Below are positions 1 to 64,000 of a stretch of 64,000 bases of DNA, one piece after another. Each line of letters starts with the position of its first letter. The first letter of the stretch is position 1. Both the position numbers and the translations under genes were made by a program. This DNA comes from Opitutaceae bacterium. Its GTDB lineage: Bacteria > Verrucomicrobiota > Verrucomicrobiia > Opitutales > Opitutaceae. The stretch covers positions 124,001 to 188,000 of the forward strand of contig JABTUS010000010.1 in assembly GCA_015075305.1 (NCBI GenBank), given 5' to 3'. A model generated the notes under the pieces. It was not told where the DNA came from, ran no database searches, and saw only the letters and a program-made list of their open reading frames with translations.

Positions 1-270
1 GTTGAGATCCTCGCGCTTCAGGTAGATCTGCGTCCGCCCGAGTTTCTTCGAGAGCCGTGCCGCGTGATAGGTTGGTGTCGGACGCCCCTGGAAATGCCGG
101 CGGATGCGGCGGAGCTCCTCAATGAATTCGTGGGAGCGTGAAACAACCGCATAGGCGTCGCGCACCTCCGCGAGCGGTTTCTCAAGTTCCGGCGGGACAA
201 AAATGCCGCCGTATCTGCCGAAGAATCCGGAGGCATCAGGTGAGTTTCGCAGCTGTGAGGAGGGGCTCAT
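1..270 (-). CDS. trpB: Tryptophan synthase beta chain, N-terminal part (runs off window)
   Basis: Reading the minus strand from the ATG at 268-270 gives an open frame of 90 codons to the window edge. It contains GFFGRYGGIFVPPEL near residue 20, HFQGRPTPTYHAARLS near 65 and ends LKREDLN, which are the conserved N-terminal blocks of TrpB; KREDLN immediately precedes the PLP lysine segment, which lies outside the window. TrpB condenses indole with serine to form tryptophan in a complex with TrpA. The gene is truncated only by the window boundary. No trpA or trpF is visible on the upstream side, so trpB may start its own transcript here. Identification is by motif recognition and is secure. Confidence 0.93.
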   Translation of the reverse strand, partial: MSPSSQLRNSPDASGFFGRYGGIFVPPELEKPLAEVRDAYAVVSRSHEFIEELRRIRRHFQGRPTPTYHAARLSKKLGRTQIYLKREDLN

Positions 271-727
271 GATTGGATTGAAAGGCGCATGATGTGCCAG
301 CCTGTCTTGCACAAGGCAAGGCGGTATGGCTCGGCGCGAGTGAGCGGTGAAACAGGAGAAGAACAGTGCCGCCCGGTTGACATCCGCGATGATTCGGCCT
401 CATGTGTCTCTGTCATGGTTGCGCCATCCCCATTGATCCACCATCTGCGTGCGGTGCGTCGCATCGTGCGCCCGGGCGGTGTCTGGGGCTGTCATGATCT
501 TGCGCGAGCGCCGTAAGGCTGGAGAGCATCCGCGGGCTACGAAGCGGACCGGCTCCTGATCCGGGGCATGTTCCCGGAGACAGACGGAAATCTGCGGGGC
601 GCTGAGCGCCTCTTTTGACACGCGGCCTCGCCGCAATTCTCCAACAGACACGATTGATCGGACTTGGTCATCTGAGTTCTGCGGTCGACCCACACGCGCA
701 CACGACCGCAACCAAAGCGCGACCGTC
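271..727. other. Gene-poor intergenic stretch between trpB and the Rnk-like gene
   Basis: About 460 bases lie between two divergent genes. The open frames on both strands lack recognisable motifs and look like chance frames of GC-rich DNA. A TTGACA hexamer at 377-382 could be a -35 box reading rightward, but the sequence 17 bases downstream is a poor -10, so no promoter is claimed. It presumably carries the promoters of trpB and of the gene at 728. Confidence 0.4.
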
Positions 728-1144
728 ATGAATCCAACGTATGTAACTTCCACAGACAACGAATGCCTGCGGTGGATGCTCGCCCAGGCTCCCTTTTGCA
801 TCGACCGCCGTCGTGAGCGCAATGTCCTCCGCACGAAGCTGGATCGCGCGTTCATTGTTGCCGATGAACCTGAACGGCCTGCGTTGATCCGCATGGGCAG
901 CACCTTTGAAACCGTCGATGGGCAGACGGGAGCGACGCAATCCCACACGCTCTGCCTTCCGAACCAGGTTCTGCACCTGGACGACGGCCTTTCCGTGGAT
1001 TCGCGCCTTGGCGTCGAGGCCCTTGGCCGCAGTGCCGGTGACGAAATAGTCTGGCAGACCCCGGCCGGCTCGCGGCGCATCCTGATCCGCGAAGTCAGGC
1101 CGCCGCGCCAGGCCGGCACGCTGGCCCAGGCGGTGCTTATTTAG
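728..1144 (+). CDS. Rnk-like / GreA-GreB C-terminal domain protein
   Basis: The 138-residue product has the size of Rnk, the 'regulator of nucleoside diphosphate kinase'. Its second half fits the FKBP-like C-terminal fold shared by GreA, GreB and Rnk: a strand around ALIRMGSTFETVD (residues 52-64), a QTG-x-TQSHTL segment, and the typical LGVEALGRSAGDEIVWQTPAG turn region near 93-115. The N-terminal part is short and helical, not the long GreA coiled coil, which favours Rnk over a transcript-cleavage factor. Rnk family proteins bind RNA polymerase near the secondary channel. It stands alone between divergent trpB and the convergent ROK operon. Family assignment is good; the exact role is inferred. 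Confidence 0.72.
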   Translation: MNPTYVTSTDNECLRWMLAQAPFCIDRRRERNVLRTKLDRAFIVADEPERPALIRMGSTFETVDGQTGATQSHTLCLPNQVLHLDDGLSVDSRLGVEALGRSAGDEIVWQTPAGSRRILIREVRPPRQAGTLAQAVLI

Positions 1145-1210
1145 CGGCGGCGTGGCTCGAGTCGAAGGATTGATTCATCCCACCTTCAGCCACGGCGTTT
1201 GTCGCTGCAA

Positions 1211-2125
1211 TCAGGCACCGCGACGCTGATCGATCGCCCAGCGGGCGGCGCCGATCACGCCGGCGTGGTTGCCGAGCTTTGCGGCGATGACCGTCACGTG
1301 ACTCGTGTCGATCAGTCTTGCGCGGTTCACGGCCTTCCTTGCGGCGTTCACAAAGAAAGCGGCGTGCGCCTCAACCAGACCTCCGCCGAGCACGATGCGG
1401 TCGGGGAGAAAACTGTGCAGCACGCCCCAGGTCGCCGCAGCGACCGCCTGCTGTGTATCCATGAGCACACTACGCGCGGATTCGTGGTCCGCCCCGGCCG
1501 CGAACAGCGCGTCCGCGGAGTCGAGGCCGATCGCCGCTGCCGCCGCCGCGATCGCGGGGCCCGAGGCGTAGGATTCCACGCACCCCCGGCACCCGCAGTA
1601 GCAGGGCGGTCCGTCGCTTGAAACAAGCATGTGCCCCGGCTCCGGATGCCCGCCGCCGGCCCCGCGGTAGATCCTGCCGTGGAGCACCGCGGCCCCGCCC
1701 ACTCCCGTGCCAAAGGTCAGCATGACGAGCCGTTCCACTTTTTCGCCCGTGCCGAAATGATACTCGCCGTACGCGGCCGCATCGGCGTCGTTTTCCAGCC
1801 AGGCCGGCAGACCGAGCTCGTCCGACATCGCCGCGACGAGATTGCAGCCATCCCAGCCGGGAAGCGTGTAGGGATTGTCGACAACACCGGTCGTCGGATT
1901 GACCGGGCCCGTGCACCCCATGCCGACACCGGCCAGTGCGCCAGCCGGGATTCCGCTCGTCCTGAGCAGTTCCCGCGCGGCGGCGCCCATGCGGTGGATG
2001 GCGCTCCCGAACCCGAGGCCGGGATCCGTGGCAACGGCCGCTTGGGCCAGCAGGGCTCCATGCTCCGCCACCACGCCGAGAGCGATCTTTGTGCCGCCGA
2101 TGTCGATTCCCAGTGCGTGATTCAC
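1211..2125 (-). CDS. ROK-family sugar kinase
   Basis: The product (304 residues) opens with the phosphate-binding motif GIDIGGTKIALGVV and carries the ROK zinc signature in order: GGGHPEPGHM with the zinc-ligand histidine, then CYCGCRGCVES with three cysteines. LTFGTGVGGA and the second phosphate loop IVLGGGLVEAHA are also present. ROK kinases phosphorylate glucose, N-acetylglucosamine, N-acetylmannosamine or fructose using ATP. I place the start at a GTG (2123-2125) because it gives the canonical V/M-NHALGIDIGG start and its GTGA overlaps the stop of the upstream permease, indicating translational coupling. A longer open frame extends upstream but only by reading antisense through the permease. 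It is the last gene of an isomerase-permease-kinase operon, so an amino sugar is the likeliest substrate (inference). Confidence 0.88.
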   Translation of the reverse strand: MNHALGIDIGGTKIALGVVAEHGALLAQAAVATDPGLGFGSAIHRMGAAARELLRTSGIPAGALAGVGMGCTGPVNPTTGVVDNPYTLPGWDGCNLVAAMSDELGLPAWLENDADAAAYGEYHFGTGEKVERLVMLTFGTGVGGAAVLHGRIYRGAGGGHPEPGHMLVSSDGPPCYCGCRGCVESYASGPAIAAAAAAIGLDSADALFAAGADHESARSVLMDTQQAVAAATWGVLHSFLPDRIVLGGGLVEAHAAFFVNAARKAVNRARLIDTSHVTVIAAKLGNHAGVIGAARWAIDQRRGA

Positions 2126-3075
2126 GGCATGCCGGCGATGGATTGGGGCGGAGCGGGGCGTTTTTCGAAGGAAAGCGCCACGGCGGCGGTTATGGCCAGC
2201 ACGACACCGGCGATCTCGAGTCCCCCGATCCGTTCGCCGAGAAAAATCAATGCCAGCACAACCGTGACGACGGGCTGAACCGCCGCGGCGAGAGGCGTGA
2301 CGATCGAGGCCTTGCCCTCGGCGCGGTAGGCGGCGAACGCGGCGATGACGCCGAATCCGTTGAGCGCGCCGGCTGCCAGGCCCGACCAGAGCATGGGTGC
2401 CGGCATGTTCCATTTCAGCTCCTTCGTCGCGACGATCCAGATCGCAACCGGCACGAACGCCGCGCACCAGGCCAGATAGGAAAGCTCGGCGGAAATGTGG
2501 TTCGTCGAAATCTTCTGTGTCGCACTGAAGACCCCCCAGAACACCATCGCGGCGAAGGTGTACCCCATCCAGGCATTGAGCCCGAGACGGTGAAGAAATT
2601 CGGCGGGATTGCCCAGCGAGCCCGCCTCACCGCTCAGCAGGACGATGGCCGCGACGGCGACGCCGATGCCGGCGATCTGTATCCCATTCAGGCGTTCGCG
2701 AAACCAGAGCCAGGCGATGGCGATCGTCACCAGCGGATATATGTTTGTCAGTGGAATGGCGACTGCTGTGTCGGCTCCGTTTTCGAGCGCCAGGTAGAAG
2801 GCAAGATTGCCTCCGGCTGCCAGGAGTCCGGAGACAAAGCCCCAGAACAGCCCCCGCGGTTTGTTTGTGCCGATCTTCACGCGCGGCGAAAACGCAGCCA
2901 CCAGGGCGGACGGGATCAACGCGAAGGTGAACAGAATCTGCGTCATCCAGCCCGAGAGTTCGCGGCTCGGCCCCTTGGCCAGCACGCCCCAAATGCCCCA
3001 GCAGGTTGCCGCGGTGAGAGCGTGGATGAGCCACCAGGGGCGTTGTTTGGTGGAGGCGGGCGTTTGTGAGGGCAT
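2122..3075 (-). CDS. EamA/DMT-family permease
   Basis: The 317-residue product has about ten hydrophobic segments arranged as two repeats, as in drug/metabolite transporter (EamA) permeases. The first repeat starts at WWLIHALTAATCWGIWGVLAKG and ends around GVAVAAIVLLSGEAG; the second starts near GYTFAAMVFWGVFSATQ and ends at VVLAITAAVALSFEKRP. The motif AIPLTNIYPLVTIAIAWLWFRERL is the usual EamA block containing a conserved PL-x-NIYPL and a charged RE(R/K) turn. It sits six bases after the isomerase gene and overlaps the ROK kinase by four bases, so one transcript is expected. Inner-membrane sugar import feeding the kinase is an inference from context, because the family also exports metabolites. 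Confidence 0.86.
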   Translation of the reverse strand: MPSQTPASTKQRPWWLIHALTAATCWGIWGVLAKGPSRELSGWMTQILFTFALIPSALVAAFSPRVKIGTNKPRGLFWGFVSGLLAAGGNLAFYLALENGADTAVAIPLTNIYPLVTIAIAWLWFRERLNGIQIAGIGVAVAAIVLLSGEAGSLGNPAEFLHRLGLNAWMGYTFAAMVFWGVFSATQKISTNHISAELSYLAWCAAFVPVAIWIVATKELKWNMPAPMLWSGLAAGALNGFGVIAAFAAYRAEGKASIVTPLAAAVQPVVTVVLALIFLGERIGGLEIAGVVLAITAAVALSFEKRPAPPQSIAGMP

Positions 3076-3081
3076 TGGGCG

Positions 3082-4125
3082 CTAGTTGATCGTGGTTACC
3101 TTGCTGGCCAGCTTGAAGCGGCCGGCCTCGCGTCCATCGCGTGCGGCGATCGCAAGTGAAAGCATCTGCACGGGGAGAATCTCCACGAGCGGCAGCAACG
3201 GTGCAGGCACCACCGGAATCCGGAAAACCCCCGCGATCCCCGCGTCGGCGCCGATCACGCCGACAACGCCTCCATGGCCGCTGATCTCCGCGGCCAGCTT
3301 CTGGTGCAGTTGGGCGACTTCCGGTTGCCCTGCGAGAATGAGCACCAGCGTTTGCGGGCCGACCATTTCGATGACGCCGTGGCGAAATGCCGGTGCAGAC
3401 ATGCCTTCAGCGGGTTGCCGAGTGGATTCCTTGAGGATGAGTCCCCCCGTTCCCGCGGTCGCCAGCGAGGCGCCGCGTCCAATCACATACACCGCGCGAG
3501 TCCCCGCGATCATCCCCGACAACGCATCGACGAGACTCTGGAAATTTTCGACGTAGGCCCGCATCGGCTTTTCGATCGACTGAAGCGCCTGGATGGCTTC
3601 CGCGACGCTGCCGCCGGCCAGGGCCTCGCCGAGCCAGTGAAGAACGGCCAGTGTTGCGATGTAGGTCTTGCAGGAGACCGTGGCCTCCTCGCCTGCGTGC
3701 AGGCTGAGCAGCGTATGCGCGGCGCGACCGAGGGTGGAGGAGGAGTTGTTGGTGATTCCAATCACGTGGCCGAACTGCCCCCTGTCATTGAGCAGCGCGA
3801 CCACCTCGGCGCTTTCACCGGATTGCGACGCCATGACGAGCAGCGTGTCGCGTGCCTTGAGAGGTCCGAATCCAAGGAGCAGTTCCGCGGTTTCAATCCA
3901 GTGCGAGGAGAAACCCGCGGCGCTGAGTCTCAGGTGCAATGGATAGAGCGCATGAAATGAACTGCCCATGCCCGTCAGAACCACGCGGCGGTACAGACCG
4001 CTCTGCAATCCCTTGCGGAGCTGATGCGGCGGCTGCAGGGGGCCAAGCGCGGCGCATACGCGGTGCAGGACCTCACCCTGTTTGAGGAGATCCGAAAGGT
4101 AGGGACCGTGAATGATGGTTGTCAC
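3082..4125 (-). CDS. Double-SIS-domain sugar isomerase/deaminase-like protein
   Basis: Two sugar-isomerase (SIS) domains are visible. The first has VVLTGMGSSFHALYPL and the SQSGESAEVVAL phosphate-sugar motif; the second has AVYVIGRGASLATAGTGGLILKEST and an EGMSAPAFRHGVIEMVGP block typical of GlmS-like and AgaS/FrlB-like proteins. The glutamine amidotransferase domain of GlmS is missing, so it should act on a sugar phosphate without glutamine, for example as a glucosamine-6-phosphate or related amino-sugar-phosphate isomerase. The start is set at GTG 4123-4125, giving 347 residues, because GGAG lies five bases upstream; an ATG at 4185 would add 20 unconvincing residues. It is the first gene of the isomerase-permease-ROK kinase operon. 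Substrate unknown. Confidence 0.84.
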   Translation of the reverse strand: MTTIIHGPYLSDLLKQGEVLHRVCAALGPLQPPHQLRKGLQSGLYRRVVLTGMGSSFHALYPLHLRLSAAGFSSHWIETAELLLGFGPLKARDTLLVMASQSGESAEVVALLNDRGQFGHVIGITNNSSSTLGRAAHTLLSLHAGEEATVSCKTYIATLAVLHWLGEALAGGSVAEAIQALQSIEKPMRAYVENFQSLVDALSGMIAGTRAVYVIGRGASLATAGTGGLILKESTRQPAEGMSAPAFRHGVIEMVGPQTLVLILAGQPEVAQLHQKLAAEISGHGGVVGVIGADAGIAGVFRIPVVPAPLLPLVEILPVQMLSLAIAARDGREAGRFKLASKVTTIN

Positions 4126-4264
4126 GTTGCTCCAGGGTTTTTCGAGCTGGCGGGAGAGGGTAGCAGTGCGCGGCGGATGCCGCAATCCACGTAATTACGG
4201 GCGTTGCGGACCTTGCCGGCGGGATTGCTTTCCCTGGCGCGATGGTGCATGATTTTCGCGAACG

Positions 4265-6307
4265 ATGCCTCGAAACAAGTGGATGCCTGCCGGGTTGGCC
4301 GCGATGGCGATGGGATCATCGCTGATGGCGCAGCCGGCTCCCGCAGAGCAGCATTCGCGGCCCTTTGTGCTGCCCAGCTCCATCGCGCGCGCCATCAGCC
4401 CGGAAATTCGGGCGCTCGATGATCGCGAGCAGCAACTGACCGCGGAGCTTCAAGTCCTTTCCCATCCTCCCAAGAATGAGCGCGCGTCAAGGATCGGGTG
4501 GAAGGTGTTTGGTTATGGCAGCAGTCTGGCCGTCGATCAATGGATTGAGATCGACCTCGGTGCGGTTCATTCGATTGACGCGCTGTGCCTTGTGCCGGTT
4601 GATGTTCCCTTCGCGGATACCGCCGCACCGGGCCATGGATTTCCGCGGCGTTTTCGGGTGGAAATCGACAATGGCACAACCGGCTGGACGATTGTTGAGG
4701 ATCATTCGAATGAGGATTTCGAGAATCCGGGTTCGTTTCCCGTCTTGATTCGCACGCCCGGACGAGTCGCGCGCAAAGTGCGAGTGGTCATGACCAAGCC
4801 CTGGGAGAAAGGCGTCTACCGAGCCTATGCGCTGGGCGAAATCATGGTCATCCAAGGCAGCCGCAATCTCGCCACCGGGCTGAGCGGGGTGAAGGTGCGC
4901 ACGAGCGCCTCGCTTGAACGCGGGCCGACCTGGAGTCGCCAGAACCTCATCGACGGACAGAGCATCGTCGGCGCACCGGTTGCAAAGACGAGCCATGCGC
5001 TTACGCACGGCTGGGAGTCCGACGTCTATTCCGATCCATCGACCAACGTTTGGTTCCAGGTGGACCTGGGACGTTCGTATGCGCTCGATGAGATTCGGTT
5101 GCTGCCGATCAAGTTCACGGATTTCTCCAACACGCACGGCTACGGGTTTCCGATGCGGTTTCGAGTGGAGTTGTCCGACGATGTGGAGTTTCACACCGCG
5201 CACGTTGTCGCGGACTGGTCGAGGCGCTCGTTTGGGGTGTCCTCTTTCAGTCCGATAACGCTGCCCTGTGAAGGGAAAGCCGGACGCTTTGTACGCATGA
5301 CCGCGGAGGAGCTGTGGGAAAAGAGCGAGGGCCAGTACATTTTTGCATTGGGTGAACTGCAGGCCTACCATGGCGACAGCAATGTCGCGCTCGGGGCCGA
5401 CGTGACGGCGATGAGCGCGACGTCGCAGAGTCCGAGAAATTTCAATCCCTCGTACCTGACCGATGGCCAGCGCGGACCGATGCATCTTATCGATTGGACC
5501 GCCTGGCTGCAGGAGTTGTCTCGGCGGGGAGAAGTCGAGCAGGCGCTTGCAACAGTGCAGGCCCGGCTGGCGGTGCTGCAGCCGCGTCTGGCCCGGCGTG
5601 TCTCACGCATTTTCATCGGGGGCGTCACGGTGGTGGTTCTGGGGACTCTGGGTGGATTTCTCCACCAGCGGCGCAAGCAGGCGCTCGCGGTCGCCGCTCT
5701 GCAGCGGAGGATTGCCGGGGACCTTCACGATGAGATCGGGAGCAATCTGGCCGGCATTTCCATGATGGCTGAGCTGGGTCATCGCGAGGGCGCCGGGCTT
5801 TCGGCGGCTGACACCGAGGAGATCCGAAAGCTCGCCGCGGATACAGCATCCGCGATGCGTGACATTGTGTGGCTCACGCAGCCGGGTCCGCACGATGCGC
5901 CCCGGCTCACGGAACGCCTTCGCGAAACAGCCAGGCACCTGCTGAAGGGTGTCGAGTGGACGTTTGAAATCGAGGGCATGGATGAGGCGCCGGCGCTCGA
6001 TGTGCAGCGGCACCTGCTGCTGGCATTGAAGGAAATGCTAAACAATGTCCTGCGCCATGCAGGCGCAGGGCACGTGTGGATCCGCCTTCAGGTCGACGAG
6101 CGGAGGTTTTCGCTGGAGGTCAGGGATGATGGATGCGGATTCGTGGTCGGTGCGTCTGGAGATGGACACGGACTCACCAGCCTGCGCCACCGGTCGATGC
6201 TCCTGCACGGCAATCTTGAACTCGCGAGCCAGCCGGGGAAGGGGACGCGGGTTTCGCTGAACGGGATCCTCAATCCCGTGCCGGCCGCCCCGCCTGCGCC
6301 CGCCTGA
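4265..6307 (+). CDS. Membrane sensor histidine kinase with two discoidin-like (F5/8 C) domains
   Basis: The 680-residue protein begins with a signal peptide ending near AQPAPA. Two related beta-sandwich repeats follow (about residues 65-205 and 210-375): each has a WIEIDLG / WFQVDLG strand, an H(G)YGFP-x-RFRVE strand and a final ALGE(I/L)xx strand, as in F5/8 type C (discoidin) domains that bind sugars. One membrane segment lies near 450-470. The cytoplasmic part is a HisKA_3 kinase with the DLHDEIGSNLAG box and phosphoacceptor histidine near 487, an N box ALKEMLNNVLRHA near 590 and G box DDGCGF near 620. It starts 139 bases from the divergent sugar operon. No response regulator lies next to it, so the partner must be elsewhere. 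Ligand is probably a glycan (inference). Confidence 0.88.
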   Translation: MPRNKWMPAGLAAMAMGSSLMAQPAPAEQHSRPFVLPSSIARAISPEIRALDDREQQLTAELQVLSHPPKNERASRIGWKVFGYGSSLAVDQWIEIDLGAVHSIDALCLVPVDVPFADTAAPGHGFPRRFRVEIDNGTTGWTIVEDHSNEDFENPGSFPVLIRTPGRVARKVRVVMTKPWEKGVYRAYALGEIMVIQGSRNLATGLSGVKVRTSASLERGPTWSRQNLIDGQSIVGAPVAKTSHALTHGWESDVYSDPSTNVWFQVDLGRSYALDEIRLLPIKFTDFSNTHGYGFPMRFRVELSDDVEFHTAHVVADWSRRSFGVSSFSPITLPCEGKAGRFVRMTAEELWEKSEGQYIFALGELQAYHGDSNVALGADVTAMSATSQSPRNFNPSYLTDGQRGPMHLIDWTAWLQELSRRGEVEQALATVQARLAVLQPRLARRVSRIFIGGVTVVVLGTLGGFLHQRRKQALAVAALQRRIAGDLHDEIGSNLAGISMMAELGHREGAGLSAADTEEIRKLAADTASAMRDIVWLTQPGPHDAPRLTERLRETARHLLKGVEWTFEIEGMDEAPALDVQRHLLLALKEMLNNVLRHAGAGHVWIRLQVDERRFSLEVRDDGCGFVVGASGDGHGLTSLRHRSMLLHGNLELASQPGKGTRVSLNGILNPVPAAPPAPA

Positions 6308-6328
6308 ACGTTCACCGCACAAGGCGGT

Positions 6329-6814
6329 TCACCCGCGACGCGCGGCCTCGATTTTTGCGATGTCGATTTTGCCCATTTCCATCATGGCCTCAAAAGCGCG
6401 CGTGGCCTCCGCACCGCCGGCGGTGACCGCGTGGATGAGGGCGCGCGGGGTGATCTGCCAGGACAGCCCCCAGCGGTCCTTGCACCAGCCGCAGGCGCTC
6501 TCCTGGCCGCCGTTGCCGACGATTGCGTTCCAATAGCGGTCGGTTTCCTCCTGGGTGTCCGTCGCCACCTGGAAGGAGAAGGCTTCGCTGTGCTGGAAGG
6601 CCGGCCCGCCGTTCAGGCCGATGCAGGGAATTCCGAGGACGGTGAACTCGACCGTGAGGACATCGCCTTTTTTCCCGGACGGGTAGTCGCCCGGCGAATG
6701 GTGCACTGCGGTCACTTTGCTGTCGGGAAATGTCGCCGCGTAGAATTTGGCCGCGTCCAGCGCGTCCTTGTTGAACCAGAGGCAGATGGAGTTTCTTGGA
6801 ATCGGATTGTTCAT
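6329..6814 (-). CDS. VOC-family (PhnB / 3-demethylubiquinone methyltransferase-like) protein
   Basis: The 161-residue product starts NSICLWFNKDALDAAKFYAATFPDSKVTAV and continues with GDVLTVEFTVLGIPCIGLNGGPAF and CGWCKDRWGLSWQITPRAL, the standard blocks of the vicinal-oxygen-chelate PhnB subfamily. Such small proteins form dimeric beta-alpha-beta-beta-beta folds and some bind metal or small toxic compounds; most have no known reaction. It is the third gene of a minus-strand cassette after the YciI-like and RibD-like genes, a combination often seen as a mobile stress or detoxification set. Family call is firm, function unknown. Confidence 0.86.
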   Translation of the reverse strand: MNNPIPRNSICLWFNKDALDAAKFYAATFPDSKVTAVHHSPGDYPSGKKGDVLTVEFTVLGIPCIGLNGGPAFQHSEAFSFQVATDTQEETDRYWNAIVGNGGQESACGWCKDRWGLSWQITPRALIHAVTAGGAEATRAFEAMMEMGKIDIAKIEAARRG

Positions 6815-6879
6815 GGGGAGTGTGTTCGAAGATCAGGTGAAACGCATGGACGTTTCACACCGCCCGTTTTGGCCGGGCA

Positions 6880-7563
6880 TCAGTCGGAATGATTGTCCTT
6901 TTTGCGCAGCACGATGTGTGTCGCGGCCGGCGTGGCCGTGTGTTCCGCGCATCGATAGCCGAGTTTCAAAAGATCAATCCCGGTGAAAAGGGGCTCTCCC
7001 GCACCCAGCAGAACGGGCGAGATCGCAAGGTGCATTTCGTCGATCAACCCATCCTGCAGGTACTGGCGGATCGTCGCAACGCCACCACCCACGCGGATGT
7101 CCCTGCCGTGCGCGGCTTCGCGGGCCTGTCTCAAGGCGGAATGGATCCCGTCCGTGACGAAGTGAAACGTCGTGCCTCCCTTCATCGGAATCGACGGCCG
7201 GGCATGATGAGTCAGCACAAAAACCGGAACGTGATAGGGCGGGTTGTCGCCCCACCAGCCCTTCCAGGCATCATCGGGCCACTCTCCCCGGATCGGTCCG
7301 AACATGTTGCGACCGAGGATCCATGCGCCTAGGTTTTTCAGTCCACGCACGGCGTACTCCTCTTCAATCCCAGTCGTGCCACCCTCGTTGCCGATCATCT
7401 TCTGGAATGTCCGCGTGGGGAAAAACCATTCAGCCAGCGCCTTGCCGCCGACGCCGAGGGGGTTCTCCAGACTCTGGTTCGGACCGGCACCGAAGCCGTC
7501 AAGTGAGATGCTGAAGCAGTGAACGCGGAGTCGGCCACTTGGCGTTTGAGCATTCGTTGTCAT
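6880..7563 (-). CDS. RibD C-terminal / dihydrofolate-reductase-like family protein
   Basis: From the ATG at 7563 the product is 227 residues. It has RVHCFSISLDGFGAGPNQSLENPLG at the start, NLGAWILGRNMFGPIRGEW in the middle, the NADPH-binding-type block DIRVGGGVATIRQYLQDGLIDEMHLAISPVLLGAGEPLF and a C-terminal strand ATHIVLRKK. These are the hallmarks of the RibD C-terminal superfamily that resembles dihydrofolate reductase. The substrate is not known; neighbours YciI and VOC suggest a small-molecule stress cassette. The open frame could extend upstream to 7695, but that part overlaps the YciI gene and lacks family similarity, so I chose 7563. No strong ribosome-binding site is visible. Confidence 0.84.
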   Translation of the reverse strand: MTTNAQTPSGRLRVHCFSISLDGFGAGPNQSLENPLGVGGKALAEWFFPTRTFQKMIGNEGGTTGIEEEYAVRGLKNLGAWILGRNMFGPIRGEWPDDAWKGWWGDNPPYHVPVFVLTHHARPSIPMKGGTTFHFVTDGIHSALRQAREAAHGRDIRVGGGVATIRQYLQDGLIDEMHLAISPVLLGAGEPLFTGIDLLKLGYRCAEHTATPAATHIVLRKKDNHSD

Positions 7564-7588
7564 GAATGAGGTCGGGGGATGCGGAGAA

Positions 7589-7930
7589 TCAGTGAAATTG
7601 ACGGACTTCGACCGGGGCGCGGCAGGCGAGCGTGGCTTTTTTTGCCCAGACGAGTGCCTCGTCGAGGTCAGCCGTGTGAAGCACCCACAGACCACAGATG
7701 TGCTCCCGGGTTTTCAGATGGGATCCCTCGGAAACGGTCACCGAGCCATCGTGCTGGCTCTTTACCGAGCGTGCGCTGTAGGCGGGATGAAGTCCGCCGA
7801 CGAAAAGCCTGGCACCGGCCGCAACCATCTCGTCGTTGAGGGAGTCTATTGCGCGATCCATGGTCTCGTCCTCCGCGATCGATGGATCGTAGTCGTCGGG
7901 ATGGTAAATGGAAATCAGGTATTTTGGCAC
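7589..7930 (-). CDS. YciI-like (DGPF/YCII domain) protein
   Basis: A 113-residue YCII-domain protein: KYLISIYHPDDYDPS at the N-terminus, a central DEMVAAGARLFVGGLHPAYSA segment and a C-terminal HICGLWVLHTADLDEALVWAKKA helix region. These ferredoxin-like proteins often sit beside ECF sigma factors and VOC or DHFR-like genes; here no sigma factor is adjacent. The start is taken at GTG 7930 because AGGA lies seven bases upstream and the protein then begins V/M-PKYLISIYH, typical of the family. It is 25 bases upstream of the RibD-like gene and is likely the first gene of the cassette. Catalytic role is unknown. Confidence 0.83.
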   Translation of the reverse strand: MPKYLISIYHPDDYDPSIAEDETMDRAIDSLNDEMVAAGARLFVGGLHPAYSARSVKSQHDGSVTVSEGSHLKTREHICGLWVLHTADLDEALVWAKKATLACRAPVEVRQFH

Positions 7931-8110
7931 CGTGCGTCCTTTCGCCTTTCTGGGGTGGGCTTGTTTTCGTTGGCTCACTGCTACCACGAATGAAGTGCCG
8001 GTGAATGGACACTCGACGGAAAAGAATCATTTGCCACGCGAAGAAAGGATCGACCTTGGGAATCCTGGCAGATGCGAGGGACGCCCCTCATTTTTGACTG
8101 CGTAGCGACT

Positions 8111-8488
8111 TTAGAAGGCAAGGCGGTGCAATCCCGGAATGACGTCAAAATGAGTGTCATTGCTGAGAAGTGGAAGTTGAAGTTCCGCAGCAATAGCAGC
8201 GATCCACAGGTCATTGCTTGGGATTGGCGTGCCCCGACTTTTGAGGTGCAGCCGCAATTCGGCATAGTGGCTTGCGGTGGTGGCGTTGACTGGCTGGAGT
8301 TCGGCAAATAGGAGGTTTTTGGAGAGCCAGTCCTCGTAGCGTGCGCGATGGCGGGACAGACCAATGCCATATCGATATTCCCCGAGAACAATAGCGGGGA
8401 CAACAAGCCGGGAGGATTCCAGAAAGGCTTCACGGCAGGCGGGATTTCCGTCGGCCCAGGCAGAAAGTGCGTTGGTATCCAGGATCAT
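8111..8488 (-). CDS. vapC: PIN-domain ribonuclease toxin, VapC-like
   Basis: The 125-residue protein is a complete PIN domain: MILDTNALSAW with the first acidic residue, VVPAIVLGEYRYGI with the second, PIPSNDLWIAAIA with the third and LLSNDTHFDVIPGL with the fourth. VapC toxins cleave tRNA or rRNA in a Mg-dependent way. The ATG overlaps the stop of the upstream antitoxin by four bases, the usual coupling for a type II pair. Base composition here is more AT-rich than in the surrounding genes, which suggests acquisition by transfer. Confidence 0.9.
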   Translation of the reverse strand: MILDTNALSAWADGNPACREAFLESSRLVVPAIVLGEYRYGIGLSRHRARYEDWLSKNLLFAELQPVNATTASHYAELRLHLKSRGTPIPSNDLWIAAIAAELQLPLLSNDTHFDVIPGLHRLAF

Positions 8489-8748
8489 GCCCCGTCTTCC
8501 TGGTCGAGCTTTCCGAAGGCTTCGGCAATGAGGGAATCAATCTGCCGGGTTTCATCGCCAAGGTCGGACAACGCACCGAACCCTTTCATCCAAGGTGGCT
8601 CGGCAGAGCTGGAGTTTGTCAAAGCAGTGGAGGAAATCCGTTTCTCGAGCGCTTCAGTGACGAATTGTCGAAGCGAAATCCCACGCAAGGCAGCTCGGGC
8701 CTTCGCCTGGCGGAAGATTTTGTCAGGAATATCCAAAGTTGTTTTCAT
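8485..8748 (-). CDS. vapB: VapB-like ribbon-helix-helix antitoxin
   Basis: This 87-residue protein starts MKTTLDIPDKIFRQAKARAA followed by GISLRQFVTEALEKRI, the beta-strand and two helices of a ribbon-helix-helix antitoxin. The C-terminal third, rich in polar and acidic residues (WMKGFGALSDLGDETRQIDSLI), fits the toxin-neutralising tail. It directly precedes and overlaps the PIN toxin gene. The region upstream is AT-rich; a TATACT sits right against the start codon and probably marks an operator/promoter zone bound by the VapBC complex, though its spacing is too short for a normal -10. Confidence 0.87.
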   Translation of the reverse strand: MKTTLDIPDKIFRQAKARAALRGISLRQFVTEALEKRISSTALTNSSSAEPPWMKGFGALSDLGDETRQIDSLIAEAFGKLDQEDGA

Positions 8749-8881
8749 AAGTATAACCTGCCGTATTTATGGCTTGAGGCAAGTAAAACGGCGAAATGCA
8801 ATCGGAAATTTCAATTTCTTGACATTTTCATAGATGCTTTTCATTGCACTTGCTGAATCTCTGCGCAGTGGCTCCCCCTCC

Positions 8882-9925
8882 ATGCTGATCATAGAAATCG
8901 CCCGGAAGGCTCGCGTATCACCGGCAACGGTATCCCGGGCAATCAATCAACCGGAGCTTGTCGCGGCCGAAAGCCTGGCCCGCATCCGGGCGGTCATGCA
9001 CGAGCACAACTATGTGCCCGCTCCGATCAATGGACGTCGAGGACCGAAGACCCGCCTGCCGGAGCAGCGCCGGATTGGGGTATGGTTTGTCGGTGCGAAG
9101 GCCAACAATCCGAGCCTCAACTGGTTCCAGGATCAGCTGCTCCAGGTGCAGTCGGCCGATCCCCGTTATCGCGTCGATCTTCGCGTGCTCTTTTCAAACA
9201 GCCCTGCTGAAATTCCCCGGGTGCTCCTCGGGGAGCGGCTTGACGGCGTGATCATTCAGGGAATGGAGCCATCCCCGGAGTGCATGGCCCAACTGGCGGC
9301 GCTGCCGCATGTCTGGTTCATGACGCGCCGCTCATTCTCGTACAAGGGCGACTATGTCGAACCGAACAACGAGGAGAATGGCCGCATGGCCGCGGACTAC
9401 CTCCACCAGCGCGGACACAAGTCTGTCGCCGTCCTTTCAACCGACCCTGAATACAGCGCCGTCGCCAGGCGCACGAACGCCTTCTCCGCGCGCGCGAGCG
9501 AACTCGGCATGACGCTGCATGCGATCATGGGTGTGCCGAACCCCGGAGTCAGCTATCTCGAGTTCATGCCGCTGCATGCGGAGAGCACGGAGCTGGTTCG
9601 CCGTCTCCTGGCCTGCACTCCGAAGGCAACCGGGCTCTATCTCCCCGTCGACCATTTCAGCGGGGCGTTTTTCCGTGCGCTGAGGGCGGCGGGAAAAATC
9701 CCGGAGCGCGATTTCGACACGATCCTCGGCAACTACAACCCGATGATTTATTTCAATCTCGACCACCATCCGGCGGCGATCGACATCAACCTGCCGCTGC
9801 TCGTGCGAAAGGTGATCGACCACCTCCTCTGGCGAACGAAGAATCGCGATGTTGAGGGTCGCGTCGGGGTGACGGTGTCGCCGCGCCTGATCACCGTCGA
9901 AACGACCCTACGACCGGCGGGTTAG
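8882..9925 (+). CDS. LacI-family transcriptional regulator
   Basis: The helix-turn-helix is MLIIEIARKARVSPATVSRAINQPELV with the hinge region AESLARIRAVMHEHNYVPAPING, followed by a periplasmic-binding-like effector domain starting RIGVWFVGAKANNPSLNWF and including PNNEENGRMAADYLHQRGHKSVAVL and TGLYLPVDHFSGAFFRAL. The start at 8882 (347 residues) gives the standard LacI N-terminus; an upstream ATG at 8834 would add 16 unrelated residues. LacI regulators usually control sugar genes, but the neighbours are a toxin pair and a restriction-like locus, so its targets are probably elsewhere. The 3' end overlaps the convergent small gene by 18 bases. Confidence 0.9.
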   Translation: MLIIEIARKARVSPATVSRAINQPELVAAESLARIRAVMHEHNYVPAPINGRRGPKTRLPEQRRIGVWFVGAKANNPSLNWFQDQLLQVQSADPRYRVDLRVLFSNSPAEIPRVLLGERLDGVIIQGMEPSPECMAQLAALPHVWFMTRRSFSYKGDYVEPNNEENGRMAADYLHQRGHKSVAVLSTDPEYSAVARRTNAFSARASELGMTLHAIMGVPNPGVSYLEFMPLHAESTELVRRLLACTPKATGLYLPVDHFSGAFFRALRAAGKIPERDFDTILGNYNPMIYFNLDHHPAAIDINLPLLVRKVIDHLLWRTKNRDVEGRVGVTVSPRLITVETTLRPAG

Positions 9926-10222
9926 GTTGCGGGTCAAAGCCGCGGCGTCGCCTTCTTCCGTTCCTTCAAGAACTCGAAAACATTCGTCGAAAAGTTCGCC
10001 CAGATCGGGGCCGCGCGTCGCGAGTTGCATCCCGACGCGGAAAACCTGAGGCACTGCGATCCCGAGCACGTGGGCGTGCTCGCCGAGGAGGCCCTCAAGG
10101 GCAGCGAGAAATGCAAAGTCTTCCGGCTGGTCTTGCAGGCATTCGGAGCGCACGACGACCGCTTCAAAGCCGCTATCAACCAGATCGAACTGAATATACA
10201 GTGGCGCGACTGGATCCTGCAT
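9908..10222 (-). CDS. Small acidic protein of unknown function
   Basis: An open frame of 104 residues, strongly acidic, with alternating hydrophobic strands (PLYIQFDLVDSGFEAVVV) and a helical LAALEGLLGEH segment. I do not recognise a family. A Shine-Dalgarno-like GGAG precedes the second ATG (10222) by six bases, which decides that start over the ATG at 10228. It lies 34 bases from the divergent DNA methyltransferase and could be part of that island, for example as an accessory protein, but nothing in the sequence proves this. It has no helix-turn-helix motif, so a controller role is unlikely. Confidence 0.5.
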   Translation of the reverse strand: MQDPVAPLYIQFDLVDSGFEAVVVRSECLQDQPEDFAFLAALEGLLGEHAHVLGIAVPQVFRVGMQLATRGPDLGELFDECFRVLEGTEEGDAAALTRNLTRRS

Positions 10223-10256
10223 TGTCATCTCCGCTCAACCACTCAAATATCACCTG

Positions 10257-11438
10257 ATGCAAAAGCTTGCAGCAGAATTTTTCGCCGGGATCGGCCTAAT
10301 GCGAATGGGGCTGGATGGAGAGGGCTGGACAACGGTTTGGGCCAACGACTTCGACGAGAAAAAATGGGAAATATATCGCGCCAATTTCAACGATGATGCC
10401 GGTGTATTTGTGCTCGATGACGTCCACAAGGTGAATGGTAAGGATATTCCCGACATCCATCTTGCGACAGCTTCCTTTCCATGCAACGACCTGTCGCTGG
10501 CTGGGGCTCGTCACGGACTGGCGGGCACGCAGTCCTCGGCATTCTGGGGATTCACCGATGTCATCAAAGGCATGGGCCGCCGCAGACCACCACTGGTGCT
10601 GCTGGAGAACGTCCCGGGCTTTCTCACCTCCAATGATGGCAATGACTTCCGCGACGCTCTCCTCGCTCTGAACGAACTTGGCTATGTGGTGGACGCATTT
10701 GTCGTCGATGCGGTTCGTTTTGTTCCACAAAGCCGTCAAAGGCTGTTCGTTGTCGGCAGCCAATCGAAGCCGGATCGTCTTCAGGAAACGTCCGCACTAT
10801 TGCTGCAAAGTGATGTGCGTCCAGCGGCGCTCGCCGACTTCATCTTCATGAATCCTGAAATCGACTGGTCAATCCGAAGCCTGCCGTCGCTTCCGCTGTC
10901 TTCCAGTCGTCTGCAGGACATCCTTGAAGACGTTCCGTTGAATTCGGAACTCTGGTGGTCAAGAGAACGGTGTGACTATCTGATGAATCAAATGAGCGAC
11001 AAGCACCGGTCGGAAGCTGACCAAATGATTGCTGGTCTGAAATGGTCATACGGCACAGTATTTCGGCGAGTGCGCAATGGGCGTTCGATGGGCGAGCTGC
11101 GCACCGATGGAATTGCCGGATGCCTCCGGACCCCGCGGGGTGGCAGCGGACGGCAGATTCTTTTCTGTGGTGGCCACGGACAATGCAGGGTTCGCCTTCT
11201 CACTCCGCGAGAATGCGCGCGTTTGATGGGTGCTGATGGCTACAAGATCAATGTGCCCATGAATCAGGCTCTGTTTGGGTTTGGGGACGCCGTCTGTGTC
11301 CCCGTGATCCGGTGGATTGCACGGCACTACTTGAATCCTGTGTTCGGCGAGATATGTGACGCCCCAGAGGCGTTGCCCTCAAATCGCGACCACATCCGCC
11401 ATTCAATCCCGCGCCGTGCTGCCAAGGCGAAGCCATGA
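10257..11438 (+). CDS. DNA (cytosine-5) methyltransferase
   Basis: The 393-residue protein has the m5C methyltransferase motifs in order: motif I FFAGIGLMRMGL for AdoMet binding, motif IV ASFPCNDLS with catalytic Cys76, motif VI LLENVPGF at 115-122, motif VIII QSRQRLFVVG at 158-167, motif IX RLLTPRECARLMG at 313-325 and motif X FGFGDAVCVPV at 340-350. The target-recognition region between VIII and IX is short (about 145 residues). It methylates cytosine at a specific but unpredictable site. The ATGA overlap with the downstream gene suggests a restriction-modification pair. DNA here is visibly lower in GC than the flanks, a sign of horizontal transfer. Confidence 0.93.
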   Translation: MQKLAAEFFAGIGLMRMGLDGEGWTTVWANDFDEKKWEIYRANFNDDAGVFVLDDVHKVNGKDIPDIHLATASFPCNDLSLAGARHGLAGTQSSAFWGFTDVIKGMGRRRPPLVLLENVPGFLTSNDGNDFRDALLALNELGYVVDAFVVDAVRFVPQSRQRLFVVGSQSKPDRLQETSALLLQSDVRPAALADFIFMNPEIDWSIRSLPSLPLSSSRLQDILEDVPLNSELWWSRERCDYLMNQMSDKHRSEADQMIAGLKWSYGTVFRRVRNGRSMGELRTDGIAGCLRTPRGGSGRQILFCGGHGQCRVRLLTPRECARLMGADGYKINVPMNQALFGFGDAVCVPVIRWIARHYLNPVFGEICDAPEALPSNRDHIRHSIPRRAAKAKP

Positions 11439-12367
11439 GCAGAATCATACACCTGCTCGAATCTCTCGTTCAAAAGCAGCGCAAGTTTCTAAACAAGGGC
11501 GGACTTTGCGTTGGTTTGGTTGTGACCAAGAGGGCGGTGGAGCAGGGGCTTCCCTTGTTGCCAAAGACACTTCGCACGGATGAGGGCGGGCAGGTTGCAG
11601 GCCTTGGCAAAGCCGCAGTGCAGAAAATTCTAAGCGCACATGGCATCACCGCAATTTTGGCCGAAGAGGGTGGCCGCACAAGTCGTGGAAGCCTTGGGCT
11701 CATGGAAGCCTATGTAACGGCACTCAACGCGTTTCGAGGCAAGGCCGGCAAGGCGGAGCTCGATGCTGCCATGAATTGGTGGATTGAGAAAGTGCGTCTG
11801 CACTTTGCCAGCGAGGGGCCGAAATTTTGCTTCGACACTGGCAAATCCGTCGCGGCCAACCTCGCCGCCATTTTCGATCAGGCGGCGCAGATTCAAAGGA
11901 ACTCAGGCGGCACGAACTATGTTGGCGCCATGCTTCAACATCTGGTGGGTGCGAAGCTTGACCTCGTTCTTGGTGCTGGCACTGCTGTCCATCACGGTTT
12001 TTCCGTTGCGGATCAATCGACGGAACGGCAAGGTGACTTCGAGGTAAACGGCGTTGCAATCCACGTCACGACGCATCCAACCGAGGCATTGATTCGCAAG
12101 GCAGCAAGGAATATTCAGAGCGGTCTGAAACCCGTTATTGTCACGCTCTCGGACGGTGTCATTGGAGCAGCCTACTTGCTGAAAAATACTGAATGGAAAA
12201 GCCGCATTGACGTGATTGATGCCACCCAATTCCTCACGGCAAACGTCTATGAGCGGAGTCTCTTCAAAGCAGGGGAATGCAAAGCAACCCTCATCTCGAT
12301 TCTGACTCGATACAACGAGATTGTTGAAAAGTGTGAAACCGACCCGGTTCTACACATTCGCCTTTAG
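11435..12367 (+). CDS. Putative restriction endonuclease paired with the methyltransferase (DUF4928-like)
   Basis: A 310-residue protein translated from an ATG overlapping the methyltransferase stop (ATGA). The N-terminal half is helical; the second half contains TNYVGAMLQHLVGAKLDLVLG (about 160-180) and QGDFEVNGVAIHVTTHPTE (199-217), in which D201, E203 and a strand ending HVT resemble the acidic core of a divergent nuclease fold. I believe it matches the DUF4928 family, whose members often sit beside cytosine methyltransferases, but I recall this from memory and cannot check it. Size, overlap and partner all fit a type II restriction enzyme. No classical PD-(D/E)xK lysine is obvious, so catalysis is not proven. 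Confidence 0.62.
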   Translation: MSRIIHLLESLVQKQRKFLNKGGLCVGLVVTKRAVEQGLPLLPKTLRTDEGGQVAGLGKAAVQKILSAHGITAILAEEGGRTSRGSLGLMEAYVTALNAFRGKAGKAELDAAMNWWIEKVRLHFASEGPKFCFDTGKSVAANLAAIFDQAAQIQRNSGGTNYVGAMLQHLVGAKLDLVLGAGTAVHHGFSVADQSTERQGDFEVNGVAIHVTTHPTEALIRKAARNIQSGLKPVIVTLSDGVIGAAYLLKNTEWKSRIDVIDATQFLTANVYERSLFKAGECKATLISILTRYNEIVEKCETDPVLHIRL

Positions 12368-12515
12368 CGAGCTGGCACCTCCTCCTTCATGGTCGCGAAT
12401 AGGAGGAGCGGCAAGAAGGCGAATTGGCCGTGAAATCAACGCCAGCCTGTCGGTTCCCTGTCGCAAGCTTTCCCCTGTCCTGCCCAAGATAGGAAGCCGG
12501 AAGAGGAGTCAGCGG

Positions 12516-14453
12516 TCAGGGGCTGGTCTTCTCCCGCCCGAGTTTCAATCGCTGGCCTTCGCGGCCGAAGCGCAGCGCCTCCTCGTGACGGCCGGATTCG
12601 TCGAGGAGCTGGGCGAGGAGCAGGAAGGCCTCGGCGCGGGTGGGCTGGGCGGCGGTCAGTTCACGGAGCTGGCGCATGGCGTCGGACGGGCGTTGCTCAG
12701 CGACCAGCATGACAGCGAGCACCCAGCGGCTTTCATGGCGCGCGGGGTCGCGCCTGACGATTGCCTCGAGGTGGGTGATCGCTTCGGCGCGCCGGTCCAG
12801 GGCGATGAGCGTCATGGCAAGGTTGTGCTCGCTGTCGGAGAACCCCGGATCCGCAGCAAGCGCCGCTTCGAATTCCGACAGGGCTGCAGCCGGTTTTCTT
12901 TCGTTGAGCAGCAGCGTGCCGAGCTGGTTGTGCGCGGCCGCATGGGTCGGACGCAACGCGACGGCGCGTTCGAAGTGTGCCCGCGCCCCGGCGGTGTCGC
13001 CCGCGGTCAGTCGGCTGGCGCCCAGATTGTATTCAGCTTCCGGATACTCAGGCCGCAGCCGGATGGCCGTCTCAAACCATTGCTCCGCCTCGGTGGTCCT
13101 GCCCGCCTGCCTCAGGGCGACTCCGAGGTTGTTGGCCACTTCGGCGGAGTTGGGGCGCAGCCTGAAGGCTGACTCGAGATGACCGATGGCTTCCGTGGGC
13201 CTGCCGGAGTCCAGGAGGAGCAGGGCCAGATTCGTGTGGCTCATCCACGAGTTGGGATTCCGTTCCAGAGTGGCTCGATGCAGCGTCTCGACGTCGCGAT
13301 AGGGCCCGCACTGGCGCCAGGTCAGGATGCCCAGCGTGACGAACAGGATGCCGCAGCCGGCGCGAGCGGCGATGCGGGCGTTGCGCGCGGAAGTGCTGAC
13401 AGCGCCATCGATGGCCGCGCCTGCAAGTGCAAGGGGTCCGATGCATGCGAGGTACTGCCAGTGGTCCGCGGCGTAGGAGAAGTTGAACCCGTAGACGTTC
13501 ATAAAGCCCATCACCGGGAAGAGTGACCCGAGGAAGAACAGCAGTGCGGTGAGTGGGGCGCGATCGCGCTTGTGAAACAGCCATGCCGCCGCCAGCAGTC
13601 CGATCGCCGCCAGAACGGGAAGCCAGGTGACGACCGATGCTGGATTGATCGTCCATCGCGGATAGATGAAATTCAGGTCAAACGGCCAGAGCAGCTTGCC
13701 TAGGTAAAACCACACGATCCTGCCCGCCAGCGCGAACCTCGACAACCAGTCGAGATCGAAGCTCTCGCCCCTGGCTCCGACAATGGAATGCTCGACCCAG
13801 GCGCTGAAAAGTCCGAATGCGGCTCCCGCGACAAACCAAGGCAGCAGCGGGCGGATGTCGCGCCAGGTCAGTCGTCCCTCTTTCCACCAGGCGCCAAGCA
13901 GGAGCGCCGCCGGCAGGGTGGCTGTGACCGACTTGGTCAGCAGCGCGGCCACAAAGAAACAGGTCGCGAGCAGGTATCTGCGGGGTGTTGGATGTTCACG
14001 GTGTCGAAGATAGGCAAGGGCTGCAGCCAGGTAGAGCAGGAGCGACAGCGTGTTCTTCTGTTCGGCAATCCATGCCACGGACTCGACGCAGACCGGGTGC
14101 AGAGCAAACAACGCCGCACCGAACCAGGCGCCGCGGATGTCGAGCCGCGCAAGCACGCGCCAGAGGAGCAGGGCGGCAAGGGCGTGAAAGGCCACGGTGC
14201 ATAGATGATAACCCAGCGGAGCATCGCCCCAGATCCTGTGTTGAATCCAGAACGCGCTGTGCAGGGCGGGGTAGTACTGCTCGGTGGCGCCCAGCTTCGT
14301 CCAGATCCGTGCAAGACCGTCGAGCGAGCGCAGAGGCGGGGCGGTGACGTAGTCGGAATCGTTCCAGACGAAGCCCGCGCGGTAGGTCGGGATGTAGGCC
14401 GCAAAAACCGCGACCAGGAGCGCGCATCCGAGAAGCCATTGCCGACGATTCAC
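12516..14453 (-). CDS. TMTC-like polytopic membrane protein with C-terminal TPR repeats
   Basis: The 645-residue protein starts with a membrane segment and about ten more follow to residue 380, including WNDSDYVTAPPL early on and FALHPVCVESVAWIAEQKNTLSLLLYLAA, a block shared with TMTC and other GT-C type O-mannosyltransferase-like proteins. From about 410 onwards there are six or so tetratricopeptide repeats, e.g. NSWMSHTNLALLLLDSGRP, SAEVANNLGVALRQAGRT and YPEAEYNLGASRLTAGD. In animals TMTC proteins mannosylate cadherins; bacterial members are uncharacterised. The early HPVCVESVAW and acidic D residues fit a lipid-linked sugar transferase. It is divergent to rmuC and stands alone. The TPR part likely binds a partner protein. 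Confidence 0.78.
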   Translation of the reverse strand: MNRRQWLLGCALLVAVFAAYIPTYRAGFVWNDSDYVTAPPLRSLDGLARIWTKLGATEQYYPALHSAFWIQHRIWGDAPLGYHLCTVAFHALAALLLWRVLARLDIRGAWFGAALFALHPVCVESVAWIAEQKNTLSLLLYLAAALAYLRHREHPTPRRYLLATCFFVAALLTKSVTATLPAALLLGAWWKEGRLTWRDIRPLLPWFVAGAAFGLFSAWVEHSIVGARGESFDLDWLSRFALAGRIVWFYLGKLLWPFDLNFIYPRWTINPASVVTWLPVLAAIGLLAAAWLFHKRDRAPLTALLFFLGSLFPVMGFMNVYGFNFSYAADHWQYLACIGPLALAGAAIDGAVSTSARNARIAARAGCGILFVTLGILTWRQCGPYRDVETLHRATLERNPNSWMSHTNLALLLLDSGRPTEAIGHLESAFRLRPNSAEVANNLGVALRQAGRTTEAEQWFETAIRLRPEYPEAEYNLGASRLTAGDTAGARAHFERAVALRPTHAAAHNQLGTLLLNERKPAAALSEFEAALAADPGFSDSEHNLAMTLIALDRRAEAITHLEAIVRRDPARHESRWVLAVMLVAEQRPSDAMRQLRELTAAQPTRAEAFLLLAQLLDESGRHEEALRFGREGQRLKLGREKTSP

Positions 14454-14585
14454 CAGACGGTAGGTTCGCTCGGGCGTTGTTCATGTGGCAAACCAAAGGT
14501 GAGCCTGTCTTGAGAACGCGAGGAGGGGAAGCCGGTGAATCCGCCTCGACCTTGCAGCCCGGTCGCGACAGACCGGAGGGCTGCC

Positions 14586-16130
14586 ATGCTGTCCCTTCTC
14601 ATTGTCGTTGTCGTTCTTTGCGCGGCCATCCTGGGGCTGCTGCTGTTTCTGACATTTCGCCGACGCGATGATGAAAACGGCGGGCATGCGCTGGACGCGC
14701 GTTTTTCAGGAGTAACGGAGTCCTTGAGGCGCCTGGAGCAGGCCTCGCAGGAAGGTGCGGCCCAGGCCCGCAGGGAGGCGAATGAGAATGCCGGCGCATT
14801 GCGCGAGGAGCTGTCGCGCCGCATCGAGGCCAATCACCTGGCCGCGAGCACCCGTGCCGACGAGGCCCGGCGTGAGGCGCGGGAACAGATGGAGGCTGTG
14901 CGGCAGTCCGTCGACACGCGGTTGAGGGAGTCGGCGGAACGCACGGAGGGAAGCGTCGTCCGGCTGCGCGCGGAGCTGACCGATGCATTTTCGATCGCGC
15001 GGAATGAAACGCGGCAGCTCATCACCACGTTCCAGACGACCGTGAAGGATGCACTGGCCGACTCGCGCACCCACCAGGGCGCGGAGCTTGCGGGATTTTC
15101 CCAGCGCCTGCGGGATTTGAACACGGCGGTGACGGATCAACTGGACAAGGTCCGGCAGACGCTGGACCAGCGTCTGACCGAACTGCAGACGCAGAACGCG
15201 GCGAAGCTGGATGAGATGAGGCAGACGGTCGACCAGCGGTTGCAGGCGACGCTCGAGCAGCGGCTGGGCGACTCGTTCAAGGTCGTGAGCGAGAGCCTTG
15301 AGAAGGTCACGCGGAGCCTCGGCGAGATGCAGCAGATCGCCTCGGGCGTGGGCGATCTCAAGCGGGTGCTGACGAATGTGAAGACCCGCGGCACCTGGAG
15401 CGAGGTCCAGCTTTCCGCCCTGCTTGAGCAGGTGCTGACCACGGAGCAGTTCGCGGCCAACATCGCGCCCAATCCCGCATCGGGCGAACGGGTGGAGTTT
15501 GCGATCAAGCTGCCGGGACGCGACCAGCCGGACAAACCGGTCTGGCTTCCGATCGATGCGAAGTTTCCGGTGGAGGACTATCAGCGGCTCGTTGATGCGG
15601 CGGATCGTGCGGATGCGCAGGCCGTGCTTGAGGCGGGCAATGCTCTCGAAGCGCGAATCCGCAGTTCGGCGCGCGACATCTCGACCAAGTACGTGGCGCC
15701 GCCGCACACGACCGACTTCGGCATTCTCTACCTCCCCACGGAAGGCCTGTATGCAGAAGCGCTGCGACGTCCGGGGCTGGCGGAGGCGCTGCAGCGTGAG
15801 CACCGGATTGTCATTGCGGGCCCGACGACTCTGGCCGCGCTGCTCAACAGCCTGCAGATGGGATTCCGCACGCTCGCGATCCAGCAGAGATCCAGCGAAG
15901 TGTGGCTGGTCCTCGGAGCAGTCAAAACCGAGTTCGGAAAATTTGCCGAGATACTCGCGAAAGTTAAGAAGAAGCTTGATGAAGCGAGCACGCACATGGA
16001 GCAGACGGGGGTGCGCTCTCGAGCGATCGAGCGCAAACTGCGCAGTGTGGAGACCCTCCCGGCCGAGGATGCCGCGCGACTGCTGCCCCGTCTGGACACC
16101 GACCCAGCGGTTGATGAGGCGGCGGAATAA
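14586..16130 (+). CDS. rmuC: DNA recombination protein RmuC
   Basis: An N-terminal membrane anchor (MLSLLIVVVVLCAAILGLLL) is followed by a long coiled coil (about 45-270) full of heptads, and then the RmuC nuclease-like domain: GVGDLKRVLTNVKTRGTWSEVQL, PVWLPIDAKFPVEDYQRL, VAPPHTTDFGILYLPTEGLYAE and AGPTTLAALLNSLQMGFRTLAIQQ. RmuC limits inversions at short inverted repeats in E. coli. I chose ATG 14586 (514 residues) because GGAGGG lies five bases upstream, an ideal ribosome-binding site; an upstream in-frame ATG at 14535 adds residues without a membrane or coiled-coil character. pldA follows after 15 bases. Confidence 0.93.
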   Translation: MLSLLIVVVVLCAAILGLLLFLTFRRRDDENGGHALDARFSGVTESLRRLEQASQEGAAQARREANENAGALREELSRRIEANHLAASTRADEARREAREQMEAVRQSVDTRLRESAERTEGSVVRLRAELTDAFSIARNETRQLITTFQTTVKDALADSRTHQGAELAGFSQRLRDLNTAVTDQLDKVRQTLDQRLTELQTQNAAKLDEMRQTVDQRLQATLEQRLGDSFKVVSESLEKVTRSLGEMQQIASGVGDLKRVLTNVKTRGTWSEVQLSALLEQVLTTEQFAANIAPNPASGERVEFAIKLPGRDQPDKPVWLPIDAKFPVEDYQRLVDAADRADAQAVLEAGNALEARIRSSARDISTKYVAPPHTTDFGILYLPTEGLYAEALRRPGLAEALQREHRIVIAGPTTLAALLNSLQMGFRTLAIQQRSSEVWLVLGAVKTEFGKFAEILAKVKKKLDEASTHMEQTGVRSRAIERKLRSVETLPAEDAARLLPRLDTDPAVDEAAE

Positions 16131-16145
16131 AGGGGCGCATCTGTC

Positions 16146-17354
16146 GTGAGCTTTCGATTTGTGGCATCAATCCTCGCGGTCCTCGTCCTTGTGACGGTTG
16201 GTCCCTTTTGTTTGCAGGGGCAGGCCGAATCGGCGACGGTGAGCAGCCTGATACCTCCGCGTGCGCCAGTCGCGCCGGGGGCATCGGTTGAAATTGACTG
16301 GGTTGCTCTCAATCCATCCGCGGAGGAGATTGCGTTCAAGCTGCCTCATGAAATCTCCGCCCGCTTGATTGCGGGGAATGAATCCTGGCCGGTGCGACTG
16401 GCATCGACGCAACTGACGCCGGCGACAATTCCACCAGGCGGATTCGCGTCAAAGGCCTATGCGTTGGCGCTCCCCTCCGGAGCCAAAGGCAGGGTCATTC
16501 TCGAAGTTCCTGATGTCGATGGAGGTGACGCAATCCAGGCGGTGATCGTCATCAGGGAGGATGGCGTCACGGCACCGCCAAAAACTTCCATTCCCCTGAC
16601 AAATTTTGCGGTGAAGAAGCCGGCCGCCTCGGCGATCGAACGCAGCTTTGCGGGGCGGCTGAGCGCCCATGAGGGAATCTATTTTGTCTATGGTACGAAG
16701 AAGCCTGCGGCGAAGTTCCAGTTCAGCTTCAAGTATCGACTGCTGGGAGTTGAGCATGATGGCGTGCCCCGGACGCTGCAGTTCGCCTACACGCAGCGTT
16801 CGCTGTGGGACATCACTGGGCCGTCGAGTCCGTTTTTTGACACCAGCTACATGCCGGAGCTGATGATTGAATCGCTTGCACCGATGCCGACAACGCCCTC
16901 GGATCGTTTCATCTGGCTCGGCTATCAGGCGGGCTACAAGCATGAATCGAACGGACGCGACGGCCCGCTGTCGCGAAGCCTGAACACCCTGAACCTGCGC
17001 ACCGCCTTTGTGGTCGGCAATCCCGATGGGTGGCGCATGATTGTGATCCCTGAGATTTTCGGCTATGTCTTCGATCTGGACAACAACCCGGACATCGCGG
17101 ACTACCGGGGATACGGACTATTGCGCATGATCGTCGGAAAAAATGACGGGCCCGCACTGATGTTCTCGGGTCGCGCGGGCAAGGACTTCGATCATTTCAC
17201 CTGGCAGCTCGATCTGACAGTGCCGTTTCGCACGCGCCTCCTCGAATTCGAATCGTATCTGCTGCTTCAATACTTCAACGGCTTCGGCGAAAGCCTGCGG
17301 ACCTATCGGTTGAAATCTGACGAGGCCCGGCTCGGAATCTCCTTTGTGCGCTGA
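16146..17354 (+). CDS. pldA: Outer-membrane phospholipase A (OMPLA)
   Basis: The product starts with a GTG codon and a signal peptide (SFRFVASILAVLVLVTVGPFCLQGQAES), then has an immunoglobulin-like extension of about 150 residues before the phospholipase barrel. The barrel shows FDTSYMPELMIESL, the catalytic block GYKHESNGRDGPLSRSLN with His266, Ser268 and Asn280 (the same spacing as the OMPLA catalytic triad) and a serine ten residues after the histidine that matches the calcium ligand. OMPLA hydrolyses phospholipids in the outer leaflet of the outer membrane when asymmetry is lost. The N-terminal extension is longer than in enterobacterial PldA. It is probably cotranscribed with rmuC. Confidence 0.91.
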   Translation: MSFRFVASILAVLVLVTVGPFCLQGQAESATVSSLIPPRAPVAPGASVEIDWVALNPSAEEIAFKLPHEISARLIAGNESWPVRLASTQLTPATIPPGGFASKAYALALPSGAKGRVILEVPDVDGGDAIQAVIVIREDGVTAPPKTSIPLTNFAVKKPAASAIERSFAGRLSAHEGIYFVYGTKKPAAKFQFSFKYRLLGVEHDGVPRTLQFAYTQRSLWDITGPSSPFFDTSYMPELMIESLAPMPTTPSDRFIWLGYQAGYKHESNGRDGPLSRSLNTLNLRTAFVVGNPDGWRMIVIPEIFGYVFDLDNNPDIADYRGYGLLRMIVGKNDGPALMFSGRAGKDFDHFTWQLDLTVPFRTRLLEFESYLLLQYFNGFGESLRTYRLKSDEARLGISFVR

Positions 17355-17496
17355 TGGCGCTTGTGTCTGGGCGACTCCAGTCACCCCGCTTTCCTCCGTC
17401 GTCCAGTCTTCGGGCTTGGCCTGCCGGATTCAATTCCCTTGAATGCCTGCTTCCGTTTCCATCCACGCAAGTTCAATCAATTCAACTCCGCATCCC

Positions 17497-18342
17497 ATGA
17501 GATTTGGCCTGAACACATTCCTGTACACTTCACCCTTCACGACTGCGAGCACGCCCTTGTTCAAGAAGTTCAAGGCGTGGGGATTTGAAACCGTTGAGAT
17601 TCCGATCGAGGATCCCAGTCACATCGACACCACCAAGGTACGAGCCGCGGCCGAACGGGCCGGCATCGCCATTGGCAGCGTTTGCGCGGCGATGGGCCCC
17701 GGACGCGATTTTCGCGGCACGGCAGCGGAGCAGCGCACGGCCATGCAGTACTGCAAGGCGCTCATCAACCAGGCTGCCGAGCTCGGGTGCCCGTCGCTTA
17801 TCGGGCCCGTTTACTCGGTCGTTGGAAAGGCCGACGCGGTTCCGCCGGATCGCCAGAAGAAGGAGTGGGCGCTGGTGGTGAAGCACCTGAAAACCCTCGC
17901 CAGACACGCGGAGTCCAAGGGTGTGACGATCTGCATCGAGGCGCTCAACCGGTTCGAGACGGACTTCCTCAACACCTGTGAACAGGGGCTGAAGCTGGTT
18001 CGCGCGGTGAATTCGCCCGCGGTCAAGCTTCACCTCGACACGTTTCACATGAACATCGAGGAAAAGAACCAGGCCGCGGCCATTCGCAGGGCCGGCAAAC
18101 TGCTTGGCCATTTTCATGCGTGCGGAAGCGACCGCGGCACGCCGGGAGGCGATCACATTGACTGGCCGTCGATCGTGAAGGCGCTGAAGGCGATCGGCTA
18201 CAAGGGCGATGTCGTCATCGAATCCTTCACCACGGACGTGAAGGTGATCGCGCGCGCCGCCGCCATCTGGAGGAAGATCGAGCCGAGGCGCGACGACATA
18301 GCGGTCGGCGGACTGAAGTTCCTGCGCAAGGCGTTCAAGTAG
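17497..18342 (+). CDS. Sugar phosphate isomerase/epimerase, D-tagatose/D-psicose 3-epimerase-like
   Basis: A 281-residue TIM barrel beginning MRFGLNTFLYTSPFT. It contains ICIEALNRFETDFLNT, KLHLDTFHMNIEEKN, GHFHACGSDRGTPGGDHIDW and GDVVIESFTTD: the two glutamates, the DTFHMNIEE block and histidine pattern of the D-tagatose 3-epimerase/D-psicose 3-epimerase group, which interconverts ketohexoses at C3 with a bound divalent metal. The start at 17497 matches the family N-terminus and drops 18 unrelated residues. The stop overlaps the convergent methyltransferase gene by eight bases. The physiological sugar is unknown. Confidence 0.87.
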   Translation: MRFGLNTFLYTSPFTTASTPLFKKFKAWGFETVEIPIEDPSHIDTTKVRAAAERAGIAIGSVCAAMGPGRDFRGTAAEQRTAMQYCKALINQAAELGCPSLIGPVYSVVGKADAVPPDRQKKEWALVVKHLKTLARHAESKGVTICIEALNRFETDFLNTCEQGLKLVRAVNSPAVKLHLDTFHMNIEEKNQAAAIRRAGKLLGHFHACGSDRGTPGGDHIDWPSIVKALKAIGYKGDVVIESFTTDVKVIARAAAIWRKIEPRRDDIAVGGLKFLRKAFK

Positions 18343-19393
18343 CCGCTGCCTGGCGCGGCTTGCGGGCCGTGATGACGCTGCGGTCCGCGACGGTTTCCCT
18401 GAATTTCAGTTCCTGGAAGCCGGCGTCGCGCAGAAGCGTCTCCAGCTCGCTGACCGAGTAGCATTTTCCCTCGGTCACGCTCATGAGCACGGCCGAGTAT
18501 TCCGCCACCGCCAGCGGTCCGGTCTTCGCCGCGTTGATGTGCGCATCATGGATCATGAGCATGCCGCCGGGAGGCAGGGCTGCGAAGGATTTCCCGAGAA
18601 GCGTGCGCACCTTGTCAAAATCCCAGTCGTGAAGCACGTTCGAGAAGAGATGCAGATCATGACCGCCGGGCAGCGGATCTGCGAACATGTCTCCCGCTGC
18701 GACAGCCACGCGGTCGCCATAACCGCGTTTGGCGATCATGGTGTGCGCGATCTGATCGACGGGGGCGCGTTCAAACACGGTGGCTGATAGCTGTGCATGA
18801 TGCGCGGTGAGGATGCAGGCGTAGATTCCCGATCCGCCGGCGATGTCCAGCAGCCGCGTGAGCCCGCTGGTGTCGACGGCGCGCGCCAGTCCGAGGCCCA
18901 GGTACCGGCCGCGGCAGTCCATCGCGGCGGTGAACTGCGTGGCAAAGGCCTCCGTCAGCATGGCCTCGCTCCACTCCTTCTCGTTCGCGTAGCTCCCCCA
19001 GTTGGCGGGTTTGCCCGTGCGCAGGATGTTCACGAAATCCCTGACAACGGGTCTTTCCTTGAGCGAGGCGTAGTAGGGCCCGAGGTACCAGGGGGAGGTG
19101 CGCGCGAGGTGCTCGCGCGCCGTGGCGGTGGTTTCATAGAAACCCTCTGATGAGCGTGTCAGCCAGCCGTTCGCAGTGAAGAGTGTGAGCATCACGTCGG
19201 CGGGTCGCTCCGTGATGCCGAGTTCGCCGCACAAAGTCGGCAGATCGGAGGGATATTCCGTCAGCCAGGTGAAAAGGTCGAACTCCGTCAGGGCGGCGAT
19301 GACGAGATCGCCGGCGTAGAGTCCGTCGCGATAGCGATAGACTGCGATCGGGTCGGTCTGCGGGGAACGCGTGAAGTCGATGCGTGGCTCCAT
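18335..19393 (-). CDS. SAM-dependent O-methyltransferase, plant OMT/ASMT-like
   Basis: The protein has an N-terminal winged-helix-like dimerisation part (DLVIAALTEFDLFTWLTEYPSDLPTLCGELGI) and a class I methyltransferase domain with RLLDIAGGSGIYACIL as the AdoMet motif, DMFADPLPGGHDLHLFSNVLHDWDFDKVRTLL with the catalytic-type H-D-W, and GGMLMIHDAHINAAKTGPLAVAEYSAVLM. This is the layout of acetylserotonin- and caffeate-type O-methyltransferases. Start uncertain: ATG 19393 gives 352 residues without overlapping the upstream esterase; an ATG at 19471 would overlap it by 43 bases. Substrate unknown. Confidence 0.82.
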   Translation of the reverse strand: MEPRIDFTRSPQTDPIAVYRYRDGLYAGDLVIAALTEFDLFTWLTEYPSDLPTLCGELGITERPADVMLTLFTANGWLTRSSEGFYETTATAREHLARTSPWYLGPYYASLKERPVVRDFVNILRTGKPANWGSYANEKEWSEAMLTEAFATQFTAAMDCRGRYLGLGLARAVDTSGLTRLLDIAGGSGIYACILTAHHAQLSATVFERAPVDQIAHTMIAKRGYGDRVAVAAGDMFADPLPGGHDLHLFSNVLHDWDFDKVRTLLGKSFAALPPGGMLMIHDAHINAAKTGPLAVAEYSAVLMSVTEGKCYSVSELETLLRDAGFQELKFRETVADRSVITARKPRQAAAT

Positions 19394-19428
19394 GAGAATA
19401 TCGAAAATCCTGCTGAACGGTTTCTGTT

Positions 19429-20322
19429 TCAGCGATGAGGTGGCGTCAGCCAGCCCTTTTGTCGCAGCCATGCCTCGGCGCGAGCCGGCCAGTCGGCGGA
19501 TGGAAGCCCCGACTTGTGCATGCCGAAACCGTGGCCGCCGTCGGCGAATATGTGCAGTTCGGCGGGGCGGTTGGCGCGCTTGTATTCCAGGTAGAGCAGC
19601 GCGCTGGCAGAGGAACTCGTTGCGCCGCTGTCGTTGTTCGCATGGACGAGGAAAATGGGAGGCGCCTGTTCGGTCACTTTTAGTCCCGGCTTGAGGTGAA
19701 AGGTGTCCTGCGCCGTGACGAGGTAGGCGGGATAGATGGGCAGGAGAAAATCCGGGATCACGTCATCGACATCCAGGGCGTTGTCGGACGTGTAGGTGCG
19801 GGGTTGAGGGTTGAGCGCGAGCTCGATGATGAGATGTCCGCCCGCGGAGAATCCCAGGGCTCCAACGTGGTCGGGGCGGAATCCCCAGGCGGCGGCATTG
19901 TGACGCATCCATCCCATCGCGCGCTGAGCGTCCTGCAGCGGCCATTTTTCAGGATGATCGGGATCGCGACGAGGCACCCGGTATTTGACGAGCCCGGCGG
20001 TGACGCCGATGGAATTGAGCCATTCGCAGACCTGCACGCCCTCGTGATCGAAGGCGAGTTGGTTGTAGGCGCCTCCCGGGAAGACCAGGATGGCGGTGCC
20101 ATTGGGTTTTGCCGGGCGGTACAAAGTGAGCGTTGGGACGGATACGTCGGTGACGCGGCGCAGGTTGTCGCGTGGTGATGCGCTTGTGCTTTCCCGCCTG
20201 GCAACGAATCCGACCGGCTCCGGTGCGCCCTTTGGCCAGAGGATGAACGTTTCGGGAGCGGGTGCTGCGGAGAGGGTCATCATGAAGAATGCTGAACAAA
20301 GGACGGAAAGACGGACCAGCAT
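19429..20322 (-). CDS. Secreted alpha/beta hydrolase, acetyl-xylan-esterase-like
   Basis: The product starts with a signal peptide (MLVRLSVLCSAFFMMTLSAAPAPE) and has the alpha/beta hydrolase core: ILVFPGGAYNQLAFDHEG, containing the oxyanion-hole HGG/PGG type turn, DAQRAMGWMRHNAAAWGF, the nucleophile elbow GFSAGGHL, ANNDSGATSS and HIFADGGHGFGMH with the catalytic histidine. These blocks match secreted esterases acting on hemicellulose acetyl groups (BD-FAE or CE-like). ATG 20322 gives the cleanest signal peptide; ATG 20352 adds ten residues. It is divergent to the DUF1080 gene 100 bases away, so the two may share a control region. Confidence 0.84.
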   Translation of the reverse strand: MLVRLSVLCSAFFMMTLSAAPAPETFILWPKGAPEPVGFVARRESTSASPRDNLRRVTDVSVPTLTLYRPAKPNGTAILVFPGGAYNQLAFDHEGVQVCEWLNSIGVTAGLVKYRVPRRDPDHPEKWPLQDAQRAMGWMRHNAAAWGFRPDHVGALGFSAGGHLIIELALNPQPRTYTSDNALDVDDVIPDFLLPIYPAYLVTAQDTFHLKPGLKVTEQAPPIFLVHANNDSGATSSSASALLYLEYKRANRPAELHIFADGGHGFGMHKSGLPSADWPARAEAWLRQKGWLTPPHR

Positions 20323-20426
20323 GCGGTCAACGTAGATGATGCGGGGTTCCATGCGAGCGTTTGTTCGGTATTGCACGATTCCGGGTTTGCGACGACGCGG
20401 AGCGCTTGATTGGCTGATGTACACCC

Positions 20427-21635
20427 ATGACACGGATATTTGACCCTTTGCCTCGCGTTTCCCTCGTGATCCTGTCGGCGCTGCTGGCGGGTTCGTCCCA
20501 GGCGGCCAGCACCGGACAGGCCTTCTATGGCGATTCTCCGGACGACTTGCACGCTTGGGCCGTGCACGACCGCAATCGTGTCCAGCCGCCTCGTGTGGAG
20601 CCGGGCGCGTCCAGCACGCAGCAGACTCCGGGAAAGCCGCCGTCGGACGCCGTCGTGCTGCTTGACGGAACGGAGGATTCGCTGGCGAACTGGATTTCCG
20701 ACAAGCCCGAAGGTGGCCCGATCAAGTGGGCGCTGAAGGATGGCGCGCTGGAGGTTGTACCGAAGACAGGCTACATCCGCACCCGCGTGGAGTTTGGGGA
20801 TGTGCAGTTGCACGTTGAGTGGGCCTCTCCGACGGTGATCAAGGGAGAGAGTCAGGGGCGGGGCAACAGCGGCATATTTCTCCATGGGCTGGTTGAAGTC
20901 CAGGTGCTGGACAACAACAACAACCCAACCTACGCGGACGGCTTTGCGACCGCGGTGTATGGCGTGAATCCACCGATGGCGAATGCCTTGCGACCCACGG
21001 GGCAGTTTCAGTCCATCGACATTGTTTTCCGCCGCCCCATATATGTCGGCGACCACATGGTGGATCCCGGATACGTGACTGTTTTCTGCAATGGCGTGCT
21101 TGTGCAGGATCACACGCCGCTGGAAGGTCCGACTGGGCACATCAAGCGCACGGTATCAAAGCCATTTCCCGAAAAGGCTCCGCTGAGGCTGCAGGACCAC
21201 GGTGATCTTGTGCGCTACCGCAACATCTGGATCCGCGAACTGCCGCCGCGGGCGCAGGCGGGTGCGACGGACTTTGCCTATGAAGCCGTAAAGACGAAGA
21301 AGAAGCGCGCGGAGATCGCAGCCATGATCCGCAGCGATGGCATCAGGCTGGCGGCGGGTTCAAATGCGCGGATGCTGCGCCTCGCCGAATCGCTGGTCTA
21401 TGCTCCCGATGCGGCGACGCAGAAGGAGGTTGAGGCGCAGGCGGCCGTGTACGCGAAGTCGATCGCGGGCCTTTCGGGTGAGGCGCTTGAGGCGAGAAAG
21501 GATGAGGTCAAGGGTGTGCTCAAGGCGCTGCAGTATCTCGCAAAGGACTCGATCATCGCCGCAAATTTTGAGCCCAAGGTGACGCTGGAAAAGGTGTCGC
21601 TCGCCGCAGGCTGGGATGAAGCGAAGAAGCAGTGA
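20427..21635 (+). CDS. Secreted DUF1080 (3-keto-disaccharide hydrolase domain) protein
   Basis: A signal peptide (VSLVILSALLAGSSQAAS) is followed by a DUF1080 beta-jelly-roll: VVLLDGTEDSLANWISD, IKWALKDGALEVVPKTGYIRT, FGDVQLHVEWASPT, GNSGIFLHGLVEVQVLDN and ending DLVRYRNIWIREL. Characterised members of this family hydrolyse 3-keto-glycosides after oxidation of the sugar. About 110 C-terminal residues form a helical extension rich in Lys/Glu/Ala that I do not recognise. Starts 100 bases from the divergent esterase. No glucose-fructose oxidoreductase gene, the usual partner, is visible in the window. Confidence 0.85.
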   Translation: MTRIFDPLPRVSLVILSALLAGSSQAASTGQAFYGDSPDDLHAWAVHDRNRVQPPRVEPGASSTQQTPGKPPSDAVVLLDGTEDSLANWISDKPEGGPIKWALKDGALEVVPKTGYIRTRVEFGDVQLHVEWASPTVIKGESQGRGNSGIFLHGLVEVQVLDNNNNPTYADGFATAVYGVNPPMANALRPTGQFQSIDIVFRRPIYVGDHMVDPGYVTVFCNGVLVQDHTPLEGPTGHIKRTVSKPFPEKAPLRLQDHGDLVRYRNIWIRELPPRAQAGATDFAYEAVKTKKKRAEIAAMIRSDGIRLAAGSNARMLRLAESLVYAPDAATQKEVEAQAAVYAKSIAGLSGEALEARKDEVKGVLKALQYLAKDSIIAANFEPKVTLEKVSLAAGWDEAKKQ

Positions 21636-21732
21636 CCGCGAAAAGCCGGGCCTGACGCCACGGAATCGAACCCTTTGACCACGGATGGCACAGACTGCGC
21701 GGAATCGGATTGGTCGACCGCAAATGGCCCGA

Positions 21733-21813
21733 ATTGCCCGGATAGGAGGCAAGGGACGTGGTTTTTGGGACGTGTTGAAAATGACCGGCTCAATAGAGTG
21801 GAGGGGCACGCTT
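21733..21813 (+). repeat. Diverged direct repeat, copy 1
   Basis: This roughly 80-base segment starts ATTGCCCGGATAGGAGGCA and ends GTGGAGGGGCACGCT. It aligns by eye with 21935-22018 (start ATTGTCCGGATGGGAGGCA, middle AATGACCGGC, end GTGGAGGAGCGCGCT). The pair lies in non-coding DNA in the same orientation about 200 bases apart, which suggests a duplicated small element. The 3' end merges into the GAGGGGCACGCTTTGTCGTG element. Confidence 0.55.
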
Positions 21814-21934
21814 TGTCGTGCCTTGGGGATGTGCATCGCGGTACTGCGCCAGATGATTCGCTTCCAGTAAACCAGAGAGGAACCACTGACGCCAGGCATT
21901 GCGGAAAAGAACGGCCCAACCGCGGGTTGCACAG

Positions 21935-22018
21935 ATTGTCCGGATGGGAGGCAGCGGAAGTGGTTTTGCGATGTGCCGATTGGGAATGACCGGCGCTGAA
22001 AAGTGGAGGAGCGCGCTC
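21935..22018 (+). repeat. Diverged direct repeat, copy 2
   Basis: Second copy of the repeat at 21733-21813, in the same orientation. Shared blocks are the CCGGAT-GGAGGCA start, a GTGGTTTT run, AATGACCGGC and a GTGGAGGxGCxCGCT end. The copies differ at many single positions and by short gaps, so duplication is old or the element evolves fast. Confidence 0.5.
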
Positions 22019-22357
22019 CGCCGCTCTCTGGAGGCTTCAAGGAAGTTTCATGGTAAGGACTGACCCTTTATGTCTCCCCTCCAATGTTTCAAGCGGCCGG
22101 GGCAAAGGGGGATTGCTGAAAGAAGACGCGCACCCGACGCCGACCTTGGCGATGCCATGCACCGGGTGTCTATCTGCCAAGGACGCGGGGAATCGACCGC
22201 GAGTCCATCTTGCGCAGCATGTTGTGCCGCCGGCCTTTGACGGCACGCGTTGCCGTGGAAAATTTCCACCTGCTGTGTGGACTTTGCAACGTCCGCGATG
22301 CGCCTCAAGCGTGGGCCTGCGGAGCCATTGGTTTCGAAATCCACGCTATACGAATAT

Positions 22358-22370
22358 CAGATACTATCTG
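22358..22370. promoter_or_regulatory. Palindromic operator candidate of higBA
   Basis: CAGATACTATCTG is a perfect 6-base palindrome around a central C, in an AT-rich patch about 40 bases upstream of higB. HigA antitoxins bind short palindromes in their own promoter, so this is a reasonable autoregulation site. Binding is not shown. Confidence 0.4.
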
Positions 22371-22408
22371 TTTGACGAATAGACGAAAGGCGTCATGCTG
22401 GTCACCGC

Positions 22409-22690
22409 ATGATCAGGAACTTTGCCGATCCGGAGGCTGAAAAACTCTGGCGCGGCATTCGCTCCCGCCGACTTCCACCTGATGTGCAGCGCCGCGCTCT
22501 CATCAAACTCCAGTTGATCGATGCGGCGGTTGAACTCGCCTTCCTCCGCCTGCCGCCGGGCAACCGACTGGAGCCTCTGAAAGGCGGCCGTGCCGGTCAG
22601 CACAGCATTCGCATCAATGACCAATGGCGCATTTGTTTCACATGGAATGGAACCGACGCGGAGCAGGTCGAAATCACGGACTATCATTAA
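22409..22690 (+). CDS. higB: HigB-like (RelE-superfamily) mRNA interferase toxin
   Basis: 93 residues starting MIRNFADPEAEKLWRG and ending HSIRINDQWRICFTWNGTDAEQVEITDYH, the classic HigB-1/plasmid-killer pattern with LPPGNRLEPLKGGRAGQHSIRINDQWR. HigB cleaves translated mRNA at the ribosome. As usual for this family the toxin gene precedes the antitoxin gene, here separated by 19 bases. The locus lies at the edge of the repeat-rich region. Confidence 0.93.
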   Translation: MIRNFADPEAEKLWRGIRSRRLPPDVQRRALIKLQLIDAAVELAFLRLPPGNRLEPLKGGRAGQHSIRINDQWRICFTWNGTDAEQVEITDYH

Positions 22691-22709
22691 TCCAATCCGG
22701 CAAACAAAC

Positions 22710-23000
22710 ATGAGCACAAAAATTCCCCACACACATCCGGGCATCATCCTGCGGGAGGAGTTCTTCGAGCCGATGGGCATCACGCAACTGGCGGCAGCCA
22801 AGGCCACGGGGATACCGCAGAGCCGCCTTAGCGAGATCCTGGCCGGCCGCCGGTCCATCACGGCTGACACGGCGGCAAGGCTTGGCCGCTTCTTTGGCGT
22901 GGATCCCAGGAATTGGCTGAACCTGCAGGCAGCCTACGATCTCTGGAAGTTTGCATTCGACCACCGTCAGGAGCTGGCGCGGATCAAGCAGGTGGCCTGA
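22710..23000 (+). CDS. higA: HigA-like XRE antitoxin
   Basis: The 96-residue product contains HPGIILREEFFEPMGITQLAAAKATGIPQSRLSEILAGRRSITADTAARLGRFFGVDPRNWLNLQAAYDL, a helix-turn-helix of the XRE/HigA type. It neutralises HigB and represses the operon. A longer in-frame reading from 22590 only runs through the toxin gene in another frame; ATG 22710 follows the toxin stop directly and fits the family start. Confidence 0.93.
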   Translation: MSTKIPHTHPGIILREEFFEPMGITQLAAAKATGIPQSRLSEILAGRRSITADTAARLGRFFGVDPRNWLNLQAAYDLWKFAFDHRQELARIKQVA

Positions 23001-23164
23001 CGGCCATGTGCGAGTCTCTCGGGACAGGAAGGACCATATTCCGGTATGAGGGTGGGAGTGGATTGAAGTGGTCCTGCTGAAAGTTGTCGCCTGAAAGCTG
23101 GATTCTTCGCCCCGGCAGGCCGGCGGTTTGGCGGGTGGAGCATGGCGGGAGGGACAGGGCTGAC

Positions 23165-23575
23165 CTATGGCGCGAGCAGGGCCAGCGCCTGGCGTCCGAA
23201 TCGGCGGTGCACGCGGAAATCCTCGGCATCGGTCGTCAAGATCGTGTGCTTTCGGTGCAGCTCCGACAGACGGACCAGGCACGCATCGGCGTAGTCCATT
23301 CGCTGTCCATATCGGGAAAGCAGCGTCCGCACGGCCGGCGACTCCTCCGGCAGCACGGGAACAATGCGCAGAATGCCGCGTTCAATCATGAGAAAAATCG
23401 TCTCGCGCGCATTGGGCGCGGAGCGCAGCAGGAAACAGGTTTCCGACACAACGGCATCGCAGGTGAGTGCCGGCTGGCAAATGTCCGCAAACGCCGCCGC
23501 CGCCCAGGCGTGCCATTGATCGTCCCTGTCCAACGCCCCGACCAGCACTCCCGTGTCGAGAATGGCGTCAATCAC
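23165..23575 (-). CDS. PIN-domain toxin of a Phd/PIN pair
   Basis: Starting at GTG 23575 the product is 136 residues: VIDAILDTGVLVGALDRDDQWHAWAAAAF with the first PIN aspartate, TCDAVVSETCFLLR with the second acidic residue, RMDYADACLVRLSEL with the third and ILTTDAEDFRVHRRFG with the fourth. Such PIN proteins are ribonucleases. The GTG lies within the last codons of the antitoxin gene (8-base overlap), which decides the start over an ATG at 23626. The pair is convergent to higBA. Confidence 0.88.
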   Translation of the reverse strand: MIDAILDTGVLVGALDRDDQWHAWAAAAFADICQPALTCDAVVSETCFLLRSAPNARETIFLMIERGILRIVPVLPEESPAVRTLLSRYGQRMDYADACLVRLSELHRKHTILTTDAEDFRVHRRFGRQALALLAP

Positions 23576-23789
23576 GCCCGTATCCAGCCAGCGACTTCTT
23601 TTTCTGCCCGCCCCGCACGGAGCCAATCAGGTCCTTCAGGGCGTCAGCCATGCTCACCGGCTTTGACTCCTCCGTCCGAAACACAAAGTCATTGCCGGCT
23701 CGATCGCGCACACGCACTTCCTTCCCCGCAAGCGCGGCGCGGCGGTAGTTGGGAAACCTGCGCGTAAACTCCCGGGTGCTGACTGGCAT
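23568..23789 (-). CDS. Phd/YefM-like antitoxin
   Basis: The 73-residue protein begins MPVSTREFTRRFPNYRRAALAGKEVRVRDRAGNDFVF, close to the N-terminal DNA-binding fold of Phd/YefM antitoxins ('VSTREFRxNLxxY...GxEVxVRDR'). The C-terminal half is basic and disordered-looking (GSVRGGQKKKSLAGYGRD), whereas most family tails are acidic. It overlaps the PIN toxin gene downstream. Together they form a type II toxin-antitoxin module. Confidence 0.82.
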   Translation of the reverse strand: MPVSTREFTRRFPNYRRAALAGKEVRVRDRAGNDFVFRTEESKPVSMADALKDLIGSVRGGQKKKSLAGYGRD

Positions 23790-23997
23790 GATGGATACAC
23801 TTGACTGTCATGCATGTCTGTCAAGCCGATGCTGGTTCAAACCTGCACGCCTCACGTGCCCGCTTTGCACCCGCCCTTCGGGCTGTGCGCCGCAGTGACT
23901 CATTGCCCATTGGCATTTCCCACGGCCGGAGGTGGGCGTCCTTTTCACTCGCAGGCGCGCCTTCTTTTTTGCAAGATGACCGTTTGATCATTTCTCC

Positions 23998-24951
23998 ATG
24001 AAGCACTTCCTCAAAGAGACTGACTTCACTTTGCCTGAGGCGGCGGAAGTCTTTGCCCTGGCCCGGGAACTCAAGGCGACGCGCGGGCGTCGGGCGACTC
24101 CTGTGCTTGCCGGTCAGACCTGGGCGATGATCTTCTCCAAATCGTCCACGCGCACACGGGTCTCCTTTGAGGTGGGCATTCATGAGCTCGGCGGCAATCC
24201 GCTTTTCCTCAACCGGAACGACATTCAACTGGGTCGGGGCGAAACCATCGAGGACACGGCGCGCGTGCTGTCGCGGTTTGTGCACGGCCTGATTGTCCGC
24301 ACCTTCGACCACGGCGAGGTCGAGCGTCTCGCGGCGGCGGGCTCCATTCCGGTCATCAATGCGCTCACGGATTTCCTGCATCCCTGCCAGATCTATACGG
24401 ACGCCTTCACGGTGGCGGAGCGCTGGAGCGGCGGGACGGGCGGTGACTTGCTTGCCTCGCTGCGGGGTCGGAAGATTGCGTTTCTTGGGGACACCGCCTG
24501 CAACATGGCGTATTCCTGGGTGCTTGGCGCGAATCTGTTTGGCATGAAGATTTCCCTGGGGGGACCCGAAGCGTTCAGACCGACAAAGGAATTCGACGCC
24601 TTTCTCGCCCGCGAAGGATTCGCCGGCGGGTACAGGTTCACCGCCGATCCATTCGAGGCGGTGAAGGGTGCGGACATTGTCTATACGGACGTCTGGGTCA
24701 GCATGGGCAAGGAGGAGGAGTCGCGGCAGCGGCTGAAGACGTTGTCGCCCTATCAGGTGACAGCCCGGCTGTTTGCTGCGGCGCGGCCCGACGCCTGGTT
24801 CCTGCACTGTCTGCCCGCGCATGCCGGCGAGGAAGTGACGCAGGAGGTTCTCGACAACCCGCGCAGCGTCATATTCGACCAGGCGGAGAACCGCCTCCAT
24901 GTCCAGAAGGCCATTCTCGCCCAGCTCGCGAAGGCGAGGGGCGGGTCCTGA
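23998..24951 (+). CDS. argF: Ornithine carbamoyltransferase
   Basis: A 317-residue transcarbamylase with the carbamoyl-phosphate site FSKSSTRTRVSFE, the QLGRGETIEDTARVLSRF loop, the HPCQIYTD motif and the ornithine-binding HCLPAHAGEEVT near the C-terminus. It makes citrulline from ornithine and carbamoyl phosphate. argG follows 84 bases downstream in the same direction, giving two consecutive steps of arginine synthesis. Start, length and motifs are all standard. Confidence 0.97.
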   Translation: MKHFLKETDFTLPEAAEVFALARELKATRGRRATPVLAGQTWAMIFSKSSTRTRVSFEVGIHELGGNPLFLNRNDIQLGRGETIEDTARVLSRFVHGLIVRTFDHGEVERLAAAGSIPVINALTDFLHPCQIYTDAFTVAERWSGGTGGDLLASLRGRKIAFLGDTACNMAYSWVLGANLFGMKISLGGPEAFRPTKEFDAFLAREGFAGGYRFTADPFEAVKGADIVYTDVWVSMGKEEESRQRLKTLSPYQVTARLFAAARPDAWFLHCLPAHAGEEVTQEVLDNPRSVIFDQAENRLHVQKAILAQLAKARGGS

Positions 24952-25035
24952 ACCGCGGGTGCCGCTCCAACGTCCACCCTTCACCCCCTTTTTTATTTTG
25001 CGCGGATCGCCCGCGCTTCACACAACGAAAGCTCC

Positions 25036-26262
25036 ATGAAAATCGTTCTAGCCTACTCGGGCGGCCTCGATACGTCCGTCATCGTCAAATGGCTCAAGGA
25101 AACCTACGACGCTGAGATCGTCACCTTCGCGGCCGACATCGGCCAGGAGGAGGAGCTGAAAGGGCTCCCGCAGAAGGCGCGAAAGACGGGTGCCTCCAAG
25201 CACTACACGCTCGATCTCGTCGAGGAGTTTGCCCGCGACTTCATCTATCCGATGATCCGTGCGAACGCTGTGTACGAAGGCCAGTACTATCTTGGCACTT
25301 CGATTGCGCGGCCGCTGATCGCCAAGGCACAGATCGACATCGCGAAGAAGGAAAAGGCGGACACCGTCGCCCACGGGGCCACCGGCAAGGGCAATGACCA
25401 GTGCCGGTTCGAGCTGACCTACATGGCCCTCGCGCCATCGCTCCAGATTCTGGCTCCTTGGAAGATCGACACATTCCGCGAGGAGTTTCCGGGGCGCGCG
25501 GAAATGATCGCCTACTGTCAGAAACACCGGATTCCCGTCGAGGCATCGCTCAAAAAGCCCTACTCGATGGACCGCAACCTCCTCCACATTTCCTATGAGG
25601 CGGGCATCCTCGAGGATCCCTGGTTCGATCCGACGGCGCCCGGGAACAGGGAGATGTTCAAGCTTTCGGTATCACCGGAAGAGGCACCCAACAAGGCGGA
25701 GGAAATTGAGCTGGAGTTCGTCAAGGGCGACTGCGTGGCGGTGAATGGGAAAAAGCTGAGCCCTGCTGGCGTGCTGCGCACACTGAACAAGCTTGGAGGC
25801 AGGCACGGCATCGGACGCGTCGACCTGGTAGAAAATCGTTTTGTCGGCATGAAGTCGCGCGGCGTGTACGAGACGCCGGGCGGCACCATTCTCATGCAGG
25901 CCCATCGTCAGATCGAGAGCCTGACGCTTGACCGCGAGGTGCAGCACCTGCGCGATTCGCTGATTCCGAAGTATGCGGAGCTGGTTTACTATGGGTTCTG
26001 GTTCGCCCCGGAACGCGAGGCGCTTCAGGCGCTCGTCGATGAGAGCCAGAAGTACGTCAGCGGCACGGTCCGCCTGAAGCTTTACAAGGGCAACATCATC
26101 ACCACCGGCCGCAAATCGAAGTACTCCCTCTACGATCCGCACATCGCGTCAATGGAGGGGGTGAAGAGCTGGTACAATCAGAGCGACGCCACCGGGTTCA
26201 TTCGCCTGAACGGTCTTCGGCTGCGTGCGCGCAACATAGCGCAAGGCGGCCCGAAGGTCTGA
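25036..26262 (+). CDS. argG: Argininosuccinate synthase
   Basis: The 408-residue enzyme begins [19 protein letters not shown] with the ATP-pyrophosphatase P-loop SGGLDTS and continues with [36 protein letters not shown] and the C-terminal [13 protein letters not shown]. It joins citrulline and aspartate using ATP. It is downstream of argF and ends just before a strong intrinsic terminator. No argH is visible here. Confidence 0.97.
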
Positions 26263-26284
26263 GTGCCGCCAGACTGAGCATCAA

Positions 26285-26321
26285 AAAGCCCCGGCCGCCG
26301 CTTTTGCGACGCCGGGGCTTT
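26285..26321 (+). terminator. Bidirectional intrinsic terminator between argG and aquaporin gene
   Basis: AAAGCCCCGGC and GCCGGGGCTTT form a perfect 11-base stem with a 15-base loop. The outer A and T runs make it usable from both sides, matching the convergent arrangement of argG and the aquaporin gene. Confidence 0.88.
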
Positions 26322-26348
26322 GTGCGGAAGAAAGAAGGAGCCGGGAGA

Positions 26349-26966
26349 CTATTCTTTCCCGCTCACGTAGAGATAAACGATGGCGGCCACAACGCCGCCT
26401 GCCAGGTCTGCGCCGACATAGACGGCGAGCTGTGCTGACTTCACCAGGCCCATCATCACCACGCCGAGGCCGACCGCGGGATTGAAGGCGCCGCCGGAAA
26501 TGCCTCCGACAGCAACCGCACCCACGAGAACCGTGAAGCCGATCGCGAGGCCATAGAACGAATTGCCGCTGGTTCCCTTGGACGTCGCGGTGTTCAGCAC
26601 CACCCACACGAGGGCAAACGTGAACAGAAACTCCACGACCAGCGAGGGCATCAGCTCAAATCCCGCCGCTGCAGCGGTGGGTTTTCCCAGGACGAACGTC
26701 GTCACCCAGGCGGCGACGGCACCGCCGGCGAGCTGTGCGATCCAATAAGGCAGCAGATCGCTCATGGGCATCTTGCCGCGGATCAGGACTCCAAGTGAAA
26801 CGGCAGGATTGTAATGGCCGCCGGAAACGTGGCCACCGGCAAAAACCGCGATCATCAGGGCGGAGCCGATTGCCAGAGGCGCGAGCACGCTGCCATTGCG
26901 CACGGCGAAACCAACGGTGAGGACGAGGATGAACGTACCGATGAACTCAACGAGATATTTTTTCAT
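26349..26966 (-). CDS. Aquaporin Z-like MIP channel
   Basis: The product of 205 residues has six membrane segments and the two half-helix motifs HYNPAVSLGV and AFNPAVGLGV, with GHVSGGHYNPA preceding the first as in AqpZ. MKKYLVEFIGTFILVLTVGFAV is the family-typical first helix. It conducts water across the inner membrane. The start at 26966 gives this standard N-terminus; the upstream extension to 27143 has no similarity. It is transcribed divergently from the TrmH gene. Confidence 0.92.
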   Translation of the reverse strand: MKKYLVEFIGTFILVLTVGFAVRNGSVLAPLAIGSALMIAVFAGGHVSGGHYNPAVSLGVLIRGKMPMSDLLPYWIAQLAGGAVAAWVTTFVLGKPTAAAAGFELMPSLVVEFLFTFALVWVVLNTATSKGTSGNSFYGLAIGFTVLVGAVAVGGISGGAFNPAVGLGVVMMGLVKSAQLAVYVGADLAGGVVAAIVYLYVSGKE

Positions 26967-27132
26967 GGAATGAGCTGGAGGATTGTGAGGGGCGGCGAGA
27001 TTGGTTCGATTGGCTTGAGACGGCAAGCCTCCAGCCCGGGGCCACGCGGGCTCAAACTGCGGCGACCGAGAATGACCGATGGCCCGCCGCGGTTGCGTTG
27101 CGGGGGTTTTTGGACTCATGCTCATCCTGCTC

Positions 27133-27879
27133 ATGGCGCTCACAAAGGCTGAACTGACCCACCTGAGATCCCTCCGGGAGAAGAAACACCGCGAGGAACT
27201 GGGGCTGTTCGTTGTCGAGGGTGAGAAGGTTGTGCACGAACTGGTTTCGGCCGGCTATCCGCTGGTCGGCATTTATGCGCTGGAGATTGAGGCGTTCGAC
27301 TCGGGGGCGATTCCCGTGCACCGGGTCACGGACGGGGAGATGAGGCGCATCAGCCACTTTCCGACGCCGTCTTGCGTGCTTGCGGTTGGGGAACTTCGCC
27401 GGGTCGAATTGACGGAAGGGGAACTGATGTCCGGCCTGACGCTTGCACTCGACGGCATCCAGGACGCCGGGAATGTGGGCACCCTGATTCGCATTGCCGA
27501 TTGGTTCGGCTTTGATCGCGTCCTGCTTTCGCCGGAGTGCGCGGATCTCTTTTCGCAGAAAGTCATCAATGCCAGCATGGGTTCTTTCAGCCGCGTGCGG
27601 TGCATCGTGGCCGACCTCGCCAGGGAATTGGAAACGGTCGTCCGGAAAGGGAGAGTCCCCGTTTATGGCTGCGACCTGCAGGGCACTCCCGTTGATGCGA
27701 TGCAGTCTGCCAAGACTGCCATTGTTGTTGTGGGCAGCGAGGGCGGGGGATTGAGTCGGGCGGTGGCGGACTGCGTGACCGAGCGCGTCACGATACCTCG
27801 ATACGGCGCGGCGGAATCACTCAATGCTGCGGTGGCGGCCGGAATTGTCTGCGCCCAGTTGAGGATGGGAGCGGGCTAG
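27133..27879 (+). CDS. TrmH/SpoU-family RNA 2'-O-methyltransferase
   Basis: The N-terminal substrate-binding domain starts MALTKAELTHLRSLREKKHREELGLFVVEGEKVVHE; the SpoU domain follows with LALDGIQDAGNVGTLIRIADWFGFDRVLLS, VVVGSEGGGLS and IPRYGAAESLNAAVAAGI, the three motifs of the knotted (SPOUT) methyltransferase fold. It methylates ribose in rRNA or tRNA. I use ATG 27133 (248 residues); the frame is open from 27079. The target nucleotide cannot be read from sequence. Confidence 0.9.
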   Translation: MALTKAELTHLRSLREKKHREELGLFVVEGEKVVHELVSAGYPLVGIYALEIEAFDSGAIPVHRVTDGEMRRISHFPTPSCVLAVGELRRVELTEGELMSGLTLALDGIQDAGNVGTLIRIADWFGFDRVLLSPECADLFSQKVINASMGSFSRVRCIVADLARELETVVRKGRVPVYGCDLQGTPVDAMQSAKTAIVVVGSEGGGLSRAVADCVTERVTIPRYGAAESLNAAVAAGIVCAQLRMGAG

Positions 27880-27968
27880 CGTCTGGGCGCAACTTCATCG
27901 GAGGGGCCGCGCGCCATGCAGGTGCTTTTCATCGCGACTATTGATTAGCCATTTCTTTCAAGACGCTC

Positions 27969-29018
27969 ATGATGAGTGGTCTTATGGCCGCCGTGACTCA
28001 GCCCAGCTCAGGACCGATGCGCGATTTCGCGACCGTTTTCGGCAAACTGCGACCTCACATGACCGCGCTGGACGGGTTCCTGCGTGAGCAGATCGCGGCT
28101 TTTGAACCCGAAATTCGCGGCATGGCGGACTACTGCATCGACACCTCCGGAAAGCGCATTCGCCCGGCTCTGGTTTTCCTGAGCGGATGGAATGACCGGA
28201 ACGCTGTGCAACCCGAGCTGGTGCGGGTGGCGGCGGTGGTTGAGCTCGTGCACCTGGCCACGCTGGTGCACGACGACATCATGGATGAGGCGGACCTCAG
28301 GCGGGGCCGCCGCACAGCCACGCGTGAATACGGACCGGAAGCCGCGGTGCTGCTCGGCGACGCCCTTTTCGCCCACGCCCTTCACCTGGCATCTCTGTTT
28401 CCGACACCGGCCGTCTGCCGGGCCGTATCCGATTCGACGCGAAAGGTCTGTGCAGGAGAAATCATTCAGACCCTCCGCCGTCGTGACGTGAATGTGACGC
28501 TGAACGACTACCATCGCGTCATTGATCTCAAGACCGCGGAACTCTTTCGCGTTTCCTGTGCCCTGGGCAGCGAGTTGGCGGGTTATTCGCCAGGATTTGT
28601 GTCGGCGGCGGCCACTTTCGGCAGGCAGTTGGGTGTCGCCTACCAGATCTACGACGACCTTGCGGATTTCTTCGGGCATGAGAAGAAGATCGGCAAGACA
28701 TTGGGAACCGATCTGCACAGCGGGAAGGTGACGCTTCCGCTGCTGCTGCTGCTGCAGACGATGGATTCCGGCGAGCGCGAGGAGCTGCTCTCGGAGATTC
28801 GCGGCGAGCGGCCTGCACGGCCGGGCCATTGGATCGCAGGGATGGAGGAAAAAGGGGTGTTCGAACGGGTTGGGGCCGATATTGAAAGCGAGCTGGTTGC
28901 GGGCGATGATGCGCTTGCCCCGTTTGCAGCCATGGCGCCAACCAAGGGCCTGCGGCAGTTGAGCGATGTCCTTCGCGATCAGGTTGCGGTACTTCGAGGT
29001 GGAATTGCAGCGAACTGA
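27969..29018 (+). CDS. Long-chain polyprenyl diphosphate synthase (octaprenyl-type)
   Basis: This 349-residue trans-prenyltransferase has GKRIRPALVFLSGW, the first aspartate-rich motif LVHDDIMDEADLRRGR, the KVCAGEIIQTLRRR segment and the second motif YQIYDDLADFFGHEKKIGKTLGTDLHSGK. It extends farnesyl diphosphate with isopentenyl diphosphate to make the side chain of menaquinone or ubiquinone. The residue pattern before the first motif lacks bulky residues, which fits a long product. The start may be a few codons downstream (ATG at 27984). The sigma-factor gene follows after about 100 bases. Confidence 0.9.
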   Translation: MMSGLMAAVTQPSSGPMRDFATVFGKLRPHMTALDGFLREQIAAFEPEIRGMADYCIDTSGKRIRPALVFLSGWNDRNAVQPELVRVAAVVELVHLATLVHDDIMDEADLRRGRRTATREYGPEAAVLLGDALFAHALHLASLFPTPAVCRAVSDSTRKVCAGEIIQTLRRRDVNVTLNDYHRVIDLKTAELFRVSCALGSELAGYSPGFVSAAATFGRQLGVAYQIYDDLADFFGHEKKIGKTLGTDLHSGKVTLPLLLLLQTMDSGEREELLSEIRGERPARPGHWIAGMEEKGVFERVGADIESELVAGDDALAPFAAMAPTKGLRQLSDVLRDQVAVLRGGIAAN

Positions 29019-29114
29019 TGGTTGGTCGCATGGGAGTGAAATGCAGGTTGACCGTCAGATTTCTCGTTTCGTCCACCTCGTGAAATTCCATTTGCGCCCG
29101 CACGCTCCTTTCGC

Positions 29115-29762
29115 ATGCTTGCCGCCATGAACCCCGTTGCGAAAGCTCTGAACAAGACGCTTGTTGCGTCCCCTGAGCGGCAGCAGGAGGCGGATTCCGA
29201 CTGGGCGGTTGTGCAGCGGGTGCAGGCGGGGAATGTTGCGGATTTCGATGGTCTGATCCGCAAGTATCGCGAGCGGGTGTATGCGATCGTCTACAATATG
29301 ACGTCAAACCGTGAGGACGCGGCCGACTTGACGCAGGACGCCTTTATCAAGGCGTTTCAATCGATCCATCGCTTCCAGGGGCAGTCGTCCTTCTTTACCT
29401 GGCTCTACCGGATTGCGGTCAACGGCACGCTATCGCATCTCCGTAGAAACAAACTGCGCACGTTCTTCAGTTTTGAGAAAATTCATGATGAAGAGAAAAG
29501 TCATGAAATCATTTCGCAACTGACGGACAAGACAGGCGGTGATCGCGAATTGTTTGTAAAGGAACTTCAGGAAAAATTGAACGAGGCTCTTCAGAAACTG
29601 TCTATCAAGCATCGTACAGTGGTCACCTTGTTTGAAATCGACGGTTTGAGTCATGAGGATATCGCCGATGTGATGGATTGCTCGGTGGGCACGGTGCGTT
29701 CCCGTCTTCATTACGCCAAACAACTTCTTCAATCTGAATTGCAGGCATACGTTCGTTCCTAA
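29115..29762 (+). CDS. ECF RNA polymerase sigma factor (RpoE-like)
   Basis: Region 2 is DFDGLIRKYRERVYAIVYNMTSNREDAADLTQDAFIKAFQSIHRFQGQSSFFTWLYRIAVN, including the DLTQDAF -10 recognition block. Region 4 is ALQKLSIKHRTVVTLFEIDGLSHEDIADVMDCSVGTVRSRLHYAKQLL, a typical helix-turn-helix for the -35. The linker part (about nt 29450-29640) is clearly more AT-rich than the rest. The stop overlaps the next start as TAATG, so the downstream membrane protein is translationally coupled, suggesting an anti-sigma partner. An alternative start is ATG 29127. Confidence 0.93.
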   Translation: MLAAMNPVAKALNKTLVASPERQQEADSDWAVVQRVQAGNVADFDGLIRKYRERVYAIVYNMTSNREDAADLTQDAFIKAFQSIHRFQGQSSFFTWLYRIAVNGTLSHLRRNKLRTFFSFEKIHDEEKSHEIISQLTDKTGGDRELFVKELQEKLNEALQKLSIKHRTVVTLFEIDGLSHEDIADVMDCSVGTVRSRLHYAKQLLQSELQAYVRS

Positions 29763-30682
29763 TGGCAGATCATCCGGAAAATAGAAAAGTCAGTTTGGAA
29801 GAGGTATTGCGGCTCAAGCGCTTCGAGCGTCCGGAGCCGATGTTTTGGGACCGCTTCGACAAGGACCTCCGTGAGAAGCAGCTCGCTGCGATCATGGTGA
29901 AGCGGCCTTGGTGGCAAATGGATTTCGGGCGGATGATGGCGGGTGTGGCGCGGGCACGAGTGCCTGTCGGCGCAGCGGCTGTCCTTGCACTCACATTTCT
30001 CGCCGTGCGCGAGCATCGTCAGCCCGCTCAATCGGGCCAGGAGCGGTCTACGCCGGAGGAAGTGATTGCATCAATAGCGAATTCACAGGAACTGGACGGA
30101 GTGGCCGGGGATGGCAGTGGAGCCGCTGGCTCGCTGGCTCTGGCGGCGGTTGCGGCCGAATCGACCAATGCGCTCGCCCCCTCGACGGATTCCACGACGC
30201 CCTCATCGGTGCACGAGGTTTCTCCCTCCTACGTGGCAAGGAGCGAGGAGCCCAATGCGCGTACAACGCCATCAAAGGCCGGATCCCCGAATCCATGGCT
30301 TGGAAGTTCAATTGATCTGACCAATGCACGGCTGGTTTCCGGGGATGCCCGCTCCTTTACGCCAACGCTCGAGGAATTGCGTGATACGACCCTTGAAACG
30401 GTGCCGCAGTTGCGCGGCCGCGGACTTCAGGTTGCGACGATCATGAGGGATTCCGCGGCGAGTGAGGAGCCTTTGGCCAAGCTGGCGGGTCCGGCCAATT
30501 CCCAGCGCGCGCGCCTGGCGAGCTATGTTGCGGCTGCTTTCAAGTCGGAGGGTGATCGTTCTGAAAACTCCGATCACCGGGCGCGCGAGCGTGCCATCAG
30601 CCGGCTGAGCAATGAGGAACTTTATTCGAGCGTAAGTCGGATCGGCCTGGCGGCGGGCGGCGGCCTGCGATTGACCTTCTGA
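29762..30682 (+). CDS. Single-pass membrane protein coupled to the ECF sigma factor (putative anti-sigma)
   Basis: A 306-residue protein with a charged N-terminal part (KVSLEEVLRLKRFERPEPMFWDRFDKDLREKQL), one membrane segment near 65-82 (ARVPVGAAAVLALTFLAV), then a low-complexity Ala/Ser/Thr region and a C-terminal part ending RERAISRLSNEELYSSVSRIGLAAGGGLRLTF. No zinc-binding anti-sigma (ZAS) motif with His-x3-Cys-x2-Cys is visible. The location directly behind a sigma gene with an overlapping TAATG makes an anti-sigma or co-sensor role plausible (inference). I do not recognise the family. Confidence 0.65.
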   Translation: MADHPENRKVSLEEVLRLKRFERPEPMFWDRFDKDLREKQLAAIMVKRPWWQMDFGRMMAGVARARVPVGAAAVLALTFLAVREHRQPAQSGQERSTPEEVIASIANSQELDGVAGDGSGAAGSLALAAVAAESTNALAPSTDSTTPSSVHEVSPSYVARSEEPNARTTPSKAGSPNPWLGSSIDLTNARLVSGDARSFTPTLEELRDTTLETVPQLRGRGLQVATIMRDSAASEEPLAKLAGPANSQRARLASYVAAAFKSEGDRSENSDHRARERAISRLSNEELYSSVSRIGLAAGGGLRLTF

Positions 30683-30742
30683 CAAGGCTCCCCGCGCGGG
30701 AAAACCAAGACCCCGCGCGGCGCGGATCGCATCTTCAATGGA

Positions 30743-30880
30743 GGGGCACGCTTTGTCGTGACCAGGGAATGGGTGTCGCCGTGCAACGCGGGGAGGAATG
30801 CGGTTTGGCGCTGGATGTGAAGATTGAGGATCTCGGGTGTGAGATCGATTTTTCAAACCGGTCACGACGGAGCGTGCCCC
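30743..30880. repeat. Intergenic inverted-repeat element, copy A
   Basis: Two 21-base arms, GGGGCACGCTTTGTCG-type at 30743-30763 and its near-exact reverse complement at 30860-30880, differ at two positions and enclose about 96 bases. The right 62 bases (30819-30880) recur in the same orientation at 32401-32462 with about five differences, so copies flank fumC. The element contains no open frame and looks like a small non-autonomous repeat (MITE or REP-like). Confidence 0.6.
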
Positions 30881-30953
30881 AGCAATCAAGGTCGAGGCAA
30901 GCCCTCCTCGGATTGGCTTTTGCGTTCTGGTGCTCTTCCTGTCAGTGTAGAGT

Positions 30954-32369
30954 ATGAATACCCGCTTGGAACGCGATTCGATGGGTGAAATGCAGGTGCC
31001 GGCCGATGCCTTGTACGGCGCATCCACCCAGCGAGCCGTCCTCAATTTCCCCATCAGCCATCGCCCGCTTCCCGAGCGCTTCATTCGCGGCCTTGGCCTG
31101 GTGAAGCTGGCCGCCGCACAGGGCAATGAGGAACTGGGACTGCTCCCGCGCGAAAAGAGCCTGGTCATCCAGCAGGCGGCGCGCGAAGTGGCCGACGGGC
31201 GGCTGTATTCGCATTTTCCCGTGGATGTGTTTCAGACGGGTTCGGGTACCTCGACGAATACCAATGCCAACGAGGTGATCGCAAACCGGGCGAGTCAGTT
31301 GACCGGTAATCCGATTGGATCCAGGAAGCCGATTCACCCCAACGACGACGTCAATCTCGGCCAGTCCTCCAATGACGTGATCCCGACGACGCTGCACGTG
31401 AGCGTCGCCCTCGCGCTGAAGGAGCTGCTCCTGCCGGCGGTTGAGAGCCTCGCTGGCGCGCTTGAGCGAAAGTCGGCGGAGTTCACGAAGATAATGAAAA
31501 TAGGCCGCACCCATCTCATGGATGCGACACCGATGACGCTGGGGCAGGAGTTTTCGGGTTATGCGCGGCAGGTCAGAAAAGGAGCGGTCCGTGTCAACTT
31601 GGCGATGGAAGCGCTGGCGGAACTCGCGATCGGCGGCACGGCCGTGGGCACGGGCATCAACCGGCATCCGGAGTTTCCTGGGAAAGTGTGCGCCGTGTTG
31701 AATCGCGAGACCGGGCTGAGTTTCCGGGAGGCGTCGAATCACTTTGAAGCCCAGGGCGCGCGGGACGATGCGGTCGAGGTGGCGGGCCACCTGGCCACGG
31801 TCGCGGCCGGCTTGACCAAGATTGCCAGTGACATCCGGCTGCTGGGCTCCGGCCCCCGCGCGGGAATCGGCGAGCTCAGGCTGCCGCCGACGCAGCCCGG
31901 AAGCTCGATCATGCCGGGGAAGGTCAATCCCGTGATGAGTGAAATGCTCATTCAAGTCTGCCACTATGTGCAGGGACTCACGCAGACGGTCGCGCTGTGT
32001 GGGCGCGACGGCCAGTTCGAGCTGAATGTCACCCTGCCGCTGATCGCTCATGCGCTCCATGAATCCATCGCCTGCCTTGCCCAGGGGGCCGCGGTGTTCG
32101 CCGAGCGCTGTGTGGCCGGGCTTGAGGCGGATGAGGAACGATGCCGCTCCCTCGTGGATCGGTCGCTGATGCTGGTGACTGCGTTGAATCCATATATTGG
32201 ATACGATGTCGCTGCGAGTGTTGCCAAGGAGGCGCACGCCACGGGCCGGACCCTGCGGGAAATCGTGCTGGCGCGCGGTTTGCTCGATGAGGCCACGCTC
32301 GATCGCGCACTCGACCCGCGATCAATGACGAGTGCGCATGCGGACGGCCTGGCGGGACACCGCGCCTGA
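30954..32369 (+). CDS. fumC: Class II fumarate hydratase
   Basis: The 471-residue enzyme has FQTGSGTSTNTNANEVIANRA, NDDVNLGQSSNDVIPTTLH, KIGRTHLMDATPMTLGQEFSG and the superfamily signature GSSIMPGKVNPVMSE. It hydrates fumarate to malate without a metal cluster. It lies between two copies of an intergenic repeat and convergent to a class I fumarase, so the cell encodes an oxygen-resistant and an iron-sulfur form side by side. Length and start (MNTRLERDSMGEMQVPADALYGASTQR) are standard. Confidence 0.96.
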   Translation: MNTRLERDSMGEMQVPADALYGASTQRAVLNFPISHRPLPERFIRGLGLVKLAAAQGNEELGLLPREKSLVIQQAAREVADGRLYSHFPVDVFQTGSGTSTNTNANEVIANRASQLTGNPIGSRKPIHPNDDVNLGQSSNDVIPTTLHVSVALALKELLLPAVESLAGALERKSAEFTKIMKIGRTHLMDATPMTLGQEFSGYARQVRKGAVRVNLAMEALAELAIGGTAVGTGINRHPEFPGKVCAVLNRETGLSFREASNHFEAQGARDDAVEVAGHLATVAAGLTKIASDIRLLGSGPRAGIGELRLPPTQPGSSIMPGKVNPVMSEMLIQVCHYVQGLTQTVALCGRDGQFELNVTLPLIAHALHESIACLAQGAAVFAERCVAGLEADEERCRSLVDRSLMLVTALNPYIGYDVAASVAKEAHATGRTLREIVLARGLLDEATLDRALDPRSMTSAHADGLAGHRA

Positions 32370-32400
32370 TGCCGGTTGGAACGCCGCTGGCGTTCCAATT

Positions 32401-32509
32401 GAAATTTGAGGATCCCGGGTGCGAGATCGATTTCTCAAACCGGTCACGACGGAGCGTGCCCCTCCAAATGAGGAAAAGATTGCGTCCAACCTCCGCACGA
32501 GGGGCATGC
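32401..32509 (+). repeat. Intergenic repeat, copy B, with hairpin
   Basis: 32401-32462 matches 30819-30880 in the same orientation (about 57 of 62 positions by eye). The end GCGTGCCCCTC pairs with GAGGGGCATGC at 32499-32509 (10 of 11), so the transcript can fold into a hairpin with a 34-base loop. It lies between the convergent fumarase genes and may serve as a transcription end for both, although no clear T run follows. Confidence 0.6.
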
Positions 32510-32529
32510 TTCGTCATGCCCTGGGAACT

Positions 32530-34173
32530 TCATTTTTTCGCCGGCAGGCAGGCTCCGCAGCCGTTGACGAAGAAATCGTTGCCCTTGTCATCCACCAGCA
32601 CGAACGCGGGGAAGTCCTCCACCTCGATTTTCCACACGGCCTCCATGCCGAGTTCGGGATATTCGAGCAACTCCACCTTCCGGATGTTCTCCTTTGCGAG
32701 GATTGCCGCCGGACCGCCGATGCTGCCGAGATAGAAGCCGCGATGCTTCTTGCAGGCCGCGGTCACAACTGGACTGCGATTGCCCTTGGCCAGCATCACC
32801 ATGGAGCCGCCCAGGGATTGAAACTGATCAACATAACCGTCCATGCGCCCCGCCGTGGTCGGACCAAAAGAGCCCGACGCATAACCCTTGGGCGTCTTGG
32901 CCGGGCCCGCGTAGTAGACTGGATGGTTCTTGAAGTAGTCGGGAAGTCCGAGACCGGCATCGACGCGTTCCTTCAGCTTGGCGTGGGCGATGTCCCGGGC
33001 CACCACGAGCGGTCCTGTCAGGAGCACCCGCGTGGTCACGGGGTGGCGCGACAATTCGGCGAGAATCGCGGACATCGGTTGATTGAGATCAATGTGCACG
33101 GCGCGCTCGTCCTTGAGAAATCGCTGGTCAGTCGGAATGTACCGGCCGGGATTGGTCTCCAGTTTTTCAAGAAAAATGCCGTCCCTCGTGATGCGCGCCT
33201 TGATGTTCCGGTCCGCCGAGCAGGAGACGCCCATGCCGACAGGGCAGCTGGCGCCGTGCCGTGGCAGGCGGACAACACGGACATCGAGCGCGAAATATTT
33301 GCCGCCAAACTGAGCGCCGATCCCGCTCGCCTGGGCGATCGCGAGGATCTTCTTCTCCCATTCGAGATCGCGAAACGCGCGCCCCTCGCGGTTCCCTGTG
33401 GTCGGCAGAGCGTCATAGTACTTGGTTGACGCCAGCTTCACTGTCTTCAGGCAGGCTTCCGCGCTCGTGCCGCCGATGACGAAAACGAGGTGGTAGGGAG
33501 GGCAGGCGGCTGTTCCGAGATAGGAAAGCTTGTCGGTGACGAACTTCTCCAGCGACTTCGGATTGAGCAGGGCCTTGGTCTCCTGAAACAGGAATGTCTT
33601 GTTGGCTGAGCCGCCTCCCTTTGCGACGAAGAGGAATTCGTAGGCGGCGCCTTCGGTGGCGTAGATGTCAATCTGTGCTGGAAGATTGGTGCCGGTGTTC
33701 ACCTCGTTCCACATGTCGAGGGGAGCGGTTTGCGAATAGCGCAGGTTTTCCTTCGTGTAGGTTTCGTAGATCCCCCTGGAGATCCATTCGGCATCATTCG
33801 CCCCCGTCCAGACCTGCTGACCCTTCTTTGCCACCACCGTGGCTGTACCGGTGTCCTGACAGAAGGGCAGGATGCCCTCGGCGGCGACCTCTGCGTTCTT
33901 CAGCAGCGTCAGCGCGACATAACGGTCGTTTGGTGACGCATCCGGATCGTCGAGAATCGCGGCGACCTGTTTCAGGTGCTTTGGTCGCAGAAGGAAGGAC
34001 GTGTCCCTCATCGCGTGCTGCGCGATATACGCAAGTACCTCCGGTTCGATCTTGAGGATCTCCCGGCCCTCGAACGCAGTCGTGCTGACTCCCTCTGTCG
34101 AAAGGAGTCGATACTCGGTCTCGTCGGGTCCGAGGGGAAATGGGTCCTGATAGGAAAATGTGGGCGTGGACAT
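32530..34173 (-). CDS. Class I (iron-sulfur) fumarate hydratase
   Basis: From ATG 34173 the product is 547 residues, nearly the length of E. coli FumA. It has [74 protein letters not shown] and [23 protein letters not shown]; the cysteines in the first, third and fourth blocks include the 4Fe-4S ligands. It interconverts fumarate and malate and is oxygen-sensitive in known members. N-terminal and C-terminal halves are fused as in FumA/FumB. A longer upstream ATG at 34209 adds a non-family stretch. It converges on fumC. Confidence 0.94.
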
Positions 34174-34235
34174 GGGACAAGGTGTGCCGCAACAGCTCCG
34201 CGGAGACAAGCTGCACGGAATTGGGAGGAGGAAAA

Positions 34236-34299
34236 CCCCGTGGTCCGGGCTTCCAGCCCGATTCAGAATACCTGCGGGCTGGAAGCCCGAGCCACGGGG
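34236..34299 (-). terminator. Long hairpin and T-run: terminator of kdsD
   Basis: Arms of 25 bases at 34236-34260 and 34275-34299 pair at 23 of 25 positions around a 14-base loop. In the minus direction the hairpin is followed by TTTTCC, consistent with an intrinsic terminator after the arabinose-5-phosphate isomerase gene. The core GGGCTTCCAGCCC also occurs as an interspersed phrase, so it may be a repeat that took on terminator function. Confidence 0.65.
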
Positions 34300-34311
34300 C
34301 CGCCAGGCCGG

Positions 34312-35304
34312 TCAGACGATCTTCAACGCGGGCAGGTCCTGCCCGTCGACCAGGCCGACGGGGCGACCTTTCCTGTCGACGACGATCAGATCGTCGATCT
34401 TGTGCGCCTCAAACAGCCGCAGGGCGTCGACCCCGAGCGCAGTGTCAGGAATGGTCTTTGGCGTGCGTGTCATGAAGCTTGAAACCGGCTTCGAAAGGAA
34501 ATCAGGCCCCGCGGTGAGAGCATTGCGCCGAAAATCCCCGTCGGTCAGGATTCCACTCAGCCTGCCCGATTTCCGGTCCACAAGTGCTATGGACCCGCTT
34601 TTCGCCTTTGTCATGGCGAGGATCGCGTCCTGAACGGTGACGGTGTCCAGTGCGACCGGCATGCGATCAGCGGTGCGCATGATGTCGCGCACGCGCAGCA
34701 GCAGGACGCGCCCGAGATTGCCAGCGGGATGATAGGCCGCAAAGTCGTCGCGGGTGAGTCCGCGGGATTCCAGCAGCACCATGGCAAGCGCGTCGCCCAG
34801 CGCCAGAGCCGCGGACGTGCTGGACGTGGGCGCAAGCGCGAGCGGGCAGGCCTCCCTGGGCACGCGATAGAGGAGGGCGTGGTCTGCGATGCGCGTGAGT
34901 TCGGAGTCCGGTCGCGACGTGAAGGCGACTATTGTCACGCCGAATCGCTTCAGCGGTGTGACGAGCCGGATGATTTCCTCAGACTGGCCGCTGTTGCTCA
35001 GCAGAAGCGCCAGGTCTCCCTCCTCCACGAGACCGAGATCACCATGCAGCGCCTGTGTCGCATCGAGGAAGCAGGATGAAACGCCGGTGCTGTTGAAAGT
35101 GCCACAGAGCTTTTGCGCGACATGGGCGGATTTGCCGATTCCGGAGAAGATGAGTTTTCTGCCTGCAGAAGATGCGGTTTGAATGGCATGGACGACCTCC
35201 ACAAAGCCCTCGTCGAGTCCCCTGGCGGTTGCCTCGAGTGCGTTCATCTCAATCCGGATGCAGGCGCGTGCGCGCTGGAGGATGGTTTTTCGGGAGAGGG
35301 CCAT
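34312..35304 (-). CDS. kdsD: Arabinose-5-phosphate isomerase (KdsD/KpsF/GutQ)
   Basis: The N-terminal SIS domain has KLIFSGIGKSAHVAQKLCGTFNSTGV, FLDATQALHGDLGLVEEGD and LSNSGQSEEII; PTSSTSAALALGDALAMVLLESRG completes it. Two CBS domains follow (RTADRMPVALDTVTVQDAIL and MTRTPKTIPDTALGVDALRLFEAHKIDDLIVVD). The enzyme converts ribulose-5-phosphate to arabinose-5-phosphate for Kdo in lipopolysaccharide. 330 residues is the usual length. It stands alone, divergent to the LysM gene. Confidence 0.94.
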   Translation of the reverse strand: MALSRKTILQRARACIRIEMNALEATARGLDEGFVEVVHAIQTASSAGRKLIFSGIGKSAHVAQKLCGTFNSTGVSSCFLDATQALHGDLGLVEEGDLALLLSNSGQSEEIIRLVTPLKRFGVTIVAFTSRPDSELTRIADHALLYRVPREACPLALAPTSSTSAALALGDALAMVLLESRGLTRDDFAAYHPAGNLGRVLLLRVRDIMRTADRMPVALDTVTVQDAILAMTKAKSGSIALVDRKSGRLSGILTDGDFRRNALTAGPDFLSKPVSSFMTRTPKTIPDTALGVDALRLFEAHKIDDLIVVDRKGRPVGLVDGQDLPALKIV

Positions 35305-35377
35305 TTCTCGTTTGTGTCGGGGGATGAAAAGCTGAAGGTAGCATCCTTGTCGATTCCCTCAATCTCATTCCCGTTCG

Positions 35378-36259
35378 ATGACGCTTCGCATTCTTCTCAT
35401 TGGCCTGGTCGCGCTGGGCGCCTTGCTCATCACCCCGGGATGCGATCCAGGCGAAAGAGCGGCGACGACAGCCGAGGTGGATGATCCCGGCTACAGGCGG
35501 GGCAAGGAACTGCTGCGTCAGGGGAGGAACCAGGAGGCGCTTGCGGCCTTTCTCAAGGTGATCGAAAAGCGCGGGGACGACGGCCCGGAATCCCACCTTG
35601 AGGCGGGATTGCTCTATCAGTTTCACATCAAGGATCCCATCTCGGCGATCTACCACTACAGGAAATACCGCGAGCTCAAGCCGAACTCGCCGCAGGCGGA
35701 TCTCGTACGCCAGCGCATCGAGAGTGCAACGCGCGAGTTTGCGAGTACGCTCCCGGGAGATCCGCTGAACAATGCCGTAATCCCGCGGTATCAGGGGTTG
35801 GACCAGATTGAGCGGTATCAGCGCGAAAATGAGGCTTTGAAAGCGGAAGTCGCCACGTTGCGGGGTCAGCTGATGAACCGCCCGGCGCTGCCGCCGTTGA
35901 CCCGGGATCAGGCTTTGGATTCGCCCGTGTCGCCCGTCACGCCAGCGGCTGCCACCCCCGCGGCGACTGTTGTCCTTGGGTCGGCGGCTGGGGCCTCTGA
36001 GTCAGGCACACAGCAGGGTTCCCGAGTTGCCTCCAGTTCGCAGGCTTCACCTTCACCCTCGGTGCCGACGCGTCCGTCTGAAACTTCCGCGGTGAGTCGA
36101 GGGCGCAGGCACGTGGTGGTCAAGGGCGACACGCTCTTCAATCTGGCACAGCGCTACTATGGCGATCGCTCGAAGTGGCGTGAGATTTACGCCGCGAACC
36201 GGCAGATCATGCGAAGTGAAAACGATCTTCGCGTCGGCATGGAAGTGACGATTCCCTGA
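35378..36259 (+). CDS. Envelope protein with TPR-like region and C-terminal LysM domain
   Basis: A hydrophobic N-terminus RILLIGLVALGALLITPGC suggests a lipoprotein signal although TPGC is not an ideal lipobox. Residues 35-95 look like one or two TPR units (RRGKELLRQGRNQEALAAFLKVIEK, HLEAGLLYQFHIKDP). A short coiled-coil (QRENEALKAEVATLRGQL) and a long Ser/Pro/Thr linker lead to a LysM domain at about 245-293: VKGDTLFNLAQRYYGDRSKW, IYAANRQIMRSENDLRVGMEVTIP. LysM binds peptidoglycan N-acetylglucosamine. Probably a periplasmic cell-wall-associated scaffold. Confidence 0.8.
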   Translation: MTLRILLIGLVALGALLITPGCDPGERAATTAEVDDPGYRRGKELLRQGRNQEALAAFLKVIEKRGDDGPESHLEAGLLYQFHIKDPISAIYHYRKYRELKPNSPQADLVRQRIESATREFASTLPGDPLNNAVIPRYQGLDQIERYQRENEALKAEVATLRGQLMNRPALPPLTRDQALDSPVSPVTPAAATPAATVVLGSAAGASESGTQQGSRVASSSQASPSPSVPTRPSETSAVSRGRRHVVVKGDTLFNLAQRYYGDRSKWREIYAANRQIMRSENDLRVGMEVTIP

Positions 36260-36273
36260 GGCCGGTGGCCCGC

Positions 36274-36909
36274 TCAGCGTTGGTTGAGCCGGTCAAAATC
36301 CGCCGGCGTGTCGAGGTCGAATGCCAGTTCAGGCAGATTCACGGGAATAACGTGTCCGGCCGTTTGCGCGGTCGAGATGACATGACGGGCACCGGCATCG
36401 CCGCTGAGACTGGAGAGCGCCTCGAAATATGTGCGGCTGAAAAGCGCCGGTGAACCCAGGCGGCCCTGGTACTGCGCCGCAACAATGCGACCCTCCAGGG
36501 GAGACGGCGCCTTCTCCAGCAACTGGGCAACAGTTGAGCGTGTGAAGGCCGGCTGGTCACACAGGGCGACCACCGCGCCGTCGAGGCTGCGTGAAAACGA
36601 CTGCAATGTCGCGATGCCAGCGCGCAGAGAGGAGGCCATGCCCTCGATCCATGCGGAATTTTCCGCGATCAACACGGGAAGGCGTGCGAGCTCGGCCCTG
36701 ACCTCCGCTGCGGAGGAGCCCACAACGACAACGATGGGCCAGAGCGGTGAATCCATGGCTGCTGTGACCACGCGGACGATCATCGCCACGCCGTCGACGC
36801 GAAGCAGTTGCTTGGGCGTGCCCAGTCGGGTCGATGCCCCGGCCGCAAGTATGATGGCACCCATCTGTCTTGGCTCTCTCCGGCGCGGGGGAGTTTCACC
36901 AGTGCTCAT
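36274..36909 (-). CDS. MocA/MobA-like NTP transferase
   Basis: The 211-residue protein contains GAIILAAGASTRLGTPKQLLRVDG, the nucleotidyltransferase signature, VVVGSSAAEVRAEL, AWIEGMASSLRAGI and ALCDQPAFTRSTVAQLLE, as in CTP:molybdopterin cytidylyltransferase MocA. It would attach CMP to the molybdenum cofactor for xanthine-dehydrogenase-type enzymes. The start overlaps the stop of xdhC as ATGA; the two genes cooperate in maturation of molybdenum hydroxylases. The hydroxylase itself is not in the window. Confidence 0.86.
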   Translation of the reverse strand: MSTGETPPRRREPRQMGAIILAAGASTRLGTPKQLLRVDGVAMIVRVVTAAMDSPLWPIVVVVGSSAAEVRAELARLPVLIAENSAWIEGMASSLRAGIATLQSFSRSLDGAVVALCDQPAFTRSTVAQLLEKAPSPLEGRIVAAQYQGRLGSPALFSRTYFEALSSLSGDAGARHVISTAQTAGHVIPVNLPELAFDLDTPADFDRLNQR

Positions 36910-37901
36910 TGGTGGATCGGAAGGGCGCGGTCGCGCAGCGGACGGGCGTCGCGTGCATTCCGGATCGCGAGGATTTCAGCGATGATCGCGACAGCGACCG
37001 CCTCCGGGGCGTCGCTGCCGAGGTCCAGTCCGACGGGGCCGTGCAGCCGGGCGCGTTGTGCCGAAGTAATCGGGCAGCCCTTGCTGGCAAGATCGCCCAG
37101 CAGGCGTTCCGCGCGTTTGCGCGGTCCGAGCAGACCGACGTAGAAGTAGGGCAGTGGCAGCACGGCTCCCAGCAGCGGCAGGTCATGGACGTAGTGGTGC
37201 GTCATGATCACCGCCGCTGAATCGCTGTCGGGCGCGAGCGTCTCGCTCGCGACGGCCGCCGGCATGACCGCCACCCGGTGCGCGAGCGGGAAGCGGGCCG
37301 CGGTGGCGAAGGCCGAGCGCGGATCCGCCACGGTGACCCGCCAGCCGAGCTGGCTGGCAAACTGCACCAGCGGCCGGGCATCGTCGCCCGCGCCGAGCAC
37401 ATGCAGCGCAACCGGTGACCGTATCGACTGATCGAATACATCGGCCAGCGGGGCGTCGCGGCCGTCCCCGGCCAGATGCGTTCCTTGTTCGGACAGCGCG
37501 CCGCCGCGGAACCGCACCCACAGGCGGGTGGTTTGCCGCCTTGCCTGGTTTTCGCGCAGGACGCCGACCCAGACCGGCGGGTGAGACAGGCGTTCGATGA
37601 AAATCTCGACGACCCCGTGGCACCCCAGCCCCACGCCCCAGAGCAGATCGTTCTCTTCGGTGGTGTCGTAGGTGACCACCACCGGTTTGCCGGTGGCCAG
37701 GACCGTGCGGGCATGTTGCAGCACATCCTCCTCCAGGCAGCCTCCGCTGATCGACCCCGTGCGGGCACCCTGCGCCGTCAGCAGCAGCCGGGCGCCCGGC
37801 CGCCGGTAGGATGAACCCCTGACCGTGACCAAGGTCGCCAGCGCCGCCGGATAGACGTCCGGCTGGCTGAGGCAATGGACGATTTCGGAGATCTCCGTCA
37901 C
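36906..37901 (-). CDS. XdhC-family molybdenum cofactor insertion protein
   Basis: The XdhC N-terminal domain shows ALATLVTVRGSSYRRPGARLLLTAQGARTGSISGGCLEEDVLQ and LLWGVGLGCHGVVEIFIE; the C-terminal Rossmann-like domain has LHVLGAGDDARPLVQFASQLGWRVTVADPR and MTHHYVHDLPLLGAVLPLPYFYVGLLGPRKRAERLL. XdhC binds the molybdenum cofactor, adds the terminal sulfur ligand with a desulfurase and loads it into xanthine dehydrogenase. I choose GTG 37901 (331 residues), which begins V/M-TEISEIVHCL just ahead of the domain; the frame extends to 38105. Coupled to mocA. Confidence 0.85.
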   Translation of the reverse strand: MTEISEIVHCLSQPDVYPAALATLVTVRGSSYRRPGARLLLTAQGARTGSISGGCLEEDVLQHARTVLATGKPVVVTYDTTEENDLLWGVGLGCHGVVEIFIERLSHPPVWVGVLRENQARRQTTRLWVRFRGGALSEQGTHLAGDGRDAPLADVFDQSIRSPVALHVLGAGDDARPLVQFASQLGWRVTVADPRSAFATAARFPLAHRVAVMPAAVASETLAPDSDSAAVIMTHHYVHDLPLLGAVLPLPYFYVGLLGPRKRAERLLGDLASKGCPITSAQRARLHGPVGLDLGSDAPEAVAVAIIAEILAIRNARDARPLRDRALPIHQ

Positions 37902-38070
37902 GCCAGGATGTTTTTCGAGATGACGCCCCGCGTCGAGCGCAGGTTCATGTCCCTCTGATTGAACCCCGTGGGAGGGCCACAGGAGCCGGGATAGGGTCAG
38001 GTCATGTCGTTTGTATTTCCCGAGGGCGAACAAGGCTTGCGGGGAGGTGGCGTTGAGGCAGGATGCAGGC

Positions 38071-38261
38071 ATGAGCAAGTCCGAGATTCTGGCCGAACTT
38101 CCCAAGCTGACTCCCGCGGAGCGGCAGGAAATCCGCCTGTAACTGGCCCGGCGCCTTCCCTATCGGGTCTTTTTCATCGTACAGGATGAATCGTGGTCGT
38201 GTTTGCCATCATCCATACGGCGAGACATGATCGCAATTGGCGGGAACGTCTGGGAAGCTGA
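38071..38261 (+). pseudogene. Decayed toxin-antitoxin locus: antitoxin start fused to ParE/RelE toxin end
   Basis: An ATG at 38071 opens MSKSEILAELPKLTPAERQEIRL, the N-terminus of a common small antitoxin, then hits TAA at 38140-38142. The same frame continues RRLPYRVFFIVQDE and, after a frameshift near 38187-38190, reads IVVVFAIIHTARHDRNWRERLGS and stops at 38259-38261: this is the C-terminal end of a ParE/RelE toxin. The middle of the operon has been deleted, so the locus is dead. Related toxin ends occur at 49532-49657. Confidence 0.7.
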
Positions 38262-38504
38262 GAGGCAATCCGCATTGCCGTAGCCATCCTCTTGACCGAC
38301 GTTATCAATGATAGCAGGCATGCAACCATGCCGCAATTGATCGTCCGCAAGCTCGAGGCCACCGCGAGATCGATCTATTTAAATTACAACGTTCGCTCGG
38401 CCGTTTTCGTTTACGCTAAAATAGACAAAACTCTGGAATTTTTACAGGGATATCCTCGACACCTTGAGACCTGGAGGGCATGGAAAGGCACCCCTTTTTT
38501 ACCC

Positions 38505-39056
38505 ATGGCGGATTCCAATCACAGCCGGTGGTTCGCGGAAGAGATTCAACCGTACGAACCTTCTCTCCGGGCCTATCTGTCCAGGCGGTTTCCGACTGTT
38601 CGCGACCATGACGATCTTATCCAGGACACGTTTGTGCGCACATTGCGCGTCCGGGAGCGGGGGCGACTCGATCATATCAAGGCGTATTTGTTCGCAACGG
38701 TGCGCAATGCGGCAATCGATTGGCTGCGACGCCACCGACGTGAAACCCGCGACCTGACGGGGCTCTCGGATGACATGCATGTTCTCGATGAGAAACCGGG
38801 CGTTCGCGACGAGTTGGAGCGCAGGCAGGAGTTTGAAGCGGTGGTGGAAGCCGTCATGGCGTTGCCCGGCCGCTGCCGGGATGTCATGGTCCTCCGTTTT
38901 CTGGAAGGCTTCAAGACATGTGAAATTGCCGAAAGGCTGGAAATTTCGACTGAGACGGTGCGGGTGCAATTGTTCAAAGGCATCCGCACCTGCACGGCCA
39001 ACCTGGGTCGCAGGGGTTTCCTCGAACACCGGGGTGTCGCCTGCGAATCGCCATGA
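38505..39056 (+). CDS. FecI-like ECF sigma factor
   Basis: From ATG 38505 the 183-residue product has region 2 YEPSLRAYLSRRFPTVRDHDDLIQDTFVRTLRV and AYLFATVRNAAIDWLRRHRRE, then region 4 VVEAVMALPGRCRDVMVLRFLEGFKTCEIAERLEISTETVRVQLFKGIRTC. The sequence clusters with FecI-type sigma factors by its association with FecR and a TonB receptor. The frame is open upstream to 38292 but those residues are AT-rich leader. The 38375-38450 leader is AT-rich and probably holds the promoter. It overlaps fecR by four bases (ATGA). Confidence 0.92.
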   Translation: MADSNHSRWFAEEIQPYEPSLRAYLSRRFPTVRDHDDLIQDTFVRTLRVRERGRLDHIKAYLFATVRNAAIDWLRRHRRETRDLTGLSDDMHVLDEKPGVRDELERRQEFEAVVEAVMALPGRCRDVMVLRFLEGFKTCEIAERLEISTETVRVQLFKGIRTCTANLGRRGFLEHRGVACESP

Positions 39057-40096
39057 ACGAACCGACGCAATTCGAGGGGGACTTTCAAGAGGCGGTCGCT
39101 GACCGGGCGTTACTCTGGCTGATCGAGCGAGACGAAGGTTTCGCCGACGGCCGGGCGCGCGAGTTCGAGGCTTGGAAGAACGAGCACCCACGGCATGTGC
39201 AGGCTGTGCATGAAATGGAGGTGAAGTTCTCGGTGCTCGCCCGGCTGCCCGAGGCCCGGTCCAGGCTTGCGCATCTGGTTCCCCCTGCGCGGACGAATGC
39301 TGCGGCTCTCCTCTCCGTGTCGTCCCCGGCCAGACATGCTTTTTCTTTCTGGAAAACCGCCGGATTCGCCGCCCTCGCGGCGGGTGTGGTCATCATCGTG
39401 GCCGGTGGGTTGAAGTTTGGCGTCGGGCCTCCGGACTCCGGACGAACCTCGCTTGTTTCCGATGGGACAAATCGCACGGTAGACCTGCGCGACGGATCGA
39501 TCGTCCACCTCAATGCCGCCTCCGAGGTCAGCGTTCATTTCGAGGACAAGGAGCGGCGTCTTGCGTTGGTTCGGGGCGAGGCTCACTTCGAGGTGGCGCA
39601 CAATCCCGACCGGCCATTTGTCGTCGAGATCGAGAATGTGCGTGTGCGGGCGGTGGGAACGGCATTCTCGGTGGCGAAGGGGGATGGCAGCGTCAGGATC
39701 GTCGTGACCGAAGGAAAGGTTGCTGTCTCTGGGCCGGAGTCTGCCGCCGGCCTCCCGTCGGACGAGCGCCCCCTTGAGGCGGGACAGGCGCTGAACGTCG
39801 GAAAGGGGGAGGCTGTCTGGCAGGCACCTCTGGAAATCATAGACAAGGCAGCGATGCGCGACAAGGCAATGCGCAGGCGTTTGGTGGAGTTTACCCTGGC
39901 GGAGGCGGTCGACCGGATGGCCAAGAAGGGGGGACCGACGATCACGATTCTCGATTCAGAACTGGCGACCCGGCGCATTGGTGGCACGTTCGATACGTTG
40001 AAGCTGGAACCGCTGCTGCAACTTCTATCCAAACAGAACGATATTGTGATTGAACGGGATCCTGGAGGGGGCGCGACCTTGCGCCTCGCGCGATAA
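39053..40096 (+). CDS. FecR-family anti-sigma/transmembrane regulator
   Basis: 347 residues: an N-terminal cytoplasmic domain ALLWLIERDEGFADGRAREFEAWKNEHPRHVQAVHEME that contacts the sigma factor, one membrane helix near 103-122 (AGFAALAAGVVIIVAGGLKF), the periplasmic FecR domain TVDLRDGSIVHLNAASEVSVHFEDKERRLALVRGEAHFEVAHNPDRPFVV and a C-terminal STN/DUF4974-like part (VEFTLAEAVDRMAKKGGPTITILDSELATRRIGGTF). It relays receptor occupancy to the sigma factor. Translational overlap with fecI; the receptor follows 72 bases downstream. Confidence 0.93.
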   Translation: MNEPTQFEGDFQEAVADRALLWLIERDEGFADGRAREFEAWKNEHPRHVQAVHEMEVKFSVLARLPEARSRLAHLVPPARTNAAALLSVSSPARHAFSFWKTAGFAALAAGVVIIVAGGLKFGVGPPDSGRTSLVSDGTNRTVDLRDGSIVHLNAASEVSVHFEDKERRLALVRGEAHFEVAHNPDRPFVVEIENVRVRAVGTAFSVAKGDGSVRIVVTEGKVAVSGPESAAGLPSDERPLEAGQALNVGKGEAVWQAPLEIIDKAAMRDKAMRRRLVEFTLAEAVDRMAKKGGPTITILDSELATRRIGGTFDTLKLEPLLQLLSKQNDIVIERDPGGGATLRLAR

Positions 40097-40168
40097 ATGC
40101 GAAAAAATCAGTTGGGTGATAAACGATATCGGCGTTGCTGACGTTTCAGGAGTGTCGCAACCTTCCGG

Positions 40169-43100
40169 ATGCGCGCGTTCTTTCGTCCAATTGCCGTCGC
40201 ATTTGTCCTTTGGCTCGCCGTTTTGGATGTTTCCGGCGCGGCGGAGCTCGAGGCTCATCGTGAATATTCCCTGCCTGCTGGGGACGCCGTAACCATGCTC
40301 GTCCGCTTCTCGACCGAGTCGGGCATGGAATTGATGTTTTCTCCCGACGACCTCGCAGGCCGCAAAACCAAAGCAGTGCGGGGCCGTTACCCGGCCCTCC
40401 ACGCGCTCCGGAGAATGCTGGCTGGAACAGGCGTCGAAATCGAACCGATGCCGGGGGGAATCGTACTTGTTCATCCTGGCGAAAGCGCCCGACCGGAAGG
40501 CAGCGATCCACTATCACCGCAACACCCTGACGCCCCTTCAAAAATGAAGACTCCATCGCTCGCTCGGCGGGTGGCCGCGGCTTTCGCCGCGCTCGCCTCA
40601 ACTATGGCCCATTCCCAGACGTCCAGCCCCCAAGGAGGAGACGAGATCGTCGAACTTTCCCCCTTTGTCGTGCTGACCGATACGGATGTCGGTTGGGTCG
40701 CGACCGAGAGTCTTGCCGGCAGCCGGCTCCGTACGAACTTGAAGGATCTGCCGAACCAGATCGAGACACTCACGATGGACTTCATGCAGGATATGGGCGT
40801 GACGTCGATCGATCAGGCGCTGATCTACACCGCCAATACCGAAAACGCCAATGACTTCATGTCGGCCACGCCCGGCCAAGCCGTCGCGAGCCCAGGCACC
40901 GGCGGTCGCATTCGCGGCATCGGTGCCGGCACGCTTTCGCGAAACTTTTTTCAAGTACACAACCCGACCGACAACTTCAACCTCGAGCGCGCAACCGTTG
41001 CGAGCGGACCCAACGCCATTCTCTTCGGTCTCGGCAGTCCGGCCGGCATCCTCGATGTCACGCCGGCACGGGCGCAGACGCGGACCAGCAAGTACGGCTT
41101 TTCGCTCCAATACGACTCGGAGAACTCCCGGCGCGGCACCGTCGACGCCAACGTCGTTGTGCTGCGCGACAAGCTTGCCATTCGGTTGATGGGCACGTCG
41201 AAGCGCGAGTACACCTACAAGCTGCCCAATCTCGATCGCGACGAGCGGCTCTATGCTGCAATTACATACAAGCCGTTCAAGAACACCACGATCATCCTCC
41301 AGGGCGAGCGCGACCATCGAAACTGGAACCGCGCGGGCCGCATTGCGCCAAGCGAGAACATCACCCCATGGCTGTACGCGAACCAGATTGCCGGAAGCGG
41401 CTATACGACGGCCAAACCGGTTTACGACAACCGCAGCTTCACTGGGATCGGAAACAACCGCGTTTTTAACCAAGCTGGCGACACGGCCGTGGTGATCAAC
41501 GGCGGAACGCCCGTTCCGCTGATGGGCTGGCGCAATTCGGTCGTAGTCCGGAGTCCGAGCACGCTGCCGGGAGTTGATCCAACGTTCGACGCCGGTGTCA
41601 GCCACTCCATCATGGATGCCAGCATCTTTCCCTTCGACGTGAACGTCGTCGGTGAAGCTCGCACCACACTGATGGGCGCCTACACCAAGACCGCCATCAT
41701 CGAACAGAAACTGGCCCCGAACTGGTTTCTGGAGCTGGCCTACAATCGCGAGGACGCCTACGACCACCGACTCAACGCGGGAGGCCAGGCGGGCAGTAGC
41801 GAATTTGGGCTCGGAGTCGACGCCAACCAGTTCCTGCCCGGCACGACCACCCCGAACCCAAATTTCGGCAAGTACTACTTTCAGGGGGGCGCAAAGAATG
41901 ACCTCGACTATTATGAACGCGACGACTGGCGGATCACCACCTCGTATGAGTTCGACGCCGCGCGGATACTGTCGGAGCGCTTTCCCTGGGGCAAGTGGCT
42001 CGGCAACCACCGGCTCTCGGCCCTCTACACGGGTGCAAAATCCAAGTACATGGGGCAACAGAACTTCGAGCGGAAGATCCTCGACGACCCTGTGATCTCC
42101 GGACTCACCCTTCGCCCGAAGACCCAACGGAACTGGGCGACGCACTCGACCCGCGTGCCTGTTTACCGGCACTATTACAATGATCCATACGATCCGACGC
42201 CGGCCTTCGGCTCAATGACAGGAGACTGGACGCTCACCGACACCAATGGCCGCATCTTCAACCTGCCCCTGTACGAAACCGGGTTGCTGGCAGCTGACGG
42301 AAAGCGGCTGGCTGCCGCGAGCGTGGCGCAGGGATCGCTGAACAAGACCAGCGCCATGATTTTCGCCTGGCAGGGCTATTTCCTTCCGGATCGTGAGAAA
42401 CGCAACCGGCTCATCCTGACTTACGGCTATCGCAAGGACTCCGCGGATGCCGCCACCCTCGACAACGCCTCCCAGCTCCAGGACTTCTCGGGCTTGTATC
42501 CTGTCTTGTGGGACGCCAACTTCGCCGACTATAGTCAGTCGCAGTCGGGCATCAACCGCAACTACGGCGTGGTCGCCAGTCCCCTGCGCTGGTTTTCGGT
42601 GTTCTACAACCAGTCCGCGACCTTCGATCTGAACATCGGACGCTACGATCCCTTCGGCAACGACATCCCCGGTGCCAGCGGCGAAGGCAAGGACTACGGC
42701 ATCCGCTTTGACCTGTGGGATGAACGTCTTACAATCCGGCTCAACCGTTACGAGAACACGATTGGCCCTCAGCGTGCCTCCAGTCAGATAAACGGTCTGC
42801 GCGACCAGTTCTACAACGTCGAGCAGCGTGTACTTCAGCTCGACCCGCAGATCGAGACCATCAACGTCGTTGATGGCAACATGCGCGGCTATCGCGTGGC
42901 CGGCCGGCCGAATTATTACATCATGTCGGACGCCGCGTCGAAAGGCTACGAACTCGAGATCAACTTCAACCCAGTGCGCAACTGGAACATCCGGCTCAAC
43001 GGCGCCCGCGGCGAAGCCGTGGAGTCCGACATCGGGCAACCTTGGTTCGAATGGGAGGCTCAGCGACGTCCCGTCTGGGAATCCGTCGTAGCCAAGAATG

Positions 43101-43642
43101 GCGAGGTAGATGCGCAGGGCCGACCGGCAACCTGGCAGACCGCACCCTACAGTGCTTCGAATCCCACGGGCCAGACACTGGCCCAGTATTACCAGTCGCA
43201 GGTCGTGGGCCGGGCGCTTGCGTTCATGGCCGCCGCCGATGGTCGCGCCACGGACAGCGCTCGCGCAAGTCGCGCCAACCTGATCACCAACTACAGTTTC
43301 ACCGGGAATTTTCTCCGCGGCTTCAACGTCGGTGGTGCCGCACGCTGGCGTGCCGAACCGACCATCGGCTACGGCATTACCACCGCCGCCGATGGCGCCG
43401 TGCTGCTCGACATCGGCCGGCCGTATCGCGGCAAGTCCGAACTATACTTTGACGCCGTGATGGGCTATCGCGGCAAACTCAAGGCCTTCGGTGGCTTCAA
43501 CTACAAGCTGCAGCTCAACGTCCGCAATCTGCTCAACGAAGACGACGTCATCCCAGTCCAGGCGCTCACCACGGGCGAAATCGCGAAAGTTGCCACAGTC
43601 GAGCCCCGTGTCATTGTACTCAGCTTCAGTGTGAATCTCTGA
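40169..43642 (+). CDS. TonB-dependent transducer receptor with N-terminal STN domain and internal second signal-peptide-like segment
   Basis: A first signal peptide (IAVAFVLWLAVLDVSGAAE) precedes an STN domain (about 30-110: YSLPAGDAVTMLVRFSTESGMELMFSPDD, ALRRMLAGTGVEIEPMPGGIVLV) which contacts FecR. At residue 126 a segment MKTPSLARRVAAAFAALAS plus TMAHSQTSS looks like another signal peptide, followed by EIVELSPFVV, the usual mature start of Opitutaceae-type receptors, then plug (RTNLKDLPNQIETLTMDFMQDMG, ATVASGPNAILFGLGSPAGILDV) and barrel to the C-terminal aromatic-poor strand IVLSFSVNL. It should import an oligosaccharide or chelate and signal to the sigma factor. The arrangement is consistent with a domain fusion. 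Confidence 0.9.
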   Translation: MRAFFRPIAVAFVLWLAVLDVSGAAELEAHREYSLPAGDAVTMLVRFSTESGMELMFSPDDLAGRKTKAVRGRYPALHALRRMLAGTGVEIEPMPGGIVLVHPGESARPEGSDPLSPQHPDAPSKMKTPSLARRVAAAFAALASTMAHSQTSSPQGGDEIVELSPFVVLTDTDVGWVATESLAGSRLRTNLKDLPNQIETLTMDFMQDMGVTSIDQALIYTANTENANDFMSATPGQAVASPGTGGRIRGIGAGTLSRNFFQVHNPTDNFNLERATVASGPNAILFGLGSPAGILDVTPARAQTRTSKYGFSLQYDSENSRRGTVDANVVVLRDKLAIRLMGTSKREYTYKLPNLDRDERLYAAITYKPFKNTTIILQGERDHRNWNRAGRIAPSENITPWLYANQIAGSGYTTAKPVYDNRSFTGIGNNRVFNQAGDTAVVINGGTPVPLMGWRNSVVVRSPSTLPGVDPTFDAGVSHSIMDASIFPFDVNVVGEARTTLMGAYTKTAIIEQKLAPNWFLELAYNREDAYDHRLNAGGQAGSSEFGLGVDANQFLPGTTTPNPNFGKYYFQGGAKNDLDYYERDDWRITTSYEFDAARILSERFPWGKWLGNHRLSALYTGAKSKYMGQQNFERKILDDPVISGLTLRPKTQRNWATHSTRVPVYRHYYNDPYDPTPAFGSMTGDWTLTDTNGRIFNLPLYETGLLAADGKRLAAASVAQGSLNKTSAMIFAWQGYFLPDREKRNRLILTYGYRKDSADAATLDNASQLQDFSGLYPVLWDANFADYSQSQSGINRNYGVVASPLRWFSVFYNQSATFDLNIGRYDPFGNDIPGASGEGKDYGIRFDLWDERLTIRLNRYENTIGPQRASSQINGLRDQFYNVEQRVLQLDPQIETINVVDGNMRGYRVAGRPNYYIMSDAASKGYELEINFNPVRNWNIRLNGARGEAVESDIGQPWFEWEAQRRPVWESVVAKNGEVDAQGRPATWQTAPYSASNPTGQTLAQYYQSQVVGRALAFMAAADGRATDSARASRANLITNYSFTGNFLRGFNVGGAARWRAEPTIGYGITTAADGAVLLDIGRPYRGKSELYFDAVMGYRGKLKAFGGFNYKLQLNVRNLLNEDDVIPVQALTTGEIAKVATVEPRVIVLSFSVNL

Positions 43643-43653
43643 CAGGGGTAATC

Positions 43654-45204
43654 GTGCGCATTGGTCGCCATATCGGCTCTCTCGTTCGTTCTCTTCATCA
43701 TGCGCTGGCTCTGACTGGGTGCGGCGCTTCTCTGGCTTTGTGTCCCGGCACAACCGCAGCCGCTGCGACGGACGGGAAACCGCCGAACATCCTCTTCGTT
43801 ATTTTTGACGATTGGGGTGGCAGCACCCACACTGGGGCGGCGGGAAATGCACGGATCAAGACTCCCCATTTCGATCGGGTGGCCCATGAAGGCATTCTCT
43901 TCAAGAATGCCTTCACATCGAATCCGAAATGCAGTCCCAGCCGTGCAACGATTCTAACGGGGCGGAATACGTGGCAGTTGAAGGAGGCTGTTTCCCACAA
44001 TGGAATGTTTCCGGCGGGCTTTGCGGTCTATCCGGATCTTCTGGAAAATGCGGGGTATTCGATTGGCCTGACGGGCAAGGGTTGGGGGCCTGGCGATTTC
44101 AAGAGTCTCACCGGATGGACACGCAATCCTGCGGGACCGGAGTTTGCCGATCGGAAACGAAATCCGGAGACCAAGGGCATCAACAAGAACGACTACAGCG
44201 CCAACTTTGAGGATTTCCTCCGCCAGCGGGCCCCCGGAAAACCCTTCTGCTTTTGGATGGGTTTCACCGAACCGCACCGTTCGTATGAGCGCGGCTCCGG
44301 ACTTCGCTTGGGCAAGAAGCTCTCGGACGTCGTCGTTCCCGCGTATCTGCCGGACACCGAGACAGTCCGCTCTGACTTGTTGGACTACGCGATCGAGGTT
44401 GAATCGGGCGATGCCCAGCTGGGTCGAGCTTTGGCGCTGCTCGAAGCTGCCGGCGAACTGGAAAACACCGTGGTTGTGGTTACCTCGGATCATGGCATGC
44501 CCTTTCCCTTTGTGAAGGGACAGATTCATGAGGACGCCTTTCACATCCCTTTGGCCATTCGGTGGGGTGCGACAATCGCGCATGGCCGAGTCGTCGAGGA
44601 CTTTGTCAATGTGCGCGATCTTGCACCGACCTACCTGGAGCTGGCAGGCCTGCCTCCCCATCCCCAGATGACGGGTCGCAGTCTCGTCAGAATCCTGCGA
44701 TCGCCAAAATCGGGCTGGATCGAAGACCGCAACACGATGCTTGTGGGCATGGAGCGGCACAGCCTCGGTTTGCCGCGCGACTTGGGGTATCCTGTGCGGG
44801 CATTGCGCACCAAGGACTACCTCTACGTGCATAATTTCTTCCCCGACAGGTGGCCGGCGGGCACCCCCGAGGCTGATTTCGGCAACGTCGATCCCGGTCC
44901 GACAAAGGAGCTGATCAAGCAGCTCGGGGGCTACTACTATGAGCTTTCCTTTGGCAAACGCGCCCCCGACGAGCTATACCGTTTGAGCGACGACCCCGAA
45001 AACGTCCGAAATCTCGCGCATGACCTGGCTTTTGTGCCGGTGATGGAAGAACTCCGGACCCGTATGATGAAAATGCTGCGCGACGAAGAGGATCCCCGGG
45101 CGTTGGGACACGGGGATGTTTTCGATACGTATCGCTACGTGGGACCGCGGACAAAAGGTTATGAGACCTGGCTCGCAAAACAGCCGGGGTTGCCGGTCAA
45201 GTAG
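43654..45204 (+). CDS. Secreted sulfatase (type I, cysteine)
   Basis: GTG start with the ribosome-binding site AGGGG five bases upstream; 11 bases behind the receptor, so same operon. N-terminal signal peptide, then PNILFVIFDDWGG with metal-binding DD, NPKCSPSRATILTGRN with the formylglycine site C93-S-P-S-R, and VVVTSDHGMPFPFVKGQ with the DHG metal ligands. Formylglycine sulfatases cleave sulfate esters from sulfated glycans. A maturation enzyme must be elsewhere. Its location after a FecIR-controlled receptor suggests a sulfated polysaccharide substrate. Confidence 0.93.
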   Translation: MRIGRHIGSLVRSLHHALALTGCGASLALCPGTTAAAATDGKPPNILFVIFDDWGGSTHTGAAGNARIKTPHFDRVAHEGILFKNAFTSNPKCSPSRATILTGRNTWQLKEAVSHNGMFPAGFAVYPDLLENAGYSIGLTGKGWGPGDFKSLTGWTRNPAGPEFADRKRNPETKGINKNDYSANFEDFLRQRAPGKPFCFWMGFTEPHRSYERGSGLRLGKKLSDVVVPAYLPDTETVRSDLLDYAIEVESGDAQLGRALALLEAAGELENTVVVVTSDHGMPFPFVKGQIHEDAFHIPLAIRWGATIAHGRVVEDFVNVRDLAPTYLELAGLPPHPQMTGRSLVRILRSPKSGWIEDRNTMLVGMERHSLGLPRDLGYPVRALRTKDYLYVHNFFPDRWPAGTPEADFGNVDPGPTKELIKQLGGYYYELSFGKRAPDELYRLSDDPENVRNLAHDLAFVPVMEELRTRMMKMLRDEEDPRALGHGDVFDTYRYVGPRTKGYETWLAKQPGLPVK

Positions 45205-45215
45205 CGACCTGCCAT

Positions 45216-46031
45216 TCACCGCGCCTCCACCGCTTCCTTCAACGGATACACGGCAAATGAATCATATTCGCATCGCACGGTACGGCCCATTTGTCGGAGT
45301 CCAATCCATCCCCGGTGATTCCATACGGGGCCGTGAGTCTTGCCGTCATCGTCGAATGCCACGGAAATGACGTCGTCCACCATCAGCCGAATCATGCCGC
45401 CACGCTTGTAGATCCGCACGGTCTGAAATGCGTCCGCCGGGCCTTTCGTGACATAGTCAGGTCCGGTTGCGACCAGGTTGAACCCGGCATTTTTACGCAG
45501 ATTGGCAGTCCCTCGCGCACCCGCCCAATATGAAATGTGATAACCGTTGAGATCACTGCTGTGATATTGTTCGAACACGCCCGTGCGTGGCTTGAGTGCG
45601 GGATCAAATATGCCTTCGCCCCTGCGGCCACGGGTGTTGAAAAAGACGATGGTGAGTCCTTCCTTCCGATCTCTCGGTCGCAAAGCAAGCTCAAGGAGGA
45701 AGTCCGCGGGCATTTCCCGGTCGAGCCAGCAGACCAGATGGTTGTCCTTCTGCCCCGGCTCACTCTCCAGCACGAGCTTCCCGGATACGACACTCATCCG
45801 CCTGCCGCCTTCGAGCCTCCACTCTTTCAAGGCCGAGTCATCATCGAACGACGTCCGGTATGCAGGATGCATCCAATCGACATCGCTCGGAACAAAGCGC
45901 TGCCCGACGGAAGGATGAAAGGGCGGCTCCGGTGGCTTTGCCGCTCCTGCGATCGACGCCAGCATACCCAGCACCAAGGCTGTAAACCAACGACTCGTGA
46001 CCATGCTCGATTGCGTCTTCCGTGATGACAT
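45216..46031 (-). CDS. Secreted DUF1961 protein
   Basis: The product of 271 residues starts with a short charged stretch and a signal peptide (FTALVLGMLASIAGAAK). The jelly-roll body has WRLEGGRRMSVVSGKLVLES, DNHLVCWLDREMPADFLLELALRPRDRKEGLTIVFFNTRGRRGEGIFDP, YHISYWAGARGTANLRKN and the C-terminal GWIGLRQMGRTVRCEYDSFAVYPL. These are DUF1961 (YesU-like) blocks; structurally a lectin-type fold, likely binding or cleaving pectin- or fucan-type sugars. ATG 46031 chosen because GGAG stands six bases upstream. Opposite strand to the sulfatase, divergent to the next gene. Confidence 0.76.
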   Translation of the reverse strand: MSSRKTQSSMVTSRWFTALVLGMLASIAGAAKPPEPPFHPSVGQRFVPSDVDWMHPAYRTSFDDDSALKEWRLEGGRRMSVVSGKLVLESEPGQKDNHLVCWLDREMPADFLLELALRPRDRKEGLTIVFFNTRGRRGEGIFDPALKPRTGVFEQYHSSDLNGYHISYWAGARGTANLRKNAGFNLVATGPDYVTKGPADAFQTVRIYKRGGMIRLMVDDVISVAFDDDGKTHGPVWNHRGWIGLRQMGRTVRCEYDSFAVYPLKEAVEAR

Positions 46032-46215
46032 GCCAGGCTCCAGCTTCCGGCTGTGCGAAAGCGCGACAAGACTTAACTGAGCCGTGACTGCCGGACGCGT
46101 TTGTCCATCGCGTGGACTTCCCTTCAACCTCACTCCAACCGTTGTATCCACTCCCATGCCGAAAGAAGCCATTCGCTGCGCTCGCCACCAGTTTTTGCCC
46201 AACCGTAGTGACTCC

Positions 46216-47811
46216 ATGAGTCCCTCACTTGTCACAGGCGTTGCGCGCCGTGTCTCCCCGTTGCTCTTCCTCGGGCTGTTGGTAGCGGTCGTTGGCGTGA
46301 CGTGCCGCGCTGCAAATGAACCTGCGTCGCCTGCCGCCGCCGGCGACGCGGACTACATGAAACTTGTCCAGACCTACGCCGATGCCATGATCGCGCACGG
46401 ACGTGACACGTATGGCACGCAGCATTCCCCGCTGTTTGCGTCGGCGATGGACCGCAAGACCTTCAAACCCTTCGAGAAATCTCCTGGCGTGCTGGCGGAA
46501 ATGCGCGATGGCGACCGCACTTTCAGCGGCGCCAACCCGATGCACGATCAGAATCTCTATCAGATTCTTTACACTCTGACCGGGTTGACCGGCCAGCCCA
46601 GGTACGCCCAAGCCGCCGACGAGGCGCTTAAATGGTTCTTCGAGCATTGTCAGAGCTCGCGCGGCCTCATGGCGTGGGGTGAGCACCAGGGTTGGAATTT
46701 CTACACAGAGTCCTCCACGGCCCCAAAGGGTCCCCACGAATTCTTTCGTCCCTGGGTGCTGTGGGGCCGCAGTTACCAGCTTGCCCCCGAGGCCTGCCGG
46801 AGATTTGCCACGGGGTTGTGGGAGCATCAGATCGCCGACCATGAAAAGGGTCTCTATTCACGACATGCCATGCCCATTTGGGAGACCGATCTCAAGATCA
46901 AGAGCAGCCATGCAGGCGCTGAATTCCCGCGGCATGGCGGTTTCTATATCGCCACCTGGGCCGAAGCCTATTTCCGGACGAAAGATCCCCAAATGCTAAA
47001 GGCGGTCAAAGTGGTGCTCGACGGCTTTCTGGCGCGGCGCAACCCGCAAAGCGGCGCCATTCCCTCAGGAAGCCGCGATAAGAACCTCAGTCTCTTGTGG
47101 CCTGAAAGCAATCTGTCGCTGGCCATCGACTTGTGCGATGCCGCGCCGAAGGTCACTCCCGACCTGGCCGGGGAGATGCTCGCAGCCGCGGCGCAGATCG
47201 ACGAGATTTTCCTCAAGATGAAGCATGAGCCCGGACCGGGTGGCAAGGGGTTCATCAAGACAGCCGTGCCAGCGACGCTGGAGCCCGGGGACGAGCGGGC
47301 AGCCCCGGTCTTCGGCGCCGTGGGTCTGAGGCGGAAGAATTATACCGAGGTCTGGGCGACCGGCTACGGCGTGCATACGACCGCGAATTTCGCCCTCGCT
47401 TGCGAAATCCGTTACAACCAGACCAGGATCGATGGCTATAGGAAGCTGGTTATCGCCGCTGCTGATTTGTATCTCCAAGGCGAGCCTGACTTGGGGGACT
47501 CCATGGATGAGAGCAGCCACGAGACTCGCCCGACGCTCTATCCCGGCGCAATGGGGGATGTCATCGCCGTCGAGCTGGCTGGCCATCGCTTGACCGGCGA
47601 TCAGAAGTATCTCGCCCGCGCCAATCACTATGCTCGCATGGCCGTGCGGATCTTCCTCCCGGACGACTCGCCGTTGCCCCGGGTCAGTTCACGTGCGGAC
47701 TACTACGAGGCTCTCAGCCGTGGCGACTACTTGATGGCGCAGCTCCTGAACCTGTGGGCGGCTCAGAATCATCTCGAATCGAAAGTCAGGCTGATCTGGT
47801 GTGAACGTTGA
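46216..47811 (+). CDS. Secreted alpha/alpha-barrel protein, putative glycoside hydrolase or lyase
   Basis: A signal peptide (VSPLLFLGLLVAVVGVTCRAANEP) precedes about 500 residues with regular helix pairs, as in (alpha/alpha)6 barrels: GANPMHDQNLYQILYTLTGLTGQPRYAQAADEALKWFFEHCQ, RPWVLWGRSYQLAPEACRRFA, GGFYIATWAEAYFRTKDPQML and LTGDQKYLARANHYARMAVRIFL. The order of motifs resembles polysaccharide lyases and unsaturated glucuronyl hydrolase-like enzymes, but I cannot name a CAZy family. Conserved His, Trp and Asp/Glu residues (GEHQGWNFYTE, DHEKGLYSRH) could be catalytic. It belongs to the receptor/sulfatase cluster. Start at 46216 by signal peptide; the open frame begins at 46084. Confidence 0.68.
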   Translation: MSPSLVTGVARRVSPLLFLGLLVAVVGVTCRAANEPASPAAAGDADYMKLVQTYADAMIAHGRDTYGTQHSPLFASAMDRKTFKPFEKSPGVLAEMRDGDRTFSGANPMHDQNLYQILYTLTGLTGQPRYAQAADEALKWFFEHCQSSRGLMAWGEHQGWNFYTESSTAPKGPHEFFRPWVLWGRSYQLAPEACRRFATGLWEHQIADHEKGLYSRHAMPIWETDLKIKSSHAGAEFPRHGGFYIATWAEAYFRTKDPQMLKAVKVVLDGFLARRNPQSGAIPSGSRDKNLSLLWPESNLSLAIDLCDAAPKVTPDLAGEMLAAAAQIDEIFLKMKHEPGPGGKGFIKTAVPATLEPGDERAAPVFGAVGLRRKNYTEVWATGYGVHTTANFALACEIRYNQTRIDGYRKLVIAAADLYLQGEPDLGDSMDESSHETRPTLYPGAMGDVIAVELAGHRLTGDQKYLARANHYARMAVRIFLPDDSPLPRVSSRADYYEALSRGDYLMAQLLNLWAAQNHLESKVRLIWCER

Positions 47812-47819
47812 TCAAGCAA

Positions 47820-47869
47820 TTCGCCGAGGCCAACGCCCCGCCGGATCACCCCTGCTCGGTCTCGGCGAA
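47820..47869. terminator. Hairpin between convergent genes (terminator candidate)
   Basis: TTCGCCGAGGCC (47820-47831) pairs with GGTCTCGGCGAA (47858-47869) at 11 of 12 positions with a 26-base loop. It sits between the ends of the barrel-protein gene and the second sulfatase gene. There is no T run, so an intrinsic terminator is only a possibility. Confidence 0.4.
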
Positions 47870-47886
47870 GCCGCATCCATGATTCA

Positions 47887-49443
47887 TCAGGGGATGCTTT
47901 CCGCGCGGGTCGGCGGCAGATTGTCCACGAACTTCGCGTCGGTACGGCGCAACTCGGCGAGAGTCTTGGCACGCAGCGCCCGCAATCGGACGGATTGCTC
48001 TGGGCGAGCTGCGAGGTTTGTGTGCTCTTCAGGATCTGCCTCCAGGTCATAGAGCTCCTCCGTCTCTCCGGCCACAAAGGTGCGCACATACTTGAACTGA
48101 CCGTCGCGCAAAAGCGCGTACCAAGGCACATTGCTCGCTGCGGTGAGTCTTTTGTCCGTCGGAATGACGTCCGTCTCGCTGCCATAACTGCGCGCGGTAT
48201 TGGTCATGAGTGTCGGCCCCCATGGCGCCGTCTCCGGATTCTCGAGCAGTGGCCGCATGTCGCGGCCGTGGGTTTTCCATGGCAACCGCACATCGGCGAC
48301 CCGGCAGAACAGTTCGATCAGGTCCGGCGCATTGACCGCCTGCCGGCAAACCCTGCCCTCCGGCACGTGGCCTGGCCAGGCCACGATCAACGGGGAGGCA
48401 ACTGTGGCATCGTACGGTGCCACCTTCTGGTTGAAACCATGTTCGCCCAGGCCGAAACCTTGATCGGCGGTATAGACGACGAGCGTGTTCTCGAGCTGTC
48501 CCGATTCCCGCAGAGCCGCGAGCACCCGCCCCACACCCTCGTCGACCGCCGACATGCATTCATTCACCTGCTGGATCCAGGCATCGTAGGTCTTGCGGCC
48601 TTCGCCGGCGTCCTCGTCGTCTCCCCGGCCCTTTTTGGTCATGACGACCTGGCCGTTGGCGTTGCGTGCCCATGACCTGGTCTTTTTGAGATATGCAGGC
48701 TTGTCCGGCCAGGGTCCGATGATGTCCTCGGGCATCGGTGTGCTTTGGCCGGCAAATTTGTTCCGATGTCGCTCGGCGGGCGTAGTCGGCCCGTGCACCG
48801 CACCATAACACAACCACAAATACCATGGCTTTCCGGGCGTGCGGTCCCGGCCCTTGATATAGTCGACTGCCCAATTGGTGTAGTTGTCCGTCGAATACCC
48901 TGCCGTCATCCGGTCATGGCCATCGAACGTGAGCAGTTGGTTGGTGTAATAATTGCCGGCATTTTCCGGATGCGCCGGGCGGTTCCACACGATCTGGTGA
49001 TCCCAGTCCCGGCCGAAGCCAGCGTCGGTCCCAGTGTGCCACTTGCCGATATGGGCGGTGTGATAGCCCTGTCGGCGAAACTCGGCCGGCACGAAGGGAC
49101 ATTGGGCCGGGTCGTATGTGCTTCCCGGATACATGCCGGCCATAGTCATGCTCATGATGCCGTGTTGCAGTCGTCCCGTGAGGATCGAGGCGCGGGAGGA
49201 CATGCACCAGGCGCCCAGATAACTGCGTTCGAAACGGACACCGCGCGACGCCAGTGAGTCAATGTTCGGCGTGCGCACCCATGATGGCGCACCATCATAG
49301 CAGCTCACGGTCTTGTAGGACTGGTCATCCGCGTAGATGAAGAGGATGTTGGGTCGCGTTTCGGAGGCGCCGAGATGCATGGCGACCAGCATCAGACAGC
49401 CTGCAAACACATGCCGCAGGTGGAGGTTGAAAAAGGCTGGCAT
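47887..49443 (-). CDS. Secreted sulfatase (type I, cysteine, CMSSR motif)
   Basis: From ATG 49443 the product is 518 residues: a signal peptide (HVFAGCLMLVAMHLGAS), PNILFIYADDQSYKTVSC with metal-binding DD, the formylglycine site GAWCMSSRASILTGRLQHG (C80-M-S-S-R, with Ser instead of Pro or Ala at the third position), GKWHTGTD with a catalytic His, and LVVYTADQGFGLGEHGFN with metal ligands. It is convergent to the barrel protein. The first sulfatase has CSPSR, so the two probably act on different positions of a glycan. Confidence 0.92.
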   Translation of the reverse strand: MPAFFNLHLRHVFAGCLMLVAMHLGASETRPNILFIYADDQSYKTVSCYDGAPSWVRTPNIDSLASRGVRFERSYLGAWCMSSRASILTGRLQHGIMSMTMAGMYPGSTYDPAQCPFVPAEFRRQGYHTAHIGKWHTGTDAGFGRDWDHQIVWNRPAHPENAGNYYTNQLLTFDGHDRMTAGYSTDNYTNWAVDYIKGRDRTPGKPWYLWLCYGAVHGPTTPAERHRNKFAGQSTPMPEDIIGPWPDKPAYLKKTRSWARNANGQVVMTKKGRGDDEDAGEGRKTYDAWIQQVNECMSAVDEGVGRVLAALRESGQLENTLVVYTADQGFGLGEHGFNQKVAPYDATVASPLIVAWPGHVPEGRVCRQAVNAPDLIELFCRVADVRLPWKTHGRDMRPLLENPETAPWGPTLMTNTARSYGSETDVIPTDKRLTAASNVPWYALLRDGQFKYVRTFVAGETEELYDLEADPEEHTNLAARPEQSVRLRALRAKTLAELRRTDAKFVDNLPPTRAESIP

Positions 49444-49531
49444 AAAAAATAGGGCGGACAACTCCCTCGTGTTCCATCGAGAGGGCTTCCAGCCCATACA
49501 TGGCCGAGGGACAGTGCAAGTATGTCCAGCC

Positions 49532-49657
49532 ATGATTCAGCGAAGTTCCAACAGACGTTCTACTCCGCTTTCATCGCTGGTGCATGAAACCGTGGCCGTG
49601 TTGGCTGTCATCCATGCTGCGGGACATGAACGCCATCGGCGGAAACGCCTGGGAGGC
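49532..49657 (+). pseudogene. ParE/RelE toxin C-terminal fragment
   Basis: The plus-strand frame from 49532 reads MIQRSSNRRSTPLSSLVHE, then ETVAVLAVIHAAGHERHRRKRLGG. The second part matches the C-terminal strand-helix of ParE/RelE toxins (VAVLAVxHAxRxPxxWxxRLG), and it resembles the fragment at 38190-38261. No N-terminal half or antitoxin is present and no stop follows the family end, so this is a remnant lying against the 3' end of gcvP. Confidence 0.5.
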
Positions 49658-49663
49658 AACCTG

Positions 49664-52546
<2,883 letters not shown>

Positions 52547-52665
52547 GTGAGACGTGAGCAGGCCCAACGTAGGGAGGGCGGATGCCGGGGCAACAGGGTT
52601 CTGGCTGGGGCGGGAGACTTTTAAGCGGTTGAATTTGGTTCCATCGCGCCACTTTGTTGAGACTT

Positions 52666-53352
52666 GTGAAGCAAACCAGCGTCCAGCCGTCCTTCCCGTT
52701 TCCGACAAAGGCATCCCGTGCCGCCTACATTGATCGGAAGCTGGCGGAACTTTATCCGCGGCCGAAAATACCGCTGGATCACGGCGATTCCTACACGTTG
52801 CTCATAGCGGTGCTCTTGTCGGCGCAATGCACCGACAAACGGGTGAATCTCACGACACCCGCACTCTTCGCAAGGGCGCGAACACCGGCGGACATGGTAA
52901 AATTGAGCGTGGCGGAGATCGATGCCATCGTGCGTGCCTGCGGCCTTTCGCCGCGCAAGGCACAGGCCATTCGAGGACTCTCCCAGATGCTTCTCGATCT
53001 CCATGGTGGACGGGTTCCCTCGACGTTTGAGGCTTTGGAAGCGCTGCCTGGCGTTGGCCACAAGACGGCGTCGGTTGTGATGTCGCAGGCGTTTGGATTC
53101 GCCGCGTTTCCAGTCGACACGCACATCCATCGCCTGGCGCAGCGCTGGAAGCTGACCTCAGGGCGCAGCGTCGAGCAGACCGAGCGGGATCTGAAGAAGC
53201 TGTTTCCGGAGGCGCATTGGAATCCGCTGCATCTGCGCATCATCTACTATGGTCGCGAGCATTGCACGGCGCACGGCTGCGACGGGACCGTCTGTGAAAT
53301 CTGCCGGACGCTGTTTCCCGAGCGAAAACGCCCCGTGGTCACGCGAAAGTAG
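52666..53352 (+). CDS. nth: Endonuclease III, variant iron-sulfur motif
   Basis: The HhH-GPD core is complete: [14 protein letters not shown] with catalytic Lys133, FPVDTHIHR with Asp151 eighteen residues later, as in E. coli Nth, and [21 protein letters not shown] near the start. At the C-terminus cysteines occur as [15 protein letters not shown], i.e. C-x4-C-x4-C-x2-C, unlike the usual C-x6-C-x2-C-x5-C iron-sulfur ligands, and RTLFPE follows where the last cysteine would be. It removes oxidised pyrimidines and nicks abasic sites. Start set at GTG 52666 (228 residues); TTG 52654 is also in frame. Divergent to gcvP. Confidence 0.9.
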
Positions 53353-53477
53353 TCGCCCGCTTGCGATGTCGCCATCGGCGGAAGGCAGGAAACCAGCGCA
53401 AGCCAGGGGCTTCTGCGCGGGTGGAATTCCGGGATTGCCTCGGCCGAACCCGTTCCCCACGTTCCTGCCTCCAGTCC

Positions 53478-53554
53478 GGACGCTTAGCTCAGTTGGTTAG
53501 AGCACGTGCTTCACACGCACGGGGTCACTGGTTCGAGTCCAGTAGCGTCCACCA
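53478..53554 (+). tRNA. tRNA-Val (CAC)
   Basis: The 77-base sequence folds into a cloverleaf: acceptor GGACGCT paired with AGCGTCC, D-arm GCTCAGTTGGTTAGAGC, anticodon stem CGTGC/GCACG with loop TTCACAC (anticodon CAC, reading GTG for valine), T-arm CTGGTTCGAGTCCAG, and encoded CCA end. Confidence 0.97.
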
Positions 53555-53606
53555 TTGTGGGGATCCGTTCATGGCGACTCGTGATTTGCGGACGAGCAAT
53601 CGGGTT

Positions 53607-53759
53607 TCACCGTGGCGCGAGCCGGATGAGTCGCACGCCATGGCCTGGCATGTCCAGGCTGATAGTGCGGTGACCTTCGGCGGTTGCGATTGGCTCGCCG
53701 TTTTGGGTCATTGGCACGACGGGAGCGAGCCGGTCCGCTCTCCGCCCTTGACCGTCCAT
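53607..53759 (-). pseudogene. Possible C-terminal remnant of a glycoside hydrolase
   Basis: On the minus strand an ATG at 53759 opens 50 codons ending EGHRTISLDMPGHGVRLIRLAPR. The 'lDMPGHGVRLIRL' strand is reminiscent of the final beta-sandwich strand of GH39, GH51 or similar enzymes (lPpHSVtLirL). No catalytic domain precedes it; upstream is the antitoxin gene on the other strand. It could be a chance open frame, so confidence is low. Confidence 0.3.
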
Positions 53760-53782
53760 CCCTGCGTCATACGGTATTACGC

Positions 53783-54028
53783 ATGCCGACTCTCACGTTC
53801 AAAGTCTCGCCGGAAGATGCGCGCGTGATCCGTGCCAAGGCACGGGCGGAGAAGTCCACGGTGTCCGCCTTCCTTCGCTCGCGGGTGCTCGATGCCGGGC
53901 CGGCGAAGGCACGCCGCCGCGTGATCAAGCGGCATCCGGTTTCCGGTCTGCTTTTCGACGCCACGGATGAGGGCGGCCCGATCGTGACGCACGAACAGAT
54001 CAAGGCCGCGCTCGTCGATTTTCCGTGA
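53783..54028 (+). CDS. Antitoxin of a PIN toxin pair
   Basis: 81 residues starting MPTLTFKVSPEDARVIRAKARAEKSTVSAFLRSRVLDA, which has the strand-helix-helix of a ribbon-helix-helix antitoxin, followed by a basic linker (KARRRVIKRH) and an acidic tail (GLLFDATDEGGPIVTHEQIKAALVDFP) that would wrap the toxin. The start at 53783 fits the family; the frame is open to 53684. Its stop overlaps the toxin GTG. A short palindrome ATACGGTAT lies just upstream (53769-53777) as a possible operator. Confidence 0.82.
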   Translation: MPTLTFKVSPEDARVIRAKARAEKSTVSAFLRSRVLDAGPAKARRRVIKRHPVSGLLFDATDEGGPIVTHEQIKAALVDFP

Positions 54029-54399
54029 AATACCTTCTCGACGTGAACGCCCTGATCGCGTGGCGACACGCGAACGCGCACGGCCACGCCGCGTTTCATG
54101 CCTGGGCGAAAGCGGAAGGGTTCAAGACGTTCGGCACGTGCGCGCACGCGGAACTCGGCTTCATTCGAGTATCCATGCAGGTGTTTCAGCTCTCGCTCGC
54201 GGACGCCCAGGCTGCGCTCGCCGATATAAAGCGTCAGGCCGGTGGATTCGTTTCCGCCGCCCCTTCGCCGAAACTTCCGGCATGGAGCGCCAGGCCCAAC
54301 CGAACGTCCGACGCCTACCTCGCCCAGGTGGCCGCGTCGGTCGGGCTCACTCTCGCGACGTTTGATACGGACATTCCAGGTGCGGCGCTGATTCGCTGA
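54025..54399 (+). CDS. vapC: PIN-domain toxin, VapC-like
   Basis: The 124-residue PIN protein starts from GTG 54025: KYLLDVNALIAWRHANAHGHAAFHAWAKAEGFKTFGTCAHAELGFIRV, with the first aspartate and the glutamate, then TSDAYLAQVAASVGLTLATFDTDIP with the last two acidic residues. GTGA overlap with the antitoxin stop indicates coupling. This is the third PIN toxin in the window. Located between tRNA-Val and the fucosidase pair. Confidence 0.9.
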   Translation: MKYLLDVNALIAWRHANAHGHAAFHAWAKAEGFKTFGTCAHAELGFIRVSMQVFQLSLADAQAALADIKRQAGGFVSAAPSPKLPAWSARPNRTSDAYLAQVAASVGLTLATFDTDIPGAALIR

Positions 54400-54472
54400 A
54401 GATTGTCCCAAATCAGACAATAGTTCAGTCAAATCTCTCGCCAGCATGAAACTTGGCCTGGTAAGATGCAGT

Positions 54473-55624
54473 CTACATGCCGAGCAGGTCGAGGTTCTTT
54501 CGCAGGCGCTCCAGCGCGAGGCGGAAGCGGTCGGGGATCAGGCCGTGACGGTCGGGGCCGACGTCGAGCAGCAGATTTGCTCCCCGCGAAATTGAGGTGA
54601 GGTACATGCCGAGCAACTCCGCATCGGAGCGCGGCTGATCCTTCTCGGTGTAGAACCAGTCATTGCCGATCGGCTCGCACACTTCGCCGGGAATGTAGTA
54701 GTTGCGGCCATCCAGGTTCCGCCACTTCACATAGGCGGTTGCGGCGCTGGGAAGGAATCGCTCGATCGTCATCAGGTCGGTCGGCCACACGCGATCCATC
54801 ACGATTTCCGTGCCATCCCCGATGCCGTGATTGTAGAGAATCAGGGTGTCCGGCTGCCGCGCTGTGATATGGTCGTAGAGGCGCTGACGGTAGTAACGTG
54901 GCAGCAGGTGGGGAATGTCGATCCACCACTCGGCGATCGGACCGTAGTTGTCCATCAGCTCGGTGATCTGCGCCCATTGAAACTCCAGATAGCGCTCGGT
55001 GACAAACGCCGAGCTGCGATTGACGGGCATGGGGGCGCGCCCGATGGGAAGCGGGGCGACGTTGGGCGAGAGTGAGCCGAAACGATTGTGGTTGTCCCAG
55101 GAGCAGTAGTAGAAGCCCGGCTTCACGCCGCGTCGCTCGCAGGCCTTGAGGAACGCCTCAACGACATCGGTCTTGTTGCCTGAGGTTCCGACATGGTAGT
55201 CGTTCAGCCGCGTGGGCCAGAGGCAGTGTCCGGCGACATGCTTTGTGGTCAGCACGGCGTACTTCATGCCGGCGTCGCGCGCGACGCTGATCCACTGGTC
55301 GACGTCGAGTCGGTCGGGCGCATAGGCGGTCGAGGGATCCGATCCGCTCGGCAGCTCCGCCTCGACGAAGGTGCTCATGCCGAAATGGAGGAAAATGCCA
55401 TACTTCATGGCCTCCCACCTTTTCAGTTTCTCCACGGAAAGCCGCTGCGCCCCGGGCAGCTTCTCATCATCGGAAGCCGACGAGCGCAGGGGCACACCGG
55501 CGGCCAGCGAAGGGATCGGAGGGGCCGATGCATTCTGTGCGGAGAGCCGGGCACCGAGCAGCGCTCCGCCTGCCAGGGCGGATGCGCGCAGGAATTCGCG
55601 TCGCGAAGTGGGGAGTGGATTCAT
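54473..55624 (-). CDS. GH29 alpha-L-fucosidase, Tat-exported (copy 1)
   Basis: The 383-residue protein starts TSRREFLRASALAGGALLGARLSAQ, a twin-arginine export signal. The body fits GH29: GIFLHFGMSTFVEAELPSG, YAVLTTKHVAGHCLWPT, VKPGFYYCSWDNHNRFGSLSP, and YGPIAEWWIDIPHLLPRYY with the Asp in the place of the nucleophile. Fucosidases hydrolyse terminal alpha-L-fucose. Nearly the same protein is encoded 138 bases away at 55763-56914. It lacks the C-terminal beta-sandwich often attached to GH29. Enzyme assignment is by motif; substrate is inferred. Confidence 0.88.
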   Translation of the reverse strand: MNPLPTSRREFLRASALAGGALLGARLSAQNASAPPIPSLAAGVPLRSSASDDEKLPGAQRLSVEKLKRWEAMKYGIFLHFGMSTFVEAELPSGSDPSTAYAPDRLDVDQWISVARDAGMKYAVLTTKHVAGHCLWPTRLNDYHVGTSGNKTDVVEAFLKACERRGVKPGFYYCSWDNHNRFGSLSPNVAPLPIGRAPMPVNRSSAFVTERYLEFQWAQITELMDNYGPIAEWWIDIPHLLPRYYRQRLYDHITARQPDTLILYNHGIGDGTEIVMDRVWPTDLMTIERFLPSAATAYVKWRNLDGRNYYIPGEVCEPIGNDWFYTEKDQPRSDAELLGMYLTSISRGANLLLDVGPDRHGLIPDRFRLALERLRKNLDLLGM

Positions 55625-55762
55625 TGATGGATGGGGGAGGATATGGGACGAAGCGATAGTAGCGCGATGGGGCCGGTAAAGCTGTTTCCCTGTTTCACAT
55701 GCACTTTCAGAAACGCGGAAGAATGGGTGCGTGAACAGGCAGCCAGTCGGTTCGCCGGACGC

Positions 55763-56914
55763 CTAGACGCGCAGGCCGTCCAGGTTTTTTCTGAGACGCT
55801 GGAGCGCGAGGCGGAATCGGTCGGCGATCAGGCCGTGCCGATCCGGGCCGACATCGAGGAGCAGGTTCGCACCGCGCGAGATCGCCGTCAGATACATCCC
55901 CAGCAGCTCGGCATCCGGGCGCGGCTGGTCCTCGTCGGCATAGAACCAGTCGTTCCCGATGGGGTCACAGACCTCGCCGGGCATGTAGTGATTTTTTCCA
56001 TCAATATTGCGCCACTTGACATAGGCATTGGCGGAGCTTGGCAGGTAGCGTTCGATCGTGATCACGTCCGTCGGCCACACGCGGTCAACCTTGAGGTCCG
56101 CGCCATTTTCCGTGCCATGATTGTAGACAATCAGGGTGTCCGGCTGGCGTCCGGCGATATGATTGTAGAGGCGCTGCCGGTAGTCGCGCGGCAGCAGGTG
56201 GGGGATGTCCAGCCACCACTCGGCAACAGGGCCGTAGGTGTCCATGAGTTCGGTGATCTGCGCCCATTGAAACTCCAGATAGCGCTCCGTGACGAAGGAG
56301 GAGCTGCGATTGGTGTTGGGCAGCGGCCGGATGAGCGGCAGCATCGCGAAGTTGGGGGACAGTGAGCCGAAACGATTGTGATTGTCCCAGGCGCAGTAGT
56401 AGAAGCCTGGCTTCACTCCGCGGCGCTCGCAGGCCTTGAGGAAGGCCTCAACAACGTCGGTCTTGTTGCCCGAGGTGCCGACATGGTAGTTGTTGAGCCG
56501 CGTGGGCCAGAGGCAGTGGCCCGCGACGTGCTTCGTGGTCAGCACGGCGTACTTCATGCCTGCGTCACGGGCGATGCTTATCCACTGGTCCACGTCGAGC
56601 CGGTCGGGCGCATAGGTGGTCGAAGGGTCCGAGCCGCTCGGCAGCTCCGCGTTGACGAAGGTGCTCATGCCAAAGTGGATGAACATGCCGAATTTCATGG
56701 CCTCCCACTGGCGGAGCTTTTCCACGGAAAGCCGCTGCGCTCCGGGCAGCAATTCGGCCTCGTTCACTGGACGGCGAAGCGTGCCGGGCTGTCCCATCGG
56801 GGGAATCGGCGGAGCGGATGGAGGCTGCGCAGGGAGACGGGCTGCCAAGAGTGCGCTGCCGACGACAGCGGAGGACCGCAGAAAATCGCGGCGTGAGGTG
56901 GGTGACATTTTCAT
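55763..56914 (-). CDS. GH29 alpha-L-fucosidase, Tat-exported (copy 2)
   Basis: Also 383 residues when started at ATG 56914, with the Tat motif TSRRDFLRSSAVVGSALLAARL. GMFIHFGMSTFVNAELPSG, TTKHVAGHCLWPTRLNNYHVG, KPGFYYCAWDNHNRFGSLSP and YGPVAEWWLDIPHLLPRDY align without gaps to copy 1, with substitutions spread over the length. The open frame continues upstream to 56974 but without Tat or family similarity. The pair arose by tandem duplication; divergence suggests that the two keep different linkage preferences. Confidence 0.88.
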   Translation of the reverse strand: MKMSPTSRRDFLRSSAVVGSALLAARLPAQPPSAPPIPPMGQPGTLRRPVNEAELLPGAQRLSVEKLRQWEAMKFGMFIHFGMSTFVNAELPSGSDPSTTYAPDRLDVDQWISIARDAGMKYAVLTTKHVAGHCLWPTRLNNYHVGTSGNKTDVVEAFLKACERRGVKPGFYYCAWDNHNRFGSLSPNFAMLPLIRPLPNTNRSSSFVTERYLEFQWAQITELMDTYGPVAEWWLDIPHLLPRDYRQRLYNHIAGRQPDTLIVYNHGTENGADLKVDRVWPTDVITIERYLPSSANAYVKWRNIDGKNHYMPGEVCDPIGNDWFYADEDQPRPDAELLGMYLTAISRGANLLLDVGPDRHGLIADRFRLALQRLRKNLDGLRV

Positions 56915-57008
56915 CGTGGAAAAGAAAGAAATGTCGGGCCGGATAGTGCAGGGCGTCAATGCCACGCCGATCATCCATGTTGACTTTTTCCCGACCCTCC
57001 CTGCGCGG

Positions 57009-58487
57009 CTACAGCAGCCATTCTATCGGGAGCAGTGAGGCCAGGGTGACGGTGACCCGGCGGCGTGCGCTGGCGTTGGGGTCGCGTTTGTGCACGCGGG
57101 TCCCGTCGACCGTGCACTCGATCCAGTTCAATCGGCCTGATGAGGTTTCTTGAACCTGGTAAGCCTGATCGCTCAGGCCTTCCGCGAGGTAGGCGGCTAT
57201 GCGTCCGGCCAGCGTCGGGCTTTCGATGACAAAGCCCATCTCGGTGTTGAGCTGGGCGGATCTTGGGTCGAAGTTGAATGAACCGATGTAGGTGCGGTTG
57301 TCGTCGACGGAAAATGTCTTGGCATGCAGGCTCGATCCCGAATGGCCAACGAGTCCGCGGTCCCGGGTCGAGAGACCTGAAAACGCGCGTTTGACCTCGT
57401 AAAGGCGGATTCCCGCCTGAAGGAGCGCGTGCCGGTGCTTGGCGTAGCCCGCATGGACGGCGGCGACATCCGTGGCCTCAAGGGAGTTGGTCACGACGGT
57501 GATTTCCACTCCCGACTGTGCCAGTCGCTGGAGGAACTGCACGCCCGCGACTGTCGGAACGAAGTAGGCGGAGACGAGATAGAATCGGAATTGCGGAGTG
57601 CCCAGCGTTTCCCTGAGGCGCTGGGGAATGCTGAGAGGAGCAGCCAGTCCGAGACCCTTGGCGGGATCGTCGCTCACCATGCGGATGTCGGTCCATTCGA
57701 ACTCGAGCTGGCCGGACAGCAGTTCGCGAACGAACGCCTGCTGCGCCAGCGTGCGGCCGTATCGCGCCGCATCGGGATGAAAGGAAGTCCGGGTGAGTTT
57801 TTGACGGGTGCGGATGCGCTGTTTTCGCGTGGGCGGGGGAAGGAGGCGATCCGCGGGGTAGGAGGATGCTGACGACCAGTAACGATCGAAATCGGCGGAA
57901 ACCTCCTGGACGATCGGGCCGATGGCCATGACGTCAAAGTCGACGAAATGAACCTCAGCACCGGATCCGAAATACTCGTCGCCGATATTCCGCCCGCCGA
58001 TGATGGTCACCTGGTTGTCGACCGTGAAGGACTTGTTGTGCATCCGCCGGTTGAGGCGGGAGAAGTCGGTGAGGTAGCCCAGCGCGCGCCATTTCCGGTT
58101 CACGAAGGGATTGAAGAGACGCACCTCGATGTTCGGATGCGCGTCGAGTGTCGCGAGCACCAGATCGAGACCGTTCGTATTGTTGTCGTCCAGCAGCAGG
58201 CGCACACGCACGCCTCGTTCCGCGGCTCGAAAGAGCGTGTCGAAGAGCAGCCGCCCCGCGAGATCGGCGTGCCAGATGTAGTACTGCACGTCGAGGCAGC
58301 GCTCGGCTGTGTCGGCCATCAGGGTGCGCGCGGCGAAGGCGTCGCGACCATCGGAGAGCGCATGAAAACCCGAAGTGCCGGGATGTTCCGCCGCGATGGG
58401 AGCGATGGCCTGTCCAAGGCGGGTGCCCTCGGTTCCCAGCATGGCGACCGAGTGCGGACGGTCTTCCAGGGGAGGGAGTCGAAACAT
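57009..58487 (-). CDS. Phospholipase-D-family protein, ClsC/cardiolipin-synthase-like
   Basis: Two HKD catalytic motifs are complete: RMHNKSFTVDNQVTIIGGRNIGDEYF in the first half and SLHAKTFSVDDNRTYIGSFNFDPRSAQLNTE in the second, each with H-x-K-x4-D. DVQYYIWHADLAGRLLFDTLFRAAERGVRVRLLLDD precedes the first. This is the layout of ClsC-type cardiolipin synthases, which lack N-terminal membrane helices. It would join phosphatidylglycerol and another phospholipid at the membrane. 492 residues. It follows aroG by 19 bases in the same direction. Confidence 0.9.
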   Translation of the reverse strand: MFRLPPLEDRPHSVAMLGTEGTRLGQAIAPIAAEHPGTSGFHALSDGRDAFAARTLMADTAERCLDVQYYIWHADLAGRLLFDTLFRAAERGVRVRLLLDDNNTNGLDLVLATLDAHPNIEVRLFNPFVNRKWRALGYLTDFSRLNRRMHNKSFTVDNQVTIIGGRNIGDEYFGSGAEVHFVDFDVMAIGPIVQEVSADFDRYWSSASSYPADRLLPPPTRKQRIRTRQKLTRTSFHPDAARYGRTLAQQAFVRELLSGQLEFEWTDIRMVSDDPAKGLGLAAPLSIPQRLRETLGTPQFRFYLVSAYFVPTVAGVQFLQRLAQSGVEITVVTNSLEATDVAAVHAGYAKHRHALLQAGIRLYEVKRAFSGLSTRDRGLVGHSGSSLHAKTFSVDDNRTYIGSFNFDPRSAQLNTEMGFVIESPTLAGRIAAYLAEGLSDQAYQVQETSSGRLNWIECTVDGTRVHKRDPNASARRRVTVTLASLLPIEWLL

Positions 58488-58506
58488 GGGCTCCGGATTG
58501 GTTTGA

Positions 58507-59586
58507 TCAGGCCGACCGGCGCTTGCGCCTTGCGCGAACGGCTTCGGCGAGACGGTTGAGAACGGGCAGGGTTTGATCCCAACCCAGGCAGCCGTCTGTG
58601 ATGCTTTGACCGTAGGTCAGGGGTCGCTGGGTGTAGTTCTGGGTGCCTGGAACAAGATGGCTTTCGAGCATGATTCCCGCGATTGCGGATTCGCCCGATT
58701 CGATCTGTTGCGCCAGATCCTCTGCGACGGCTGGCTGGCGCGAAGGGTCCTTGCCGCTGTTGGCGTGGCTGCAGTCGACCATGATCCGTGATGGCAGGTC
58801 CCTGCTTCGCAGCAGGTCGCTGGTCTGGCGGATGTGTGCGGCGGAGAAATTCGGTCCGGCCGTGCCTCCGCGCAGGACGAGGTGGGTGCTGGGGTTGCCC
58901 GTCGTGCCCATGATCGCTGGAGCTCCCTCGCGGGTGAGCGAGGGAAACCAGTGTGGGTAGCGTGCGGACAGGATGGCGTCGACGGCCACCTGAAGGTTGC
59001 CGTCGGTCCGGTTCTTGAAGCCAACCGTCATGGATAGTCCGGATGCCAGTTCCCGGTGAACCTGGCTTTCCACGGTGCGTGCCCCGATTGCGCCCCAGCT
59101 GATGAGGTCGGCGTAGTACTGTCCGAGGGTGGTATCGAGAAACTCAGTCGCTGCAGCGACGCCCTGAGCGGTGACGTCGAGCAGCACCTGCCGGGCCTTT
59201 CTCAAGCCGCGGTTGATCTGGTAGGATTCATCCAGCTCCGGGTCGTTGATGAGTCCCTTCCAGCCGATGACCGTGCGCGGTTTTTCGAAGTACACGCGCA
59301 TGACGGGAATCAGATCGTCCTGGAGCGCATCGCCAGCGGCTGCGAGCCGGCGGGCGTAGTCGGTGGCGGCTGCTGGGTCATGGATCGAGCAGGGCCCCAC
59401 AACCACGAGCAGGCGATCGTCGCGGCCGGCGAAAATACCCTCAATGGTGCGCCGCATTTCCTGCACGAGTGCGCCCTGTGCCGCGGTCATCGGCAGTTCC
59501 TCCTCAAGAATGGCCGGTGCGAGGAGCGGTTTGATCGCCCGGATGCGCAGGTCGGCGGTCGGTGGTGTCGTGGTGGCTGGGATCAC
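58507..59586 (-). CDS. aroG: 3-deoxy-7-phosphoheptulonate (DAHP) synthase, class I
   Basis: 359 residues with the type I AroFGH signature: LLVVVGPCSIHDPAAATDYARRL, MRVYFEKPRTVIGWKGLINDP, GAIGARTVESQVHRELASGLSMTVGFKN, IMVDCSHANSGKDPSRQ and GIMLESHLVPGTQNY. It condenses phosphoenolpyruvate with erythrose-4-phosphate, the first step towards aromatic amino acids. Feedback control by one of Tyr, Phe or Trp is normal for the family; which one cannot be read. Spacings of 18-19 bases to both neighbours suggest an operon, although they are functionally unrelated. Confidence 0.95.
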   Translation of the reverse strand: MIPATTTPPTADLRIRAIKPLLAPAILEEELPMTAAQGALVQEMRRTIEGIFAGRDDRLLVVVGPCSIHDPAAATDYARRLAAAGDALQDDLIPVMRVYFEKPRTVIGWKGLINDPELDESYQINRGLRKARQVLLDVTAQGVAAATEFLDTTLGQYYADLISWGAIGARTVESQVHRELASGLSMTVGFKNRTDGNLQVAVDAILSARYPHWFPSLTREGAPAIMGTTGNPSTHLVLRGGTAGPNFSAAHIRQTSDLLRSRDLPSRIMVDCSHANSGKDPSRQPAVAEDLAQQIESGESAIAGIMLESHLVPGTQNYTQRPLTYGQSITDGCLGWDQTLPVLNRLAEAVRARRKRRSA

Positions 59587-59604
59587 TGTGAGAGTCGGGT
59601 GCGC

Positions 59605-61041
59605 TCAATGCGCGCCGAGAACCTGCCTGGCCTGGTCCGTCAGCGCGGTGCGATTGATTTCATCGTCGCGGGCAGGTGGTGATGAAACTCCGAGTGTGCG
59701 GGCCCTGGCCTGCAGGCTGAGCCAGGCGAGGGATTCCCGTTCTCCGCCGGCTGCCTGGGAAGCCGCGATTGTCTGGGCGGCGGTGGTCGATGTGAGCTGT
59801 TCCGGAGCCAGGAGATTTTTTTCTCCGAGAAAGAGTGTGAGCGAGGCGCCAAGGACTTCGAGCCATGCCTTTGGCGAAACCGGTGGCATGTAGGTCATGC
59901 CCTGGCCGGCGGGAAACGAAGACCACTCCATGTACTGGCGGATTTGCTGGTGAAGTTTTGTCAGCTCGATGTCCATGGTTGCCGGCGTCCAGCGTGCCGA
60001 GAACTGCTTCCGTTCGCGAAATTTTCTGACATCCCAAACGCGCAGCAGGATTTCCGTGTCGCCCTCCATCTGCCGCAAGGCGCCCGTGAAGACGTAGTCG
60101 AGGCCTTCGGCGCAGGTTTCGACCAGTTGACGAAGATTCTCGGTCGTCCATTCCGTGGGGAAAAGAGCGTAGTGTTTGGCGTCGCCGACGAGTCCGACCG
60201 CGGCAATCGGGGAGTAGATCGGACAGGAGCAGAAGGTTTCCGCCAGCCACAGTGGCAGGGCCCGTGTCAGTCGCCCCAGTTCCTCCTCAGGCTGCTTCAT
60301 CAACGAAAGGGCCTGGGGGTTTCCGGGCAGGGCGAGTTGGGCGAAGGCGACGCGTCGGAGGCGGTCCCCCTTTGGAGGCAGGATCTGCGTGGCGATGGGT
60401 TCGAGGCCGTACAGCCAGATGGGCTTGCTGATGCTGATCAGGCTGATGGAAGACGGGCCGCGCGGAGCGGATGGATTGCCTTCACCGCCCGCGCCGGGTT
60501 GTGGAGGCGGAGGCAGGCGGCCCTGCTTCTCGGCTTCGATCAATTCGGCGAGCGCGTTGGAGAAGCCATACAGGCGCTCCTCGAGGTCCTGCTGTCGGAG
60601 CGAGAAAAGTATGTCGAGGGTATGCCGCGCTGCGGTGGTGTTGCGCGTGGCGAGATAGGCCTGCAGCAGGTTGAGCCCGGTGGCCGGACCGTGGCGCTCG
60701 GCGTCGTAGCGGGGTGCGACGAGCTCGGCGATCGACTCCACGTATCCGGTTGATCCGAGGTCGCCCGAGATGGTGACAAGGACGTCGGCACGGTCTCCGG
60801 CGCTGTCCAGAACCTGCTCGTAGAGCGCCAGGGCTGAAGCGAGATCGCGCTGGTCGAGCTTTTCGCGAGCGGCAGCCAGTGTGGCCGCTATGGAGCCGAG
60901 GCTGTTCCGGCCATCATTCGAGGAATCAACCTCTGCGCTTGGTTCGGCCTCCACTGATTCAGAGCTTGGCAAGGCGTTTGATGCTGGTGAGGGCGCCGCC
61001 GTCGGAGCCTTTTTCGATGAGAAGCGGTCAAGAAATCCCAT
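59605..61041 (-). CDS. Protein of unknown function with N-terminal helical repeat region
   Basis: A 478-residue, probably cytosolic protein. After a low-complexity start (MGFLDRFSSKKAPTAAPSP) there is a TPR-like stretch (LDQRDLASALALYEQVLDSAGDRADVLVTISGDLGSTGYVESIAELVAPRYDAERHGPATGLNLLQAYLATRN). A proline-rich linker (RLPPPPQPGAGGEGNPSAP) separates it from a second domain with IWLYGLEPIATQILPPKGDRLRRVAFAQLALPG, FTGALRQMEGDTEILLRVWDVR and YMPPVSPKAWLEVLGASLTLFLGEKN. I recognise no family. It sits in a run with a lytic transglycosylase upstream and aroG downstream. ATG 61041 chosen; the frame extends to 61404 without good coding character. Confidence 0.7.
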   Translation of the reverse strand: MGFLDRFSSKKAPTAAPSPASNALPSSESVEAEPSAEVDSSNDGRNSLGSIAATLAAAREKLDQRDLASALALYEQVLDSAGDRADVLVTISGDLGSTGYVESIAELVAPRYDAERHGPATGLNLLQAYLATRNTTAARHTLDILFSLRQQDLEERLYGFSNALAELIEAEKQGRLPPPPQPGAGGEGNPSAPRGPSSISLISISKPIWLYGLEPIATQILPPKGDRLRRVAFAQLALPGNPQALSLMKQPEEELGRLTRALPLWLAETFCSCPIYSPIAAVGLVGDAKHYALFPTEWTTENLRQLVETCAEGLDYVFTGALRQMEGDTEILLRVWDVRKFRERKQFSARWTPATMDIELTKLHQQIRQYMEWSSFPAGQGMTYMPPVSPKAWLEVLGASLTLFLGEKNLLAPEQLTSTTAAQTIAASQAAGGERESLAWLSLQARARTLGVSSPPARDDEINRTALTDQARQVLGAH

Positions 61042-61123
61042 GTTGGAAGCCAATGCGCATGAGATGCTGCTGGCGAAGCGAAAAGAGGAGTCTTCAAAAG
61101 TGCCTGAAACGGCGGGGATCCAA

Positions 61124-62083
61124 TCAGGATCGGGGGCGCGGTGAGTGAAGCTGCGAGGGGGAAATTCCCTCGCGAAGCGCGACTGTGGCGAGAACCTTGG
61201 GGACGTAGAGCTGGGTTTCGCTGGGAAGGTCGCGGCTGATCGCAGCGAATGTCCGTGGGCTGCGGCTGCCCAGAGTGCGTCCGACGCGACCCTCTCCCGC
61301 ATTGTAGGCGGCGATGGCGAGCGGCCAGTCGCCGAAACGATCGTGGAGTCTTTTGAGATATCGTGCGGCCGCCTGGGCGCTCTTTGCCGGATTTGTCCGC
61401 TCATCCGGGAGGTAGGTGCTCAATCCCAGGCTCTCGGCGGTGGCGGGCATCAGCTGGAAGAGGCCTTTGGCACCGACCGGGCTGCGCGCGTTTGGATTGA
61501 AGGAGGACTCGACCTCGGCGATCCAAGCCAGTGCAGGCGGGATGCCCTCTTTGGCAAACGCCGCCTTCAGTCCGGGAATGAGCGCCGCAGCACGCGCGGG
61601 AACGGGCCGGGTCGCGAGCCGGGTTTTCCAGAGGTCATAGTGAGGGATTGCGAGGTCTGGCGCGACAGGCGGAGGCGGTGTCAATGACTCTCTGGCGGCC
61701 TCTCCTGCGGCATCGGCGAGGTCGACGCGTTCGCTGAGCCAGTCCATGAGGTCCGAGCCCTGGGCTGTGGCCTCCAGCATGTCCAATGCCGCCCGTGCGG
61801 CGGGAGCCAGGCCGGCAAGCTCCTCGAGGGACTGTGATTGGAGCGCCGATTGCAGTTTCCCCAGAAACGCGTTCCATGCCTCGGGCGAAACGAATTCGTA
61901 GTCGGCCTTGATTTCATCGGGCGCATACTCGTCGAAGAGCCGCCTGCCGATGTCATAGAGGCTGCCCGAGGGGAAACTCGCGGCCGGACTCGGTTTGGGT
62001 GAGGGAGCCATGCTCCCTGATTCCTCAGCCGCGATGTTACCCGCGGCGAGGAAGGCACTCAAGGCGATCAGAGGAACTTTCAT
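61124..62083 (-). CDS. Secreted lytic transglycosylase (SLT family)
   Basis: A signal peptide (VPLIALSAFLAAGNIAAEE) is followed by a helical part, and the C-terminal SLT domain: GIPPALAWIAEVESSFNPNARSPVGAKGLFQLMPATAESLGL with the catalytic glutamate in AEVES, RTNPAKSAQAAARYLKRLHDRFGDWPLAIAAYNAGEGRV and QLYVPKVLATV. It cleaves peptidoglycan with 1,6-anhydro-muramic acid formation. I prefer ATG 62083 with GAGG close upstream over GTG 62092. 319 residues. Confidence 0.9.
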   Translation of the reverse strand: MKVPLIALSAFLAAGNIAAEESGSMAPSPKPSPAASFPSGSLYDIGRRLFDEYAPDEIKADYEFVSPEAWNAFLGKLQSALQSQSLEELAGLAPAARAALDMLEATAQGSDLMDWLSERVDLADAAGEAARESLTPPPPVAPDLAIPHYDLWKTRLATRPVPARAAALIPGLKAAFAKEGIPPALAWIAEVESSFNPNARSPVGAKGLFQLMPATAESLGLSTYLPDERTNPAKSAQAAARYLKRLHDRFGDWPLAIAAYNAGEGRVGRTLGSRSPRTFAAISRDLPSETQLYVPKVLATVALREGISPSQLHSPRPRS

Positions 62084-62121
62084 CGTCCTCACCTGACCGC
62101 CTGAAATGTGCTGGGTTCAAT

Positions 62122-62159
62122 CTGGAGAAGCGCGGCGCAGAGCGCCGCCGCGTCTCCAG
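62122..62159 (-). terminator. GC-rich hairpin behind the H1-like gene
   Basis: CTGGAGA (62122-62128) pairs with TCTCCAG (62153-62159), and the inner GCG/CGGCGC stretches also pair, giving a long GC-rich stem. On the minus strand it lies 12 bases after the stop of the small basic-peptide gene. No T run follows, so it may only slow polymerase or protect the RNA end. Confidence 0.45.
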
Positions 62160-62171
62160 CGTCAAAACAAT

Positions 62172-62255
62172 CTACTTCTTTTTCTTTGCAGCTTTGGTCG
62201 CCTTCTTGGCGGGTTTTGCTTTGGACGCTTTCTTGGATGCGGCTTTCTTGGCCAT
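62172..62255 (-). CDS. Tiny histone-H1-like Lys/Ala-rich basic protein (27 residues)
   Basis: On the minus strand ATG (62253-62255) opens 27 codons, MAKKAASKKASKAKPAKKAT-, ending KAAKKKK, then TAG. Lysine makes up about half of the residues and the rest is Ala, Ser, Thr and Pro, the composition of histone H1 tails and of bacterial H1-like proteins such as HctB-type repeats. It would bind DNA or RNA non-specifically. An AAAAGAA purine run precedes the ATG. It is far shorter than known H1-like proteins, so it may be an independent nucleoid peptide or a relic of a longer gene. Confidence 0.6.
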   Translation of the reverse strand: MAKKAASKKASKAKPAKKATKAAKKKK

Positions 62256-62575
62256 AGTTTCTTTTGTTGGGTTATCGTTTTGTTTGGCCACTCAGCACTG
62301 ATGTTGAATGGTCAATACTGGGAACGTCCAAACGTTACGAAGAATTTCTGACAAAACGCGAGACTGATTCTTGCATAAATGCGATTTCTTTCACGGCTCA
62401 GTTGAAGCCGTGATTCCTGAAGCGGGAAATTCCGATCGGAAACTGGCGGTGATTTGGAAAGGCAGCGAATCCCCCTTGTGTGCGCGACGCCGGAACAAAT
62501 GCGATTTTACCTCTGAAAAACTCAATCGCGCATCATCACGCGCGATGAGCGCGGCGATTGGAGTGAGGGAAATTT
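62256..62575. other. Intergenic stretch with short hairpin
   Basis: No gene is evident in these 320 bases. TCACGGCT (62391-62398) and AGCCGTGA (62406-62413) form an 8-base hairpin that could end the minus-strand gene at 62576 from a distance, although no T run follows. The part adjoining the H1-like gene is relatively AT-rich and should contain its promoter. Confidence 0.35.
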
Positions 62576-63892
62576 TCAGACTCGCTCGAACGTGTGAGGC
62601 GCATCGATTTCTGATGCGGCCACGCGCGCTTCGCGGACAGCGAGCGCGATTTTTTCCGCGACCTCGGGCATCAGCGCGGCCTCGTGTCCCGTCATGATCT
62701 GCAGTCGCAGCCGGGATCTTCCCTTTGGAATCACCGGATACTCCAGCAGGTTCAGCAGCACTCCCTGTTCTGCGCAGCGCCTGACGGCGTGGCGTGCGGC
62801 TGTTTCGCTGCCAATCGGAATGGATACGATCGGACCAAGTCCGCCGCCGGGTTCGAGTCCGCAGCGGGCGAGCGCAGCTCGCAGGATGACCACCGACCGG
62901 CGAAGGGCGGCGCGCCGGGCGGCTCCCTCGGGAGAGCGAACAATGGCGAGAGCCTGGGTTGCGGCCGCCACCTGGGAGGGGGAGATCGTGCTGCTGAAGA
63001 GATACGCGGGTGAGCGGGCGCGGATGTAGTCGCAGAGTTCAGCGCTCCTGACCGCGACGAATCCACCGCTGCCTGCGAGTGTCTTTGAGAGGCTGCCGAT
63101 GATGACGGGCACCATTCCGAGCAGCGATTGGATTTCGATTTCGCCCGCCCCCTCCGATCCGGTGCATGCCAGATCGTGTGATGCATCGACGACCAGGCAT
63201 GCGCCGAACTCCGCGCAGAGCTGATGCAGCGAGGACAGGTCCGCGCAGGCGCCGTCGGAAGGGAACAGACCGCAGGTGATGAGAAAGATGGACTGATCCC
63301 TGTCCATGGAGCGAAGCCTGCGGAGGCATCGACGCGCGTGATCGAGGTCGAGATGTCGGAAGGTGTGTATCCGGCGGGTGGAGCAGGCTGCACCGCAGCG
63401 CACCCCGCTGCTGATGGATGCGTCCATGACGATTGCGTCCCGTGGATCCGCCAGCGCCCGCATGGCTCCATGGCCGGCGGCCCAGCCTGAAGGGAAAAGG
63501 GCGACGTGCGGCAGGTGCAGCAGATCCCCCAGGCTTCCTGCGAGCGCGTCGGCTTCGTCGGTCAGGCCGGTGAGGGCCGCCGATCCCGCGCTGCTGGTGC
63601 CGAGGCGATGAATGGCGGATGCGGCGGCCTGCCTGACCAGCGGATGGGCTGACAGACCCAGGTAGTCGGAGGACGTGAAATTCAGACCTTCGAAGACTGT
63701 GCCGTTGCGTTCCCGCACCACGGCAAAGGGTTTTGGCGCCTCGAGCATTCGCCGATCATAGGGCAGGAGATTCTGAACGGATCGCTGCATGATGCGCGCA
63801 TGCAGGGCAGCGGAACGGGTCAGGACGCAATCAAGGGTTGTGGTGCTTGGTGAGGATTCTGACTGTGGAGGGTCATTTGAAACAGGGTTCAT
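62576..63892 (-). CDS. Alpha-oxoamine synthase (KBL/BioF/SPT-like PLP enzyme)
   Basis: The 438-residue protein shows NFTSSDYLGLSAHPLVRQAAASAIHRLGTSSAGSAALTG, the family start, VALFPSGWAAGHGAMRALAD, ACLVVDASHDLACTG with the PLP aspartate, the PLP-lysine block VIIGSLSKTLAGSGGFVAVRS and AYLFSSTISPSQVAAATQALAIVRS. Family members make 7-keto-8-aminopelargonate (BioF), 2-amino-3-ketobutyrate or 3-ketosphinganine. No other biotin genes lie near and the N-terminus is about 50 residues longer than in BioF, so the reaction is not assigned. Confidence 0.85.
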   Translation of the reverse strand: MNPVSNDPPQSESSPSTTTLDCVLTRSAALHARIMQRSVQNLLPYDRRMLEAPKPFAVVRERNGTVFEGLNFTSSDYLGLSAHPLVRQAAASAIHRLGTSSAGSAALTGLTDEADALAGSLGDLLHLPHVALFPSGWAAGHGAMRALADPRDAIVMDASISSGVRCGAACSTRRIHTFRHLDLDHARRCLRRLRSMDRDQSIFLITCGLFPSDGACADLSSLHQLCAEFGACLVVDASHDLACTGSEGAGEIEIQSLLGMVPVIIGSLSKTLAGSGGFVAVRSAELCDYIRARSPAYLFSSTISPSQVAAATQALAIVRSPEGAARRAALRRSVVILRAALARCGLEPGGGLGPIVSIPIGSETAARHAVRRCAEQGVLLNLLEYPVIPKGRSRLRLQIMTGHEAALMPEVAEKIALAVREARVAASEIDAPHTFERV

Positions 63893-64000
63893 GGGAACGA
63901 GAGAGGAGCGTTGGGCGCTGGAAACGGGCGCTTTGCCGCAGACCGATGAGGGTCAGGACTCTGATATTAGCGGAATTTTCACACGGATTTCCCGGGAGCC
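63893..64000. other. Right end of window, intergenic
   Basis: The last 108 bases are upstream of the oxoamine synthase gene and hold its promoter region. No gene is visible. Confidence 0.35.

Follow-up and report, generated by a model that had tools for sequence, protein, structure and literature searches.

What is a complete signal peptide, preceded by a start codon of its own, doing in the middle of an outer-membrane receptor? The question is raised by a gene for a TonB-dependent receptor in the window, by which we mean the whole 64,000-nucleotide stretch of Opitutaceae DNA analyzed here. The reading frame of this gene is open throughout, and it encodes a first signal peptide (SP1), an STN signaling domain, a linker, a second signal peptide (SP2), and the receptor proper (Table 1). 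The initial annotation offered two fates for SP2: cleavage, which would part the STN domain from the barrel, or burial as a linker. That these are the sole options is not supported, for the internal start carries marks of translation initiation and thereby presents a third option. Specifically, we consider it probable, judging from the sequence, that this is a nested two-start gene, in which the upstream start would yield a signaling receptor and the internal start would yield a plain receptor.

Table 1. The receptor gene, its parts, and its neighbors, in window coordinates.
Feature	Position	Strand	Remarks
ECF sigma factor gene	38292..39056	+	Sigma70_r2 and r4_2; true start maybe downstream of TTG
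FecR-type anti-sigma/sensor gene	39053..40096	+	PF04773, E 1.6e-20; upstream of receptor
Long product	40169..43642	+	STN-bearing TonB-dependent receptor, 1157 aa
Signal peptide 1 (SP1)	40169..40240	+	residues 1-24; from translation; ATG within predicted hairpin
STN signaling domain	40337..40471	+	residues 57-101; PF07660
Linker	40472..40543	+	like a translated 5' leader; in-frame stop absent; final 20 nt are 10% G
Internal ATG and signal peptide 2 (SP2)	40544..40615	+	residues 126-149; probable cleavage S149↓Q150
Short product, inferred	40544..43642	+	STN-free receptor, 1032 aa, from internal start
ELSPFVV	40652..40672	+	residues 162-168; alignment A1; usual start of the receptor proper in the family
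Sulfatase gene	43654-45204		downstream of receptor gene

Each part of the gene was compared with known models. The STN domain scores 25.1 bits (E 1.5e-5) against Pfam PF07660 in a single-protein scan, under the 28.4 cut-off, and 30.0 bits, above the cut-off, in a genome search. A 29-cassette profile, which includes the window gene, matches the solved signaling domains of FoxA, FpvA, CntO, PupA/PupB, HasR, and FecA. The plug and barrel match NCBIfam receptor models down to E 4.3e-11, all far under the curated cut-offs, and the Pfam plug and barrel models give no match to the receptor at E 0.001. Signal peptides were judged solely from hydropathy, charge, and cleavage motif. By these measures, SP1 has a best 11-residue hydropathy of 2.91, and SP2, MKTPSLARRVAAAFAALASTMAHS followed by Q150, combines a basic n-region with a hydrophobic core, its best mean over 11 residues being 1.83, and with a cleavage site of the form A-X-S↓Q. 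With these elements and the ATG at 40544 all present, the earlier claim of a second complete signal peptide inside the receptor, followed by ELSPFVV, is confirmed. On the downstream side, sulfatase, DUF1961, and pectate-lyase-like genes adjoin the receptor gene (window 43654-47811), a hint of uptake of a sulfated or acidic polysaccharide product.

The layout is neither an isolated oddity nor a sequencing artefact, because three further genes of the window genome share it: L002/L055, L023, and L037. The first of these is a paralog that is 54% identical to the window receptor across residues 9-1156. In total, SP2 is present in 107 examined STN receptors from 15 genera of one family, probably the Opitutaceae, a spread that lends no support to an isolated fusion. 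The count proceeds from 197 distinct STN segments, 173 of them fused to a plug, and 106 of these flagged as SP2-bearing; six were dropped as other hydrophobic stretches (L275, L080, L159, L161, L165, and L185) and seven were added. The additions stem from a relaxed filter that brought in nine genes, of which L080 was dropped and L072, which has a CTG and no clear cleavage site, was set apart. L087 and L191 have SP2-like linkers but are uncounted, the plug match being absent from the frame. The genus set derives mainly from an STN search covering 10 genomes, supplemented by loci that the window N-terminus and A1 retrieved as queries, with likely secretins excluded. In this set, 24 of the 88 receptors fused to STN carry SP2, including four from the window's genome. 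The possibility that the hydrophobic linker is simply a normal feature of the family is thus borne out in part, for these 24 genes.

Several loci in this collection display peculiarities of their own. At L023 and L040 (window genome, C3, ~116-118.5 kb), an STN-SP2 receptor is interrupted early in the plug by an inserted sequence, perhaps a mobile element. The same genome harbors a receptor in two ORFs (L010/L011, C10 231-234 kb) and a receptor with one in-frame TGA (L016, C6 285-288 kb), which are either pseudogenes or sequence errors. In L037, L153, L171, and L191, the stretch separating SP2 from the plug holds an additional domain that resembles a carboxypeptidase-regulatory-like fold.

With 21 candidates scored per genome, the SP2 profile matched 41 of 150 family genomes and 16 of 49 genera at E 1e-38; these are profile matches rather than SP2s confirmed one by one, and L275, which matches the SP2 profile in full and yet was dropped from the SP2 set, demonstrates that a full match does not prove SP2. 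The family sample consists of 30 loci plus 60 fetched, out of more than 100 rows, and its rows are skewed toward SP2 genes because an SP2-gene profile found them. In a draw of 288 genomes across the phylum, with 11 or fewer candidates scored in each, the SP2 profile A1 had matches in 18 at E 1e-25, all from the window's family. Seven of the 18 matched over the whole cassette, and many others matched over STN alone or plug alone. Seven genomes from three other families of the order gave nine STN matches, in ORFs of 626-918 aa, none of them showing a plug domain that would allow the layout to be compared. Full-text searches of open-licence papers turned up no publication on a nested SP2 receptor layout.

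The frame between the two modules is kept. The linkers, on average 35 codons long, contain no in-frame stop, given that fused genes were selected; in the two alternative frames, 49 and 45 of 100 linkers are open. In the genus set, 24 fused SP2 genes are found versus six recognized split pairs, and mere neighbors would be expected to form ~16% one-frame pairs. The excess has a binomial p of 1e-14, a value to be read with the reservation that related genes are not independent and that close kinship links four of the six split loci. The six pairs were recognized among 18 STN-only segments of the genus set; others of these segments end at contig ends, at N runs, or with the fetched stretch, and L146 also belongs to the remainder. 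Given the stop-free linker and the kept frame, the suggestion that 40544 could be the real start, with a separate short gene upstream, does not hold as stated; we propose 40544 as a second start alongside the one at 40169.

The internal start codon is likewise conserved in relatives. All 100 strictly called SP2s are preceded by a start codon (88 ATG, 10 GTG, and 2 TTG), and the seven SP2 genes from the relaxed filter have ATG in every case. L072, a decayed relative, has CTG at the expected start. Start codons make up 2.3% of linker codons, with ATG contributing 20 of 3509, so a span of ~20 codons would hold a start codon by chance in about one-third of cases and an ATG in about one-tenth. Parsimony on the STN tree yields eight start-codon changes, every one within the set ATG, GTG, and TTG. 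Our rule for picking starts preferred an ATG within 22 residues of the core and otherwise accepted GTG or TTG; consequently, some start positions are perhaps not homologous, and the GTG/TTG share is no independent test. The unselected observation is that no strictly called SP2 occurs without a start codon. An internal Shine-Dalgarno sequence was considered and rejected: a 4-mer is found at 4 of 100 internal starts and, likewise, at ~4 of 48 starts of STN-less receptors. A scan of 39950-40700 for promoters of the sigma-70 type revealed no internal promoter. One paper names Verrucomicrobia bacterium IMCC26134 and Akkermansia among organisms in which Shine-Dalgarno sequences are scarce (PMC10783764).

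The internal start codon and the RNA surrounding it bear the marks of a translation start. Specifically, the starts of STN-less receptors (n=48) have no Shine-Dalgarno sequence, a C/A-rich leader with 12% G in -20..0, and a minimum free energy (MFE) of -3.15 kcal/mol over -30..+20. The internal SP2 starts (n=100) are like them, with no Shine-Dalgarno sequence, 10% G in -20..0, and an MFE of -1.60. Elsewhere, the MFE is -12.25 at the linker ends of SP2-free receptors (n=57), -11.22 at plug positions (n=100), and -9.57 at SP1 starts (n=79). We removed the effect of amino acid sequence by randomizing synonymous codons according to each gene's own usage. Measured against these randomizations, the internal starts show greater openness (mean Z +1.27) and less G (mean Z -1.52; n=100). 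At four control sites, Z ranges from -0.38 to 0.00 (openness) and from -0.05 to +0.46 (G). Among single genes, 33% reach p < 0.05 for openness and 35% for G content. Grouping the genes into 56 clusters at 50% identity gives mean Z values of +1.29 for openness and -1.55 for G, with 54 and 53 of the 56 clusters, respectively, in the expected direction. In a positional scan, the signal is centered on the start codon: positions -3 to +6 codons give Z values of 1.24-1.40, compared with 0.26 at -12, 0.57 at +12, and between -0.23 and +0.24 at offsets of 18 codons or more. We also asked whether SP2 genes have SP1 starts that are weaker than those of other STN receptors; the difference is not significant (p 0.065).

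The signature, present across the 100-gene set, appears in the window gene for G content (p 0.02 against randomized codons), and openness is not significant there (p 0.19). An 80-nt fold shows nothing out of the ordinary for the internal region of the window gene (z 0.12) and puts the AUG into the loop of a five-pair hairpin. Taken by itself, the window gene provides moderate RNA evidence. Its internal start folds at -3.8 kcal/mol versus -17.0 kcal/mol for the SP1 start (-30..+20), which sits within a hairpin, and out of 92 genes, 88 have an internal start that is more open than their best SP1 candidate. Both observations would suit a gene whose receptor is made from the internal start only, the STN part being either a degraded leader or a segment that SP2, as a stop-transfer helix, retains in the inner membrane. 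We regard this as very unlikely. Both the linker frame and the STN domain are preserved, and FecR genes precede 79 of 95 testable SP2 genes and 59 of 72 other STN receptors, versus 22 of 83 STN-less receptors.

STN modules also exist as loose parts in the family. At the six split loci (L024, L101, L147, L152, L182, and L058), an STN ORF closely precedes a receptor gene that has a signal peptide of its own. At six other loci, four on the plus strand (L224, L236, L267, and L282) and two on the minus strand (L266 and L268), a small ORF encodes a lipobox-like signal peptide and STN only. This apparent free-standing STN lipoprotein, with a mature length of ~85 aa in most cases, is located between a FecR match and an STN-SP2 receptor gene.

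How closely does SP2 resemble a working signal peptide? The median 11-residue hydropathy is 2.12 for SP2s (n=100) versus 0.74 for the linkers of SP2-free STN receptors (n=57), a gap that is partly by construction, as a hydropathy filter had separated the two groups. N-terminal stretches of STN-less receptors have a median of 2.36 (n=58); SP2s fall below this value (p 7e-5), a difference to which we give no evidential weight because the stretch lengths differed. A cleavage-like motif follows SP2 in 96 of 100 genes, with A↓Q in 83 of 100. This motif, and the free STN proteins of the split pairs and the lipoprotein loci, would fit a processed precursor, that is, one exported chain that signal peptidase also cuts at SP2 to release a free STN protein and a receptor. 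Under the rules of Sec export, the segment ahead of SP2 is already periplasmic, so SP2 would be oriented the wrong way for signal peptidase. Processing of this kind, which also leaves the start codon and the RNA signature unexplained, strikes us as highly improbable.

The ancestry of the window gene points to a fusion. Its nearest receptors, L114, L115, and L116 (70%, 62%, and 64% identity over matched residues 125-330, 115-330, and 114-329, respectively), have N-terminal signal peptides of their own, and no STN was found within 1.5 kb upstream of them. Homology to these STN-less receptors starts at SP2 or slightly before. A plug-domain tree (196 rows, fasttree) places the window gene in clades of 9 rows (support 99) and 18 rows (support 94), and in each of them no other row is a fused STN carrier. 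L058, a member of the 9-row clade, has a separate STN ORF, its 5' end lost at the contig edge, whose stop falls 113 nt short of the first ATG in the frame of the receptor. The STN-less neighbors, the plug clades, and the split arrangement at L058 together indicate that a receptor of the ordinary kind acquired an STN module. They thus support the initial annotation in its view that an STN domain with its own signal peptide was joined in frame to an otherwise complete receptor. The best match to the window SP2 among STN genes is in L082 (50% over 30 aa), and the match to STN-less L114 also spans SP2; these matches would fit arrival of STN either alone or jointly with SP2. Across the family, the SP2 label changes 42 times on the plug tree (24 changes forced by well-supported branches) and 27 times on the STN tree (4 forced), with seven SP2 genes mislabelled in both counts. 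So many changes suggest that STN modules were probably exchanged among receptors, and separate fusion events are likely as well.

Frequent fusion raises the prospect that SP2 is a scar. Specifically, STN genes and receptor genes could have merged many times and recently, leaving the old start, leader, and signal peptide undecayed in a gene that makes the long protein only and in which SP2 is a passive linker. The number of SP2 changes on the plug tree and the position of the window gene within an STN-less clade favor this account, as do the six split pairs, including L182, where stop and start overlap as ATGA. L072, the fused gene with a CTG, is related to L182, shares its contig, and points the same way. 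Counterevidence comes from an STN-tree clade of 43 rows from eight genera, 42 of them with SP2, in which STN identity has a median of 44% and a minimum of 26%; the tree itself was built on 74 columns and is poorly resolved, with many forks open. If the fusion is as old as this clade, divergence is too great for a synonymous relic, and the RNA signature would have been maintained there. The confinement of start-codon changes to the start set also speaks against a scar. On balance, we judge a scar to be rather unlikely, if a good deal short of implausible.

The nested two-start gene is the reading that we prefer. Translation from 40169 would produce an exported receptor with an N-terminal STN domain, signaling via FecR to the ECF sigma factor, and translation from 40544 would produce the same receptor minus STN, behind an ordinary signal peptide. 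No Shine-Dalgarno sequence would be needed at the internal start, whose G-poor, unstructured leader doubles as coding sequence. Within the long product, SP2 would most likely travel through the Sec channel as a piece of the linker between STN and plug. How many receptors signal would depend on the ratio of the two products. With slightly more reserve, we lean toward extending the idea to the family, which may keep its transducing receptor gene as two nested same-frame genes, each with its own signal peptide and start. The linker would then be doubly selected, as open frame and as non-Shine-Dalgarno start, and the ratio of starts would set the signaling fraction. If so, a single gene could supply many transporters but only some sensors. 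Signaling by TonB-dependent transducers is usually described with every receptor copy capable of signaling. The conserved internal start would also represent a clear case of selection on the same DNA for two roles, coding and translation initiation, and the start-site annotation of the 107 counted genes would become ambiguous.

Transducers of the FecA, FpvA, FoxA, PupB, and HasR type possess one signal peptide and a continuous STN-plug linker, and are not known to carry a second export signal there. With these FecI/FecR-linked systems, the window gene shares the order STN-plug-barrel, the match to their signaling domains, and the adjoining ECF sigma factor and FecR genes, and its N-terminal STN likewise stands behind a signal peptide, one recognized by hydropathy only. 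It differs in the second signal peptide, with its own start codon, between STN and plug. The long form belongs to the STN transducers, and the second export signal is the departure. The split STN and receptor genes have the same gene order and the same two modules as the fused genes; unlike in the latter, a stop and a frame change separate the modules, and there is no fused product. Parallels also exist among in-frame dual-start genes. For ClpB, SsaQ, and other Salmonella N-terminal proteoforms (PMC11005335), as here, one gene has two same-frame starts and two N-termini, which in our case are predicted from the DNA. The outer-membrane cases described there, PagC and OmpX, have a short form without a signal peptide (PMC11005335), whereas in the window gene each start is followed by a complete signal peptide and the two forms would differ by the signaling domain.
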